DNA from: Trichomonas vaginalis G3
Taxonomy: Eukaryota; Parabasalia; Trichomonadida; Trichomonadidae
NCBI RefSeq assembly: GCF_026262505.1
Contig: NC_067204.1
Location: 10,945,797 to 11,009,796 of the forward strand
Direction of reading: 5' to 3'
DNA length: 64,000 nt
Numbering within the stretch: position 1 is the first letter of the stretch; each line of letters starts with the position of its first letter. Below the pieces are notes generated by a model. That model was not told where the DNA came from and made no database searches. It worked only from the letters and a program-made list of their open reading frames with translations. Made by a program: the position numbers and the translations under genes. This document shows, piece after piece, positions 1 through 64,000 of this stretch.

Positions 1-438
1 TTGTGGTTGTACTGAGTTTCTCAAAGCGAACCATTCATAGTTTGCCCATGTTACTGTTTGAACTAAGTCAGAGTTAGAATATATCTTATATCCCATGAAA
101 ACTTCTGGAGCATATTGGTATCCGACATAGAAAATTCCATTGCAACCTTTCTTGTCAGACAACTTGGCAGAAGGTTTTATTTCAATGTCTTGTTCCACGT
201 ATAAGAAAGAGTTGTCAATAGAAATTATATGAAACCTGTCGCAAGCAATATCTACTGTTGTTGAAGAACCTTCTCCAAACTCACCTACGTTTCCATAAGA
301 AACAGCAGTTGTATATTCGTAAGTTCCAGGAACTATTTCTGACCTTCTAATGGCATTGTCGCATTCGTTATACCATTCGGAAACATTTCCATTCATAGCA
401 TCCAAAACTGTTGGCGTTATATTCTGAGCGGCGTACAT
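1..438 (-). CDS. Major capsid protein, N-terminal part (cut by window edge)
   Basis: An open frame of about 146 codons starts at the ATG at 438 (MYAAQN...) and runs off the window. It is the counterpart of the capsid gene at 37833 in copy A. Here the N-terminal frame is intact, whereas copy A has one extra base in each of two A-runs within the first 120 nt. The capsid assignment rests on gene order (directly after ORF1), size, and beta-rich sequence like Maverick double jelly-roll capsids. It is family inference, not a motif match. Confidence 0.6.
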   Translation of the reverse strand, partial: MYAAQNITPTVLDAMNGNVSEWYNECDNAIRRSEIVPGTYEYTTAVSYGNVGEFGEGSSTTVDIACDRFHIISIDNSFLYVEQDIEIKPSAKLSDKKGCNGIFYVGYQYAPEVFMGYKIYSNSDLVQTVTWANYEWFALRNSVQPQ

Positions 439-470
439 TTCATATGAGTAAAAATATAGAATAGTTGGAT

Positions 471-3400
471 TTATATGTCATAATAGAACCCACGTGGACC
501 AAGCTTTACTTTCTTCCTGACTGAGTTTTTAACTCTTCTTTTTCCTTCATTGCCCTCTGCTTGAAGTTGTTGCATCTTTGCATTATGTTCATCTAGTATG
601 TTGCAAATTTCCCATGTCCTTTTTGCCTTTTGGCTCTGGTCGCCCATCTCAGGTAACCTATATCCTAGAAAGAGTTTGTCATAGTCTGTATTTGAGTCTT
701 TCGTATTGTTTGCATGACTCTTTCCTGAGTTTCTGGTTCAAGCTCTTCAAACAGAGCTGTCCATATGGAATAAGCTCGTTTCCAAATATATGTTTTTGTA
801 GCCATTCTGGTTTTCTTTCCATGTTACCAACTATATCTTTTGTGAATGGGAAAGCTTTTACCCAATCTTTCAGTCTTGCGTCGTTTATTTCTGTAGTTGG
901 TTTTATTTTGTCAAGGAACATGTTTTTCAATACTAACATTTCATTTGGTACTGTCCATTTGAGTTTTCTTAAATATTCATCCCTTCTCGGTTCATTGTCT
1001 GCAAAGTAAGTTTTTATGACATTTTGTAAACTTTCGTTTGCAAGGTCATGTACAATAGGTTCTCTTCCTTCGCCTCCCTAACTTTCTTTCTAAACTCTTC
1101 ACCAAATATACCATCTCTATGGTTCTGTGTAGTTCTTTGAGATAAATGTTCTAGAACGTCAGGTGTTATATTTCCATCAGCCATGTTCATTTCATACTGG
1201 TCCAAAATATCTGCATGTTTCATATCTTTCAATGGCATTAAAGCCGCGCTTAAAATACCAGCTATATCTGGTTCACCATTGACTTCCATTGCGTCTACAA
1301 CTTCTTGGAATTGTGGTTGTAAGTTTATGAACCACCTATCTGGATTAGCTTTATGACCCCATCTCATTGTAGTTCCATCGTCTGCAGAAACAAAAGTAGG
1401 TTTGTTTCCATCTTGGTTAGGTTCTGAATGAACTTTAAACAATGTTTCATTTCTATATGTTTTCTTGAAATTTAACCTTTTATTTTCACCGAGTTCATCC
1501 GAAGATTGAACGTTAAATGCTCGTAAGTAAAAAGGGTTGTTGTATTTGTGTACATTTTCTTTCAGTACTTCCATTCTATGCTGAATATTTTCATCTGGTG
1601 TTGGAGTCTTTTGTATGTCGGCAAACATTTTTCGATATTCTTCTACTATGTCAGCCGAATTTTTTTTAGACTCTTGGAAATATTCCATATTCTCCGCATA
1701 CTCTTGTTGAGGGTCAAGATTTTTCGGCTGTTCCAAATCTTCATCTAGTTCTGTGAAGTTAGTTTCCAAAGGAGTGACTTGTTCGTTTCCTTCAGGCTCT
1801 TCTAGCTGTTGTTGCTGAACTATTTCTTCCATGTCTGGTTGTATCTGAACTTCTTCCTGTGGAGTTTCTTGTACCTCATCTGCTGGCATTTCATATATTC
1901 CGAGACCGTTTTCAACAATTTCCCTATCTACGTCATCCGCATTCATAAGCTTTTGTTCTTTCGTTCCGTCTCTATTTTTTACGCGTTTCATGACGAAAGT
2001 TGAATTGTCATTTAGCTCTGACATCAAATATCTCGGAGTAAATTCATCCATGTCATTTGGATGATATGCTATTAAATCATATCCCTTAGCGAGCTTGTAT
2101 TTTCCAGGTTTGAGATTATATCCGTTTTGGTGCTGAGCCATAAAGCTAAATAGGTTCGGGTCAGTATTTCCATCCTTGAACTTTCCAATAGCTTCTTTAT
2201 ATCTGTCACTAAAGTCAACAGTATCTGGGAAACCACACTCTTCTTTAAGCATTTTTAAGAATTCTTGGTTTCCTTGTTCTCTACTTCTTTTATGTCCTTG
2301 CTCTGTTTGTGGTTGTTGTTGTGCAGGGTTTTGAACTGTTGGTTGCTGTGTTGGTTGTTGTGTTGGTTGTTGTGCTGGTTGTGGAGGTGGTTGTTGTGCT
2401 GGTTGTTGTGCATGCCTGTGTCTGTGTCCATGTGACGATGTAAATGTTTTAGGTAGTCCTGGTGCAGGTGCTTCTCTTGGAGGGTTTGGTGGTATATAAG
2501 TTCCACCAGCTGGCACATATGTTCCATCTGCAGCGTAATGTCCTACCTGACTTTTCGTTTTAAGAAAGCATTTACTAGGTCTGTTTTGGTCTGTTGTAAC
2601 TCTTTTTCTTGACTTTTCACAACAGTTGCTCTAACGGCGTCATAGGCACTTTGAACTGCCTGTCTCGTTGCTGCATCTGTTATTTTCGTCATATTTTGTG
2701 CTACTTCTTTTAACTCTTTGTCGAAACCTTCAGACTTCAGTTTCTTTCCAGATGAGAAGTCGTTCACTTGTTTCACCTTACTATGAAGAGCTTCGAAGGC
2801 GTTCTTAAAGTCAGCATTTGTTAAAGCTTCATTTGAACTGTCTTCATCCGCTTGTATTTTTGTCCTTATTGACCCTATAAGTTGGGCTGCTTTAGCGTTA
2901 GCTTGGGCATCTAACCAGTCTTGTTAGCTTTTATATATTCTGCGCTTTTCATTGCCTTTTGCATGGCTGCGTCGTTATTTTTACTTTCTTGTGCTAAGTT
3001 TTCATACTGTACGGTTTGGTTTTGCAACTGTAAAAGTTTTTCTGCCTTTACATTTGCTTCAACTTCTTTTTTATACTCATCGCTATCCATATATGTCTTC
3101 AGGGCTTTTTGTTTTATCTCTTCATCTTTCAGTACTTTATATTGAGTAGTATGGTTTTTCAAATTTATAACATCTTGTTCCATTTTTGCTACTTCTGCTG
3201 CTTTTTCTGACACTTTTTTCGCATATTCCTCTGTACTTAGTTCTTTCAGTTGTTCTTCTTTCTTCTTTTTCTCTACGTTTAACTCATTGAGTTTCTTTGT
3301 GTGTCTGTCATATTCTAGTTTCTTTTCGTTTTCACTTATTTGTTTCTGTATGTCTATGTTTGACTTTTTGACATCTGCTATTTGATTTTTGAGTGAACTC

Positions 3401-3665
3401 AAATTCATTTGACTTTGAGGGTTATAGGCTGTTCCGTCTGCAGCTCCACCATAGCCTGCCATTTTCGCTAAAAGTGCCGCTCTTAAACCTCCACTCTGTG
3501 CACCAAAACTCGGTTTAAAAGCATAGGATTGCTTGACATTTGTTGCAACATAGTGGGGTCATTCAGCATTTGTTGTTGCAACTGTTGTTGTGGTGTCAGT
3601 TTTACTATTGGATGTTTCAATGCTCTCTTCCTCTTACGTATATTCTTACGTAGCTTACGTGGCAT
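471..3665 (-). pseudogene. ORF1 structural-type protein, frameshifted copy
   Basis: This is a homologue of the intact 1114-residue ORF at 34456-37800, read from the ATG at 3665 (MPRKLRKN...) to a stop at 471. The frame is broken at several points into open blocks near 3483-3665, 2911-3462, 2543-2776, 1014-2516 and 679-939. One break, around 1065-1075, coincides with lost bases in a purine run. The Pro/Gln-rich middle has fewer QPTVQNPAQ-type repeats than copy A. The gene lies just upstream of the capsid gene in the same orientation, as in copy A. Confidence 0.85.
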
Positions 3666-3699
3666 TTTAAGTGAAGTTAAAAAGCGGCTTTTGACAGAT

Positions 3700-4950
3700 G
3701 TTTTGTAAAGACTTCTTCGTAAAGACTTTGTTGAGACTTCTTCGTAAATGACCCAAAAATATATTTTAGGGTAGAAGGGTATATCTACCCGTTTTCTACC
3801 CTCTTTTCTACCCTCTTGAATTTTCATGAATTTCTTCGTAAAGACTTTGTTAAGACTTCTTCGTAAAGACTTTGTTGAGACTTCTTCGTAAAGACTTTGT
3901 TGAGACTTCTTCGTAAAGACTTTGTTGAGACTTCTTCGTAAATGACCCAAAAATATATTTTAGGGTAGAAGGGTATATCTACCCCGTTTTCTACCCTCTT
4001 TTCTACCCTCTTGAATTTTCATGAATTTCTTCGTAAAGACTTTGTTAAGACTTCTTCGTAAAGACTTTGTTAAGACTTCTTCGTAAAGACTTTGTTGAGA
4101 CTTCTTCGTAAAGACTTTGTCAAGACTTCATCGTAAAGACTTTGTTGAGATTTCTTCGTAAATGACCCTAGTAGTATATTTTTGGTGTAAATTTCATGAA
4201 AATTCAAGAGGGTAGAAAAGAGGGTAGAAAACGGGGTAGATATACCCTTCTACCCTAAAATATATTTTTGGGTCATTTACACTCATGAACTTTCTTGTCT
4301 ATGTTTTGTCAAGATTTCATCGTAAAGACTTTGTTGAGATTTCTTCATAAATGACCCTAGTAGTATATTTTTGGTGTAAAATTCATGAAAATTCAAGAGG
4401 GTGAAAAATTAGGTGAAAAAACAGGTGAAATCTCACCTCTTCACCTAAATATATTTTTATTGAATTCTGTATAAATTTCATGAAAATTCACGAGGGTAGA
4501 AAAGAGGGTAGAAAACGGGGTAGATATACCCTTCTACCCTAAAATATATTTTTGGGTCATTTACACTCATGAACTTTCTTGTCTATGTTTTGTTGAGATT
4601 TCATCGTAAAGACTTTGTTGAGATTTCTTCGTAAAGACTTTGTCAAGACTTCATCGTAAAGACTTTGTCAAGACTTCTTCGTAAAGACTTTGTCAAGACT
4701 TCTTCGTAAAGACTTTGTCAAGACTTCATCGTAAATGTTTTGTTGAGATTTCATCGTAAATATTTTGTCAAGACTTCTTCGTAAAGACTTTGTTGAGATT
4801 TCTTCGTAAAGACTTTGTCAAGACTTCTTCGTAAAGACTTTGTCAAGACTTCTTCGTAAAGACTTTGTTGAGATTTCTTCGTAAAGACTTTGTTGAGATT
4901 TCTTCGTAAAGACTTTGTTGAGATTTCTTCGTAAATGTTTTGTCAAGACT
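3700..4950. repeat. 25-bp iteron array with interspersed palindromic modules
   Basis: Tandem and dispersed copies of a 25-bp unit (core TTTGTCAAGACTTCTTCGTA, then AAGAC) fill this stretch. Variants have CATCG for CTTCG and TTGAG for TCAAG. Because 25 is not a multiple of three, the array stays open in several frames and yields spurious ORFs with KVFTKK/SLRRSLN peptides. Palindromic modules sit near 3750-3835, 3935-4015, 4195-4265, 4385-4455 and 4485-4555. The same unit recurs at 46.1-46.9 kb and 48.5-48.8 kb in copy A, and as a relative at 17.5-18.7 kb. Confidence 0.9.
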
Positions 4951-4972
4951 TCATTTATACTAAACATCTTCG

Positions 4973-5008
4973 GGGCTAGAGGGCACGAAGTGCCTGGAAG
5001 CCCCACTA

Positions 5009-5011
<3 letters not shown>
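4973..5011. repeat. Terminal repeat end of Maverick copy B
   Basis: Read outward-in on the minus strand, this begins AGGTAGTGGGGCTTCC, compared with AGGTATGTGGGGCTTCC in copy A. It then has a short hairpin, GGCAC-TTC-GTGCC, where copy A has GGGGC-TGC-GCCCC. The remainder of the 115-bp repeat seen in copy A is not conserved. Confidence 0.7.

Positions 5012-5058
<47 letters not shown>
5011..5058. repeat. 48-nt poly-T tract abutting the element end
   Basis: An uninterrupted run of about 48 T follows the terminal CACTACC of copy B. It may be the insertion target or an expanded target duplication. The length of such a run is also prone to assembly error. Confidence 0.9.
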
Positions 5059-5060
<2 letters not shown>

Positions 5061-5289
5061 TTTAGTTTTGAAGGAGATTAATTCATCAAACAAGTGAGAA
5101 TTTGGCCATTTTTATGACTTTCTAAGCTGCTAATCAAGTATATTCATATTATATTTTTCTGTGATGTCTCTCAAAATTATATATATATTTACTTTTACTA
5201 AATTTATTCAATTGACCTTTCAATAGATCTAATTATATCTATACAGTTGCCATATATTGACAACTAAAGAGCAGTTTTTCCTTCATCTT

Positions 5290-6190
5290 TTTCATTGACA
5301 TTTGCACCATGTGAAATAAGAAATTCGGCCGTTTCTTTGCTATTATGAGAAGCTGCAATATGAAGAGCTGTTTGTCCATTATTGTCTTTTTCATTGACAT
5401 TTGCACCATGTGAAATAAGAAATTCGGCCGTTTCTTTGCTATTATGAGAAGCTGCAATATGAAGAGCTGTTTGTCCATTATTGTCTTTTTCATTGACATT
5501 TGCACCATGTGAAATAAGAAATTCGGCCGTTTCTTTGCTATTATGAGAAGCTGCAATATGAAGAGCTGTTTGTCCATTATTGTCTTTTTCATTGACATTT
5601 GCACCATGTGAAATAAGAAATTCGGCCGTTTCTTTGCTATTATGAGAAGCTGCAATATGAAGAGCCGTTTGCTCAATATTGTCTTTTTCATTGACATTTG
5701 CACCATGTGAAATAAGAAATTCGGCCGTTTCTTTGCTATTATGAGAAGCTGCAATATGAAGAGCCGTTTGCTCAATATTGTCTTTTTCATTGACATTTGC
5801 ACCATGTGAAATAAGAAATTCGGCCGTTTCTTTGCTATTATGAGAAGCTGCAATATGAAGAGCTGTTTGTCCATTATTGTCTTTTTCATTGACATTTGCA
5901 CCATGTGAAATAAGAAATTCGGCCGTTTCTTTGCTATTATGAGAAGCTGCAATATGAAGAGCTGTTTGTCCATTATTGTCTTTTTCATTGACATTTGCAC
6001 CATGTGAAATAAGAAATTCGGCCGTTTCTTTGCTATTATGAGAAGCTGCAATATGAAGAGCTGTTTGTCCATTATTGTCTTTTTCATTGACATTTGCACC
6101 ATGTGAAATAAGAAATTCGGCCGTTTCTTTGCTATTATGAGAAGCTGCAATATGAAGAGCCGTTTGCTCAATATTGTCTTTTTCATTGAC
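5290..6190. repeat. 99-bp tandem repeats encoding ankyrin units
   Basis: Nine 99-bp units are almost identical at nucleotide level. They differ mainly at the loop codons, which alternate between NIEQ and NNGQ in the order I,N,N,N,I,I,N,N,N. That order suggests duplication of a four-unit block. The near identity indicates recent expansion or gene conversion. Confidence 0.95.
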
Positions 6191-6368
6191 ATTTGCACCA
6201 TGTGAAATAAGAAATTCTGCTGCTTCTTTACTATTATTTAGTGCTACATAATGAAGAGCGGTTCTTCCATTTATATCTTTTACTTTGATATTTGCATCAT
6301 GTGGAAGGAGATATTCCCAAAGCGATGGAATATCAAAAAACATTGAATAAACAAATGATTTGTTAATA

Positions 6369-7669
6369 TAGGGTGTCCAAAGGTGTGTTTAGCACAAACC
6401 TGAATACTGCGAATAGAAATAAACAAGTTACATATATATAAAGTTTATTTAAATATAATCACCATTGGATTCAATCACGCGTTCGCAGCGATCGATCCAG
6501 GCTTGAAAGACACGCTTTAAATCATCATGAGAAAATTGCTCAAATTGCTCTCTTACAAAATTTTCAAGATCATCTGGACTCGCGAATTCGCGTCCTTCAG
6601 CTCTCTTTTTTAGCGTGCCGAATAAATAAAAGTCAGAGGGTGCAATATCAGGTGAATAAATTGGGTTTGGAACAACTTTGACATTGTTTTCCACCAAGTA
6701 ATTCATTACCTTATGACTTTTGTGAACTCTTGAATTATCAAAATGAATTGCAAACTTTTGTTTTTGTTGTTTGGATTTCTCAAACTCATCAAAATTGATA
6801 ATTTGAGTAAGAACATTGTCAATTAGATACTGAGCATTCATCGTATTAGGTTTTTGAAGAATATCAATTGCGATGATGCCATTCACGCCCCAAAAAACCG
6901 ACAACATCATCATTGGTGTGTCAATTTTTTCCTTCGGGAATGTTTGCGGATTTTCATCCTTCGCGATCCACATGATTTTGGTTTCTGTTGCATATTGAAA
7001 CCAAGACTCGTCCCCTGTTACTAAAAAGTGAAACTTCTTGGATTGATACGCACCCAATATAGAGAGGAGCTCTTTCGAAGATTGGACTCTAGATTTTTTT
7101 TGAACTGAATTAAGGTTGTGCGGAACCCAACGTGTATACGCTAGTTTGTAGTTCAAATAATTGTGCAGATAATAACTGACTGTTGTACGTGGTATCTTTG
7201 TCATCTCCTCTATCCTTCTGAGTGATGCTCTTGGGTCTTCATCTAGCGCTTGAAGAATTGCTTTGATTTTTCTTTGATCCAGCGATTTTTTGTCAATTTT
7301 TATGATGGGCGCCTTTTTGTTCATGAAGTGATACATCCTAACATGATACGTTACAGTGGAATAGCTAGGAGCATCCATACCGAAGCATTTTACCAATGTC
7401 TCGTAGATTTTTTTACAGTCTTTGCATTTTTTTGCAAGAGCGAGGATGTTTTCTTTATGATTCATTAAAAAAATGAAAAAAAATCCCGCCAAAATTTCCC
7501 GCGAAACCGCCTCTTGTCTCAAAATTTTTTATATCCCGGCATGGCGCCAAAATACAACATACTCATCATATACATATATTCATATTTTTTTATATATATT
7601 TAATCAGCATATATCTCCTTTAATAGTCTCATATAGAGCGCTGTGCTAAACGCACCTTTGGACACCCTA
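6369..7669 (-). mobile_element. Tc1/mariner element (Tvmar1-like)
   Basis: The element is 1301 bp with terminal inverted repeats starting TAGGGTGTCCAAAGGTG and ending in CACCTTTGGACACCCTA. It is flanked by TA target duplications at 6367-6368 and 7670-7671. It carries one transposase gene in the same orientation as the ankyrin gene it interrupts. The intact transposase and well-preserved ends suggest a recent insertion. Confidence 0.95.
6449..7465 (-). CDS. Mariner transposase
   Basis: The protein has 338 residues from the ATG at 7465 (MNHKENIL...); the frame is open further upstream but only with a TTG. The N-terminal third holds two helix-turn-helix segments, including a paired-type segment around RRIEEMTKIPRTTVSYYL. 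The catalytic core shows VTGDESWFQY (first Asp), IHFDNSRVHKS (second Asp) and SPDIAPSDFYLF, the mariner D,D34D signature with the third Asp in APSD. Length and motifs fit a full-length enzyme with no lesions seen. It would bind the 1301-bp element's ends and catalyse cut-and-paste at TA. Identification with Tvmar1 is by host and family, not by alignment. Confidence 0.95.
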   Translation of the reverse strand: MNHKENILALAKKCKDCKKIYETLVKCFGMDAPSYSTVTYHVRMYHFMNKKAPIIKIDKKSLDQRKIKAILQALDEDPRASLRRIEEMTKIPRTTVSYYLHNYLNYKLAYTRWVPHNLNSVQKKSRVQSSKELLSILGAYQSKKFHFLVTGDESWFQYATETKIMWIAKDENPQTFPKEKIDTPMMMLSVFWGVNGIIAIDILQKPNTMNAQYLIDNVLTQIINFDEFEKSKQQKQKFAIHFDNSRVHKSHKVMNYLVENNVKVVPNPIYSPDIAPSDFYLFGTLKKRAEGREFASPDDLENFVREQFEQFSHDDLKRVFQAWIDRCERVIESNGDYI

Positions 7670-8504
7670 TATCATTAGTTTGATCGTAACAAACTAAAAA
7701 TGAATCAAGATTATTATATATTCCGCAATCAGATAAATTGATTTGAATACTGTATTCATTCATCAAGAATGAAACAAAATCAATGTTGTGTGAAATAATT
7801 GCATATCTCATGCATAGTTTATTTGGCCTTTGATGTTTCAAACATTCACTCATGATTTCTGGATTTCCTCTTAAAAATGATAGTTGAAGACAAATTTGAG
7901 TTATTTTCGTGTCAAACTTCGATCTTAATAACTTGAAACAGTCAACTGCTCCATGATAACAACATAATTCAAGTAATGAATATCCATTTTCAACAAATGG
8001 ATATAAATCACTGACAAGTGTTTGATCTTCATCAAAATCACCTCTTTCCGTGAATATGATAAATCTTTCTAAGTCATTATTCATAATTGCTTTGTAAATT
8101 GTATTATATGTATGAATACTGAGATTTTCTGATTTAATTTTTTCGAAATCATCAGACTTGTCTAATTTAATTCCATATTCTTTATAAAACAAGAAGTTAG
8201 AAATGATTGGAATTCTTTTGACCTCTATGATATGATATTCATCAGAAATAAGTTTGGCAAGGTATAAATATGACTTTGTATAGCGATTGTTATACGAGAT
8301 GATATTTAAAATATCTTTAAGTATATTTTGTGGAGGATATTGATTTGATTCAATCAATTCTGTTTTGATCATTTCGTAAATCTTGTTTAAATCTTCTTCG
8401 TTATCCGTTTTCAGCCGATACAATGCATTGTACGAATCGATATAGTATTTATAAATACTTCGCAATTTACTGTATTTATTTGGCTGAATGTCTCGATCAG
8501 ACAT

Positions 8505-9093
8505 GGAAAAAATTTTAAAAGTGGCTTATTTACATTTTACCAATTAAAATATCTTTGAAATTTATTAGGATAATTTTTGTTATACGTATGGAAAACAATG
8601 ACCACAAAGATTTCGTATATCATTTATGAATTTTGATAAAGTTTATAAATATAAAATGATACAATGACTAAAGTAAAGTCGATAGCAATAAGATATTCGT
8701 TAATTAGCATACATTTTACTATCAATCCGATATTTTGATGCTTTTTATTAGATTATTGCATGCATTATGAATATACTAGTTTTTGTCTATGAGAATATCT
8801 CAAAAAATACGATTATTTACCAAAAAAAGTTTTCAAATATTTAGTGATAATTTAGAATGATGTCTTTAAGAAGATAATTTACACATCTGATGGGATCAAG
8901 TTATGAGAGGGAAACACCAAAAATGGGGAGAATAATTGAAAATTTCCAAATAAATATGTGTTAAATGAATCTCTATAGGTAGAAATATGTTTTATCTTGG
9001 AGTTAAACCAATAAAGTTAAATGAGGCCTCATTTAAATTGTTTAAATATAGAGCTGAACGCTGACATAATTGATTTTTCGGAAAAAGTGACAC
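8505..9093. other. Intergenic, no feature recognised
   Basis: AT-rich spacer between the divergent ankyrin and beta-helix genes. A GAAAAAGTGACAC string at about 9080 lies just before the initiator of the next gene. Confidence 0.6.
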
Positions 9094-9100
9094 TCAAATT
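9094..9100 (+). promoter_or_regulatory. Initiator (TCAAATT)
   Basis: TCAAATT lies 8-10 nt before the ATG at 9104, a spacing normal for trichomonad Inr elements. The same heptamer precedes the ATG at 22256. Confidence 0.5.
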
Positions 9101-9103
9101 TGG

Positions 9104-10354
9104 ATGATTACAAATTTAACTATTTTTAAGCTATATTCTAAAAACTACAATATAAATAATTCACCAATGCTTTCATTATCTCACACATCATTGAAATCAT
9201 CTTTTTCATCGATTTTAACAAGATCAAAATTTTCAACTTCTCCATTTTTTTATTCAATCAACCAAAAGCCAAATGCTGAATTCAGAAATTGCTATTTTGC
9301 AAAATACTTATCAAGTGCCATTAAAATCGATAAAGATGCTTTTATGATCGGAAAAGTCTATGAGTATACAAGACAGGATCTGAAAGATGAGCCAGTTAGA
9401 GTATACAATAGTATTTTCAGAGAGTTTGATATAAGAGATAAAGCAGGAGCTGCAATTAACGTTAAATACAGATTAAGAATATTTAACGCGCTATTTAGTA
9501 AGGTTAAAGGCAAATTAGCACCTGCATTTGCATGTAGTGATGAATTGGAATGCGTTTATACAACATTTCAAAATTGCGAAGCTTTTGAAGAATGCGGCGT
9601 ATTTTTGGCATCAAATACCAACGACATCCCCATAAAACTCGAATTATCGACTTTTACAATTGTTGTTGCTCCACAATATGGCATAGCGAAGATAATTTCC
9701 GATGGAAATTTAATAATTAAAAATACAAACATGACGAAAGCAGGATCATCAAATACAGGACTTTGCGATGTTACCACCTCAAAAGCTCAAGTTTATTACT
9801 CTTCTTTCGTCAGATGTTCCACATCAGGGCCAAACGGAGGTTTTGTCTTTAACAAACAGAATTTCGCTGTTCAATTCCAGTATACAAATTTTTACGCCAT
9901 TTCTCAGTCCGCTCAAGGCAAATTGGCCGGAAATTCGATTTTTCTGTCAAATGTTGCCGAATCGACAATTGAAAACTGCGCATTCATAAGGAACGCAGGT
10001 TTGCCTTCGATTGCAGCCGATGCAACTATTTCTCTCAAGATTATAAAATCATGTTTCACAGGAAGAGAAAATAATGAGATTAAAAGCAAAGATTCAGACA
10101 TATCTAAGTCAGGATGCACATTTGGATCAGGAGAATTGAACAATCTCGCTGATTCTAACCGTGATCTTGGATATATCGAGAACAGACCATTCACAAACTA
10201 CCAAATTGAAAAAGGAAACGCAAACAAAGGCTCTTTCTTTGTTGAAATTATGAAGATATTGATTGTTTCCATAGCATTTGGAATTATTGTTGTTAATTTC
10301 ATTTATTTCTTAATTCATCGCTTTGGACCAAAGAAACCACGCGCTTTAGAATAA
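9104..10354 (+). CDS. Beta-helix surface membrane protein
   Basis: The product has 416 residues. The middle consists of short beta-strand repeats of the type ...N..F..C and ...SSFVRCS.., as in right-handed parallel beta-helix (Pmp-like) proteins abundant in trichomonads. One strong membrane segment lies near residues 383-405 (IEMKILIVSIAFGIIVVNFIYFLI), followed by a short basic tail (HRFGPKKPRALE), giving type I topology. No clear N-terminal signal peptide is visible, as is common in this family. The role is probably surface contact or adhesion by family analogy. A related broken gene lies at 62354-63383. Confidence 0.7.
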   Translation: MITNLTIFKLYSKNYNINNSPMLSLSHTSLKSSFSSILTRSKFSTSPFFYSINQKPNAEFRNCYFAKYLSSAIKIDKDAFMIGKVYEYTRQDLKDEPVRVYNSIFREFDIRDKAGAAINVKYRLRIFNALFSKVKGKLAPAFACSDELECVYTTFQNCEAFEECGVFLASNTNDIPIKLELSTFTIVVAPQYGIAKIISDGNLIIKNTNMTKAGSSNTGLCDVTTSKAQVYYSSFVRCSTSGPNGGFVFNKQNFAVQFQYTNFYAISQSAQGKLAGNSIFLSNVAESTIENCAFIRNAGLPSIAADATISLKIIKSCFTGRENNEIKSKDSDISKSGCTFGSGELNNLADSNRDLGYIENRPFTNYQIEKGNANKGSFFVEIMKILIVSIAFGIIVVNFIYFLIHRFGPKKPRALE

Positions 10355-10843
10355 TTTATTGTTTCTTTTTTTGTTTTAATAAAAATATATTAACTGTCCA
10401 ATTTTTTTTTATTTAAATGGGAAGATTACGATGCCATTTTAATTTTCATGCTATTTTTGAGCAAATTTCTTTTTGGGAGTATGATTTATTAGAAAATAAT
10501 TATAAATATCAGATTTTTTATTATTTTATTTGATAAAATGTCCATTAACTTAACTCCCAACTAGCGATAATCAAAAGTTACTTAAGTTGTATCAGAGAGA
10601 CTCTTCTGCTATCTGATTTTTACGTTAAAGATTTAAATTTCATTGTCACATCGATTTTCAATCTTCTATTTTTCGAGAAATGCATGTCAGTACTGTGTGC
10701 ATATTAAGGTTTCTATTTATTCTTTGAAAGCTTGTGATAGTTCCCAACAAAATAATGATTGTTTTTTTATTTACAATTGAAAATCAATTTGAAAAAAACA
10801 ATTCAAATTTTCAATAAAAAGGTGACAGTTAAAATTTGCATTT
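10355..10843. other. Intergenic, AT-rich
   Basis: Contains the 3' region of the beta-helix gene, with an AATAAAA-like string near 10377. Otherwise no recognised feature. TTTTCAATAAAA at about 10810 may serve as initiator for the next gene. Confidence 0.5.
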
Positions 10844-11446
10844 ATGAGTGAAGAGAAGCCATCAACATCACTTCGCGATTTATTGCATGACAACGCTCCT
10901 CCTACAACACCAATTGTTAAAAAAGTAGCTGCAGGTCCAATTGTTTCAAAAAGATTTACAAAACCATCAATTCCTGAGAATTATCTTGCAATTGCCAATG
11001 CATTTCTTTTAACACCAGATATGGCAGGTCCTACTGATACACCGCTTTCTAATGAAGAACAGCAAAAAATAGATAATGAAGATGTTGAAGTTGTTCAAGA
11101 AACACGTTGCATATGTGGTTTAACACATGGATCATCTGTGCAGATACAATGTGACTCTTGTTTGAAATGGCTTCATGAAGATTGCGTTCATCTTAAAAAT
11201 TCCAAAGATACAAATCCATTCATTTGCATTTACTGCCAATATGAAATTGCTAAATCTGTTAAAGCCTATGTAAGGCAACGCTTGGCATCATTGCTACCAA
11301 AAGCTCAACAATTGGAAGCAGACATTCAGAATGGCCGTCCAACACAATATATGCCAATATGGAACGAGCTGAGTGATATTGTAAACGATATACAAGAAGT
11401 TTTGAAATTAATACCAGAATTATTACATTCCGATGATAACCAATAA
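10844..11446 (+). CDS. PHD-finger protein
   Basis: The protein has 200 residues. A single C4HC3 PHD finger spans about residues 85-128: RCICG, QCDSCLKW, LHEDC and CIYC supply the zinc ligands in the correct order and spacing. The aromatic position after CDSC is Trp, as in histone H3K4me-reading PHD fingers of the Set3/MLL5 type. The N-terminus (SEEKPSTSLRDLLHDN...) is disordered and the C-terminus helical. It is likely a nuclear chromatin reader; the specific complex cannot be told. Confidence 0.8.
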   Translation: MSEEKPSTSLRDLLHDNAPPTTPIVKKVAAGPIVSKRFTKPSIPENYLAIANAFLLTPDMAGPTDTPLSNEEQQKIDNEDVEVVQETRCICGLTHGSSVQIQCDSCLKWLHEDCVHLKNSKDTNPFICIYCQYEIAKSVKAYVRQRLASLLPKAQQLEADIQNGRPTQYMPIWNELSDIVNDIQEVLKLIPELLHSDDNQ

Positions 11447-11683
11447 TCTATACCTTTTGATTTTGTTTATATATTAAAATTAATATAATACTGACTTTAA
11501 TTTTTGAATTTCTTAATTTGATATTTCAAATTTATTTTAAATTTTACATTTTTATGGCCAAATTTTAGTAGCATATCAATATCATTCTATAAAATGATTA
11601 AAAAGATAATATTATTGAATAGATAACAATAAATTTAAAACATAGTAAATATAACACAAATTAATAATGATAAAGTATAAATA

Positions 11684-12793
11684 TTATTTCCCTTTTCTTT
11701 GTTTGGACTGCAGAAGATGCTCCAACTCCCCTCTAAGATCGGCATTTTCGTTCTGCAAGTCAAGAATTTCTTTATCCAGCAGATTAATATCTTCTTGTAG
11801 CTGTTTAATTTCTCTTGTATTCGTTGTTGACTGCGCAAAAGATGTTTTCGTATATGTTAATGTTTGCTCTCCTCTTGTTTTCGCATTATCAATTGAAATT
11901 TTCATTCTTTCTATATCATGCTGAGTGGTTTCCATTTGTTTCTGGTGATGATTTTGGAGCTGTGATAATATCTTTTCCATCGAAGCTATTTTTATTTCAA
12001 TTGTTCTCGATTCTTGCTCTAATCTTTCTTTTTCATTCTTTAATTGCTCTGTTAATGTGGAAATATGCTGATTATACGTTTCATTTCTCTCTTCCATCTC
12101 CTTTTTATAACGATCTAGCTCTATTTGATGTTCCTTTTGTCGTAATTCTACAGTTACAAGACATTCTTCAATTTTAGCGCGAATGCCACGCAATTCTTCA
12201 CGCGAAAGAGATTGTACTTCTGATATTTGATTTTCTAAAAGTTGTATTTTTTGCTCGTTGGCAACTTCTTCAGCTCTTTGCTCTTGATAAATTTTATTTC
12301 TGGTTTGAGTTTGTGTAAGTAGAGCATCACTTTGCTGCTTTTTAATTATTTCTATTTGACTCTTTAAACCATCAACTTTAATCTGCATTTCAAGCTTTAG
12401 TGTTTCAGAATGTTTTTTATTCCATTCTTCAGCAGCAGCTAATTTTCTAGCACACTCATCTTTTAATACTCTCAGTTCTTCTTCATGACTATCAATAAGT
12501 TTCTTGAGCTCTTGCTCATGATTTTCTCGTAAATTTTGAAATTCTTGAGGCTCACCATCTTCTTCCTCTTCATTCTGCTGATTTTCATTTTCAAATTCCT
12601 GCATTTTAAAAGTTTTTGATTGTAATTCTGCTTTTAATTGAGCGTTCTGTTTCTCTGCTAAATCTATTTGACTATTTAATGCTTCAATTTGCTCTCTTTT
12701 TTCTGTTAATGCAAGTGTTGCTTCTTCGTGAAGCTTTTCAAGTCGGGATTGAGTTTTTTCGGCCTTCTTTGTCATTCCCTCCCTTGATTGCAT
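11684..12793 (-). CDS. Long coiled-coil protein
   Basis: The 369-residue product is almost wholly charged heptad repeat sequence, with an acidic interruption near residues 72-85 (NQQNEEEEDGEPQ). It has no membrane segment or catalytic motif. It is probably cytoskeletal or scaffold-like. Orthology is not assignable because coiled coils score non-specifically. A second ATG at residue 7 (MTKKAEK) is an alternative start. It is divergent from the gene at 12855, with about 60 bp between the two ATGs. Confidence 0.75.
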   Translation of the reverse strand: MQSREGMTKKAEKTQSRLEKLHEEATLALTEKREQIEALNSQIDLAEKQNAQLKAELQSKTFKMQEFENENQQNEEEEDGEPQEFQNLRENHEQELKKLIDSHEEELRVLKDECARKLAAAEEWNKKHSETLKLEMQIKVDGLKSQIEIIKKQQSDALLTQTQTRNKIYQEQRAEEVANEQKIQLLENQISEVQSLSREELRGIRAKIEECLVTVELRQKEHQIELDRYKKEMEERNETYNQHISTLTEQLKNEKERLEQESRTIEIKIASMEKILSQLQNHHQKQMETTQHDIERMKISIDNAKTRGEQTLTYTKTSFAQSTTNTREIKQLQEDINLLDKEILDLQNENADLRGELEHLLQSKQRKGK

Positions 12794-12854
12794 TAAATAT
12801 TTAAACGTACACTAATTTCATTCACCCCCTTCTTTTTTGAATTTTATTTATAAA

Positions 12855-13472
12855 ATGTTTCGATATTCACTGAATGTATCAACAAACGAACTAAAAAGTA
12901 AGACAAAGCTGAGTATCAATAAGGATACAACCCCATTTGTTCCATCCAATCGCATACTTCCAGGTGATTTTGTTCCAATTATTATTAATGATGAAATTAC
13001 TTTAAGGAAATGGGGTTTCATCACAGTAAATGAAGAAGTTATTATAACCATCCCAGAAGAAAACTATTCACCAGATATATTTTCATCTTGCTGGATTCCG
13101 CTGACAGGTTATTATATTAGTGACGAAAAAACATGTTTGCTTGTTCATATAGATAAAATGGATGTATTTTATGCTCATGGTGTGATCACAAAAAATTCAG
13201 AGGTATTATTTGTTACACGGGAAGAATTTTGCATGTTACCACAACCTAAGCAAACCCCAATAGTTTCCCTTTCACTTAATCCTTCCGTTGAAAATATTCA
13301 TTTAGATTATCGTCAAATTTCGAAACTTTCACTAAGCAATTCTACATATAATGGAAATAGATGTATTGAAGAGTATATCCCTTTTAAGCAATATAGTGAT
13401 TGCGTGAAAAATATTAACTCAATTATGAAGAAAGTATTCCCTGATTCATCGGTGTTTCTTAATCAACTATAG
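12855..13472 (+). CDS. SRAP/HMCES-like protein lacking the catalytic cysteine
   Basis: The protein has 205 residues from the ATG at 12855 (MFRYSLNVS); upstream in-frame codons lack an ATG. The layout resembles SOS-response-associated peptidases: an MxGRYSL-like start, a PGDFVPII...RKWGFI block like the family's P...VPVI...MRWGL, CWIPLTGYYI like C.IPADGFYEW, and HGVITKN...REEFCMLP like the late TT...HDRMPVIL region. The family's active Cys2, the Glu of GFYEW and the late His are absent. If the assignment is right, this is a non-catalytic DNA-binding relative. The match is by eye and moderate. Confidence 0.5.
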   Translation: MFRYSLNVSTNELKSKTKLSINKDTTPFVPSNRILPGDFVPIIINDEITLRKWGFITVNEEVIITIPEENYSPDIFSSCWIPLTGYYISDEKTCLLVHIDKMDVFYAHGVITKNSEVLFVTREEFCMLPQPKQTPIVSLSLNPSVENIHLDYRQISKLSLSNSTYNGNRCIEEYIPFKQYSDCVKNINSIMKKVFPDSSVFLNQL

Positions 13473-13524
13473 CACAAATAAGTAATCCAATTTAATGAAG
13501 TAACAAATAATGAATTTATTGAAA

Positions 13525-14647
13525 TGAAAGTAGTATGATATGAAGGGTTGTGTGACTTTTTTTGTAAACGTAAGAATTCATGCAATATCGAGCGATTTTG
13601 TATCATTTTTTTTAACATATGAAGTAAAAAATGTATGATTCTTACGGTTTTTATTCTTACGTTTTTGAATAAATCAAGATTTAAAAAATTTTCAAAATTG
13701 TAAGACATTTACACTCAGCCCATACATAATGAAATAAATCATTAAAAAATGTAAGACATTAATTTTAAAATAATTTATTTTTTATCTTTTATAAAAGAAG
13801 CTATATATAGATGATGTCAGATATTCCGCGATTAATTAATTATTTTTGAAGAACTGAGGGTGTCACTACGTCACCATGTCACCAGGTTAATTAACTTCTC
13901 TTAAAAATGATGACAACATGACATTTTGACAACAGGTATGAAAGGAGGTATAAATATAATGGAGTCATAATCAAAGACCTCATAAACGAGTAAAAGAAAT
14001 TAGAAATAATTATTTTCATGAATGAAAAATAAACTTTAAAAATTCATGTCTTACATTTTTGAATAATTTATTTTTTTATTTTGTATGAAATGAGCGTCAA
14101 AACTAACAACGTTAAAAAATTAGGATTCACAAACGAGGAAATAAAGGATATATTAGAGGAGGCGGGTTATGAAGTTGATAAATATTATTTAAGAAATTGT
14201 AAAAAATTCGCGGAGTTATTAAATGATTTAGATTATGATGGAAAAATGAATAAAGATGATGTTATAAATTTCTTATATCCCACATCTGAAGAAGAAAAAC
14301 CTAAAGAACCTGATGTTTTCCCTGAATATTATGAAGAACGAATTAAAGATGATGAATATGATGAAATTGAAAGACTGGAAAAAATAAGAGATGAAATAGA
14401 TGAAAAAATTAAGGAATTAAGAGAAGTTGAAAAATATAATGAAAATGAAGTAGAGGGTTTAATGAATATCCCAGCTTCAGAATCAGAAGTTCAGAAATCT
14501 CATGAAGAAAGATATAAAAATTATTTCTCAGAATCAACACAAAATTTATTAGATGGTGAAATAGACGAAACACTTTCAGAAGAAGGTACTAAATTTATAC
14601 GTAAACATAAGTTACAATTTATTGATAATGAAGAATACCCTTGTATC
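13525..14647. mobile_element. Left flanking remnant of the palindromic element family
   Basis: At 13525-13570 a diverged copy of the element terminus appears (GTGTGTGACTTTTTTTGT). It is followed at about 13735-13850 by the sequence also found at 14820-14940 (CTATATATAGATGATGTCAG, ATTCCGCGATTAATTAA). Then comes a single copy of the module repeated at 17451-18060 (GTCACTACGTCACCATG). This is a related element, or the original end of a larger one, lying in direct orientation before 14648. Confidence 0.6.
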
Positions 14648-14662
14648 TTAGTAGTAGGATAG
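14090..14662 (+). CDS. Acidic element-borne protein of unknown function
   Basis: The ATG at 14090 gives 190 residues; an upstream TTG is not needed. The protein is very acidic with a helical, coiled-coil-prone middle (about residues 85-120). A short N-terminal block (KKLGFTNEEIKDILEEAGYEVD) could be a helical DNA- or protein-binding fold. The last eight codons enter the inverted repeat that starts at 14648. Upstream, TTTATTTTTTTATTTTGTATG closely resembles the promoter of the Maverick minus-strand genes (45.1, 45.8 and 48.1 kb). No family is recognised. Confidence 0.6.
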   Translation: MSVKTNNVKKLGFTNEEIKDILEEAGYEVDKYYLRNCKKFAELLNDLDYDGKMNKDDVINFLYPTSEEEKPKEPDVFPEYYEERIKDDEYDEIERLEKIRDEIDEKIKELREVEKYNENEVEGLMNIPASESEVQKSHEERYKNYFSESTQNLLDGEIDETLSEEGTKFIRKHKLQFIDNEEYPCILVVG

Positions 14663-15242
14663 GGTGGGGTGTGTGACTTTTTTTGTTACGTCTATATATA
14701 GATGAAGGTATATTTTAATGCATCTTCTATATATAGATGATATAAAAATTTTTTCTTACGTTTTTTAAAAGTCATGAATTTGTAAGAAAGTGCGACATTA
14801 TTAAATAAATTAGTAATAAATATTTATATACTAAACACATTAAAAAATTAACATTATTTTTAAAAATAATTTATTTATTTTATCTTACATAAAAGAAGCT
14901 ATATATAGATGATGTCAGATATTCCGCGATTAATTAAACATTGTTTAAATCCTGAATGGGTTAAAGACCTCATAAACGAGTAAAAAATAAACTTCTTACG
15001 CAAAATTAAACGCAAGACTATCAAAAGATAGAGTTGAAAGAGTAATGGTAATGATGAAAAAGAAATTTGATGAGTTCAACATTGAACTTTAAGAAACTAA
15101 TGATTATTTGAATTTATGATATCAATTATCTGATTTATTCTTTCTTCAATCTCTTCTATTCTTTTTGTTAAATCATCTATTTTCATTAATGAGGTGATTC
15201 TTGATTGGGGAATAGATTTCAAACTAACCACTTCTTTTATTT

Positions 15243-16114
15243 GAGATTGGGACAAAGTTGCAATTCGGCACTTTTTGTAAAAAAAATGGGGTCATACTCA
15301 TAATGAATAGAGACTTATAGCCAAGTCTTGATATCATGCAGGGAGAATATACATTGATAAGCAATTATATTTTATAGTAGTAGTATTCAGAAATTCTTAC
15401 AATTTACAATACAATTTTCAAAAATGGATAAAGACTTATAGCCAAGTCTTAATATCATGCAGGGAGAATATACATTGATAAGCAATTATATTTTATAGTA
15501 GTAGTATTCAGAAATTCTTACAATTTACAATACAATTTTCAAAAATGGATAAAGACTAATAGCCAAGTCTTAATATCATGCAGGGAGAATATACATTGAT
15601 AAGCAATTATATTTTATAGTAGTAGTATTCAGAAATTCTTACAATTTACAATACAATTTTCAAAAATAGATAAAGACTAATAGCCAAGTCTTGATATCAT
15701 GCAGGGATAATATACATAGATAAGCAATTATATTTTATAGTAGTAGTATTCAGAAGATCCCGTTCTTCTTCTGTATGGGACACCGCCCTTGACTTCCTGT
15801 TTAATACCAAAAGCAATAAGCTCCTCTAAGTCCACCGAAATCATAAAAATGAAGTGATTTTGAAAAGAGTTAACAAAATTCAAATCACATCAAAAACAAA
15901 AACACATAAAAAATATTTTATTATACTCATTCGAAATTAAAAATAATAAAATTTATATATATTAATTTCATTAAATCAAGGTTAAAAATCTCACCGGAAA
16001 AATAACCTCAGTGTGATAAATTTATCACCGGAAAAATTTACAATAAGGTTAATACCGAAAATATCGAAAAATCAACATTTAAGGTTAATTTAAGAGTATG
16101 CACTTTTGTCACCT
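15243..16114. mobile_element. Non-autonomous, MULE-like insertion
   Basis: The insertion is about 870 bp and is flanked by CTTTTATTT at 15234-15242 and 16119-16127, extendable to 13 bp with one mismatch (ACTTCTTTTATTT and ACTCCTTTTATTT). Comparison with the intact arm defines it. The ends are weakly inverted (GGGACAAAGTTGCAATTC versus GGTGACAAAAGTGCATACTC). A 9-13 bp duplication suggests a Mutator-like element. There is no ORF; four 121-bp tandem repeats fill half of it. Confidence 0.6.
15311..15760. repeat. Four 121-bp tandem repeats
   Basis: Repeat anchors AGACTTATAGCCAAGTCTT or AGACTAATAGCCAAGTCTT lie at 15311, 15432, 15553 and 15674, so the period is exactly 121 bp. Each anchor can form a short AAGACT/AGTCTT stem. 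The fourth copy diverges after about 15750. Confidence 0.95.
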
Positions 16115-16225
16115 ACTCCTTTTATTTTTGAAATTTTGAATCCATCAACTTTAAACATTTTATTCAATTTACATGTTGTCAATTCTTCAAATAATTTTTT
16201 ATTATTAGCATAATAGTCATTAAAT

Positions 16226-17282
16226 TGTTGTAAGACGAGTTACGGAAAGTGAGGTGAACCGAAAAAGTGACACTTATTTGGTCGGATAAATTCCCTATAT
16301 ATTTACTTGTCAAAAAAAATCAGACTTTTTTTGCTTTAAAAAATTTATAAGTTAATTATTGAGAACGAAGGTGAAAGGAAATGGATATCTCTTACCTTTC
16401 ATTCCCTCGAGAAAGTTCAAAAACTTGGGTGCAATCAGAACTGATTGCACCCAAGTTTTTGAACTTTGTATAAGGAATTGTTGGCTATGATGTACTGATC
16501 ATGAATCAGTACATCATAGCCAACAATTCCTTCGCAAACAGCGGGAAACTTTGTCTGAATAGTTTAACATTCAGACAAAGTTTCCGCTGTCAGAGAGGGA
16601 ATGGAAGGGTAAGAGGTATATATTCATAATGTATACCTCTTACCTTTCATTCCCTCGAGAAAGTTCAAAAACTTGGGTGCAATCAGAACTGATTGCACCC
16701 AAGTTTTTGAACTTTGTATAAGGAATTGTTGGCTATGATGTACTGATCATGAATCAGTACATCATAGCCAACAATTCCTTCGCAAACAGCGGGAAACTTT
16801 GTCTGAATAGTTTAACATTCAGACAAAGTTTCCCGCTGTCAGAGAGGGAATGGAAGGGTAAGAGGTATATATTCATAATGTATACCTCTTACCTTTCATT
16901 CCCTCGAGAAAGTTCAAAAACTTGGGTGCAATCAGAACTGATTGCACCCAAGTTTTTGAACTTTGTATAAGGAATTGTTGGCTATGATGTACTGATCATG
17001 AATCAGTACATCATAGCCAACAATTCCTTCGCAAACAGCGGGAAACTTTGTCCGAATAGTTTAACATTCAGACAAAGATGATTTTTTAAATAAGATATAT
17101 ATATATCAGATGATATAAGATGATTTTTTTAAATAAAAATAAAATTTAATTTTTTAATTGTTAAATAAAGAATAGTAAGCTTGACAAGTAATTTAAGTTT
17201 TTGCTTTGTAAAGTTATTTGGTTGGCAAATGCATTGTGTCACTTTTTGTTTGAGTTCACTTTCCGTAATTTGTCTTATGATA
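16226..17282. mobile_element. Terminal-repeat element carrying cloverleaf DNA units
   Basis: The element is 1057 bp and is flanked by AAAT duplications at 16222-16225 and 17283-17286, defined against the intact right-arm gene. The terminal inverted repeats are about 48 bp and imperfect, sharing TTACGGAAAGTGA near the ends and AAAAAGTGACAC inside. It has no ORF of note. The interior is the cloverleaf array at 16386-17078. The superfamily is not recognised. Confidence 0.7.
16386..17078. repeat. Tandem 249-bp units, each a three-armed DNA cloverleaf
   Basis: There are about 2.8 copies, with anchor CTCGAGAAAG at 16406, 16654 and 16903. In copy two, 16632-16656 pairs with 16844-16869 (outer stem, one bulge). 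Inside are three perfect hairpins: 16662-16686 with 16689-16713 (25 bp, loop AA), 16721-16747 with 16753-16779 (27 bp, 5-nt loop) and 16787-16808 with 16817-16838 (22 bp, 8-nt loop). Copy one lacks a C in the third hairpin, and copy three ends after it begins. Function unknown. Confidence 0.95.
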
Positions 17283-17450
17283 AAATTCTTCAACAGATGA
17301 AAAAATTTTTATTTCAGTAATTGGTTTAACAACGTTTATTTTTTGTTGAACATTTTCACTTATTTCTTCCTCCTCTGTTTCATTTATTTTTAAAATCGGT
17401 TTCATTTATCATTAAATAAAAATTAGAATATAAGTGATGAAATATATTTT

Positions 17451-18060
17451 TGAAGAACTGAAGGTGTCACTACGTCACCATGTGTCACTCGGTTAATTAA
17501 CTTCTCTGAAAAAATGAGACAACATGACATTTTGACAACAGTCCTGGAAATAAATTTTATCGTTAATGTTTTGTCAAACATGAGCGTATATCCTTTGTCA
17601 AACATGAACGTAAACACTTTGTCAAACATGAGACAACATGACATTTTGACAACACAGCAGGATTAATGAGGAAGGCACTTATGAATTATTTTTGAAGAAC
17701 TGAAGGTGTCACTACGTCACCATGTGTCACTCGGTTAATTAACTTCTCTGAAAAAATGAGACAACATGACATTTTGACAACAGTCCTGGAAATAAATTTT
17801 ATCGTTAATGTTTTGTCAAACATGAGCGTATATCCTTTGTCAAACATGAACGTAAACACTTTGTCAAACATGAGACAACATGACATTTTGACAACACAGC
17901 AGGATTAATGAGGAAGGCACTTATGAATTATTTTTGAAGAACTGAAGGTGTCACTACGTCACCATGTGTCACTCGGTTAATTAACTTCTCTGAAAAAATG
18001 AGACAACATGACATTTTGACAACAGTCCTGGAAATAAATTTTATCGTTAATGTTTTGTCA
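17451..18060. repeat. 242-bp tandem repeats
   Basis: TGAAGAACTGAAGGTGTCAC recurs at 17451, 17693 and 17935 (third copy partial). Each full unit ends in TTTGTCAAACATGAACGTAA iterons. An inverted single copy at about 18530-18770 belongs to the right arm. Confidence 0.95.
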
Positions 18061-18206
18061 TGATTTCATCGTTAATGCTTTGTCATGACTTCATCGTAAA
18101 CACTTTGTCAAACATGAACGTAAACACTTCATCAAAACTAAACGTAAACACTTCATCGAAACTAAACGTAAACACTTTGTCATGACTTCATCGTAAATGT
18201 TTTGTC

Positions 18207-18506
18207 ATGATTTCTTCGTAATGAGCATAAATGACTAAAAATTATTTCTGCAGTTCATCCGCTACATTATTAACTAATTAACTTCAGACATAAAATATAT
18301 TTAGTTATGATTTCTTCGTAATGAGCATAAATGACTAAAAATTATTTCTGCAGTTCATCCGCTACATTATTAACTAATTAACTTCAGACATAAAATATAT
18401 TTAGTTATGATTTCTTCGTAATGAGCATAAATGACTAAAAATTATTTCTGCAGTTCATCCGCTACATTATTAACTAATTAACTTCAGACATAAAATATAT
18501 TTAGTT
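18207..18506. repeat. Three 100-bp tandem repeats at the palindrome centre
   Basis: ATGATTTCTTCGTAATGAGC begins at 18207, 18307 and 18407. The units include CTGCAGTTCATCCGCTACAT. They form the spacer between the inverted arms. Confidence 0.95.
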
Positions 18507-18811
18507 ACGATGAAGTCATGACAAAGTGTTTACGTTTAGTTTTGATGAAGTGTTTACGTTTAGTTTTGATGAAGTGTTTACGTTCATGTTTGACAAAGTG
18601 TTTACGATGAAGTCATGACAAAGCATTAACGATGAAATCATGACAAAACATTAACGATAAAATTTATTTCCAGGACTGTTGTCAAAATGTCATGTTGTCT
18701 CATTTTTTCAGAGAAGTTAATTAACCGAGTGACACATGGTGACGTAGTGACACCTTCAGTTCTTCAAAAATATATTTCATCACTTATATTCTAATTTTTA
18801 TTTAATGATAA

Positions 18812-19174
18812 ATGAAACCGATTTTAAAAATAAATGAAACAGAGGAGGAAGAAATAAGTGAAAATGTTCAACAAAAAATAAACGTTGTTAAACCAATTAC
18901 TGAAATAAAAATTTTTTCATCTGTTGAAGAATTTAATGACTATTATGCTAATAATAAAAAATTATTTGAAGAATTGACAACATGTAAATTGAATAAAATG
19001 TTTAAAGTTGATGGATTCAAAATTTCAAAAATAAAAGGAGTGGTTAGTTTGAAATCTATTCCCCAATCAAGAATCACCTCATTAATGAAAATAGATGATT
19101 TAACAAAAAGAATAGAAGAGATTGAAGAAAGAATAAATCAGATAATTGATATCATAAATTCAAATAATCATTAG
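18812..19174 (+). CDS. Small acidic coiled-coil protein of the palindromic element
   Basis: An intact 120-residue frame (MKPILKINETEEEE...). It has an acidic N-terminus, a central block FSSVEEFNDYYANNKKLFEE and a C-terminal coiled coil (DDLTKRIEEIEERINQIIDIIN) suited to oligomerisation. The inverted counterpart at 15097-17405 is disrupted. No family is recognised. Retention of an open frame in one arm suggests it is, or recently was, used by the element. Confidence 0.55.
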   Translation: MKPILKINETEEEEISENVQQKINVVKPITEIKIFSSVEEFNDYYANNKKLFEELTTCKLNKMFKVDGFKISKIKGVVSLKSIPQSRITSLMKIDDLTKRIEEIEERINQIIDIINSNNH

Positions 19175-19623
19175 TTTCTTAAAGTTCAATGTTGAACTCA
19201 TCAAATTTCTTTTTCATCATTACCATTACTCTTTCAACTCTATCTTTTGATAGTCTTGCGTTTAATTTTGCGTAAGAAGTTTATTTTTTACTCGTTTATG
19301 AGGTCTTTAACCCATTCAGGATTTAAACAATGTTTAATTAATCGCGGAATATCTGACATCATCTATATATAGCTTCTTTTATGTAAGATAAAATAAATAA
19401 ATTATTTTTAAAAATAATGTTAATTTTTTAATGTGTTTAGTATATAAATATTTATTACTAATTTATTTAATAATGTCGCACTTTCTTACAAATTCATGAC
19501 TTTTAAAAAACGTAAGAAAAAATTTTTATATCATCTATATATAGAAGATGCATTAAAATATACCTTCATCTATATATAGACGTAACAAAAAAAGTCACAC
19601 ACCCCGCCCTATCCTACTACTAA

Positions 19624-20084
19624 TGAACAAATATCATCCATAATAATATACTCATTAGAAAATGCCAATTTTCTAGTGTGTATCAAAAATTTCAAAGTGA
19701 ATTCATTCATTTTAAAATCTGATAAGATATGAAATCATTTTTTTGTAATTATAAGATTGTTTCACATATAATTGTGAAAGCCAAGTGGTAAGAACTACGG
19801 ATATTCTCATTAATAGTAAAAATATTAAGTACATGATATTTCTGGATATCTTATGTTTCACAAGAATAGGCTGAATTCAAGTAATTCATAAATATTTTGT
19901 TGTGTTTGTTCATTTGTTTTTGTGTTGATGTGTATGTGCTGATGTATGTTGTATTTTTATCAAGATATCAGCAAGAAGAAAAATGAAATTTTCATAATCA
20001 ACATTTAACAAATTATTTCAATACTATGTTGATAGTTATGTATATTTTTCGTGTTATTTTAACAGTAATTTCATAGTATTTTTG
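19624..20084. other. Intergenic; includes the start of the eL21 inverted repeat
   Basis: 19624-19863 shows nothing recognised. From 19864 onward the sequence is the outer, non-coding part of the eL21 inverted duplication, about 220 bp of upstream region common to both copies. Confidence 0.6.
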
Positions 20085-20092
20085 TCACTTTT
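20085..20092 (+). promoter_or_regulatory. Initiator of eL21 copy 1
   Basis: TCACTTTT matches the trichomonad Inr (TCA+1 Y). It lies 45 nt before the eL21 ATG at 20130. A nearer, out-of-frame ATG occurs at 20099. Confidence 0.7.
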
Positions 20093-20129
20093 ATCGTCAT
20101 GAAGCGGTTTTGGCCGTCCTTTTTGTCGA

Positions 20130-20609
20130 ATGGGTCATACAGAAGGCCTTCGCCACGCTACACGCTATCTTTTCGCTCGCAAATTCCGCAAGCACGGAGC
20201 TCCAGCACCATCAATCACACTTCGTACTTTCCGTATTGGTGACATCGTTGACATCAAGGTCAATGGTGCTCTCCACTCTGGCATGCCAAACCGCGTTTAC
20301 CACGGTGCCACAGGTATTGTCTGGAACGTTTCTCCACACGCTGTTGGTATCCTTGTAAAGCGCCGCGTTAACAACCACATCGCTCCAAAGAGAATCTACG
20401 TTCGCACAGAGCACGTCTTCCCATCCAAGTCCAAGAACGATTTCGTTGCACGTTGCCAGGCTAACCTCAAGGCTCACGAAGAAGCCAAGAAGGCCGGAAC
20501 AAAGATTGCTCTTCCAAAGCGCCTTCCAGCTCAGCCACGCGCTTCCCACGTTGTTAAGCCAGAGCTCATCCAGACAATCACAGATGCTCCATTCCGCGAG
20601 AACTGGTAA
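20130..20609 (+). CDS. RPL21: 60S ribosomal protein eL21, copy 1
   Basis: The protein has 159 residues, the usual eL21 length. Conserved blocks include RHATRYLFARKFRKHG, RIGDIVDIKVNGALHSGMP, YHGATGIVWNVSPHAVGI and RIYVRTEHVFPSKSK. It is a component of the large ribosomal subunit that binds rRNA near the central protuberance. C-rich codon choice contrasts with neighbouring genes, as expected for a highly expressed gene. The leader contains an out-of-frame ATG at 20099, 31 nt upstream of the coding ATG. Confidence 0.97.
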   Translation: MGHTEGLRHATRYLFARKFRKHGAPAPSITLRTFRIGDIVDIKVNGALHSGMPNRVYHGATGIVWNVSPHAVGILVKRRVNNHIAPKRIYVRTEHVFPSKSKNDFVARCQANLKAHEEAKKAGTKIALPKRLPAQPRASHVVKPELIQTITDAPFRENW

Positions 20610-20814
20610 AAGTATATAGATTTGAACGACTGTGAGATTTTACTATATAAAACAAGAGAAAACTGATGATAGCCGCTGATTGTAAAATTATATTTTGGAA
20701 AAAAAGAGGAAAAAATATGAGGGAAATTATGAACTGTTCAAATAATTGATATTTAAGTAATAGATGTTAAAAACAATTTGATCAATTATTTGTAAATTTA
20801 TATAAAAAAGCTTT

Positions 20815-21294
20815 TTACCAGTTCTCGCGGAATGGAGCATCTGTGATTGTCTGGATGAGCTCTGGCTTAACAACGTGGGAAGCGCGTGGCTGAGCTGGAA
20901 GGCGCTTTGGAAGAGCAATCTTTGTTCCGGCCTTCTTGGCTTCTTCGTGAGCCTTGAGGTTAGCCTGGCAACGTGCAACGAAATCGTTCTTGGACTTGGA
21001 TGGGAAGACGTGCTCTGTGCGAACGTAGATTCTCTTTGGAGCGATGTGGTTGTTAACGCGGCGCTTTACAAGGATACCAACAGCGTGTGGAGAAACGTTC
21101 CAGACAATACCTGTGGCACCGTGGTAAACGCGGTTTGGCATGCCAGAGTGGAGAGCACCATTGACCTTGATGTCAACGATGTCACCAATACGGAAAGTAC
21201 GAAGTGTGATTGATGGTGCTGGAGCTCCGTGCTTGCGGAATTTGCGAGCGAAAAGATAGCGTGTAGCGTGGCGAAGGCCTTCTGTATGACCCAT
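20815..21294 (-). CDS. RPL21: 60S ribosomal protein eL21, copy 2 (inverted)
   Basis: It encodes the same 159 residues as the copy at 20130-20609, with no differences found by eye, and shares about 220 bp of upstream sequence including Inr and upstream ATG. The 3' regions diverge right after the stop. Both copies appear functional; identity implies a recent duplication or ongoing conversion. Confidence 0.97.
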   Translation of the reverse strand: MGHTEGLRHATRYLFARKFRKHGAPAPSITLRTFRIGDIVDIKVNGALHSGMPNRVYHGATGIVWNVSPHAVGILVKRRVNNHIAPKRIYVRTEHVFPSKSKNDFVARCQANLKAHEEAKKAGTKIALPKRLPAQPRASHVVKPELIQTITDAPFRENW

Positions 21295-21331
21295 TCGACA
21301 AAAAGGACGGCCAAAACCGCTTCATGACGAT

Positions 21332-21339
21332 AAAAGTGA
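21332..21339 (-). promoter_or_regulatory. Initiator of eL21 copy 2
   Basis: TCACTTTT on the minus strand, the mirror image of 20085-20092, with the same spacing to the start codon. Confidence 0.7.
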
Positions 21340-21560
21340 CAAAAATACTATGAAATTACTGTTAAAATAACACGAAAAATATACATAACTATCAACATAG
21401 TATTGAAATAATTTGTTAAATGTTGATTATGAAAATTTCATTTTTCTTCTTGCTGATATCTTGATAAAAATACAACATACATCAGCACATACACATCAAC
21501 ACAAAAACAAATGAACAAACACAACAAAATATTTATGAATTACTTGAATTCAGCCTATTC

Positions 21561-22243
21561 ATGAACAGGAGATTGTCTTATCCTCTTCGAAATCTTTAAG
21601 ATTCTGAACGCACAGTCAAAAATAAGTCTATAACTTGGAATTATGAACTATTAATGAAATGATATTATAATTCAGATGGCCTTCAAGGTTAATCCTCGGA
21701 AGATTTTAGAAGAAACTTGTGAAGAAAGTAACTTGAGAAGCTTCTGCGGTGTTCTTACTGATTATGTGAGCAATGATCATGCGTTATCCTGAATTGAAGA
21801 TGAGACGTGATTCTTCAAAAATTGAAATCTTAATTGTGTTATTTAAGTCGCTTAGTAATTGAAAGACTAAGTTTGGGATACCCCTATTATCTGATATCTT
21901 CTCGTTTGTCCAGTTAGTCTTTGATAGTTCTTGGTCTTCCTTCGATTCCTCATGTTATTCCAGATTCAGTTACAAAGCCATTTATAAAGTGAAAGACATT
22001 GATTACAATCTGCGGTTAGAGAATAAACAATAGTTGCTAAATTCTGCATCTGCCTGCGTACAGATTAGAAATATTCAAATTCACGAATTTGAAGTTATTA
22101 GAAATTGGAAACGACAAAACCCTTCCTTAAGCTATTGCATTTTAACTGTGACGGAATAAACAATCCATTGTAATCTTTTTGTTTGAAGGAAAATCTTGGA
22201 AAACGATGACAAATCTCCGAGAAGTTCGTTTTTAATTTTATAT
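21561..22243. other. Intergenic, less AT-rich than other spacers
   Basis: About 680 bp without a convincing ORF or RNA gene. It directly adjoins the right end of the eL21 inverted repeat. Confidence 0.4.
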
Positions 22244-22255
22244 TCAAATTTCAGG

Positions 22256-22666
22256 ATGAGTGAAAAGACATCAAGGACTGCTGCAGGAGCTCAGCCACCG
22301 CCTTTGGGCATTTTCAGTTCTGTTCCTGATCCAATAGATGTCCAATTTAATCTTCGAGAATGCCCATTTATTACATTTAAAAAGAGAGTTGATAGAACAA
22401 CAGCATCAATATATGATTTGATGTATATTGTCTCTAAGCATCATGGCGGTACTGTTTGCCCTGAAGATGTCCACATTTTAATTAAAGTAACGGATGATGA
22501 ATTCAGACCTGTAACAGATTTTACTCAAAGATTATCAGAATTCGATAAACCTACAAACGAACACCCAGAAGAAGAGCAAAATGCTCCCGATTTAATATTT
22601 TATTATGATTTTACTCCAGTTTCGGGCAGTTTATTAACTATTCCCAAGTTAGATAACCAGAAATAA
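22256..22666 (+). CDS. Hypothetical small protein
   Basis: The ATG at 22256 gives 136 residues; the longer frame begins with TTG. TCAAATT at 22244-22250 is a plausible initiator, as at 9094. The N-terminus is Ala/Pro-rich. The core (DVQFNLRECPFITFKKRVDRTTASIYDLMYIVSKHH...) alternates short strands and a helix, and could be a ubiquitin-like beta-grasp fold. That is a guess; no family is recognised. Confidence 0.65.
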   Translation: MSEKTSRTAAGAQPPPLGIFSSVPDPIDVQFNLRECPFITFKKRVDRTTASIYDLMYIVSKHHGGTVCPEDVHILIKVTDDEFRPVTDFTQRLSEFDKPTNEHPEEEQNAPDLIFYYDFTPVSGSLLTIPKLDNQK

Positions 22667-22986
22667 AGTTTTGCGATGTTTTTTATCCATATTCTGCATT
22701 ACTTTACTTTCATTAGAATATTTTTACTTACTCTACTAAACCCTGTCTGATTTAAAACTTTACAAACATTCCAACTTCATATGTTATTATATCTTATAAA
22801 TTCTAAATTACAGATACTAAATATTGAATATAATCATTAATTTGTTTTAGATTAAACTATATATTTGTAATATATAATCTACAATATCATAAATTTATCC
22901 TAACTCTCATTTATTGAAAGAAAACACAGCATATATAACACGTTTTGAAGAAAAATAGTAAATTTAACGAATCAAGTTTGAGTATT
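22667..22986. other. Convergent intergenic spacer
   Basis: Very AT-rich region between two 3' ends; nothing recognised. Confidence 0.5.
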
Positions 22987-24150
22987 TTAGAATGAAACAT
23001 CTAAATAGAAGCCCAACATCAAAACAAAATGAAAATGAGATAGTGGACCACAATCTACTGATATATGGTTGAACTCAATTACAGTAATAATGAGTTTACC
23101 ATTTCCGGACCAGATTCCAGGGATATCTACAACATCATGAAACAAATACTTATCTTTTTGAGTGAGAGCATATTTCTTCTTCCCAAGAGATTTGTATAGA
23201 GAATCATGAGCTTCAATATCTCCTTTAGGTATTTTAGCATCAATTGTCAATGCCCATGAGCTCCCTCCGCCAGCACCTGCATTTCCGTTGTGAGATGCGA
23301 AGCCACCAAACCAACCAGCTCCTGCTCCAGCTCTATCACATTCGCCATCTCCCTTCGGAACACCATACTTCTTATTTTTGGAGCCATCCTTTTGAGCTGT
23401 TTCGCCCGATCCAAATGTAAATCCAAATGTAGAGTTCGCAACACGATTTCCATCATATTTCCCATTAAACCAAAAACCTTGTGCCACCAGGCCACCTCCT
23501 GCACCACCAGAGCCATCATCATCATTTCCGAACGGAACTGGCGAATAGTTGTCGCTTCCACCTCCCGCACCGCTCACTATTACGCGATGCCAAAGATCGT
23601 TTTGTTCAAATTTGACAGCGGTTTGGCCACCACCACTTCCCGTTCCCCAAAAGTCATCTCTGAAGTACCAGTTTGTCGCATGGCCACCGCCTCCATAACC
23701 ACCCTTGACCCAATTTTTAGGAAGGTAGTTATTCGGTGAGCCTGACAAAACTTTTTCGTTATACCGATAGTCTCCTTTTCCACCGACAGTCGCATATGAC
23801 CTTAATGTTTTTCGGATGCTGATTACGCCGGAAATATAGCCACCAGCACCGCCTCGATCGCCTTTCTTATTGCAGCCGACATTACCTTTCGATGAAGCGA
23901 ATGTATTTTTATGGCAAACACCATCTTTATCTATGAATGAACTTATTGCATCTTTTCTAAAGCCGCCTGAAGCACCATAAAGCTCAAATAGATACGTTCC
24001 AGGGGAAAGATCAATTATATAGTCTGTGCATTCGGATGTAGATTTACAAGGATAGATAAATGTATATTTTTTCCTTAATGAATCCTTGATCACATGGACA
24101 CCATCAATCACTCGTCCATAGGAGGCATTTTCAAATTTATACGATATCAT
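22987..24150 (-). CDS. Glycine-rich ALK/LTK-type domain protein
   Basis: The product has 387 residues. After an N-terminal segment with FIYPCKSTSECTDYIIDL, the chain matches the glycine-rich domain of ALK/LTK receptors (Pfam Gly_rich type): ...PGTYLFELYGASGG..., many GG and GGG turns, GGYISGVISI...YATVGGKG, and GAGGGSSWAL near residue 300. Such domains are expanded in trichomonads. No signal peptide is visible. The C-terminus (residues about 370-387) is hydrophobic (FHFVLMLGFYLDVSF), weakly suggesting a membrane anchor. Function is unknown; surface interaction is inferred. Confidence 0.75.
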   Translation of the reverse strand: MISYKFENASYGRVIDGVHVIKDSLRKKYTFIYPCKSTSECTDYIIDLSPGTYLFELYGASGGFRKDAISSFIDKDGVCHKNTFASSKGNVGCNKKGDRGGAGGYISGVISIRKTLRSYATVGGKGDYRYNEKVLSGSPNNYLPKNWVKGGYGGGGHATNWYFRDDFWGTGSGGGQTAVKFEQNDLWHRVIVSGAGGGSDNYSPVPFGNDDDGSGGAGGGLVAQGFWFNGKYDGNRVANSTFGFTFGSGETAQKDGSKNKKYGVPKGDGECDRAGAGAGWFGGFASHNGNAGAGGGSSWALTIDAKIPKGDIEAHDSLYKSLGKKKYALTQKDKYLFHDVVDIPGIWSGNGKLIITVIEFNHISVDCGPLSHFHFVLMLGFYLDVSF

Positions 24151-24851
24151 ATTAGCATGCTATTTTATATTTTCAGGAAATTAATGAGATGATAAATTAC
24201 TTGAAATTTAATCGAATTTTATGAAATGATGTTTAGCATTCTAAGGTCAAAATATCTGAATTCATCTTTTTAATATTCAAATGTAATAAAATAAACAAAT
24301 TGGAATGAGCGGCAATATTTTCCAGTGTTTACTAGCTAGAATCTTTTGCTGTAATATCTAAGAACTACTAGTTCATTGTTTCAACAACAAAAAATTCCAA
24401 CGGTGGTTGGGTTCATGATGAAGCTGCATAAAATTAATGTCATTTGACACAAATTGACATGTAAAACATTGAATTACGATCCAACGACACCAATTTCAAT
24501 ATTGAACAAAATGATGATCCGCATAACATAACGTATCGCCACATTTCATTGCAAATCATTTTAATTATATTTCCGTATGAATTGATTTTTGTAAATTAGA
24601 TACAGAGAATCTTAATAATTGTATTTTCATGAATTTTTCTTTAAAAATCTTAATGAAGCTATCTTCACGAGATATTTATATCAATAATCAAAAAAAAAAT
24701 ATAATTAAATCAATTGATTTTCAAGATTTCATATCTTTCAATATTAATGGTTCCTTCATTGGTATGTAACTATTTACATCTCGATACTCTATTCTTTGAA
24801 ATATAATTTATTTTCAAAAAAATGTTAAAATAGTTTGTAAAATTTGTTAAT
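24151..24851. other. Intergenic, nothing recognised
   Basis: About 700 bp of AT-rich spacer between the glycine-rich gene and the 3' end of the discoidin-like pseudogene. Confidence 0.5.
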
Positions 24852-25526
24852 TTATTCAATCTTTGTCTTTCCATTTCTAGAGATGTGGCCAATTATGCTT
24901 ACATCGTCATCATCATCGTGATAGGAAATAAATCCATCATCCACAGCATTTCCATCTTCTTCAATAACATTTCCATACACCTCAAACTTATTGATGGCAA
25001 TGCATGGTGGATAACCAGGGCATGGCTCATTTTGGAAAATTCGGACGTATTTGCCTGTGTATTCCTTATCGAGCTTGTATGTCTTCTCCTTGCAATACCT
25101 CATTTCAGAATCTTTATCAACTCTGTGGATTTCTTTCCATGTTTGATTATCATCCGAAATTTGAAGAGATCATGAATATAAGCAGCAATCAAAGCAGCCA
25201 TAATAACCATCATCGCAGCAGCATCCAGTATAGCAACATCCGCAACGGATGAAGTAACTATTAATTTTGAATTTTCTTGATTTCAAGGAATATGTGATGT
25301 AAGGGTGCTCTTTATATGTATGTGGGCAGTTAGAGCACCAATCATATTTTTTATCCCATGGGTAAATAGAGTATTCCGGTAAAGTCATCTGCATCGTTCC
25401 ATTTATCTGTTGTTTGGATGATCCACTGGTATCAATAACAACAAGTTTATCATTGAATGTTTTTGCAAATATACCAGGCTGGTATTCTTCTTTTGAAAGG
25501 GAGATTAACAAAGAAAGAAAACTCAT
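24852..25526 (-). pseudogene. Discoidin-like Cys-rich protein with an in-frame stop
   Basis: It is a paralogue of the gene at 25573, read from the ATG at 25526 to a stop at 24852. A TGA at 25170-25172 replaces the TGG (Trp) codon that follows CCLYS in the intact paralogue. The frame continues unchanged beyond it (ISDDNQTWKEIHRV...) and stays well conserved to the end (DDDDDVSIIGHISRNGKTKIE). It is either a very young pseudogene or a sequencing error. Termination would leave 118 residues lacking the second half of the fold. Confidence 0.85.
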
Positions 25527-25572
25527 TCAGAAATTTACTTCAATGAAAATTTGACAATTGTAAAGAAAAGCA

Positions 25573-26241
25573 ATGATTTCATTGTTTTTCAAACAAATCA
25601 TCAGTACTGATGAAAAACTTATATTTAAGAAGGTATATAATGATAAAATAATCTCCCTGGATGTCAGCGGTAACTCGAAACAGTATATCAATGGATCAAT
25701 GCAATTAACAAAGCCAGAATATGCAATTTATCCATGGGATAAGCGTTATGATTGGTGCTCAAATTGCATTTATGATTACAAAGAATACCCATACATTATT
25801 TTCTCATTGATTGGCAGGAAATTCAGATTTAATGGTTACTTACTTCGCTGCGGATGCTGCTATGACGGTTGCTGCTGCGATGATGGATATGGCTGCTTCG
25901 ACTGCTGCCTCTATTCATGGAAGCTTTTAATCTCAGACGACAATATTACTTGGAATGAAGTTCACAAAGTTGAAAAGGACTATGAAATGATCAGATGCAA
26001 GGAAAAGAGCTACAAGTTCGAGAAGACATATACTGCTAAATACATCAAGCTCATTCAAACAGCAAATTGCCCAGGATATCCAGCTTGCATTGCAATTAAT
26101 AAGATTGACTTCTATGGCGATACCCTCTTAACTGATGTTCAAGCTGAAGCAAATGATGATTTTGTATCTTTCCATGACGATGACGAAGATGTAAGCATTA
26201 TTGGCCATATTTCTAAGAATGGCAATGTAAAATTTGATTAA
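25573..26241 (+). CDS. F5/8 type C (discoidin)-like protein with Cys cluster
   Basis: The protein has 222 residues. The fold resembles F5/8C domains: ...SLDVSGNSKQYINGSM, YPYIIFSLIGRKFRFNGYLLR, SWKLLISDDNITWNEV, and KYIKLIQTANCPGYPACIAINKIDFYG. A loop of about 20 residues (CGCCYDGCCCDDGYGCFDCC) is inserted where F5/8C domains normally have none. The tail is acidic (FHDDDEDVSIIGHISKNG). There is no signal peptide or membrane segment, so it is probably intracellular. It is divergent from its paralogue, with 46 bp between the ATGs. Ligand unknown; metal binding by the Cys loop is inference. Confidence 0.75.
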   Translation: MISLFFKQIISTDEKLIFKKVYNDKIISLDVSGNSKQYINGSMQLTKPEYAIYPWDKRYDWCSNCIYDYKEYPYIIFSLIGRKFRFNGYLLRCGCCYDGCCCDDGYGCFDCCLYSWKLLISDDNITWNEVHKVEKDYEMIRCKEKSYKFEKTYTAKYIKLIQTANCPGYPACIAINKIDFYGDTLLTDVQAEANDDFVSFHDDDEDVSIIGHISKNGNVKFD

Positions 26242-26547
26242 ATAGTTTTATTATATATGATATTTTTTATTAGAAATTTAATAACAATATTCTTGGCCTT
26301 TATTTCGGATATGAAATATCTCAAATAAAGGATTATCCTTTATGATTATCAGAATAGGATTGACTTCATGATTTTTAAATAATTTTAAAGCAGATTTCAT
26401 GAGATTTAGAGTATTTATCACATAATCTAAATCATTTTTACCTAGATTTATAAATGATTTCAAAATAATATTATAAATGATTACTAAAATTGTTCTAGTG
26501 TTTATTCAAAAGAGTTAATGCTAAATATTTTTTAAAATTTTATCAAT
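26242..26547. other. Convergent intergenic spacer
   Basis: About 300 bp, AT-rich. A 61-codon frame on the minus strand (26278-26463) lacks support. Confidence 0.5.
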
Positions 26548-27402
26548 TTAGAAAAATGTAAATGGAGAAATTCTTCCTCTGTTCTTTGCTTCAGGCCATT
26601 TCTTAATGAGGTTATTTCTCTTCTTTTCAGCCCAGATAAACATTGTAGTTCCGCCACAAATAGTGAAGAAGAAAGAAATCAATAAACCGCTATAGATGGA
26701 GAAGAAGATCCATCCAGAAATCTCAAAGGTATAGTTAGGGCATGCAATTTGGTCAAATAAAAAGCCTTTTGGAAGATAATGTTCCTTTGAGCCCTTTGGA
26801 CGAAGATTTGCGAGTCCAATATGGCAATAAAGGTTCAAGCATTCACAGACGAACCAGCATGGTATAGCAAGGATCTGGTATAAGTGTAATCCTTTTACAG
26901 AAAGTGATTTATCGTATAAATTATAGTTAACTAAGATTGTGAATGTCCAATAGTAAACTACATTTCTCATGCTATCGGCTAATGGCATTGTTGCATGTGA
27001 AAATGTATGAACCCAAATACTTTCGTAAATTCTTTTAGCGTAATGAAGCTCCCACATGATGATTCCAATTGTAAAATACGAATTCCATACCAATTTGTTG
27101 CGTAAAATGAGTAAAAGAAGTGGACAAATAACAAATGGGCCGCAATATTCAAGTAAAAATGATGTTCTCCAGCCAATTTGTGGTCCCATATCTTTAATAA
27201 TGAAAGTTGTAGCTCCAACGTCTTTTATTTTTGTATTTTCAGCAATTGGAACGTTTTCTCCATTTTTATTATAAACAATTCTAACTTGTTTACGAATAAT
27301 ATTGGTTTCTTTAACAGCTTTGTCAAATAAGAGTGCACCTAATGCTTCTTCTGGGACGTCAACGTCGAATGTATTAAATTGATATCTTAATTGAATCTTC
27401 AT
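26548..27402 (-). CDS. TECR: Very-long-chain enoyl-CoA reductase (TECR/Tsc13 family)
   Basis: The protein has 284 residues from the ATG at 27402 (MKIQLRYQF); the longer frame begins with TTG. Residues 1-70 resemble the ubiquitin-like N-terminus of TECR. Then come KDMGPQIGWRTSFLLEYCGP, HYAKRIYESIWVHTFSHATMPL and the C-terminal steroid-5-alpha-reductase domain with PNYTFEISGWIFF. About five to six membrane segments are visible. It catalyses the last step of the ER fatty-acid elongation cycle, trans-2-enoyl-CoA to acyl-CoA with NADPH. The C-terminus (RGRISPFTFF) resembles the family's basic end. Confidence 0.88.
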   Translation of the reverse strand: MKIQLRYQFNTFDVDVPEEALGALLFDKAVKETNIIRKQVRIVYNKNGENVPIAENTKIKDVGATTFIIKDMGPQIGWRTSFLLEYCGPFVICPLLLLILRNKLVWNSYFTIGIIMWELHYAKRIYESIWVHTFSHATMPLADSMRNVVYYWTFTILVNYNLYDKSLSVKGLHLYQILAIPCWFVCECLNLYCHIGLANLRPKGSKEHYLPKGFLFDQIACPNYTFEISGWIFFSIYSGLLISFFFTICGGTTMFIWAEKKRNNLIKKWPEAKNRGRISPFTFF

Positions 27403-28008
27403 TAAATTTTCTGAATGCCTCAATAATTTATTTCACATGTTTTTGGTACTCAATTCAAATAACGATTACGATGCTAAGCAAAACTTCGATTTTACTGAAA
27501 TTTCAAAATGAAATTTCTCAAAATAGACAGAAAAGATGGGCTTTGATATTTGTTGCATAATATGAGCTCATGCGAGTCATATATATGGCACTATATATAA
27601 AGATTCCACAATGAATTAGTGCTTCTAAAAACACGAAAGTACCACAAAAAAGTCCAGGATAAAGATGAGTTAGAGATATCAAATAGTCTAGCGTGTGTCA
27701 TAGCCAACCATATCTTATTGCATTCTATGTAGATTCATCTTGCTGCATGGGCAGGATTCGCTTGAAAATTTAACTTTCACAGAGAATTTCCTTCATTTTA
27801 TTTTCATCGGTGAAAAAAATTTTCTCGAATAGTTTTGTTTAATCAGCTAATTTGCATGAAAAATCATCTACATATCACTGATGAAGTTAGTTTGCGCAAT
27901 TAAAACCAATACGGTAACCAAAGATGAAGTCATCTACCGGTTTTGAAATCATTCAATTCAATTTTTGAGGGCTGATTTTCCGTTCGATAACTTTTTTTTC
28001 TCAAAGAC
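27403..28008. other. Divergent intergenic region
   Basis: About 600 bp between TECR and pyrophosphatase, presumably holding both promoters. TCTCAAAGAC directly before the ATG at 28009 is a weak initiator candidate. Confidence 0.4.
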
Positions 28009-28716
28009 ATGACTGTACAAGTTGCAGACGAAGTCGATGATCATGTTATGATGAAGGATGGCCTTCAAATCTCTAAGGAGGATAGAGAGTATCATGAATA
28101 CATGGACTCCCTTTATAAGAAGATTGGCGGACAAGGCAAAACAATTAACATCCCAACAGAGAGATCATTATCTGTTGCACATCCATGGCATGGAGTTTCT
28201 ATTGGCCCATCATTCCCTGATATTGTTTCGGCTGTAATTGAAATTCCAGCATTATCTCGTGTTAAAACCGAGCTTGATAAGCCGTCAGGACTTCTTAAGG
28301 TCGACAGAATTCTTCACTCTTCTGTTATTTATCCAGCAAACTACGGCTTCATCCCAGAAACATTGGCTGAAGATAATGACCCTCTCGATATTTTAGTTCT
28401 TTGCCAGTTATCAGTACCACCGCTTGCTTTAATGCGCGTTCGTCCTATTGGCATTATGCCAATGGTTGATGGTGGCGACCCAGATGATAAGATTATCGCA
28501 GTTGCTGTCTCTGATCCAGAGTACAATATTTACTACGATGTTAGTGAACTTCCACCATTCAAGCTCCTTATGATCAACCAATTCTTCAATGATTATAAGA
28601 CTCTTGAACGCAAGGAAGTCCGCACATTCAAACCAATGGGCGCTGGCCATGCTAAGAGAATTATTAAGCAATGCTATGATCTTTACCATTCACATTTCAA
28701 GGTTGAGACCAAATAA
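28009..28716 (+). CDS. PPA1: Soluble inorganic pyrophosphatase (family I)
   Basis: The protein has 235 residues. The metal-binding signature DNDPLD is at residues 122-127 (Asp122, Asp124, Asp127), preceded by YPANYGFIP. AHPWHGVSIG near residue 57 is characteristic of the plant/bacterial-like subclass rather than the animal/fungal one. It hydrolyses pyrophosphate to phosphate with Mg2+ in the cytosol, pulling biosynthetic reactions forward. There is no organelle presequence: the N-terminus (MTVQVADEVDD) is acidic. Confidence 0.93.
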   Translation: MTVQVADEVDDHVMMKDGLQISKEDREYHEYMDSLYKKIGGQGKTINIPTERSLSVAHPWHGVSIGPSFPDIVSAVIEIPALSRVKTELDKPSGLLKVDRILHSSVIYPANYGFIPETLAEDNDPLDILVLCQLSVPPLALMRVRPIGIMPMVDGGDPDDKIIAVAVSDPEYNIYYDVSELPPFKLLMINQFFNDYKTLERKEVRTFKPMGAGHAKRIIKQCYDLYHSHFKVETK

Positions 28717-29272
28717 AATAAATATGATTTAATATACCTCAGTTATTTTCATTAATTAGACTATATACTGCAAAAGCAACATGGATTCTCTATTCCAAAT
28801 TTCGAAATTAATTTTGAAATTTTGATCAACGTTGTAAATATCTAAAACCATAAAAACAACTTTATAGATAAAGAATATTAATTAGGTTTTTACTTCTTGG
28901 CTTGAAAGAATAAAAATATTATAGATTTTTTTCAAATTCAAAGGGATATTGCTTTTACAAGAAAGTTTATAGATGTAAATAGTGCAAATAACTATTAATG
29001 AAGCTGCATTTTGTCAAATGCAAGAATAAATTTCGAATTTATGAGGAAAATGTATTTCCTGAATATAATCCTCTTTCGCATCAAAGAGAATTACATATAC
29101 CTTGAATAATAACTTCTGATTTAATGCTATTCCAATAGTCAAAATAATATATGCATCAGAAAGTTAAAATTCAAGTAAATTAGAATTATCTAGGTCATGG
29201 TAAATGTTCAATTAACTGTCTGTAAGTTTTCGAGTAAGTAAGACTATTTTGTGTTATTATTTTTGGATTTTT
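28717..29272. other. Convergent intergenic spacer
   Basis: About 550 bp, AT-rich, no recognised feature. Confidence 0.5.
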
Positions 29273-29602
29273 TTAAACAAATGCATTGAATCCAGTATAT
29301 GTTGTTATAGTGAAGTCTTTTTCACCGCATATTTCTTTAATAGTAAGCTGTCGCTTTGCAATATGTTTTTCATCGACTAATTTTTGATGAATACTGCTAA
29401 TTTTTTCTCTTTCTGACTTGATATGCATAAGGATCAATCTTAAGTTTTCAAGATCAACTGTTTTTGGATCCAAATCAAAATTATTAATAATTGCTTCATT
29501 ATTTCTGAGTTTCATATTCACATCTTGTCTAAACAAACCTATTCTTTCAATTGCTTGCTGGTCAGCCTCTGTCTCGAAGCTATCCCATATAGGGGTAATC
29601 AT
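29273..29602 (-). CDS. Hypothetical small helical protein
   Basis: The protein has 109 residues (MITPIWDSFETEADQ...), mostly alpha-helical with coiled-coil tendency in the middle (LRLILMHIKSEREKISSIHQKL). No family is recognised. It is supported as real by its position: its ATG lies only 28 nt from that of the divergent Hsp70 gene, and TCATTTTTT on the minus strand (about 29625-29633), partly inside the Hsp70 start codon, is a candidate initiator. Confidence 0.6.
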   Translation of the reverse strand: MITPIWDSFETEADQQAIERIGLFRQDVNMKLRNNEAIINNFDLDPKTVDLENLRLILMHIKSEREKISSIHQKLVDEKHIAKRQLTIKEICGEKDFTITTYTGFNAFV

Positions 29603-29614
29603 ATGAAATTTTTG

Positions 29615-29622
29615 TCACTTTT
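29615..29622 (+). promoter_or_regulatory. Initiator of the Hsp70 gene
   Basis: TCACTTTT with +1 at A29617, giving a 14-nt leader to the ATG at 29631. This placement supports use of the first ATG, and thus the hydrophobic N-terminus. Confidence 0.7.
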
Positions 29623-29630
29623 ATTAAAAA

Positions 29631-31520
29631 ATGATTTTGTTTTCTTTGATTACATTAGCAAGAATGGATAATTCTGGCAGTCCTATTATAGGTATTGACC
29701 TTGGAACTACCTATTCTTGTGTTGGAATCTTTCAAAACGGAAAAGTTGATATAATTGCAAATGAAGCAGGATCGAGGACAACAGCATCTGTTGTTGGATT
29801 TAAGCAACATGAGAAGTTAGTAGGCGAAGCTGCTAAGTTCCAGATGGCAGATAACCCTAAAAACACAATTTTCGCAATTAAAAGACTTATGGGACTTAGA
29901 TTTTCTGATGATGAAACACAAAATGAGATAAAGCGTCTTCCATACAGAGTAATTAATCAGGACAATAGGCCATTTGTCGAAGTAGATTACATGAATCAAA
30001 AGAAAGTTTACGCGCCAGAAGAAATCTCTGCTTTTATTTTAACGAAAATGAAACAAATTGCAGAAGAATATCTCGGCAAGCCTGTTAAAAAGGCAGTTAT
30101 TACAGTTCCTGCATATTTCAAAGATGCTCAACGTAAAGCAACACGAGATGCTGGCCAAATAGCAGGCCTTCAAGTTCTAAGAATCCTAAACGAGCCAACA
30201 GCTGCATCTTTAGCTTACGGACTTCATAAAGAAGGTTCCAGAAAAATTTTGGTTTTTGACCTCGGTGGAGGTACATTTGATGTTTCATGTCTCGCAGTTG
30301 AAGATGGAGTCTTCGAAGTCTTAGCAACAGGCGGAAATACTCATCTTGGCGGTGAAGATTTTGATGATCGAACAATTGAATATTTAAGACAATGCTGGAT
30401 AAAGAAACATAGAAAGGATCCAAAGAAAGATCCAAAAGCCATGGGTAAACTCAAACGCGAAGCTGAAAATGCAAAGATTGCTCTTTCTACAAATTTGAAT
30501 GTTAAAATTGAAATCGAAAAGTTCATGGATGGTAAAGATTTCGAAGAAACTCTTACTAGAGCAAGATTCGAAGATATTAATTCTGATTTATTTAAGAAAT
30601 GCTTAGAACCAGTTAGCCAAGTCCTTAATGATGCAGAACTTACTAAATCCGAAATAGACGAAATCGTTTTGGTCGGTGGATCAACAAGAATTCCGAAAAT
30701 TCAACAATTAGTCAAAGATTTCTTTAACGGAAAAGAGCCATGCAAATCTGTTAATCCAGATGAAGCTGTAGCTTACGGAGCAGCTGTACAAGGTGCTATT
30801 CTTGCAGAAGCCGAACAGGTTGAAGGAATTATTATTTTGAACGTCAATCCATTGACATTAGGCATCCAAACGCAAGGCGGTGTCATGACGCCATTAATTC
30901 CTCGTAATTCCAGAGTTCCAACCAGTAAATCCAAGATTTTTACCACTGCATCTGATAATCAAGAAACAGTAAGGATCCAAGTCTTCGAAGGTGAAAGAAC
31001 ATTGACCAGAGATTGCCATGAGCTGGGTTCATTCGATCTCACAGGCATAAAACCAGCAAAAAGAGGAACTCCTCAAATTGAAGTCACATTTGAGATCGAT
31101 GCAAACGGAATGTTGTTTGTTACGGCCGAAGATAAGCATAGCAAGACAAAGGAGACCATTACAATCAACGCAGTCGAATCTAGATTGAGTGAATCTCAAA
31201 GAGATGAAATGATCAAAAGAGCTCAAGAAGAAAAAGAAAATGATGAAAGGAAGAAGATGGGAATAGACGCAAGGAATAGATTAAATGCTTATTTGGCAAC
31301 AATTAAATCAAGATTAGAAGAAGAAAAAGAAAGTTTGTCAATGAAAGTGAAAAGTGAAGTGAAGAGTATATTAGACGAGACAAATAAATGGTTGGACCAA
31401 CATTTAGAGGATGAAAAAGAAGTTTTCAATGAAAAATTCAGTGATATCAGCGATGAAATCAAGAAATTGCTACCGCAAGATGAAACACTACAGGAAGATA
31501 CTCCAGAAGAAGAGCTTTAA
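29631..31520 (+). CDS. Hsp70 family chaperone, BiP-like (probably ER)
   Basis: The protein has 629 residues. The ATPase domain has [15 protein letters not shown] (residue 19 on), [12 protein letters not shown] and [13 protein letters not shown]. The substrate domain includes [20 protein letters not shown] and [15 protein letters not shown]. Several blocks resemble ER BiP ([30 protein letters not shown]). The first 11 residues ([11 protein letters not shown]) are hydrophobic and could be a short signal peptide; a second ATG at 29664 would remove them. The C-terminus is DTPEEEL, neither cytosolic EEVD nor canonical KDEL. ER location is therefore likely but not certain. Confidence 0.93.
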
Positions 31521-32105
31521 ATAGTATTACATATGATTTTGATAATAATTTGTTATTTTAATTTTATTAATTGTAAAAAAATAAAAATTCATTACCTGAT
31601 AACTCATTTTTAGATCCTTATCTATACCTTAACCTTTGAAGACTCTACTTCAAAATATTACATTCAATAAAAAAATTTTATTTCATTTGGAAGATTTCAC
31701 CATTTCTAGTCTTATTAAGTGCCTGATCTTTTTGTGTATCTAGTATCTACCACGGAGAGCTAGGCTTGAGCTATATTGGTAATTATGTTTCATTACTTTA
31801 TTTTCGATTTTATTTAGAATTGATTCTTCTCAGGCATTTTAATAAAATCCTAAGTAGTTTGTTCTAATTATCAATATTAATTGCAAAATTGATTAAAAAA
31901 TCATTTTCTAGTTAAAACTGCATTATGTACTATATAAATGTTTCCAAAGTTTTTCAATTTGATATTTCTTTTGATAAAATATTAGAAATTATTGATTGTT
32001 CGAATTAAATTATGGACTTTTTAATATTGTTCTCGTTGAAAAGTGAATTATTTTCATATGTTTAGACAACTGTCAAAATCGAAAACTTCATAATTAAGGG
32101 TTGAT
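31521..32105. other. Intergenic, nothing recognised
   Basis: About 590 bp, AT-rich, between the Hsp70 3' end and the proteasome promoter. Confidence 0.5.
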
Positions 32106-32112
32106 TCACTTT
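32106..32112 (+). promoter_or_regulatory. Initiator of proteasome beta-2
   Basis: TCACTTT with a leader of about 33 nt to the ATG at 32141, longer than usual but acceptable. Confidence 0.5.
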
Positions 32113-32140
32113 GACCAACTTTCTCTATCGTCCTCATTAA

Positions 32141-32968
32141 ATGGAAGCAGGTTTAGGTTTCGACTTCTCCAATTACGCTCGTAACAAATCTCTCGAGCCA
32201 AAGCTTGGCAAGCCACAGTTGCTCTCCACAGGTACAACAATTGCTGCAGCAATTTTTGATGGCGGCGTTGTTCTTGGTGCTGATACAAGAGCTACAGCAG
32301 GTCCAATTGTTGCTGTCAAGGATGAAATGAAGCTTCACTACATCTCAGATAATATTTGGGTTTGCGGAGCTGGCATAGCTGCTGATAATGATAATATTAA
32401 TGCAGTAATTTCAGCAAAACTTCGATTATTCCAAATGAACACCGGCTTACAGCCACGTGTCGATCAATGCACAAATATTCTTGCAAGTCGTCTTTTCCAA
32501 TACATGGGTTACATCCAAGCAGCTCTTATCGTTGGTGGAATTGACTTCCAGGGCCCACAGGTTTACCAGGTTGCCCCACACGGCTCTTTCAGCAAGCAGC
32601 CATTTATCGCTCAAGGCTCTGGTAGCTTAGCTGCTATTTCTGTTCTTGAAAATAGATGGCACAATAAAATGAATGAGCACGATTGCATGGAAATGGTTGC
32701 CGACGCTATCTATGCTGGTATTACAAACGATCTTGGTTCTGGTTCCCATGTTAATTTATGCGTCATCAAACGCGAGAATCCAGAAGATAAGCAGTCAAAA
32801 GTCATATATACATTTTATAAGGATTATCGTGTCCCACATGAAAATGATAGAAACTTCCGCCTTGAACCTCAAATTAATAACATCGATGTCGAGGTCATTA
32901 AGACAACAGAGAGACCACTTACACTTCCAGATGTTCATCTTGAGATTTTGGACGATGCACCAGCTTAA
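32141..32968 (+). CDS. PSMB7: 20S proteasome subunit beta-2 (trypsin-like, PSMB7)
   Basis: The precursor has 275 residues. A 31-residue propeptide ends at ...LLSTG, and autocleavage would expose Thr32 as Thr1. The catalytic set is complete: Asp17 and Arg19 in GADTRAT (residues 48 and 50) and Lys33 at residue 64 (EMKLHYI). CGAGIAADNDN and GSGSLAAISVLE are diagnostic of beta-2. The long C-terminal arm (about residues 225-275, VEVIKTTERPLTLPDVHLEIL) wraps the neighbouring beta-3 in other eukaryotes. It acts in nuclear and cytosolic proteolysis. Confidence 0.95.
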   Translation: MEAGLGFDFSNYARNKSLEPKLGKPQLLSTGTTIAAAIFDGGVVLGADTRATAGPIVAVKDEMKLHYISDNIWVCGAGIAADNDNINAVISAKLRLFQMNTGLQPRVDQCTNILASRLFQYMGYIQAALIVGGIDFQGPQVYQVAPHGSFSKQPFIAQGSGSLAAISVLENRWHNKMNEHDCMEMVADAIYAGITNDLGSGSHVNLCVIKRENPEDKQSKVIYTFYKDYRVPHENDRNFRLEPQINNIDVEVIKTTERPLTLPDVHLEILDDAPA

Positions 32969-34198
32969 ATATTATCTCTAAACGATTTTGATTACTTTAT
33001 ATTAATTTTAAAAAAAAAGTATTGATTTAAATTTTTCCTTTTTCTTTTAATGTTATACAAAGAACTATTTTGGATTTTCATAACAAAGATCAAAAATTTA
33101 TCTCAGATCTGATCTTTTTGAATTTTGCAGGTATTTTCGTTTGGTAAAAAGTATAATGAGATGTATAAGTGCAGCAAGCTTAATGTTATCATTTGCAGAC
33201 TTAAAGTTTTTATTTTTACTAAAGGTACAAACACTCTTTAACCTTATTTTTTAAAAAAATGCTAGGGTATTTTCAAGGATCATATCTCCCTATGTATTTT
33301 ATTAAGCAAGCCATCATTGGGGCAATGCAACAGAACATAACAACCTATACTTTGTAATAGGATGTTAACTCGAATGATCTCTCTTTGGATTGATTATATT
33401 TTACAATTTCAGTAAATGTCGTTAAAAACTATTCACAGTAATAGGGTAGCTTTCAAAATGATTGGAACCAAGAATTACGTTTATAAAAGCATAGATTAAA
33501 AAATGAAATTTCGATTCGATAGTATCCAACCAAAATTTTTGTTAGATAATCAGATATATAAATTGCATTCAAATGGTAAATGCACAGTTGAAATATACAG
33601 TAAATTTGTCAATACAATTTTTGTGTAGAGATTAAATTGCGATGTTAAAATGCATTTATGCAGTTTTTCAGGAGTGTTTTGACTTTTCTTACCGAATTAT
33701 ATTTGTTTGCCAAACAATTACTTGGATTTCATGAGGTTCATTCCAAATTGAAAATTGAAATCTTATCACACTGTTATTGTTTGATATCATAATCAATAAC
33801 CATTACCAGAAATTTACAAATACACTTAGATACATTTATTATATTGACTTGTTGTTATAGAAATAAAATCATTATTAATTTATCTGCAATTTGTATGATA
33901 TATATCATTTTTATCATAATTGGTGAGATTTGATTAGCTTTAAGTTGAAGAATGAAAAAAATTGAATATCAGAATCAAAAAATATTGCAAATTTGCACTT
34001 CAAAAGGATTGAACTTCAAAGTCTGGATAATAATACAATAAGTTGGTTTTCCAAAAAATATTCGAAATCTATTTTTTCATCTGAAAAATCAAATATTTGA
34101 TTCTCATTTTTCTTTTTTCGAATTTTTTTTGGAATTTTCAACTATGACTCAGAACAGAAAGAGTATCGCAACTTTATTTAATAGCATATAATATGATG
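32969..34198. other. Long intergenic spacer before Maverick copy A
   Basis: About 1.2 kb, AT-rich, without a convincing ORF or RNA. It ends in the ATTCA (34199-34203) duplicated at the far side of the element. Confidence 0.5.
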
Positions 34199-34203
34199 AT
34201 TCA

Positions 34204-34322
34204 AGGGTCAGGTATGTGGGGCTTCCAGGGGCTGCGCCCCTTCTAGCCCTAAGAATTTTGCCCAAGACCCAAGAGGAGGACCGAACCCCAGCCGACCAGC
34301 CGGTGATAAAAACCAAAACCGT
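34204..34322. repeat. Left terminal inverted repeat of copy A
   Basis: It matches the complement of 58463-58579 with only a few differences (GTATGTGG/GTATGAGG, GTGATAAAAA/GTGACAAAA). It contains the internal hairpin GGGGC-TGC-GCCCC. It is much more GC-rich than its surroundings. Confidence 0.95.
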
Positions 34323-34327
34323 TTTTA

Positions 34328-34412
34328 AAAAGTGACAGACAACTCCGTTTTTTAAAAGTGACAAAACCGTTTTTCACTATATAAGAGATATGCAAACAAA
34401 AAAGTGACAGCC
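34328..34412. promoter_or_regulatory. Left subterminal AAAAGTGACA repeats
   Basis: Three copies of AAAAGTGACA lie just inside the left terminal repeat. The complement, TGTCACTTTT, equals a trichomonad initiator facing out of the element. TATATAAG at about 34379 lies between them and the ORF1 start. Confidence 0.6.
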
Positions 34413-34446
34413 GCATGTTTTAAACTACAAAAACCGCTTTTTAACT

Positions 34447-34453
34447 TCACTTA
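34447..34453 (+). promoter_or_regulatory. Initiator of ORF1
   Basis: TCACTTA ends just before the ATG at 34456, leaving a leader of about 7 nt, typical of host genes. Confidence 0.55.
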
Positions 34454-34455
34454 AA

Positions 34456-37400
34456 ATGCCACGTAAGCTACGTAAGAATATACGTAAGAGGAAGAGAGCA
34501 TTGAAACATCCAATAGTAAAACTGACACCACAACAACAGTTGCAACAACAAATGATGAATGACCCCACTATGTTGCAACAAATGTCAAGCAACCCTATGC
34601 TTTTAAACCGAGTTATTGGTGCACAGAGTGGAGGTTTAAGAGCGGCACTTTTAGCGAAAATGGCAGGCTATGGTGGAGCTGCAGACGGAACAGCTTATAA
34701 CCCTCAAAGTCAAATGAATTTGAGTTCACTCAAAAATCAAATAACAGATGTCAAAAAGTCAAACATAGACATACAGAAACAAATAAGTGAAAACGAAAAG
34801 AAACTAGAATATGACAGACACACAAAGAAACTCAATGAGTTAAACGTAGAGAAAAAGAAGAAAGAAGAACAACTGAAAGAACTAAGTACAGAGGAATATG
34901 CGAAAAAAGTGTCAGAAAAAGCAGCAGAAGTAGCAAAAATGGAACAAGATGTTATAAATTTGAAAAACCATACTACTCAATATAAAGTACTGAAAGATGA
35001 AGAAATAAAACAAAAAGCCCTGAAGACATATATGGATAGCGATGAGTATAAAAAAGAAGTTGAAGCAAATGTAAAGGCAGAAAAACTTTTACAGTTGCAA
35101 AACCAAACCGTACAGTATGAAAACTTAGCACAAGAAAGTAAAAATAACGACGCAGCCATGCAAAAGGCAATGAAAAGCGCAGATATTATAAAAGCTAATA
35201 ATGACTGGTTAGATGCCCAAGCCAACGCTAAAGCAGCCCAACTTATAGGGTCAATAAGGACAAAAATACAAGCGGATGAAGACAGTTCAAATGAAGCTTT
35301 AATGAATGCTGACTTTAAGAATGCCTTCGAAGCTCTTCATAGTAAGGTGAAACTAGTGAACGACTTCTCATCTGGAAAGAAACTGAAGTCTGAAGGTTTC
35401 GACAAAGAGTTAAGAGAAGTAGCACAAAATATGACGAAAATAACAGATGCAGCAACGAGACAGGCAGTTCAAAGTGCCTATGACGCCGTTAGAGCAACTG
35501 TTGTGGAAAGTCAAGAAAAAGAGTTACAACAGACCAAAACAAACCTAGTAAATGCTTTCTTAAGAACGAAAAGTCAGGTAGGACATTATGCTGCAGATGG
35601 AACATATGTGCCAGCTGGTGGAACTTATATACCACCAAACCCTCCAAGAGAAGCACCTGCACCAGGACTACCTAAAACATTTACATCGTCACATGGACAC
35701 AGACACAGGCATGCACCAAAACCAACACAACAACCAACAGTTCAAAATCCAGCACAACAACCAACAGTTCAAAATCCAGCACAACAACCAACAGTTCAAA
35801 ACCCTGCACAACAACAACCACAACCAGCACAGCAACCAACAGTTCAAAACCCTGCACAACAACAACCACAAACAGAGCAAGGACATAAAAGAAGTAGAGA
35901 AAAAGGAAACCAAGAATTCTTAAAAATGCTTAAGGATGATTATGGTTACCCAGATACTCTTGACTTTAGTGACAGATATAAAGAAGCTATTAGAAAGTTC
36001 AAGGAAGGAAATACTGACCCGAACCTATTTAGCTTTATGGTTCAGCACCAAATGGGATATAATCTTAAACCTGGAAAATACAAGCTCGCTAAGGGATATG
36101 ATTTAATAGCATATCATCCAAATGACATGAATGAATTTACTCCGAGATATTTGGTGTCAGAGCTAAATGATAATTCAACTCTCTTCATGAAACGCGTAAA
36201 AAATAGAGACGGAACGAAAGAAGAAAGGTTTATGAGTCCGGATGACTTAGATAGGGAACTTGTTAAAAACGGTCTCGGAATATATGAAATGCCAGCAGAT
36301 GAGGTACAAGAAACTCAACAGGAAGAAGTTCAGATACAACCAGACATGGAAGAAATATTTCAGCAACAACAGCTAGAAGAGCCTGAAGGAAACGAACAAG
36401 TCCCTCCTTTGGAAACTAACTTCACAGAACTAGATGAAGATTTGGAACAGCCGAAAAATCTTGACCCTCAACAAGTGTATGCGGAGAATATGGAATCTTT
36501 CCAAGAGTCTAAGAAAAATTCGGCTGACATAGTAGAAGAATATCGAAAAATGTTCGCCGACATACAAAAGACTCCAACATCAGATGAAAATATTCAGCAT
36601 AGAATGGAAGTACTGAAAGAAAATGTACGCAAATACAATAATCCTTTTTACTTACGACCATATAACGTTCAATCTTTGGCTGAACTCGGTGAAAATAAAA
36701 GGTTAAATTTCAACAAAACATATAGAAATGAAACATTGTTTAAAGTTCATTCAGAACCTAACCAATATGGAAACAAACCTACTTTTGTTTCTGCAGACTA
36801 TGGAACTACAATGAGATGGGGTCATAAAGCTAATCCGGATAGGTGGTTCATAAACTTACAACCACAATTCCAAGAAGTTGTAGACGCAATGGAAGTGAAT
36901 GGTGAACCAGATATAGCTGGTATTTTCAGCGCGGCTTTAATGCCATTGAAAGATATGAAACATGCAGATATTTTGGACCAGTATGAAATGAACATGGCTG
37001 ATGGAAATATAACACCTGACGTTCTAGAACATTTATCTCAAAGAACTACACAGAACCATAGAGATGGTATATTTGGTGAAGAGTTTAGAAAGAAAGTTAG
37101 GGAGAGAGAAGGAAGAGAACCTATTGTACATGACCTTGCAAACGAAAGTTTACAAAATGTCATAAAAACTTACTTTGCAGACAATGAACTGAGAAGGGAT
37201 GAATATTTAAGAAAACTCAAATGGACAGTACCAAATGAAATGTTAGTATTGAAAAACACGTTCCTTGACAAAATAAAACCAACTACAGAAATAAATGACG
37301 CAAGACTGAAACATTGGGTAAAAGCTTTCCCATTCACAAAAGATATTATTGGTTACATGGAAAGAAAACCAGAATGGCTACAAAAACATATATTTGGAAA

Positions 37401-37800
37401 CGAGCTTATTCCATATGGACAAGCTCTGTTTGAAGAGCTTGAACCGGAAACTCAGGAAAGAGTCATGCAAACAATACGCGAAGACTCAAATACAAACTAT
37501 GACAAAATCTTTCTAGGATATAGGTTACCTGAGATGGGCGACCAGAGCCCAAAGGCAAAAAGGACATGGGAAATTTACAACATACTAGGTGAACATGAGG
37601 CAAAGATGCAACAACTTGAAGCAGAGGGCAAGTTACCAAAAGCGACACCAAAGAAGAAGAGAAGAGTAGAACAAAGTGAAAGTAGTGAAGAAGTAACTTC
37701 ATCTAGTGAAAGTAGTGGCAATGAAGGAAAAAGAAGAGTTAAAAACTCAGTCAGGAAGAAAGTAAAGCTTGGTCCGAGTGGGTTCTATTATGACATATAA
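34456..37800 (+). CDS. ORF1: large structural-type protein
   Basis: An intact 1114-residue frame. The N-terminus is very basic (MPRKLRKNIRKRKRALKH). Residues about 85-250 form a long charged coiled coil. Residues about 390-500 are Pro/Gln-rich with an HGHRHRH cluster and QPTVQNPAQ repeats. Residues 500-1040 are mixed and probably folded. The C-terminus is Ser/Glu then Lys/Arg-rich (KKKRRVEQ.., VRKKVKLG). It sits 32 bp before the capsid gene in both element copies, suggesting a virion core or scaffold protein. No known family is recognised. It is the largest frame in the element without a lesion. Confidence 0.8.
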   Translation: MPRKLRKNIRKRKRALKHPIVKLTPQQQLQQQMMNDPTMLQQMSSNPMLLNRVIGAQSGGLRAALLAKMAGYGGAADGTAYNPQSQMNLSSLKNQITDVKKSNIDIQKQISENEKKLEYDRHTKKLNELNVEKKKKEEQLKELSTEEYAKKVSEKAAEVAKMEQDVINLKNHTTQYKVLKDEEIKQKALKTYMDSDEYKKEVEANVKAEKLLQLQNQTVQYENLAQESKNNDAAMQKAMKSADIIKANNDWLDAQANAKAAQLIGSIRTKIQADEDSSNEALMNADFKNAFEALHSKVKLVNDFSSGKKLKSEGFDKELREVAQNMTKITDAATRQAVQSAYDAVRATVVESQEKELQQTKTNLVNAFLRTKSQVGHYAADGTYVPAGGTYIPPNPPREAPAPGLPKTFTSSHGHRHRHAPKPTQQPTVQNPAQQPTVQNPAQQPTVQNPAQQQPQPAQQPTVQNPAQQQPQTEQGHKRSREKGNQEFLKMLKDDYGYPDTLDFSDRYKEAIRKFKEGNTDPNLFSFMVQHQMGYNLKPGKYKLAKGYDLIAYHPNDMNEFTPRYLVSELNDNSTLFMKRVKNRDGTKEERFMSPDDLDRELVKNGLGIYEMPADEVQETQQEEVQIQPDMEEIFQQQQLEEPEGNEQVPPLETNFTELDEDLEQPKNLDPQQVYAENMESFQESKKNSADIVEEYRKMFADIQKTPTSDENIQHRMEVLKENVRKYNNPFYLRPYNVQSLAELGENKRLNFNKTYRNETLFKVHSEPNQYGNKPTFVSADYGTTMRWGHKANPDRWFINLQPQFQEVVDAMEVNGEPDIAGIFSAALMPLKDMKHADILDQYEMNMADGNITPDVLEHLSQRTTQNHRDGIFGEEFRKKVREREGREPIVHDLANESLQNVIKTYFADNELRRDEYLRKLKWTVPNEMLVLKNTFLDKIKPTTEINDARLKHWVKAFPFTKDIIGYMERKPEWLQKHIFGNELIPYGQALFEELEPETQERVMQTIREDSNTNYDKIFLGYRLPEMGDQSPKAKRTWEIYNILGEHEAKMQQLEAEGKLPKATPKKKRRVEQSESSEEVTSSSESSGNEGKRRVKNSVRKKVKLGPSGFYYDI

Positions 37801-37832
37801 ATCCAACTATTCTATATTTTTACCCATATGAA

Positions 37833-39445
37833 ATGTACGCCGCTCAGAATATAACGCCAAACAGTTTTGGATGCCATGAACGGAAATGTTTCCGAATGGT
37901 ATAACGAATGCGACAATGCCATTAGAAGGTCAGAAAATAGTTCCTGGAACTTACGAATATACAACTGCTGTTTCTTATGGAAACGTAGGTGAGTTTGGAG
38001 AAGGTTCTTCAACAACAGTAGATATTGCTTGCGACAGGTTTCATATTATTTCTATTGACAACTCATTCTTATACGTGGAACAAGACATTGAAATAAAACC
38101 TTCTGCCAAGTTGTCTGACAAGAAAGGTTGCAATGGAATTTTCTATGTCGGATACCAATATGCTCCAGAAGTTTTCATGGGATATAAGATATATTCTAAC
38201 TCTGACTTAGTTCAAACAGTAACATGGGCAAACTATGAATGGTTCGCTTTGAGAAACTCAGTACAACCACAAGCTAGAGAACAAACAGACCAGTATGCAA
38301 CTATTGAGAAAATAAGAAGACTTGATCCTAACGTTCCAGGAGTTTATGTTAACCTTTCTGGTTCAGATGGAACTGCTGCCACTAAAGTAAAACTGAAACT
38401 TAGAGTTCCTTTGTCATCTTTCCTCATCTTCAGGTTTTAAGATACTTGCCAAACTGGGCAGGAAAAATTTCTATCGAACTTACTCCAAGCAAAAATAACT
38501 TAGTCATTGCACCAACACAAGACCCATTCACTATTACAGACGTAAAGGGAACAAATCAAACGTCATTCGCCAAATTTTGCAAAGACAAAGTTGACTTAGA
38601 CTTTGGTTTCTCAAACTTCAACAATGAAGTAAACTATTATTTCAATGCTGCTGGAACTGCTTGGGACACAGTTAAGTTTACATGCGAACAGTTTGAATGC
38701 AAGAGAATAGAAAGCAGACTTGCAGTCTATATGTTGGACCCAGATATTTCAAATGCTTTAGCTGCCAAATATATTGCAGTTCCACTTATGTTCCCTATAC
38801 ACCAAATATCTGTCAAAGACTTTGCAGGTGAAGTTGGAAACCAAAATCCAGGAGCCGCAGGTGCAAGAACAGATATTGCTTTAACAACTGCAATGAAAAC
38901 ATGCAGATACTATGTTTGTACTGTTCAGACGAACTATAAATGACTATTCTTGTTTCTACAACCCTGGTATTAAATATCATATAAACATAGATGGCAAATA
39001 TTATCCAAGAGAAGAATATTCTACAGTTGAGGATATGAGGTCATACAACTTGACATTAGATGCTATGAACTTTAACAACAACTTCACAACAACCATTAAC
39101 CCTGAAATGCAAAGTTCTATTATGCCATATGTGAAAGTATGGACTCATACAGGAGGTCAAAAAACTCAATATACAAATGGAGACCGTTCAAACTTTTGGC
39201 TTGGCATTCCATTTGCTGACTCAGAAGACTTTATGGGTGGTATTTCAACTGTTGGTACTGTACAAATACAATATACTGGTGACAGAGACGGTCCAGATGA
39301 ATTGAAAGCAAAGAAGTTTACAAAACCAATAGCACTTTTCACGGAAGATGCTCTTTTGAAGATTCGTTCGATGAAACCTGCTGGGGCTCCTCAGATTGGC
39401 ATAACGACAGCTTCCATCGAGCAGATTTTGGCAGCAGGTCAGTAA
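37833..39445 (+). pseudogene. Major capsid protein gene, frameshifted
   Basis: The ATG at 37833 matches the start in copy B. At least four frame changes interrupt it: extra A near 37860 and near 37935 (both absent in copy B), and shifts near 38437 and 38935. The fragments add up to about 535 residues, in the size range of Maverick double jelly-roll capsids. They are beta-rich with aromatic and Asn/Gly turns (e.g. FYVGYQYAPEVFMGYKIYS, GKISIELTPSKNNL). Capsid identity is inferred from size, order and composition. Confidence 0.7.
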
Positions 39446-39758
39446 GTTGTTCTTGAACTGACTTCTCTCCGTCAAATATTGACAGTACGCCAGTTTTGAC
39501 ATAATATTGTATTATAAACTTTCCTTTAGTAATATCTGTAAGTTTTGAAGTTATATTTTTGTCTGCTTCAAGAACTTTCACCATTTCAGTTATACCAACT
39601 TTCTTTGCTTTATGAAAATATTTTGGTTCAGCAAAGACTGCTATTCTATAACATTTTCCATTGTTTGTGTAAAGAACTATTCTGTCAATGTATTTGTATT
39701 GTTTGTGAGTATAAACTTTGTTTTGCTTCAATTCAAAGAGATATCCGAATACGTCCAT
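39339..39758 (-). CDS. Hypothetical element protein (139 aa)
   Basis: Starts MDVFGYLFELKQNKVYTHKQ. Its last 35 codons overlap the 3' end of the capsid gene tail to tail. Short strands alternate with charged segments; the C-terminus is Ser/Glu-rich. No family is recognised. The start lies 18 bp from the divergent gene at 39777. Confidence 0.55.
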   Translation of the reverse strand: MDVFGYLFELKQNKVYTHKQYKYIDRIVLYTNNGKCYRIAVFAEPKYFHKAKKVGITEMVKVLEADKNITSKLTDITKGKFIIQYYVKTGVLSIFDGEKSVQEQLTDLLPKSARWKLSLCQSEEPQQVSSNESSKEHLP

Positions 39759-39776
39759 CTTTTTATTCTAAGTAAA

Positions 39777-40072
39777 ATGTCATTTCCGAAAAATAGAAGC
39801 GTAAGTGTTTCAAAAGGTTTAATGGCGGTGGCAGATGTGAAGTTAAATTCACCAACTCAAACAAACAGTCAAAGTGTTATTGTCAATGTCAAAGACAGAG
39901 ATGTTGAAGTGGGGAAACCATACGAAGACGAAGATGTATAACAATTGTTCCTGTAAAAGAACCAACATATCCTGAAGTTAACAGAGACTTAAGTTCTGTT
40001 GCAGATATTCGAAATGACTACCAACAACTGAAAGACAACTTCAAACTCAGGAGAAGATTTGTCAAGCTTTAA
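39777..40072 (+). pseudogene. Small element gene, one frameshift
   Basis: The ATG at 39777 (MSFPKNRSVSVSKG...) reads to ...YEDEDV. After a one-base shift near 39940 a Pro/charged segment (VKEPTYPEVNRDLSSV...) continues to a stop at 40072. That totals about 98 residues, disordered in the middle. Function unknown. Confidence 0.5.
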
Positions 40073-40077
40073 GTATA

Positions 40078-40353
40078 ATGTTAAACTTGGTCGAACACAA
40101 CCCTGTAAAAGTGAACTCATATGTCATTGCACCTCATGAAGTTTTGAAAGAACTATTGAAACTTTTGACAGAGGCAGACGATATAAACATCAAAGAAATA
40201 GAACCCGACATTAGTTGCTGTGGTGTTTCATATAATGTCATTGACAAGATATACGTTATGAAAGGAGGTGAAACGTTGAACTTAAAATATAGTTTCCCAG
40301 ACGTTATAAAAATATTTGACGACCACAACATTTCATTAAAATTTATTTGCTAA
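40078..40353 (+). CDS. Hypothetical element protein (91 aa)
   Basis: Starts MLNLVEHNPVKVNSYVIAPHEVLKELLK. A compact alpha/beta-looking chain with CCGVSYNVIDKIYV in the middle. It follows the previous gene by 5 bp and precedes the next by 4 bp, an operon-like packing seen in viral gene clusters. No family recognised. Confidence 0.55.
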   Translation: MLNLVEHNPVKVNSYVIAPHEVLKELLKLLTEADDINIKEIEPDISCCGVSYNVIDKIYVMKGGETLNLKYSFPDVIKIFDDHNISLKFIC

Positions 40354-40357
40354 GTAA

Positions 40358-41153
40358 ATGGCAGAAGACATAATGGTTTATACTATTACGACTAAAAACC
40401 CTGAGTCATATAATTCTATAACAACAAACTTACAAAGTCCTCAAGGACGATATTGTAAACTAACCTTAAACACAATGACGACTAAAGCCTGTTTTGCTCT
40501 TTTGACACCAGAAGACTTTATTGTTGTGAATGGTAAAAAATACTCCTTTGAAGATACTTACTCAGATATACCACCACAGGTTTTGTTGACTTATTTAATA
40601 CTTTAAGTACGGTGTAACATGTGCTGCAACTAGAGCAGGTTTCATTATGTTTGGATGTCCGACTGAGTTTACTATAAACGATATGAGCTATAATACAAAA
40701 CTTATTTCTGGTTTTTACTACCAACAGTTTCCTATAACAGGAAAAAGTGTCATACAAGGAATGTCTATTCCATTGACATTAAGCACACCAATCTTATATA
40801 TTGTTTCAAACTTAGGTTCAAAGTGTTATTCGAATGTCGACAGAAACTATTATGACCAAAAGATACTTATGCGTATAAACAATACTTTCTCTGCTGGTTT
40901 GCCTATTGTTCATTCGAATGCAGAATTTTCACCTTAGTGAACTCAAACACTTTGGCAAGTATAACGTTGACATTAGTTGACGCAAACTTTGTTTCCTGTA
41001 AAACTTTTATGTCCTATGTATTTGTCAATGACGGCAGAAAGTTTCGAATTGGAAGATGCAACTGGTGAAAGTATTGTATTACAAGAACAACTTCAACAAC
41101 AAATAGCTCAAGAACAACAAATGCAACAAATGGAACAACAAAGTCAAGAATAA
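40358..41153 (+). pseudogene. Candidate minor capsid (penton-like) protein, frameshifted
   Basis: Begins MAEDIMVYTITTKNPESYNS. Shifts near 40600 and 40935 split it into three blocks totalling about 264 residues. The sequence is beta-rich with aromatic residues (KLISGFYYQQFPITGK, STPILYIVSNLGS), like a single jelly-roll. The tail is Gln-rich (LQEQLQQQIAQEQQ). Placement shortly after the capsid fits a penton protein; this is inference only. Confidence 0.45.
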
Positions 41154-41183
41154 AAAAATAATATTTTTTTTATTTTTATAAAA

Positions 41184-42412
41184 ATGTACAGAATAGATGT
41201 TTCAGATTTTTATGACTTCCAAGCATTCAGAAATATGTGTCCATTTAGAGACTATAACAAAGCAGTCGAGAATTTGAAACGTTTAGTCATTATTGTTGAC
41301 TCTGCCCCAGAATGTTATGTCATGAAAGAATGGATGTTGTCTTTAACAAACCAAGAGCAACAATAGTGTCTGAACAAGAATGTAGACAGAAACTTAAGAA
41401 AATAAAAGTCGTACAAGTTGGCATGAAGATGTTAGATGCTTGGGATATCTTATTGTCAAAGTTAGAAGATTTTTCAGTTCGAGGTATAAAGTTTATACAC
41501 CTTCTCCAAACTTCTATTCTATCTTCACTGGATATAATATGAACAAGTAGAATGGAAAGAAAATATTATAGAAGCTTGGTTAGACCATGTCAAAGAAATT
41601 ATATGCAATGGAAACGAAAAATTATGAGTATATCTTATGTTGGTTTGCAAACATCTTACAACATCCAAGTGCTAAAAATGAAACTGCTCTCATTATAATT
41701 GGAAAACAAGGAACTGGTAAGAACACATTCTTTACAGATATTTTGTGCAAACTGTTAGAAGGTTATTCGAATCCGAATATGACAAACTTAGAAAACATCT
41801 GTGGCAAGTTTAACTCCTCAATAGAGAATATGAAACTTATAGTTTGCAATGAACTTCAAAGTATAGATACAACAAAAGTTTTGAACTCAGATGCTTTGAA
41901 GAGTCTTATAACAGACAAAGTTGGAGTTGTTGAAAGAAAGTATAAAGACCAAAAGTTTGTGAAAATATTGCAAACTTCATTATGGTTTCAAACAATGTTG
42001 TTCCGATGAAGTTAGAAAGTTCTGACAGAAGATATGTAGTTGTCAGAACGTCAGATTCTCATATGCAAGATACAGAATATTTTGACGACTTAGCAGAAAC
42101 TTTGACATCTGACTTTTACAACCACTTGTTCTCATACTTTATGACATTAGATATTTCTAAGTTCAATCCAAGACAAATTCCACATACCGAAGAGAGACAA
42201 ACATTGTTAGAAGCAAACAAGAGTGTATATGAACTGTTCATAGATGAAACTGACTTTGTGTCATTAGATGAAAGTCATTGTACGATTCGTATAAACAATA
42301 TTGTCAAGAATATGGTTATATGGCAGCTTCTAAACGAACATTCTTGGCAAATGTCAAAAGTCTTTTAGATGTTCAGAATGGTGTATATACAAAGAAAAAT
42401 TTTTCTGAGTAA
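41184..42412 (+). pseudogene. SF3 helicase (D5-like), frameshifted
   Basis: About 409 codons in several frames from the ATG at 41184. ALIIIGKQGTGKNTFF (about 41680) is the Walker A, MKLIVCNELQSID the Walker B, and SNN..P....SDRRYVVVRT (about 41980-42040) the sensor/arginine-finger region of superfamily 3 viral helicases. A PNFYSIFTGY block upstream resembles the D5-type region before the helicase. Breaks occur near 41365, 41510, 41585, 41960 and 42365. In relatives it unwinds DNA at the viral origin. No primase active site was identified. Confidence 0.8.
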
Positions 42413-42449
42413 ATTTTAAAAAAAAATATTTTTTTATCCGATAGAAAAG

Positions 42450-42868
42450 ATGACAAAATTCATCTCAGTAAACAAGTACATGTCAGGACTTAAAGAAGAA
42501 CTAGACCCATTCACATATTTGAATGTTTACTTCTACCATTTTGAAAAGTCTTCATTCAGCAAAGTTTGGAACATCGAACCAGTTAAGTTTGCTATTGTGA
42601 CTAAAAATGGTGCGAATTTGAAGACTTAGACATAGAAGGTTTGTTAGCAGTCAAAGAAAGTTTTGACAGAAGGTTCTCAAAACCTTAAAGAAGGCAAAGC
42701 ATACAAACTTGTTATACCTTATGAACCAAAGAAAGCAGACGACTATGAATATTATGAGTCTAAGATAGTTGAAGTTCAAGGTAAATTGGGTAAAAGATTT
42801 TAGAGTCTAAGCCAGTGTTTACTCCTAAAGAGGAAGAGAACATTGACATTGACCCAGAAATGTTCTAA
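42450..42868 (+). pseudogene. Small element gene, frameshifted
   Basis: Begins MTKFISVNKYMSGLKEELD. At least two shifts (near 42615 and 42685, then about 42800) precede the ending PEMF at 42868. Total about 139 residues, acidic toward the end. No family recognised. Could be a single-strand-binding or processivity-type accessory by position next to the helicase, but there is no sequence support for that. Confidence 0.4.
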
Positions 42869-42884
42869 AAATAAAATTTTATTT

Positions 42885-43337
42885 TTACATGTCAAATTTC
42901 TTTTTCTCTGGAACTGGTTCAGGTTCTTTCTTCTCTTCTTCTACTTTCTTTTCTTTCTTTTCTTTCTTCTTCTTTTCTGGTGGAGTTATGTCAAATTTGG
43001 CGCAACTATATTTATGTAAAAGTTCTTTGTCCTTTAATAGCTCATCTATTCTGTTTTCTATTTCATCTTCAAGAACAGCGCATGTGTCTTCTTTGCATTC
43101 TAAGAAGTTTTGTTGGACTTCATCTCTCCAAGAGGCGTCATCTCTGTCAACAAGTCTGTCATTGACAAATTTTAAGACTGCTCTGCTTAATGTTTTATGG
43201 TTCTTGTCATATTCCCAGAAACAGAACTTTAGAACAAATTCACCTTTCTTGTTTACACTATGTAAGATTTTATGGTCGACAGATGTTTTGCTGTCGAAAA
43301 GCTTGTCTCGAATATAGATAGCGAAATCGCTAGGCAT
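42885..43337 (-). CDS. Hypothetical element protein with Lys/Glu tail (150 aa)
   Basis: MPSDFAIYIRDKLFDSKTSVDHK... then a helical middle with WRDEVQQNFLECKEDTC. The last 40 residues are almost pure Lys/Glu/Pro (EKKKKEKKEKKVEEEKK). Intact frame. It is convergent with the preceding gene and divergent from the packaging ATPase. No family recognised. Confidence 0.6.
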   Translation of the reverse strand: MPSDFAIYIRDKLFDSKTSVDHKILHSVNKKGEFVLKFCFWEYDKNHKTLSRAVLKFVNDRLVDRDDASWRDEVQQNFLECKEDTCAVLEDEIENRIDELLKDKELLHKYSCAKFDITPPEKKKKEKKEKKVEEEKKEPEPVPEKKKFDM

Positions 43338-43378
43338 TTTCTAAAAGAAAAAATTTTAATTTTTCTAAAAAATATTAG

Positions 43379-44247
43379 AAAAAAAGTTTGCTGACATTGA
43401 CAAGAAATTTGAGAATGTTTTAAACAAGAACAAGGTGAAGTTAGAAAATGCTCAGATAAAGCCTATACATGAAAAGTTCTTATTTGCTCAGAATGGTATA
43501 ACAGGTCTAATCTGCACCACCTGGTCGGGTAAAGACTTTCACTTATCTTAAAATGGCTGCACAACAACAAGAAACTAGATGAGAAGAACCCATTCTATGA
43601 GTTAGTAGTCATTTGTTCGACTTCTGGTCAATTTGACCAAACCGTCAATTCGTTCAAAGATATTATAAAGAAGTCTAAGTTAGTATGTATAAAGGATACT
43701 GAGTTGTTAGATTGGATAAAGAAGTACCAAAGAAGAGTTTTGAAGTATAATGCTATAAATGAGTATATTAAATTCTAAGTTTAAAGACCCAAATGAGGAA
43801 ATGCAGAGAATATTAGAGAAGAAACACTTCAGAAACAAACAGAAAGAGATAGAATACATTTCGAAGAAATTGCAATCTTACGATTGGAAGACATACCCTC
43901 ATAGATGTCTTCTTATCTTAGATGATTTCGCCTCTCATCCTTTGTTAAAGAACAGAGAACAAGACATGTGTCGAATTCTTAAGAAGCTCAGACACTTTAA
44001 CATCTCAGTCGTAATATGTGTACAGACAGCAAAGAGTTTAAGTAAGGATGTTAAAAGAATACTTACTGACATTATACTTTTCCCCGGATTGTCCGAAGAC
44101 GATTTCATGGAACTTATGAAAGAGTCCATGGCAGGTAAGTTTGACAGACATGAACTATGGGAGAAGTACAAAGTCATACAAGACCCTCATACTTCTTTCA
44201 GAATTCATATCTACGCAAACAAAGTTCAAATTGTAAAAAGTCAATAA
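43379..44247 (+). pseudogene. FtsK/HerA-type DNA-packaging ATPase, damaged
   Basis: From about 43379 the frame reads a leader, then FLFAQNGITGLIC at the expected Walker A. Around 43510-43560 the P-loop is scrambled by small indels, so no clean GxxGxGKT remains. Downstream the frame is good: VVICSTSGQFDQTV, RCLLILDDFASHPLL (Walker B), and RHFNISVVICVQTAKSLSKDVK, matching A32-like packaging ATPases of Mavericks and NCLDVs. No clear start codon is left. The family's role is to pump the genome into capsids. Confidence 0.8.
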
Positions 44248-44262
44248 AAATAAAGAGTTCAT

Positions 44263-45069
44263 CTACCCTACTTGTTTGAAGTTGTCAAAATACTCTGTTA
44301 TTTTTTCTTTCAGTAGCGGTAAGTCTTCTTTGAATGTAAGTATTGTACAACCTTTCATATCATAGTGTGTTTGAGGTAACGTATCTTGAACTATTTGTTT
44401 CACATCTTCATTTGGGGTCATTGAAATCGGTAAGTTTTCGCGATAGAACCAATTTCTGTCAGATTTGTAAATCTTAGCAAGGTCGTAAAAGCTTTTGTTG
44501 TTTCTTCTGACTAAATGCAACATAACCATATCTTTATCTTCTTCATTTTCCATCTCTTCAGTATAAATCATATACTTATAGTTCTTTTCCTTTCCTTTTG
44601 GTACCGAACGTGGTATTCTTTTCTGAATGCTTTTGTCTTTTGCTTCAAGCTTGTTCTCTAGCTCTTCACGTTCTTGTCTATGAATTTCGTCAAGAAGTCT
44701 GTAAATATTCCAAGCATAACGAGGCGAAGCCCACATTGCAACAGCATTTACAAGAAGTCTATGTACATAATATCCTCTCAAGCCGTTTGGCAATTTTTCA
44801 CGATTTTCGTACGGAATCTCTTCTCTCGGTTTTCCGAGGGAAGCAAGCATATGAGGAAATTCTTCTAAAAGTTCTTTTGTCTGTTGGTTTTCAAACCAAT
44901 GATATGCTTGCTTTGTAGAACGAAGAGCATTCAAAATACTTTGCATTTGGTACATATCGTCTTTGACCGAACGAATGAGACGGAGTTGTTTGTTAAACTG
45001 TATGTACTCATATTCTTCATTTATAGCTTCATGAACGATAGCAGTTGTTGTGTTCTCTGTTGTTGACAT
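44263..45069 (-). CDS. KilA-N domain protein
   Basis: The ATG at 45069 gives 268 residues. The N-terminal half matches KilA-N: MQSILNALRSTKQAYHWFENQQTKELL, GLRGYYVHRLLVNAVAMWASPRYAWNIYRLLDE. A coiled coil follows, then a C-terminal domain (ILTFKEDLPLLKEKITEYF) like those in NCLDV KilA-N/DUF3627 proteins. It is a predicted DNA-binding regulator. The upstream promoter is shared with the next two minus-strand genes. A 130-bp piece of this gene is copied at 45882-46020. Confidence 0.8.
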   Translation of the reverse strand: MSTTENTTTAIVHEAINEEYEYIQFNKQLRLIRSVKDDMYQMQSILNALRSTKQAYHWFENQQTKELLEEFPHMLASLGKPREEIPYENREKLPNGLRGYYVHRLLVNAVAMWASPRYAWNIYRLLDEIHRQEREELENKLEAKDKSIQKRIPRSVPKGKEKNYKYMIYTEEMENEEDKDMVMLHLVRRNNKSFYDLAKIYKSDRNWFYRENLPISMTPNEDVKQIVQDTLPQTHYDMKGCTILTFKEDLPLLKEKITEYFDNFKQVG

Positions 45070-45125
45070 ATCTGTCTTTACATACAAAATAAAAAAATAA
45101 ATAAAAATAAAACTAACTTATTTTT
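45070..45125 (-). promoter_or_regulatory. Element promoter motif, copy 1
   Basis: On the minus strand AAGTTAGTTTTATTTTTATT is followed by TTTTTTTATTTTGTATGTAA and then the ATG. The motif recurs at 45771-45830, 48062-48115 and 48305-48362. Confidence 0.65.
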
Positions 45126-45157
45126 TCTGACTTTCACAAAAGACCAAAATAAACGCT

Positions 45158-45770
45158 TTACATGTATTTTTCAGCAACTTCGTCAAATAATTTTATAGCT
45201 TTATCTATCTCATCTACTTCAAACGTTTCTTTACCTTTTATGGGAGCACCATACATTTTCTCAAACTTTTCAAGTAGTTCTGTTTCTGCAGCTCTCATAT
45301 CATTAACAAACACAACCTTGACTCTATTGACTGTACTGTCATATCTTTGAGTATATATTATATGTTCTTCCTATCTTATATCTCTTTGTATTGAAGTCCT
45401 TCGGTTTCTGAACGATATAAAGTAAGCCTTCACTGCAACGTTCTGAGTCGAATGAACCATATGTTATGAAGTTATATCCAACAACTGGGTCTAACCATAA
45501 CAAAACTATTGGTATAAGACTTTTGTCGATGAGATATGCTGCAGTTCCATAGAATCTTACCGATATCATAAGCTCAGGATTTCTTGTCAAAATTTTCTGA
45601 GTTGAAGCAATTCTAACCCAGTCCTTTGTTTTCTTTCCAGATGGAAATATAATGTCTGACAAAGAATATTTGTTGTATTTCTTTGAGTATCTTACGTTTA
45701 AATCACCTATTCTAACCAATTTGGTGTCATTGTCTATCTTTCTAACTGTTTCAAACTCAATGTTTGACAT
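45158..45770 (-). pseudogene. KilA-N plus T5orf172 (GIY-YIG-like) protein, frameshifted
   Basis: The ATG at 45770 opens a KilA-N domain (YSLSDIIFPSGKKTKDWVRI, GTAAYLIDKSLIPIVLLWLDP), then GLLYIVQKPKDFNTKRYKIGRT, the start of a T5orf172/MUG113-type domain. A shift near 45350 separates the rest (VKVVFVNDMRAAETELLEKF...KGKETFEV..). Total about 204 residues. This pairing is common in large DNA viruses; the second domain is a nuclease relative. Confidence 0.75.
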
Positions 45771-45830
45771 ATATGTCTTTACATACAAAATAAAAAAATA
45801 AATAAAATAAAACTAACTTTATTTTTTCTA
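45771..45830 (-). promoter_or_regulatory. Element promoter motif, copy 2
   Basis: The same block as at 45070-45125, placed immediately before the ATG at 45770, including the ATGTAAAGACATATG-type junction. Confidence 0.65.
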
Positions 45831-45837
45831 TCTTAAG

Positions 45838-46062
45838 GAAATTCATGAAATTTGGTCATTTTTCAATAAAAATATATTTTAGGTGAAGCCCACATTGCAA
45901 CAGCATTTACAAGAAGTCTATGTACATAATATCCTTTCAAACCGTTTGGCAATTTTTCATGATTTTCATACGGAATCTCTTCTCTCGGTTTTCCGAGGGA
46001 AGCAAGCATATGAGGAAATTCATGAAATTTGGTCATTTTTCAGCAAAAATATATTTTAGGGT
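45838..46062. repeat. Gene fragment bracketed by direct repeats
   Basis: 45882-46020 copies about 135 bp of the KilA-N gene (44730-44865) with only a few substitutions. It lies between two 45-bp direct repeats (GAAATTCATGAAATTTGGTC, then ATTTTTCA..AAAAATATATTTTAGG). Confidence 0.85.
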
Positions 46063-46980
46063 AGATGGTTAGATCTAACCTGTTTTCTCACCTCATGAAT
46101 TTTCATGATTTCTTCGTACATGTTTTGTCAAACATGAACGTAAATGTTTTGTCAAGACTTCTTCGTAAATGTTTTGTCAAACATGAACGTATATGTTTTG
46201 TCAAGACTTCTTCGTAAATGTTTTGTCAAGACTTCTTCGTAATGAGCGTAAATCAGACAAAAATAATGTTTAGGGTAGAAGGTTAGATCTCACCTGTTTT
46301 CTCACCTGTTTTCTCACCTCATGAATTTTCATGATTTCATCGTACATGTTTTGTCAAGACTTCTTCGTAATGAGCGTAAATCAGACAAAAATAATGTTTA
46401 GGGTAGAAGGTTAGATCTCACCTGTTTTCTAACCTGTTTTCTCACCTCATGAATTTTCATGATTTCATCGTACATGTTTTGTCAAGACTTCTTCGTACAT
46501 GTTTTGTCAAGACTTCTTCGTAAATGTTTTGTCAAGACTTCTTCGTAAATGTTTTGTCAAACATGAACGTAAATGTTTTGTCAAAACTTCTTCGTACATG
46601 TTTTGTCAAGACTTCTTCGTAATGAACGTATATGTTTTGTCAAGACTTCTTCGTAAATGTTTTGTCAAGACTTCTTCGTAATGAGCGTAAATCAGACAAA
46701 AATAATGTTTAGGGTAGAAGGTTAGATCTCACCTGTTTTCTCACCTGTTTTCTCACCTCATGAATTTTCATGATTTCTTCGTACATGTTTTGTCAAACAT
46801 GAACGTACATGTTTTGTCAAGACTTCTTCGTAAATGTTTTGTCAAAACTTCTTCGTAATGAGCGTAAATCAGACAAAAATAATGTTTAGGGTAGAAGGTT
46901 AGATCTCACCTGTTTTCTAACCTGTTTTCTACCCCAGTTATTTTATAAGCGTTTCACATGGTAAACGTTATTTTTTAAAT
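46060..46980. repeat. Iteron and palindrome array
   Basis: Dense copies of TTTTGTCAAGACTTCTTCGT and TTTTGTCAAACATGAACGT units alternate with five palindromic modules (about 46065, 46280, 46400, 46715 and 46895). A sixth module lies at about 47060. No coding capacity is credible here. Confidence 0.9.
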
Positions 46981-47194
46981 TTTGTGAAAACTCAACGGTT
47001 TGACACATGCCCTAAAAATTATTTTACTCAGAATTTTGTTGCTGAATTCAGCAAAAATAATGTTTAGGGTAGAAGGTGAGATCTCACCCGTTTTCTCACC
47101 TGTTTTCTCACCCCAGTTTTTTCACAAGCGTTTTACATGAATTGTACGATGTATATTTGAAATTCTAAACAGTTTCGTAGCTTCTATTCTTCTT

Positions 47195-48061
47195 TTAGTA
47201 CATCGAATGTTTTAACGATACCGAAAGTTTCTTCTTTATACTTTTCTTGACGTCAGATAGAAGGAAATCTTCTGCTGTTGGATAGTTTTTGTTCAGAAAT
47301 GCTAACATGTCCATTTTATCTTCTGCTGGTTTTTCTGCTTCTTTCTTTAAGTCTGCATAGTCGTTTCGCATACGTTCTATCTCTTTGACGGAGTAGTTAT
47401 ATTTCCTAATTGCTGCTTTACATTTAGAACATTGCGGGTTCATTTTTGCGTTATATTCTGAAACCTTACCTGCTAAAACAACTAAGGCGTCAATTGCTCT
47501 CTTCATCTCAAAAGCTGCTGGTTTTATCTGTTTGTTCCATACTTTGCCTCTTCTATCTTTATCTCTTATTTCCCAAACACATTCAGCAACTAACGAAACA
47601 AAGTTGTCGTAGGTCTTAAATTCTTCAGATTTATATATGTCAGAAACATTCTTATATACCATATCGCAATCTTTGTCCATAACCTTATGGTTGCAATGAA
47701 AACCAAGGAATTCATAATTTACCTTTCGTATGAACTTCTTTATTTCTACTGAGTCAGTTGGTTTCACTTCAATTTCGTCGAATTCAGGAATAGTGAGTTT
47801 TTGTTGCTGAATTTCAGGTAGTTTAGGCAAATGGTCAATAATGTCCTGCATTTCATAAAGATATTCTTCATTTGTTTCATCTTTCGCACTACAGTCTAAA
47901 TTACTTGTTAAAAGTTCTTGCTTTATCTTCTGGATTTTTGTTTCGAAAGTATATGAAGAAGGAATGAAGTTTTTCATCTCTACCAACATAGATGTTGGAT
48001 TCATGACTAACGAGTTTGGTGCTGTTGTTTGAATTGTTGTTGTGCCGATTGTTGAAATCAT
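47195..48061 (-). CDS. Hypothetical element protein with a CxxC pair (288 aa)
   Basis: Begins MISTIGTTTIQTTAPNSLVM. It has a mostly helical chain with a CNHK...C segment near residue 118, and QCSKCKAAIRKYNYSVKEIERM near residue 210 that might bind zinc. The C-terminus is Lys/Ser-rich. Intact. It uses the same promoter as the KilA-N genes, so it may be co-regulated with them. No family recognised; it is not a DNA polymerase. Confidence 0.65.
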   Translation of the reverse strand: MISTIGTTTIQTTAPNSLVMNPTSMLVEMKNFIPSSYTFETKIQKIKQELLTSNLDCSAKDETNEEYLYEMQDIIDHLPKLPEIQQQKLTIPEFDEIEVKPTDSVEIKKFIRKVNYEFLGFHCNHKVMDKDCDMVYKNVSDIYKSEEFKTYDNFVSLVAECVWEIRDKDRRGKVWNKQIKPAAFEMKRAIDALVVLAGKVSEYNAKMNPQCSKCKAAIRKYNYSVKEIERMRNDYADLKKEAEKPAEDKMDMLAFLNKNYPTAEDFLLSDVKKSIKKKLSVSLKHSMY

Positions 48062-48115
48062 ATCTTTTATACAAAATAAAAAAAATAAATAAAATAAAAC
48101 TAACTTTATTTTTTA
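48062..48115 (-). promoter_or_regulatory. Element promoter motif, copy 3
   Basis: The same block as the copies at 45.1 and 45.8 kb, followed by ATGATTTC, the start of the 288-residue gene. Confidence 0.65.
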
Positions 48116-48253
48116 TTTCGGGAAAATTCATGAAAATTCAAGAGGGTAGAAATGAGGGTAGAAATGAGGTTAGATCTAACCATCTACCCTAAACATTCTC
48201 GTAAAATACAAAAAAATACAAAAAAATGACACTTTTTCATTATATAACTGTTA

Positions 48254-48291
48254 TTTTTTGACGAAGTGAAGAGTAACACTTCGTCAAAAAA
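48254..48291. other. Perfect 15-bp hairpin downstream of an orphan promoter
   Basis: TTTTTTGACGAAGTG (48254-48268), 8-nt loop, CACTTCGTCAAAAAA (48277-48291). It lies within 15 nt of the ATGATTTC that follows promoter copy 4. It could be a terminator or small-RNA stem. Confidence 0.8.
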
Positions 48292-48304
48292 ATCCCTGAA
48301 ATCA

Positions 48305-48362
48305 TATCTTTACATACAAAATAAAAAAAATAAATAAAATAAAACTAACTTTATTTTTTCTA
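48305..48362 (-). promoter_or_regulatory. Element promoter motif, copy 4 (no gene)
   Basis: A full copy of the promoter block, followed by ATGATTTC as in the 288-residue gene. The frame then stops after about 21 codons and runs through the hairpin at 48254-48291. Confidence 0.6.
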
Positions 48363-48890
48363 TCTTAAGGAAATTCATGAAAATTCATGAGGTGAGAAAA
48401 CAGGTGAAAAAACGGGTGAGATCTCACCACTTCACCTAAAATATATTTTTGTCTGATTTACGCTCATTACGAAGAAGTCTTGACAAAACATTTACGATGA
48501 AATCATGAAAATTCATTTACGAAGAAGTTTTGACAAAACATGTACGAAGAAGTTTTGACAAAACATGTACGAAGAAGTTTTGACAAAACATTTACGAAGA
48601 AGTTTTGACAAAACATTTACGATGAAATCATGAAAATTCATGAGGTGAGAAAAGAGGTGAGAAAACGTGTTAGATCTCACCTCTTCACCTAAATTATATT
48701 TTTGTCTGATTTACGCTCATTACGAAGAAGTTTTGACAAAACATTTACGTTCATGTTTGACAAAACATTTACGATGAAATCATGACAAATCATTTACGAA
48801 GAAGTCTTGACAAAGCATGTACGATGAAATCATGAAAATTCAAGAGGGTAGAAAACAGGTGAAAAAACGGGTGAGATCTCACCACTTCAC
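48360..48890. repeat. Second iteron and palindrome array
   Basis: Palindromic modules lie at about 48380-48445, 48640-48700 and 48835-48895. Between them are iterons in opposite orientation to those at 46 kb (TTTACGAAGAAGTCTTGACA and variants). Confidence 0.9.
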
Positions 48891-49215
48891 CTAAACATTA
48901 TTTTTACTGAATTTAGCAACAAAATGAACGAGGTCAGGATGTATGTTGCTGAATTCATTCATAACACCCTTTGTAAGCTCATAAAATGCTTGTTTTGAGG
49001 TCGAGCCACTTTTGGCTCCACCGTATTCTTTCAACCAAAACTCAAGAATTTCCTGCATGAATTTTGTATAAAAAGCAACCGCCGGAATTCAGACTGTTGC
49101 TATATTCTTCACAAAATGCCTTATAATACTCTTCCCAGGACTTATTTTCCAACAACTTTCTAAAGTCTTTCCTAAACTGACTGACTGACGGCACAAAGTG
49201 GCTTAACGAAAACAT
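48891..49215 (-). pseudogene. Small element gene, one frameshift
   Basis: The ATG at 49215 (MFSLSHFVPSVSQFRKDFRK) reads helical sequence to about 49075. A shift then leads into FMQEILEFWLKEYGGAKSGS..., ending at 48891. Total about 107 residues, mainly helical. No family recognised. Confidence 0.5.
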
Positions 49216-49285
49216 TAATATATAAAATTCATGAAAATTCATGAGGTGAGAAAACAGGTGAGAAAACAGGTTAGATCTAACCTCT

Positions 49286-49624
49286 TCACCTAAAATATAT
49301 TTTTTGGTCCGGGAACAACTTTCTCTCAATTGGAGCTGTAGCATACTCTTTGCGTAAACGGTTCAGACCTTCTTCGAACTCTTGGTCTCTCTTCGATTTG
49401 GATTGAGATTGGAATTGTTGGGGTGGAGCTTGCTGGAACATCCAAGGGTTGGGGAAGTAAGGCATAGGCTGAGGAGGGTAGTTCGGGAAGCCTTGTGGTG
49501 GGTAGTAACCTTGAGGTGGAAATTGGTAGTAATTCGGAGGTACTTGCTGGAACTGAGGTGCAGGGGCTGGTGCTTTAGGTTCCTCTGGTTTGGGAAGGCG
49601 TTCAGGAAGAGGGACGTCGGACAT
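49286..49624 (-). CDS. Proline-rich element protein (112 aa)
   Basis: From the ATG at 49624 (MSDVPLPERLPKPEEP): a Pro/Gln/Tyr-rich centre (YYPPQGFPNYPPQPMPYFP), then a charged end (KSKRDQEFEEGLNRLRKEYA). The frame is open further upstream through palindromic GGAAGGAAAATTTTTTCC repeats, which probably are not coding. Likely a disordered structural or core protein. The 3' half is duplicated at about 50040-50165. Confidence 0.55.
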   Translation of the reverse strand: MSDVPLPERLPKPEEPKAPAPAPQFQQVPPNYYQFPPQGYYPPQGFPNYPPQPMPYFPNPWMFQQAPPQQFQSQSKSKRDQEFEEGLNRLRKEYATAPIERKLFPDQKIYFR

Positions 49625-49634
49625 TCGTTTGTGT

Positions 49635-49885
49635 CCTGTCGGAAGGAAGAACTCTTCCTGTCGGAAGGAAAATTTTTTCCTGTTGGAAGGAAAATTTTTT
49701 CCTGTTGGAAGGAAAAACTTTTTCTGAAGTTCGACCAAAAAGTTCTCAATTTTCGAAAATTTGAATGGTTTACGGACGGACAACTGGAAGAGTTCTTCCT
49801 GTCGGAAGGAAAATTTTTTCCAGTTGTCGGGAAAATTTTTTCCAGTTGTCGGGAAAATTTTTTCCTGTCGGATGGAAGGACTCGG
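49635..49885. repeat. GGAAGGAAAATTTTTTCC repeats
   Basis: Two clusters (49635-49725 and 49795-49880) of short self-complementary units, GGAAGGAAAATTTTTTCCTG, flank a unique 60-bp piece upstream of the Pro-rich gene. Confidence 0.85.
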
Positions 49886-50234
49886 AATGCCAGAAGGATT
49901 TGACGAGGCAGTTTACCTAATTTAAATTAACGAAAACATTAATATATAAAATTCATGAAAATTCATGAAAATTCATGAGGGTAGAAATGAGGGTAGAAAT
50001 GAGGTTAGATCTAACCATCTACCCTAAACATTATTTTTTGGTCCGGGACCAACTTTCTCTCAATTGGAGCTGTAGCATACTCTTTGCGTAAGCGGTTCAG
50101 ACCTTCTTCGAACTCTTGGTCTCTCTTCGATTTGGATTGAGATTGGAATTGCTGGAACAACCAAGGGTTGGTGGGACGTGGGACATTCGTTTGTGGCTTA
50201 ACCGTCAGACCACCAACGATAAAAATCTCTGCTA

Positions 50235-50545
50235 CTAGCAGTACTTTTACTGACAGTAGCAGTACTTTTACTGACAGTAGCAGTACTTTTACTGACAGTA
50301 GCAGTACTTTTACTGACAGTAGCAGTACTTTTACTGACAGTAGCAGTACTTTATCGTCGAAAACCCTCTCAAATTTTCCTTTTTACTGACAGTAGCAGTA
50401 CTTTTACTGACAGTAGCAGTACTTTTACTGACAGTAGCAGTACTTTTACTGACAGTAGCAGTACTTTTTCTGACAGTAGCAGTACTTTTACTGACAGTAG
50501 CAGTACTTTTACTGACAGTAGCAGTACTTTTACTGACAGTAGCAA
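50235..50545. repeat. 21-bp tandem repeats before a start codon
   Basis: About 13 copies of TACTGACAGTAGCAGTACTTT in two blocks, split by a unique stretch at about 50352-50380. Each unit can fold (TACTG...CAGTA). The last copy is cut by the ATG at 50545. The array also reads as SSSTFTD peptides, but no flanking coding evidence supports that. Confidence 0.95.
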
Positions 50546-50910
50546 TGGTCGAGGTCGAACCTACCGACGAGGCAGTTTACCTAATTGAAATTAACGACTG
50601 CGTAAAAGACTACTTGCGCAAGGTCATGAAGCCCAAGGTCAAGTTCACCACTATTTCTGGAAGGGCTGCCTTGAATCTCGAGATTTCGACTGGAATTCCA
50701 ATTGACGTACCAGACGGGACAGCCTACGACGACATAAAGCAAGCAAAGAAGGAAGCCATTATAAAGTTCTTTGCCAAGCGTCCTTGGATACAACTTCCAA
50801 ACAGAGAGAGTCCAATTCCACGAATTATACAAATTCTCAGAGCACTGTTCCACTTCTCGGGTCAGCCGTTCTACATAACCTCAGAAGGCGACATCCAACC
50901 AGTTCAGTAA
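50545..50910 (+). CDS. Hypothetical element protein (121 aa)
   Basis: MVEVEPTDEAVYLIEINDCVKDYLRK... An intact, compact alpha/beta-looking protein with GTAYDDIKQAKKEAIIKFFAKRPWIQLP and a hydrophobic C-terminal part (IIQILRALFHFSGQPFYI). Less AT-rich codons than neighbours. It is preceded directly by the 21-bp array. No family recognised. Confidence 0.6.
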   Translation: MVEVEPTDEAVYLIEINDCVKDYLRKVMKPKVKFTTISGRAALNLEISTGIPIDVPDGTAYDDIKQAKKEAIIKFFAKRPWIQLPNRESPIPRIIQILRALFHFSGQPFYITSEGDIQPVQ

Positions 50911-51058
50911 ACATCTCATTTTAACTTCACTTTTTTATGTTTTTTGTGAAAGTGTCAAAAATAAATTGTTTTCATGAGTTTTCTACGATGTTAGAAAAGT
51001 GGTTAGAAAACGTGTTAGATCTAACATGCTAACATAAACATTATTTTTCAATACTTTT

Positions 51059-51908
51059 TCAGCACTTTTCCGTAGTTATATATGAAAGACAATTCGAGAT
51101 AAAAGTCATAGTACAATGGAATAATATGTTGCACACCATTGTTGTGAACCAAACTTGAAAGTCAGAGAAACTGTTACTAGGTGGTTCGTAGAATTTAGAA
51201 GCAAAGTCATAAAGGTCCTTACCAATACATAGAAAACTATTGTTGCTTGAACTGAAACTTGCATGACACATAACATTTTGAGGGTCAAACACGTTTCTAT
51301 AAACCATCAAATCTGCTGGTGGAAGTATAAATTTAAATGGACCATCTGGTGGTAATGGTTTCGTTCTGGTTTAGTAACCGAAGAAATTGTTCCCAAGAAC
51401 GTTTGTCTACTTTCCAAAATAAAAAACTCTGTATCTCTTGAGGGTTAATTTCAATCTTTTGAAATGAAACGGTGGAGTTCATCTTGTCATATTCTAGTTT
51501 CAGATAGTATGTTCCATTTAGTAAAGAGTCGTATTTTTCTTGAAATTCCCAATAATATTTGTTCATTTGAGTTTGAAAGTCATTTAGAGTTTTCTCAAGA
51601 CTTTCGTCTGAACGAACTGTAAAGATTCTCATTTCGGCAAATTTGTCTATTAGACCATCAGAACCTTATACTGCCCATGAAAATATACTGCGAACATAAA
51701 TGCGTTAGTTCTATTTGAAAACAAAACTCTTCTAAATCCTATTGCCTTTGCATCTGAAGGACTTTTGAAGCCAACGAATTGGATAGTCAAACCTGTATGC
51801 TCGGGATGAAATTTCTTCATCTGAAATAGTCCTACCAGCATTTGTAAAGATATAGTCTAACGGTTTTGTATCTGCTACTTTTGTTCTTTGTTTTTCAACC
51901 TGAAGCAT
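51059..51908 (-). pseudogene. Broken paralogue of the 282-residue protein at 55891
   Basis: The same length and order of motifs as the intact gene: start MLQ.EK.R..VA.TKPLD, then YRFDYPIRW, SDAKAIGFRRVLF, FQEKYDSLLNGTYYLKLEYDK, HASFSSSNNSFLCIGKDLYDF, FYEPPSNSFSDFQVWF. Shifts near 51720-51850, 51640, 51330 and 51150 break it. A palindromic module (about 50990-51045) follows its 3' end. Confidence 0.8.
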
Positions 51909-52013
51909 TTAATATATGTAAAAATATATTGTTTTAAAATGGTATGCCATTTCATATTTCTCATCTAACAAACAAGTTTCCCAACGGTCTTCTCCAACAA
52001 ACTCAGCGTACAT
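51909..52013 (-). CDS. 34-residue small ORF abutting the next start codon
   Basis: ATG at 52013, MYAEFVGEDRWETCLLDEKY..., stop at 51909-51911 immediately before the ATG at 51908. It may be a short leader peptide or the remnant of a longer protein. It is preceded by an AT-rich TTTTTTTTATTTTATTTGAA stretch. Confidence 0.35.
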   Translation of the reverse strand: MYAEFVGEDRWETCLLDEKYEMAYHFKTIYFYIY

Positions 52014-52064
52014 TTCAAATAAAATAAAAAAAATGTCACTTTTTTGAAAAATAAATTTTTTATT

Positions 52065-52310
52065 TCATGCAATGTTTAACACATCGAAAGGCATGTCCAT
52101 AAGACGTTCTTCTTCTAACCTCTCTAGTCTGTTTGGATAATTGGCACGTGCTGTTTCCAAATCCATTTCGTAGCGAAGACCAGACAATTTGTCATAGACT
52201 TTTATGGGTCTTCCCTTCCTATATTTAAAATTCTTCGAAACTCTCCAACCATATCTTTGTAACTCTGCTTTTATTCTAGCAGACTTTCTATCCATTCTAT
52301 ATGGGGGCAT
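52065..52310 (-). CDS. Small basic element protein (81 aa)
   Basis: MPPYRMDRKSARIKAELQRY... A basic N-terminal half with KNFKYRKGRPIKVYDKLSG and an acidic helical end. Two codons separate it from the preceding gene. Possibly nucleic-acid-binding by charge; no family recognised. Confidence 0.6.
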   Translation of the reverse strand: MPPYRMDRKSARIKAELQRYGWRVSKNFKYRKGRPIKVYDKLSGLRYEMDLETARANYPNRLERLEEERLMDMPFDVLNIA

Positions 52311-52312
52311 TT

Positions 52313-52765
52313 TTATAAAAATAAAAAAATATTTTTTTTCTTTACTTTACATAAACCGCCTGCTGCCATAAGTCTTTGACGCCAACCCATACCAGCTAAT
52401 GAAGGTTGACTTGGTTTAGTTTGGAAACTAAACTTTGGTTTTGGTTTATCTTCAGTTTTTGGTTTTTCTTCTTCTATCGGTTTTTCGTCACTTTTCGGTT
52501 CCTCTGACTTTACTTCACTTGCAGGAACAGTTGTGTCGTCAACATCTTCATAAATATCATATGCCATTTGTTTTTGTTTTCCTTTCAACTTTTTGTGTTT
52601 GTTGTAAAGTTTAGAATATTTCGACTCTAAGTCAATGAGATGTTCTATAATGAACTGTTGGTCAGTGAAGTAAACTTTTCCATCTGTTGTCTCGAAAGCT
52701 CCTTCAGACTTCAATATTTTATTTGTGAGAGTCTGTTTTCTTTTTTGAGATACTAGCCGTTCCAT
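52313..52765 (-). CDS. Helical element protein with conserved C-terminal motif (150 aa)
   Basis: ATG at 52765 (MERLVSQKRKQ). Helical N-half, an acidic Glu/Lys/Pro linker, then SLAGMGWRQRLMAAGGLCKVKKK, a short amphipathic, Gly-rich C-terminus. Tight spacing (2 bp) to the next gene. The longer frame upstream of the ATG overlaps another small gene. No family recognised. Confidence 0.55.
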   Translation of the reverse strand: MERLVSQKRKQTLTNKILKSEGAFETTDGKVYFTDQQFIIEHLIDLESKYSKLYNKHKKLKGKQKQMAYDIYEDVDDTTVPASEVKSEEPKSDEKPIEEEKPKTEDKPKPKFSFQTKPSQPSLAGMGWRQRLMAAGGLCKVKKKNIFLFL

Positions 52766-52927
52766 TTTTATGAAAAGTGACTTTGTAGTTAGGGTTTGTA
52801 TTTCCAGACCTGGCACTTTCTATTATTGAATTTTTCTCTTCATCTGTAAGTTCTTTGACGGGTTTTGACAATGGTTCTGAACTTTTGTTTGTGGTGTCAA
52901 ATCTACCGTTTCAACTTCTTCGGTCAT
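52719..52927 (-). pseudogene. Small element gene, one frameshift
   Basis: ATG at 52927 (MTEEVETVDLTPQTK). After a shift near 52882 the chain continues VKELTDEEKNSIIESARSGN... into the start of the next gene, stopping near 52719. Overlapping frames make the real end uncertain. Confidence 0.35.
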
Positions 52928-52982
52928 TTATCTCAGTAAAAAATTTTAGTTTGGTTTGTTTTCAACTGGTTGTTTAGGTTTT

Positions 52983-53099
52983 TTAAGTCGGTCTAAAAAC
53001 TTCCTGAGGTATAGGAAGAACTTGACAAACACGTGGTGTAACTGCTGGAAGCCGACAAATCCATCTTGAACCCATTTGTCTCAATGCTGTATTGTTCAT
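52983..53099 (-). CDS. 38-residue small ORF
   Basis: MNNTALRQMGSRWICRLPAV... ATG at 53099, stop at 52983, in a run of similarly oriented small genes. Too short for assignment. Confidence 0.35.
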   Translation of the reverse strand: MNNTALRQMGSRWICRLPAVTPRVCQVLPIPQEVFRPT

Positions 53100-53105
53100 T
53101 TCATC

Positions 53106-53291
53106 TCAATAAAAAACTTTACATTCCCCACGTTGAGGCGGTTGAGGTTGGTTATTGTTTACCCATTGTTGTGCATGGTTATATCCTCTGTTAAAGAATC
53201 TTTCACCTTGGTCCATATAGTGTCCTGCTTGGTTATAGTAGTCATTTGCTTTGTTATAATAGTTTCCTGCTTGTCTTCCTACATTGTCCAT
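53106..53291 (-). CDS. Small Asn/Gln/Tyr-rich element protein (61 aa)
   Basis: MDNVGRQAGNYYNKANDYYNQ... Repetitive Tyr/Asn/Gln helices, then a PQPPQRGE end. Overlaps the 3' end of the preceding gene by 13 bp. Structural role inferred from context only. Confidence 0.5.
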   Translation of the reverse strand: MDNVGRQAGNYYNKANDYYNQAGHYMDQGERFFNRGYNHAQQWVNNNQPQPPQRGECKVFY

Positions 53292-53518
53292 CCATCCTTG
53301 AACTTTTCCTCTTGTTCAGGATTTGGAATAAGATTTGTTGCATCTCGTGCTACATCCCAACCTTTCTGTACAGTTTGTATAATAGGTTGTGCTTTCTCTT
53401 TAAGTATACCTAATGTACTCAAAATCTTCCTTCCAACTCCAAATACACCTCTGGCTATTGTTCCCACTGCGGGCAAAAATCTAGATGCGACTCCTGCTAA
53501 TGCGCCAAATAAACCCAT
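53279..53518 (-). CDS. Small amphipathic MG-protein 1 (79 aa)
   Basis: MGLFGALAGVASRFLPAVGT...ARGVFGVGRKILSTLGIL: a Gly/Ala-rich amphipathic N-terminus followed by helix and a charged end. Gly2 allows N-myristoylation. It resembles in style the membrane-active adenovirus pVI-type or Polinton minor capsid proteins. A similar protein is at 56744. Function inferred. Confidence 0.55.
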   Translation of the reverse strand: MGLFGALAGVASRFLPAVGTIARGVFGVGRKILSTLGILKEKAQPIIQTVQKGWDVARDATNLIPNPEQEEKFKDGWTM

Positions 53519-53534
53519 TTCTTATGGGTTAAAA

Positions 53535-54491
53535 ATGACGAATCCAAACAAGGACCCCTATGTTTCTAAAGCGACAAAGAAAGCACTCATGGTAAAAATC
53601 TTTAGTTCAACACCAAATGCTTGGTTTATGGATATCTTGGAAAACATTCCGAGGTATAGAGAAGATGGACCTCCATACTGGTTAATATTTGTTGGTCAAA
53701 ACACAGATACTGTGAAGCCATACCATTATGGTCCAAAAATATTTTAGATGTGAAAACTGCTTTGACAATATTCGTTGACAAATACCATCCAACAAAACTG
53801 ACATCTGACTGTGAAAGTTCTTTCAAATCAGATGATGTAAAAAACTATCTGCGTTCAAAAAATGTAAACCAATATTTCATTGTCGACCAAAACCATTCTG
53901 CTCTTGGTGTCATTGACGGTTGTATAAAAATGTTAAGAGACTTAAACCAACCACAAGGTGTGAAGCAAATGAAATGTCATATGACGACAAATATAGACAC
54001 TTCTCCATGGCAAAGATGAGACAAGTTTTAAATATTTACAATAACGTAAACAAAAAGGTTTGGGAAACCACTCCCCGAAGAAATGAAAAACAACCCTGAC
54101 TTAGAGAAAGACTATATATTTAATAATTTTAGTCAAAAGAGACAAACAAGAAAGAATGCCGGGCTTCAAACTTCAGAAAGGTGACAAAGTAAAAATAGAA
54201 ATACCTAAACGCGACCCATATGAAAATACTATTGACTATGACAACAATGGGAACCCGATAGGTACTCACATTCGTGTTCGTAAAAATAGAAGAAAGTATA
54301 CAAGAGAATATTATGAAGTTTTAGGCAAACATGGCAAAATGTACACACTGCAAGCAGAAGATAAAACTACTATTGCCAGACCTCGTTTCAAACTTGTCAA
54401 AGTTCAAGGTGGTATACTTTCAAAGACAGTTCCTAACAAATATAAGACAACTCCTGACGAATATGCTAAAGAAGTTGAAAATGACGACTAA
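53535..54491 (+). pseudogene. rve-family integrase, frameshifted
   Basis: From the ATG at 53535: WFMDILENIP holds the first Asp, LTSDCESSF the second, and NHSALGVIDGCIKMLRDLN the third-residue region. The third acidic residue is Asp at the position normally held by Glu, 36 residues on. A C-terminal SH3/chromo-like part begins at about 54156 (GFKLQKGDKVKIEIPK, YEVLGKHGKMYTLQ). Shifts occur near 53740 (A-run) and around 54010-54150. The N-terminal zinc-binding HHCC domain is not seen. It is the Maverick c-integrase that would join element ends to host DNA. Confidence 0.85.
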
Positions 54492-55872
54492 GCATTTCTA
54501 TACCATGCGTAAACTGTCATGTAAGGTGGCATGTATTCTTTACTTTGTCCCGTTGTTTGCGTATATCCTGTAACCGATGTGTATGGTTTCCTCCTCCCTC
54601 AGTGTTACTCCAGTAACAATTTATAGCAAACTTAACGTTGTCTTTAACATCATATCCTTTACCTTTTGTCATTGCTGACCAATCCCAATATCTATGCTTA
54701 TGCCAACCTGCTTGAGATGTACTTAAATCTATGTAGTGACTGTGCGCAGGTAAATTTTCACCTGAAATCATTTTACTTCCACCTGTTTCCTTTGAAGAGT
54801 TTGCACAATACAAAAACCTGTCGACTATTTGAGTCCAAGTTCCAAAACCCAGAACTGTTTCTGGATTTGTTGAGTTCATTGACGTATAAATAGAGCCTAT
54901 AGGATATAATGTTTGAAGTATTTCTGTCTTTAATGTTTGAAGCTCTGTTTTGTCTGCTTTCTTGTCTAACATTGCGGGTAGTTCATATGCTTCAAAGTTT
55001 CTGGCATGATCTTCGATATTCCTGCAACTGTTATCTAAATTGTTAAGAGTATCTTTTACGCTTGTACTCGGATTCTCTAAAGGTGCACTTGAACCAAGGT
55101 CAAAGTTCAATATTATGTCGTCTGCTGTAAAAGTTGTAAAACTTGTATGTGTATGAGTCTTATTTGCTTTCTTCTCTAACTCATCGTTAACATAAGTTTT
55201 ATCTGCTTTAAGGTCTAAACATCCTGAAACCCATCCTGTATCAGCTTTAGTTTTTAAAATCTTCGATGTCCATTCATGATACCATTCAGCCCTTTCTTTA
55301 ATTTCATTATCTTTTTCATCCACATATTCCTTATCCGCCTTCTTCACTAACACACTAGCCATAAGTCCCTTATCTACCTTATTTTCAAGGCTAACGTTTA
55401 AGTCTGTTATTTCAGATATAGAATGTATATGAGTCTTTTTAGAATATTCGTTTTCAGCTCTTGTCACTTCACTTGACATTTTATTGTCAACATATGTTTT
55501 GTCTGCTAGTTCAGGATGAGTATGTTCTTTTGTTGCATAAGCATTGTTAGCTCTTTCTTCTTCTTTTGCTATTGCATCGTCTACATATTCTTTGTCAGCT
55601 TTGTTGTCAACATCTGCTTTCAAAAGAAGTTCATTTATAGGTTTCTCGTTTAAAGTTCCTTTTGTTGGATTTATACAGACAGTATGGTTCTTATTGTCTT
55701 GAAACAGAAACTCATCTGTCATTGGGTTTATTGTCAGTTTTAAGTCACCCCCTTTCAATGACTCAGATATCTTAGAATAGTTTGAAAAGTTTGTTGTGTT
55801 CTTATTTAGAGCTTGCATAATGAGTTGTCGGTTGTGTTGTATTTCTCTCATAGACGCTGTTTCATTTGACAT
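54488..55872 (-). CDS. Phage-type tail-fibre/collar protein
   Basis: ATG at 55872. Five or more ADK-x-YVD(x)K repeats alternate with HTH motifs, as in trimeric phage fibres. Then comes YPIGSIYTSMNSTNPETVLG, GTWTQIVDRFLYCA and GENLPAHSHYI, the tail-collar/gp10-like C-terminal domain of phage baseplates and fibres. A shift near 54570 changes the reading; the other frame ends PPYMTVYAWYRNA at 54488, the usual ending of that domain, so the original protein was about 460 residues. As written, the in-frame stop is at 54517. It overlaps the integrase 3' end by a few bases. Likely a virion receptor-binding fibre. Confidence 0.8.
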
Positions 55873-55890
55873 TTTTATTATAGATAAAAT

Positions 55891-56739
55891 ATGCTTCCAA
55901 TAGAAAAAGAAAATTCTAGAGTTGCTACAACTAAACCATTAGATGAACTTTTTACTAATGTCGGTCAAAAGTTTGAGACAGATACCGTAAAGCATGAAGG
56001 CTATCGTTTTGACTACCCATTAAGATGGTTAAGAGACCCATCTGTCACAAAAGCTATTGGCTTTCGTAGAATGAAGTTCATTTCAGAAGCCATACATGGT
56101 TTCCCATTTACGGTCGGTTTTGAAGTTCGATACTATAACAAAGAAAAACGTATGTATGAGAAATTTGAACAAGGAAAACTTTTACAAGTTAATTTGCTTA
56201 TAAACTTAGAAACAACTCTTCAAGCTTTTCAAGAAAAAATAAACGATATCTATATTGAATATGCAAACCAGTTTAACATTGACGAAGGAGAATACCATCT
56301 CGATATTATTTATGACAGGAAAAATGCAACTGTTAAAATCAATAAAATAGAAGACCTTGGAGAAAACGTTTATATTTCTACAAAATATAACAACTTGGCA
56401 TGGTATAGATTTATGAGGATGTTAAATCAGCCTGCAGCATATCCAGTACACCCGGACTATTATGAAGTCGAAAACCCTAATGGAACATATGAAAATATTT
56501 TCGACCAAGATGCTATTATTGTTCATGCTTCATTTTCTGGCGCCCAAAACTCTTTCTTATGCTTGGCAAATGACTTTTACGAAAAACCTACAAAGTTATA
56601 CGAACCACCAAGTGGAAGTATTTCAGACTTTCAAGTATGGTTTACTACAGATGGAAGAAAAAGAATAATTCCATTATACCATGCGTTTTACTTAGAACTT
56701 AGTTTCATATACAACTACTATCGAACGATAAAAATATAA
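55891..56739 (+). CDS. Intact 282-residue element protein, candidate penton/spike
   Basis: MLPIEKENSRVATTKPLDEL... Beta-rich with long strands (PFTVGFEVRYYNKEKRMYEKF, EYHLDIIYDRKNATVKINKI) and FYEPPSGSISDFQVWFTTDG. A degraded paralogue lies at 51059-51908. Intact frame. The gene starts 18 bp from the divergent fibre gene, hinting at co-expression of surface components. Penton identity is inference. Confidence 0.65.
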   Translation: MLPIEKENSRVATTKPLDELFTNVGQKFETDTVKHEGYRFDYPLRWLRDPSVTKAIGFRRMKFISEAIHGFPFTVGFEVRYYNKEKRMYEKFEQGKLLQVNLLINLETTLQAFQEKINDIYIEYANQFNIDEGEYHLDIIYDRKNATVKINKIEDLGENVYISTKYNNLAWYRFMRMLNQPAAYPVHPDYYEVENPNGTYENIFDQDAIIVHASFSGAQNSFLCLANDFYEKPTKLYEPPSGSISDFQVWFTTDGRKRIIPLYHAFYLELSFIYNYYRTIKI

Positions 56740-56743
56740 TTTT

Positions 56744-56986
56744 TTAATATGGTTGAGGTGTTGGATTTGGTTGCCAACTTGACTGTGGTGCAGGTTCAGG
56801 CTGTTGTATAACAGGAGCTTGCTCTTCTGGTTCAGGGTCTTTAGGTATAATACCAACAAACTGACCTACTCTTTTACCAATATTTTTGACACCGTTCCAT
56901 ACTCCTCTTCCGACAGATTTTATTCCATTCCATATACCTCTTCCAACATTTCGAAAGAAGTTTCCTATCTTACTGAAGAAACCCAT
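56744..56986 (-). CDS. Small amphipathic MG-protein 2 (80 aa)
   Basis: MGFFSKIGNFFRNVGRGIWN...VWNGVKNIGKRVGQFVGII: repeated G(I/V)WNG(I/V)K amphipathic units with Gly2, then an acidic Pro/Gln tail. Resembles the protein at 53279 in plan. Membrane-active role is inferred. Confidence 0.6.
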   Translation of the reverse strand: MGFFSKIGNFFRNVGRGIWNGIKSVGRGVWNGVKNIGKRVGQFVGIIPKDPEPEEQAPVIQQPEPAPQSSWQPNPTPQPY

Positions 56987-57004
56987 TTTACTATATGTAA
57001 AAAT

Positions 57005-57367
57005 CTAATGTCCGCCTAGTCTCTTACGTTTCCTGTTGAGTTCCATAGCATTCTTTAACTGGAGCTCATACATTCTGTTTCTCCTCTGGTAGAAAACATA
57101 TTCTGGGTCAACTCCTGTGTTCGCGTCATCTGCATAAAGTTGTTTATATCCCACTTCAGGGTTTGTATAAAACTCTTTCCATCTCATATTTGCATACCAT
57201 GGTGGCAAACCTAACGCAGCGTCATTTGACATGGCAGTTTGCATTTGTACATCTGTTGGCACTTGACCATAGTTTGCCATTGCAGTTTGTATTCTAACTT
57301 CATTTGGAATATTCTCTGGGTTTGGTTGTCCAGGTTGCTGTGCATTCGCTAAGTTCTGTGCGTCCAT
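57005..57367 (-). CDS. Hypothetical element protein (120 aa)
   Basis: MDAQNLANAQQPGQPNPENI... Gln/Asn/Pro-rich N-terminus, two RIQTAMANYG/QMQTAMSNDA repeats, a folded-looking middle (PWYANMRWKEFYTNPEVGYKQLY) and a basic end (NRKRKRLGGH). Structural protein by context; no family recognised. Confidence 0.6.
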   Translation of the reverse strand: MDAQNLANAQQPGQPNPENIPNEVRIQTAMANYGQVPTDVQMQTAMSNDAALGLPPWYANMRWKEFYTNPEVGYKQLYADDANTGVDPEYVFYQRRNRMYELQLKNAMELNRKRKRLGGH

Positions 57368-57390
57368 TTAATATTAGATAAAAATATCTC

Positions 57391-57522
57391 TTACGAGTAC
57401 ATATGCTGAACATTTGCAGGCATTGGTTCATCTTCATATTCTCTGTACTTTTCTGCCACGTCAAATAAATAAATGACACAATGGAAAAAACCTAAAACAA
57501 GTAGTCCTATTTCAAACCACAT
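57391..57522 (-). CDS. 43-residue single-pass membrane protein
   Basis: ATG at 57522: MWFEIGLLVLGFFHCVIYLF is a clear membrane segment, followed by an acidic tail (EKYREYEDEPMP). It overlaps the methylase 3' end by 16 bp and lies 23 bp before the next gene, so it is packed like a real gene. Confidence 0.5.
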   Translation of the reverse strand: MWFEIGLLVLGFFHCVIYLFDVAEKYREYEDEPMPANVQHMYS

Positions 57523-58325
57523 TTACTTACTAATAAAATTTCTTTATTGTGACACTTTCTCCAGTTTATAGGACCTCTCTCATATTCTATCTTGTCATAT
57601 CTAAACTCATAGTCGTTTATATCTTCTAGCCATTTCATGACACTTTCCAAACCACTTTTATCGGATGTAAAGTAAAAGCATGGATGGTTATGTATAACGT
57701 CTAAAGTTTCTAAAGAGTCTCTCAAAGTCCAGTCTACTTGGTATTGAAAATCCCATGTGTTATAGAACGGCGGGTCCACTATAAAGAAAACATTTTCCTT
57801 GTCTTTATATTTTTCATACAACTCTGTCCAATGACATCTCACAAACTCTATACCCTCAATATATTTTTCTATGTCCTCTTTGAAAACATTTGTATAGTTA
57901 AGATATAAAACTTTTGACATAAGTGTTTCAATGTCATGAACTCTTATAGCACCACTATATAATAGTCTAGCAGATATACTATTCCAGTCTATATATTCTG
58001 CTTTTTTCAAAACCTCTCTCACAATATTTTTCTTATCTAATGGTATACGTTCCATCTTACCTATAGGTATCTTTTCTTTTAACTCTTTCAATATATTGTT
58101 TGTGTCTGGAATATGTTTGAGACGGTCCATATAGTTGTCGAAGTCATTGCATATAATCTTTGAGTCAGGAAATACGGTATGACATAAATGGGATATATAG
58201 AAACTTCCACCGAACAAATCTACAAATGTTAGACCATTCGGTAGTTTCTTAAGTTCTCTCAATATAATATCTTTACATCTACTCTTATTTCCAAAGAACA
58301 GTAACGGTGGTTTTGTAAAATTCAT
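57507..58325 (-). CDS. Dam-like DNA N6-adenine methyltransferase
   Basis: An intact 272-residue protein. PLLFFGNKSRCKDIILREL and GLTFVDLFGGSFYISHL (AdoMet-binding motif I) are followed by FIVDPPFYN (catalytic motif IV, DPPF for DPPY) and a late CHNKEILLVS. The order fits D12-class (alpha) Dam enzymes. It would methylate adenine in element or host DNA; GATC specificity is not established. Last gene before the right terminal repeat. Confidence 0.85.
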   Translation of the reverse strand: MNFTKPPLLFFGNKSRCKDIILRELKKLPNGLTFVDLFGGSFYISHLCHTVFPDSKIICNDFDNYMDRLKHIPDTNNILKELKEKIPIGKMERIPLDKKNIVREVLKKAEYIDWNSISARLLYSGAIRVHDIETLMSKVLYLNYTNVFKEDIEKYIEGIEFVRCHWTELYEKYKDKENVFFIVDPPFYNTWDFQYQVDWTLRDSLETLDVIHNHPCFYFTSDKSGLESVMKWLEDINDYEFRYDKIEYERGPINWRKCHNKEILLVSKCGLK

Positions 58326-58349
58326 TTATATATAATAATAAAAATGTTT

Positions 58350-58445
58350 TTACCCGAAAAGTGACAGAAAAGTGACAAAGCATGAAAACATATATAATTT
58401 GTGAAAAGCGACACAAAAGTGACATTTTTAAAAGTGACATCATTA
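58350..58445. promoter_or_regulatory. Right subterminal AAAAGTGACA repeats
   Basis: Five to six AAAAGTGACA or AAAAGCGACA copies lie just inside the right terminal repeat, in the same strand orientation as those at the left end. Relative to the element they therefore face inward here and outward at the left. Confidence 0.6.
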
Positions 58446-58462
58446 ATATGATGTAAATAACA

Positions 58463-58579
58463 ACGGTTTTGGTTTTGTCACCGGCTGGTCGGCTGGGGTT
58501 CGGTCCTCCTCTTGGGTCTTGGGCAAAATTCTTAGGGCTAGAAGGGGCGCAGCCCCTGGAAGCCCCTCATACCTGACCT
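58463..58579. repeat. Right terminal inverted repeat of copy A
   Basis: Complement of 34204-34322. Ends in CATACCTGACCT, followed by ATTCA (58580-58584), the target duplication. Confidence 0.95.
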
Positions 58580-58584
58580 ATTCA

Positions 58585-59210
58585 TATGTTTATTTTATAC
58601 TCATATTTTTGATCACAAATATCTTACCAAATAATATGAAATTTTATAACAAATGTATTACAGTGTTCACAAATATGAGCTAGATCAGTAAAAATGTCAA
58701 TGAAAAGAGTATAAAAAATATTTTTAGTCTATTTATTTTCATATTACAAGTTTCAACATGCAATGTTAAAATTGTAGTAGACATATGAGATCCTTGAACT
58801 TGTTAATACTAATTGCATGTTAAAGTAAGCTTTAATTTTATACCAATATTGTAAATTGAATCAAATATACGGCATTATATTGATATATAATTCGTTTTAT
58901 GATATAGCATGATATTCTACTTGTGCTATATTGTACTATCGTGATATTTAAGAGATTTTTCTCGATAATTCTGGATTATTATATAACTCTAGATTGTATT
59001 TGCCGATTTTCTCCAAACTACGTATTCTACATATGCATAATATGAATAGCCTGCAGCTGGAGTTTAAGGCCAAAATTTTGGTTAGAAGGGAGTGTCCGTA
59101 TCTTTTTTTTAATTCTTTCAAATAATAATATCGATTCTCAATGCCTGTAGTAGTATTCCTTTAAGAAAGGTGTCTATAGTATTAATATCCTATTCTTCTT
59201 ATGATTTTTG
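58585..59210. other. Intergenic region right of copy A
   Basis: About 625 bp, AT-rich; nothing recognised. It continues the host spacer interrupted at 34203. Confidence 0.5.
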
Positions 59211-59218
59211 TCACTTTT
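59211..59218 (+). promoter_or_regulatory. Initiator of the TBL1-like gene
   Basis: TCACTTTT with +1 at A59213 and a 20-nt leader to the ATG at 59233. This fixes the start and excludes the upstream GTG. Confidence 0.75.
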
Positions 59219-59232
59219 CTAAAAAAAATATT

Positions 59233-60627
59233 ATGTGTGTTTCTAGTGAGGAAATTAACTTACTAGTTCAGCATTATCTTCAAGAACTTGGATATGATCA
59301 TGCTGCTTTTGCTTTCGGCTGTGAGTCGAAGATTCCAACAAAAGAAATAGCTTCACAAGAAATACCTCCAGGAGCCTTAGTTTATCTTGTTCAGAAAGGA
59401 ATTATGTATGCACAAATGGAAGCTGCAGCAGATGAAGCAAGTTCTAATCCAGATACTTTATTTGGACATCAATTAAATTTATTACGATCAAATATTCGAC
59501 AAAGTTCTGAAATAGCAGAAGAATTAAGCTCCGCAACGCGTAGACTTAGGATTTTACCATCATCTGATCAAACAGAACCTCTAGAGTTTTATTTATCTCA
59601 ACAATCATCTTTAGTTCTCGAAGGCCACGCAGGCCCAGTGATTTTATCGGCCTGGAACAAGTCAAGCGAATTACTTGCAACAGGATCTACCGATGGAACA
59701 GTTGTAGTTTGGCAGTTTAAGCGCTCAGATGTTCCAGAATCATTAGATTGCAGCGTTCTTGACGATCCGATAGTTATCAAACCTACAGTGGGTCCGCAAG
59801 ATAAGGCAGATATTACGGCATTACAATGGTCGCCAATTGATGATATTCTCGTTATTGGAACTTATTGCGGTAAGTTTTTCGTTTACAAAGCTGGAAATGA
59901 AATATTCCAGTCAGAGCAATATAAATCTCCTATTGTAAGTATCTCTTTCTCGCCAAATGGTGAACAATTCGCTGTTGGAGCAGCAGGAGGCGAAGTATCG
60001 ATTGTTAAAGGAACTACAGTTAGTACTTCCCTTAAATTAGAGCCTGGCATTATGGATGTCCAATGGATGGATGATAATTCTGTATTAATTGCGGCAGGAA
60101 TGAAAATTACCAAAATTGGAAGCGATGGAAAGCCATCAACCTTCTTAGAAAACTCCGATCAGATTATACAACTCATTACATCTCCAAAACAAGAGATTGC
60201 TGTTGCAGGAGACAAATCCGGAAATATTATTCTTATTAAACCCGATGGAAAGGTTGTTAGAACAGATAAAGCTCATGCTTGCAGTGTATCATCACTTACA
60301 TTCAACGCCGCTGATGGTAAATTCACTTCAGGAGCGTTAGATGGAAGTATCGAAATTTCAAGTGTCGATGATGAGACAAAGATATCATTTAAAGATGCGC
60401 ACGCACCAATTATCTCTATTGTATACGAGAAAGAGAACAAATACTTCGCTACGGCCGCTTCAAATGATATTATCGGATTATACTCCATCGAAGAGAACAA
60501 ATTATTACTGACATTCGAATCAATCGACTCAATAAATGGAATGTCGTGGTCTCCTGATGGTAGATTCTTAACTATTTGCGTTTCCAATGGTCAAGTCAAT
60601 GTTATAGATTTTGCTCAGATTTGTTAA
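59233..60627 (+). CDS. LisH-WD40 protein, TBL1/TBLR1/Sif2-like
   Basis: The protein has 464 residues from the ATG at 59233. An N-terminal LisH domain (SSEEINLLVQHYLQELGY, residues about 4-35) is followed by the TBL1-type segment IPPGALVYLVQKGIMYAQME. Seven to eight WD40 repeats start at VLEGHAGPVILSAWNKSSEL and end at MSWSPDGRFLTICVSNGQV. TBL1-family proteins tetramerise through LisH and bridge corepressor/HDAC complexes (N-CoR, Set3C), so a nuclear repressor role is likely. Confidence 0.88.
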   Translation: MCVSSEEINLLVQHYLQELGYDHAAFAFGCESKIPTKEIASQEIPPGALVYLVQKGIMYAQMEAAADEASSNPDTLFGHQLNLLRSNIRQSSEIAEELSSATRRLRILPSSDQTEPLEFYLSQQSSLVLEGHAGPVILSAWNKSSELLATGSTDGTVVVWQFKRSDVPESLDCSVLDDPIVIKPTVGPQDKADITALQWSPIDDILVIGTYCGKFFVYKAGNEIFQSEQYKSPIVSISFSPNGEQFAVGAAGGEVSIVKGTTVSTSLKLEPGIMDVQWMDDNSVLIAAGMKITKIGSDGKPSTFLENSDQIIQLITSPKQEIAVAGDKSGNIILIKPDGKVVRTDKAHACSVSSLTFNAADGKFTSGALDGSIEISSVDDETKISFKDAHAPIISIVYEKENKYFATAASNDIIGLYSIEENKLLLTFESIDSINGMSWSPDGRFLTICVSNGQVNVIDFAQIC

Positions 60628-61354
60628 ATGTCATACATTCTTTATTAATAAATGTAGATTGTTTTACTTTTAATCAAACACAAATTTTTAAAAAATATCA
60701 CAATGAAAATAATAAAATATTTTATTGACTCTAAATTAGTAATATATGGCATATACCATTTACTGTTTTCTTGATATAAGACCCTCTAATTAAAAAGTAT
60801 TGGAGTTAGACGATACTTCTTCTATATTTCATTTCATCAAGGATATTTGTCTTTTTTGACCCAGAGTGAACATAGAAATTATATATTCCAACACACGTAG
60901 GTATATATTTCTATGGGAACCTTTCTCAAAAGCTTTTGTCTTATTGATGCATCAAACAGAGTTGAGAAAATGCATGTGGAGCCTTGGCACTGGTAATTTA
61001 AATGAAAAACATCATAGTTATGATGGAATGTGATGATTTTTCTTTAAATAGATGAGCTTTAAACTGCATGTAATACAAAATTTTCCATTTGAATACCAAA
61101 ACTGTCCAATCTTTCTCATATCTGACAACCTCCATCAGAAAATAATAATTTTTGTAGAAAGTATTGAATAAATGTTATAGTTTTAGTAATTTCAAATATC
61201 TTTTGAGATTTTTATTAGGAATTTTGGAAGCCATGGTTAAAAAGTAATGATTAATAATTTGTCCAGTAAAAAATTAATACTTTTTGTTTAATAATATTAA
61301 AAATAAAATTCAATAATGGAACATTATGGTCAATAGATATGTAGATTTTGGTAT
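60628..61354. other. Convergent intergenic spacer
   Basis: About 730 bp, AT-rich, no recognised feature. Confidence 0.5.
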
Positions 61355-62026
61355 TCAATTACGTGTAAATTTGCGAGGGGATCTTCTGGTCTCTTCCTTT
61401 TGTTCGTTTCTTTGGTTTTGTAGCTTTTCTTGATAATCTGAGAAAACGGTAACATCAAGAAGGCCACCAGCATACTCGATCTTGCTTAATGCAGCAATTT
61501 TAGCTTCACCTTCCGATCCGAGCTCAACAATTGTAGTTCCTGAGTAAACAACTTCATCGCCATCAATTGTGTAGCAAGGATACATTGCACGAACATCCAA
61601 ATTGTTTGATTTGAAGAATTGGTACTGTAAATGCGTTGGAGCTTCTCTATCTATTCCAGAAACACGAATTGTACGATATTTTCTTCTAGGATCTGGTGTA
61701 ATTGGTTTCTTCAATTTAATAGTGTGTGCTGTAGTATCTACTTCGAAAAAATCGATTGCTTGCATTGCATCTAATTTATCTTCTGGTTCAAGGGCTCCAG
61801 AGAGTTTTTTGATAATTGGAATATTATCAAACACGCCGATGTCAATAAAATTATGCTGAGATTCTTCAATCTTCTTCTGGATCTCTGGATTTTTTTCATT
61901 ATTAAAATCAGAGTATAAATATTCGATTATATATTTGTAAGGCCGGAGTTTAGCTTCTCTAGAGACATCATGTGAAAAGCCGAGGAGTGATGCAAAGGCC
62001 TTCATTTTGCGATAATTAGAAGTCAT
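61355..62026 (-). CDS. La-motif RNA-binding protein
   Basis: ATG at 62026 gives 223 residues; the longer frame upstream lacks a better start. IIEYLYSDFNNEKNPEIQKK...IDIGVFDNIPIIKKL...AIDFFEVDTTAHTIKLKKP fits the winged-helix La motif with the SD-F/N pattern. YRTIRVSGIDREAPTHLQYQFF begins an RRM-like domain. The C-terminus is basic (RRSPRKFTRN). It probably binds 3' oligo-U of Pol III transcripts, or is a small LARP. Short compared with human La (408). Confidence 0.75.
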   Translation of the reverse strand: MTSNYRKMKAFASLLGFSHDVSREAKLRPYKYIIEYLYSDFNNEKNPEIQKKIEESQHNFIDIGVFDNIPIIKKLSGALEPEDKLDAMQAIDFFEVDTTAHTIKLKKPITPDPRRKYRTIRVSGIDREAPTHLQYQFFKSNNLDVRAMYPCYTIDGDEVVYSGTTIVELGSEGEAKIAALSKIEYAGGLLDVTVFSDYQEKLQNQRNEQKEETRRSPRKFTRN

Positions 62027-62353
62027 TTGATAAAAAAAAATAACCGTTAACTTTTTTATTTCTAATTTCTGAGAAAAAAAATCTATACCTTCAAACTTGG
62101 AAGAGCAAATATGAAAGGAGTGTTCATAATACATGGTTATTCGACTTAAGATTAGTCTGTAAAACCATATAACGGTTTTGAATATACCTGGAAAGTACCA
62201 AAATTCTGATATTTCGCCCTTTTTTCATCATTAATGCTTTGATAGACAAATTCGAATTATATAAATATAGCAAGCTTTCCACTATTCAAAGTAGTCATAA
62301 ATAATATATTAATATCAGAAAGACTCCAAAATAATTAGATAATAAGACTAAGA

Positions 62354-63383
62354 TTAAAATAAGATGTTTAGTGATGAAAGAAAAACACAAAGAAATGAAA
62401 TATATTCACTATGTTGAATGTTTTCTTTGATTTCATAAATAATAGGAATATCTGCATAACAAAGAGCAGTTGAAAAATGAGAAAGATTATGAGTAAATTC
62501 ATTTGTGATATTATTTATAATGGTAACTGCTGCTCTTGTTGATGTAGATTCGATATCAATATAACATCCTTCTAATGTAATTTTACCAATAAAATAAATA
62601 TAAGAAATTATAACATTATTTATAAAACTACTATTTTTGATATTAACTGGAGCAGAATATGCCCAAAGAAGAGCTCCAATGTTATTTAAAATGTTACAAT
62701 TTCGAATTTCAAAAGTTTCTTGAGAATTATAATAAAGGAATTTATAATTATAACTAGTTCCACTTGAATTAGAAAAAGTGGAAAATGAACAATTTGATCC
62801 TTTTGAAAATGAATCAACTTCATAAAAATCTCTCAAAAATATTTTCGAAAATGAAATGTTGATTGATTTAATTTCGATTTGGCCGTTTATTAAATAAAGA
62901 TTACACACTCCAAGATCACTTTCATCTCCACTTTTACTAATAGAGGATTCAAAAATATAATTTTTGTAGGTGTTACTATCACTAACATCAATTTTACAGT
63001 AAACACCGTATGTATCTTGTGAGTTTACTTTAGAAGCGAAACTGCAGACACGATCTTGAACAAATTCGCCTTCTTGTTGATAGAAAATACAACCACCTGT
63101 TTGATTGTTACTACAGTTATTAAATGTTGTAGTATCAATGAGGAATTTGATTGTATTTTTTTTGTGTTTAAGTAAACTGAACCTTGTGTGTTTACTTGAG
63201 TGAAAAAGCATGATGAGATATAGTAACTGTTTTCTTTTGCTGTAAGTTTACTATGATTGTTTGCATATTCTTTGTATGTTTGTGTGTTTGGATAAAATTC
63301 TGCCCAATCTTCGTGAATTTCAATTCGTGTTGCATTGGTAAGTTGATATTTAGTGAATATTGAATCATATTCATTTCATACAA
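62354..63383 (-). pseudogene. Beta-helix surface protein gene, frameshifted and truncated
   Basis: Two overlapping open blocks (63383-63192 and 63211-62354) read as one family member: ...TVTISHHAFSL, then a shift into KHTRFSLLKHKKNTIKFL..., followed by NCSNNQTGGCIFYQQ and repeated beta-helix strands (FEIRNCNILNNIGALLW). The family's C-terminal membrane segment is absent; a stop at 62354 ends it early. TATTCACTAAATATC near 63360 is a possible initiator. Related in type to the intact gene at 9104. Confidence 0.65.
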
Positions 63384-63722
63384 ATAGTTCTATGAAATAG
63401 TTTTTATCCCCTAGAAAAGGGAGTTTTGCTATTCCATAGATTTTGGATAAAAAAAATGCTACTCAAAAATAGTCAAAATCAATTCGTCAAACTTACAACA
63501 TCACCTCAAACTTTACACTCCAACTATAGCACAAATTTTACTGGCTCAAAATTTCCTTTATCCATGAGTACATATTGCTATAGGAAATTTCCTGAAAATA
63601 TTTTTAAATGTAAAGAAAGAGATACTTAAACCATCCCAAAAATGAGAAGGTATATATATTAAGCCTTTTTAAAAAATACACAAATTTTCATATATAATCA
63701 TACATTTATTAATTATATTTTG
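63384..63722. other. Intergenic spacer
   Basis: AT-rich. A 67-codon plus-strand frame (63426-63629) is not credible. Nothing else recognised. Confidence 0.5.
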
Positions 63723-64000
63723 TTATGCATGCAAACTGCGTGTATATTCTTTTCTAAGTTCCGCAACTTCCTGAGCAATATCTGGATCTCTGAAGTTCTC
63801 TGCGACGTAGAATGTTGGTGCAGCAATGCAGAGCCAGTTTGGATTGATAACAGAAACAGTCCTCAAGTAATCATGATCAGTCTGTACAAATTCATCAAAA
63901 ATAACCCACTTTTTATCTTCAAAAAGTGATGTTTCCAATGCAGAAAACTTAATTTCTGCCTTTTGTTGTCCTCTTCCTGTTACAACTTGGTATTTCTCGT
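63723..64000 (-). CDS. DEAH-box RNA helicase, C-terminal end (cut by window edge)
   Basis: The frame is open from the window edge to the stop at 63723, about 92 codons. KWVIFDEFVQTDHDYLRTVS and INPNWLCIAAPTFYVAENF match the OB-fold end of DEAH-box helicases (Prp43/Prp22/DHX type: EWV.YNEFV.T...YIRTV..V.PEWL...AP.YY...NF). Splicing or ribosome biogenesis role by family; the member cannot be told from the tail. Confidence 0.88.
   Translation of the reverse strand, partial: EKYQVVTGRGQQKAEIKFSALETSLFEDKKWVIFDEFVQTDHDYLRTVSVINPNWLCIAAPTFYVAENFRDPDIAQEVAELRKEYTRSLHA

Follow-up and report, generated by a model that had tools for sequence, protein, structure and literature searches.

Transposons of the IS481EU superfamily, as set out in the main text of Kojima and Bao (2023; PMC10045372), carry a single DDD/E transposase with an integrase core, are bounded by terminal inverted repeats (TIRs) and include both autonomous and non-autonomous families. 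Their termini follow the pattern TNT..AYA, and they are flanked by target site duplications (TSDs) of about 4, 15 or 25 bp, mostly 4 bp. The words hairpin, palindrome, tandem and cruciform are absent from that main text, and in the open-licence literature no title or abstract opening was found that describes the hairpin module analysed here.

Palindromes linked to transposases are described in other systems. Bacterial REP/BIME sequences are alternating palindromes present in high copy number and linked to a transposase (PMC2817692), each REP being 20-40 bp long (PMC3733652). In piggyBac and piggyBat (PMC11707139) and in Hermes (PMC10368747), palindromic or repeated sites lie inside the transposon ends; according to the available text of these reports, palindromes near the ends can bind transposase dimers and extra subterminal sites can limit activity. 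Template switching between the arms of an inverted repeat is reported to homogenise the arms and invert the spacers (PMC8604942), and by itself it can create and keep compensatory changes, the stems staying paired (PMC8794818).

The window, the whole 64,000-nucleotide stretch of Trichomonas vaginalis G3 DNA analysed here (C2:10945797-11009796), belongs to an assembly of 180.85 Mb in 86 contigs, in which the searches were made. Its forward strand holds at 16226..17282 a non-autonomous IS481EU-type copy of 1057 bp, assigned to a family termed A, with the ends TGTTGT..ATGATA, a left TIR at 16226..16252 (forward strand), a right TIR at 17256..17282 (reverse strand) and a 4-bp TSD. The latter, AAAT, was located at 16222..16225 and 17283..17286 by comparison of the ends; the empty insertion site can be seen in the uninterrupted mirror arm (18927-19041) of a surrounding inverted repeat. 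TTACGGAAAGTGA is found exactly at both ends of the element, whose true termini lie 14 bp farther out on each side. The sequence-only reading had placed the tandem array inside a terminal-repeat element, and this proved correct: the array begins about 150 bp inside an integrated element bounded by TIRs and a TSD. The transposase gene of full-length relatives is absent between the array and the right subterminal region (17078..17255, forward strand), and comparison shows the element to be a deletion derivative of an IS481EU transposon, without its gene.

The host locus is a very large, near-perfect inverted repeat (14771..19500; arms 14771-15242/19029-19500, 16115-16229/18927-19041 and 17280-17576/18641-18937) with nested 242- and 100-bp tandem repeats. 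It probably represents putative Maverick terminal repeats lying end to end, and is possibly the product of two Mavericks joined in this way. The same arm carries a second insertion, of about 876 bp at 15235-16110, which contains a 121-bp tandem repeat (15302-15755, 3.8 copies).

Tandem Repeats Finder defines the array at 16380..17077 (forward strand) as 2.8 copies of a 249-bp unit with 99% match, in agreement with the earlier estimate, and the array is without an open gene, as had been supposed. Hairpin search and covariance models resolve each unit into four hairpins of two types, in the order H1 (type I), H2 (type II), H3 (type I) and H4 (type II). H1 has a 27-bp stem and a 2-nt loop, AA (16412..16467, with further copies at 16660-16715 and 16909-16964); H2 has a 28-bp stem and a 5-nt loop, CATGA (16472..16532, then 16720-16780 and 16969-17029); H3 has a 23-bp stem and an 8-nt loop, AGTTTAAC. 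The first H3 copy (16538..16590) is one base short relative to the intact copy at 16786-16839, and the last (17043-17077) is incomplete. H4 is an imperfect hairpin of about 26 bp (16595..16656, second copy 16844-16905), the loop of which measures 3-11 nt according to the pairing chosen. Three hairpins of 25, 27 and 22 bp with loops of 2, 5 and 8 nt had been described beforehand; the loops stand, the lengths were close to those measured here, and H4 has to be added. Folded as DNA, 16386-17078 reaches -292.3 kcal/mol, where 20 dinucleotide shuffles reach -67.9 +/- 4.8 (z -46.6), and nine hairpins with a score of at least 14 occur in the window, against none in five mononucleotide shuffles of it.

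The same bases had been drawn as a three-armed cloverleaf closed by an outer stem (16632-16656 with 16844-16869). This stem is made from two successive H4 copies, the right arm of the first pairing with the left arm of the second. Since each of these arms also pairs with its own near neighbour, a row of four hairpins (I-II-I-II) is the simpler register; two types of hairpin mostly take turns along the row, and the stem around them can be dispensed with. A cloverleaf cannot form in the family A element at locus L039, which has a single hairpin pair (H1+H2), or in two relatives with two or three hairpins, L055 (lineage B2) and L043 (lineage K). These observations bear on the suggestion that the array is a replication or telomere-like hairpin end, or a resolvase target. 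Parvovirus termini adopt a stable multi-hairpin DNA fold in which hairpin parts flip, and the array resembles them in its very stable fold and in the loop flips described below. It differs from them, however, in being internal to an element with the TIRs and 4-bp TSDs of a DDE transposon, and in relatives a lone pair is found; we regard a hairpin end or resolvase target as highly improbable.

Family A is represented by 18 distinct two-ended copies, L041-L044 being counted once on account of their shared flanks and the one-ended or cut loci (L002/L019, L024, L026, L032 and L035) being left out. The ends TGTTGT..ATGATA are present in 18/18 of these, which were selected by these ends with at most 3 mismatches. 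Exact 4-bp TSDs flank 15 of the 18; the exceptions are L025 (5 bp), L018 (an offset 3-bp match) and L037 (none). Full-length copies, found at L041-L044 and 2310-2312 bp long, carry the gene for a 432-aa transposase with an integrase core; the protein is matched full length and stop-free at 16 or more places in the genome among the matches listed (E 1.8e-294). The array adjoins the left end of the element, 3' of this gene. At L041-L044, near C4:17.1 Mb, family A and K elements have been duplicated together with the same flanks, and K matches there recur at about 6.3 kb or more.

The ends of family A match the TNT..AYA signature of IS481EU, the duplications are mostly of 4 bp in A and of 16 bp for a family B insert in L047, and a single transposase with an rve core (PF00665) is recognised in the 432-aa product of A (E = 8e-10), in a family B fragment (5.1e-15) and in K (4.5e-18). 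By these features the element appears to be a good fit to the described superfamily, the placement resting on termini, duplications and protein because no tree underlies the assignment. The earlier view that no described element has this design therefore falls for the element itself; the hairpin module seen here, with its covarying arms and its place 3' of the gene, has no mention in the main text of PMC10045372. A protein search with the K transposase returned nine proteins, one 99% identical and eight 33-37% identical, one of the eight being annotated as a DDE-type integrase from a Firmicutes bin.

Fetched family A loci contain from 1 to 14 units each, partial units included, and a run of 19 units lies at C2:13755695-13760460 among the matches listed. 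A genome search with the unit gave at least 514 matches (40/744 candidates scored), a count that may include both strands of a palindromic unit; other genome searches scored 40/93, 40/94 and 40/203 candidates, so that copy numbers are lower bounds. Because unit copy number differs among loci with differing flanks and TSDs, an assembly artefact is unlikely. One or more H1+H2 (I+II) pairs are kept in all 18 two-ended copies, which does little to show that the pair is required in cis, because the queries lay at or beside the array and deletion events were few. Locus L024 has a right end with no array in the stretch fetched leftward. At L039:8221-8985 units of about 122 bp are repeated in tandem, and every one of them has a hairpin with 13-bp arms and unrelated sequence.

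Type I hairpins have a core of about AAACTTTG and type II hairpins one of about TATGAGGTAYTGAT. Across lineages, the likeness of H1 to H3 exceeds the 95th percentile of shuffles in 14/20 half-hairpin comparisons and that of H2 to H4 in 11/32, against 15/168 for comparisons across types. The two types alternate throughout what was examined of A, B, C, D, G, K, B2 and M, and alternation is broken twice in the E stretch of L049, where type II follows type II. A hairpin at L050:1376-1440 has H2-like outer arms and an H4-like inner stem, as if by symmetric recombination between hairpins.

Alignments were made for each hairpin class, with omission of the C-type H1 of L030 (a loop flip of that of L049) and of the window H4 (one base short, the L047 copy taking its place). 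Both sides have changed in 12/25 base pairs of H1, 16/24 of H2, 11/25 of H3 and 15/30 of H4, and the cells remain paired at 100, 90.9, 96.9 and 97.9%, respectively. In every class, 0/500 shuffles reached the observed both-side changes, paired cells or covariation score. Slid registers pair at most 58.2% of cells, a comparison that favours register 0 as the structures were read from the same sequences. The number of further pair types was reached by 7, 47, 0 and 0 of 500 shuffles for H1 to H4, a weak excess for H1 and H2.

Over lineages, both sides have changed in 17/28 pairs of type I (98.5% of cells paired) and 19/29 pairs of type II (94.3% paired), 36/57 in all, and 0/500 shuffles reach these values for either type; further pair types are reached by 4/500 shuffles (type I) and 1/500 (type II). 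These alignments omit G_I2, with its longer stem, H3 of A_L041, the C_H1 variants of L050 and L030 and one C_H4. The lineages are not independent, since A and B have one common module and the type I hairpins of G, K and B2 are nearly alike; kinship is ignored by the shuffles. The sequence-only reading would have been overturned by arms that drift and lose their pairing; in related copies the arms have drifted and pairing is preserved. To judge from the alignments, the arms are shown to covary over nearly their full length and the hairpins to persist. As template switching can keep stems paired, such covariation shows persistence and not by itself selection.

Among young family A copies, counted without L042-L044, whose flanks are those of L041, and without arms of other than the commonest length (H1 4/76, H2 0/71, H3 6/63, H4 8/49), fully Watson-Crick stems are found in 66/72 H1, 47/71 H2, 54/57 H3 and 0/41 H4 hairpins; a one-sided C·A mismatch persists in 24/71 H2 copies. 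The covariance models also match hairpins outside their training set, in L051 (505-559), L055, L057 and L043 (5735-5794). Two further matches lie outside known arrays, at L039:2-61 (30 bits) and L007:2038-2079 (30.6 bits), and are perhaps decayed copies of the module; a weak match occurs in the window at 29101-29174 (E 0.047). No match was obtained in L045, L046, L048, L052, L053, L054 or L056.

Hairpins are found 3' of the gene in seven of ten IS481EU-like lineages (A, B, C/D, G, K, B2 and M), a count in which the membership of M, L054 and L056 is putative, the last two being short fragments. L047 has a nested family B insert with a different body and TIR and a 16-bp duplication, which carries the family A unit, and in L007 an array lies 3' of a B transposase fragment. 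The units of A and B are near-identical despite different bodies and TIRs. Unit orientation relative to the gene is opposite in the two families, the array being 3' in both. Family B transposases recur about every 4.9 kb at C2:10379266-10423058 and C2:11057682-11092033, as if within a tandem segment.

More diverged units are also found. The C unit has at least 239 genome matches (40/928 candidates scored), and in L049 and L050 C units are followed by further diverged units, D, E and F. In L050 the array lies next to, and 3' of, a transposase C-terminus that shares 33% identity with the A protein over 85 columns (E 2e-8 in a single comparison). K has a core 39% identical to A over 116 aa, followed by hairpins II, I, II. 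In L030 a family A copy (959-1830) is inserted in the loop of an H4 hairpin of a diverged C-type unit; from this one case, palindromes might be preferred insertion targets.

Seven stretches behind transposase matches (L051-L057) were chosen before their sequence was known. Three of them have hairpins: L051 (G), with a transposase 33% identical to A and hairpins II, I, II, I downstream; L055 (B2), 67% identical to B, where a transposon end lies behind the hairpins; and L057 (M), 43% identical to A. No module hairpins were seen in L052, L053, L054 or L056 (501 bp). L052 and L053 encode integrases 40-44% identical to the family A transposase, for which we use a putative Maverick-like label; hairpins beside such integrases were considered and set aside, as L052 has one plain hairpin with 16-bp arms, L053 has none and neither gave a model match. 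In family S, which is more closely related to A than any other family (62% aa identity), the loci L045, L046 and L048 lack module hairpins, and those in L047, a family S locus, come with the nested B insert. The module is thus dispensable for some such transposons, and its absence from family S argues against an absolute need, as far as these loci can tell.

The position of the array downstream of the gene, the strong conservation of pairing and stems of about 23-33 bp with short loops, which look like hairpin RNA precursors, would suit an element acting as RNA, transcribed as part of a 3' UTR, as a terminator or as short hairpin RNAs yielding small RNAs, with the transposon as their target or under their protection. 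RNA stems are expected to tolerate G·U. Some G·U pairs do occur in type II stems, but there are none in the type I lineage alignment, and among the 638 cells of the class alignments 603 are Watson-Crick, 11 G·T, 14 A·C and 10 other. Because G·T is in no excess over A·C and the unit stands in opposite orientations to the gene in A and B, the structured RNA that had been suggested is disfavoured. Against 259 kb of examined sequence with arrays masked, arm matches did not exceed 13 nt, which is also what shuffled arms gave, and there were no Rfam matches in the window at gathering scores. Arms as precursors of small RNAs directed against the element or nearby sequence, and arms as copies of the TIR, were rejected by the same comparison. 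A role as RNA is, on balance, improbable. Since the arms match TIRs, gene and other examined sequence no better than chance, a site common to arms and TIRs is likewise unsupported. The exact H2 pattern was found at no place in viral contigs, which is little informative.

The loops provide a second line of evidence. In H1 the loop is AA in 24 cases and TT in 56, although two point changes could mimic an inversion; the H2 loop is inverted in 3/76 cases, all in L040, and inverted loops number 0/64 in H3 and 0/51 in H4, with one unclassified loop each. The duplicate loci L042-L044 and a single C-type hairpin from L030 are part of these tallies. The C-type H1 hairpins of L030 and L049 are exact reverses of each other. 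Inverted loops, together with G·T pairs as rare as A·C pairs, point to maintenance of the arms as DNA, for which template switching from arm to arm is the probable means, and a DNA-level palindrome module is likely. Homogenised arms and inverted spacers are what has been described for template-switched inverted repeats (PMC8604942, PMC8794818); as far as the available text of those reports goes, they concern yeast coding genes and RNA genes, whereas here it is a transposon module that would be affected.

Template switching also raises the question of whether the hairpins matter to the transposon at all. Palindromic minisatellites might have been captured by IS481EU-type transposons, kept perfect by template switching alone and spread by hitchhiking and slippage, without function for their carriers. 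Near-identical units in A and B, unit numbers from 1 to 14 with a run of 19, the loop inversions, the empty family S and arms that match nothing else in the examined sequence would all be expected of such a passenger. Set against this, seven lineages have the same two types at the same 3' place with their inner cores conserved, although the transposase of one is just 33% identical to that of A; place, types and cores argue for selection. The I+II pair kept by every two-ended A copy counts on the same side, with the reservation already given. We consider a functionless satellite unlikely, though a serious contender.

The account we favour, with reasonable rather than high confidence, is that the array is a tandem-amplified, two-hairpin DNA module acting in cis in IS481EU-type transposons, situated past the transposase stop codon and short of the closer end of the transposon. 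The best reading of its distribution is of a module held in common by families and amplified like a satellite. Its role would lie in synapsis or regulation, unless it is a mere passenger or acts as RNA. Under the favoured account, the arms would be kept complementary at the DNA level, largely through inter-arm template switching during replication, by which loops would become inverted, and tandem growth would come from slippage or unequal exchange. The module would be retained since its palindromes act in cis in the life of the transposon; they would most likely serve as an internal site favouring or restraining synapsis, and this site may bind a dimeric transposase or a host protein, or may be an extruded hairpin. 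The palindromic sites of piggyBac, piggyBat and Hermes offer a parallel in their reported dimer binding and limiting effect; theirs are short fixed motifs in the text available, whereas here there are dyads of 23-33 bp in which sequence shifts, symmetry is kept and binding is putative.

A more specific proposal, which we put forward tentatively as possible, is that the two-type hairpin pair is a DNA-structure element in cis, of which the extruded or symmetric hairpins and not a fixed sequence are recognised, and which passes from family to family and undergoes amplification; the design would be the eukaryotic equivalent of REP/BIME, with a DDE transposase at its centre. The resemblance to REP/BIME is by appearance, in alternating high-copy palindromes linked to a transposase; the present stems are longer, and are linked to a DDE element in a eukaryote. 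Membership of REP/BIME itself was rejected, as no Y1 HUH transposase was recognised in the genome: Y1_Tnp (PF01797) gave no matches in the T. vaginalis genome, 5/14 control genomes being positive.

The array is a real, unusual component of a known kind of transposon, and the hairpin module is a little-noticed and possibly important transposon part. To our knowledge, long dyads that change in sequence and keep their symmetry have rarely been described in transposons. The module shows that parts are held in common between transposon families, and it may explain some of the high-copy unclassified repeats of the 181-Mb genome of this parasite. If the module acts in cis, IS481EU would provide a system in which the shape of DNA and not its sequence is under selection; if it does not, it would provide one in which perfect hairpins endure over the long term through mutation alone. 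These two forms of upkeep can be distinguished.
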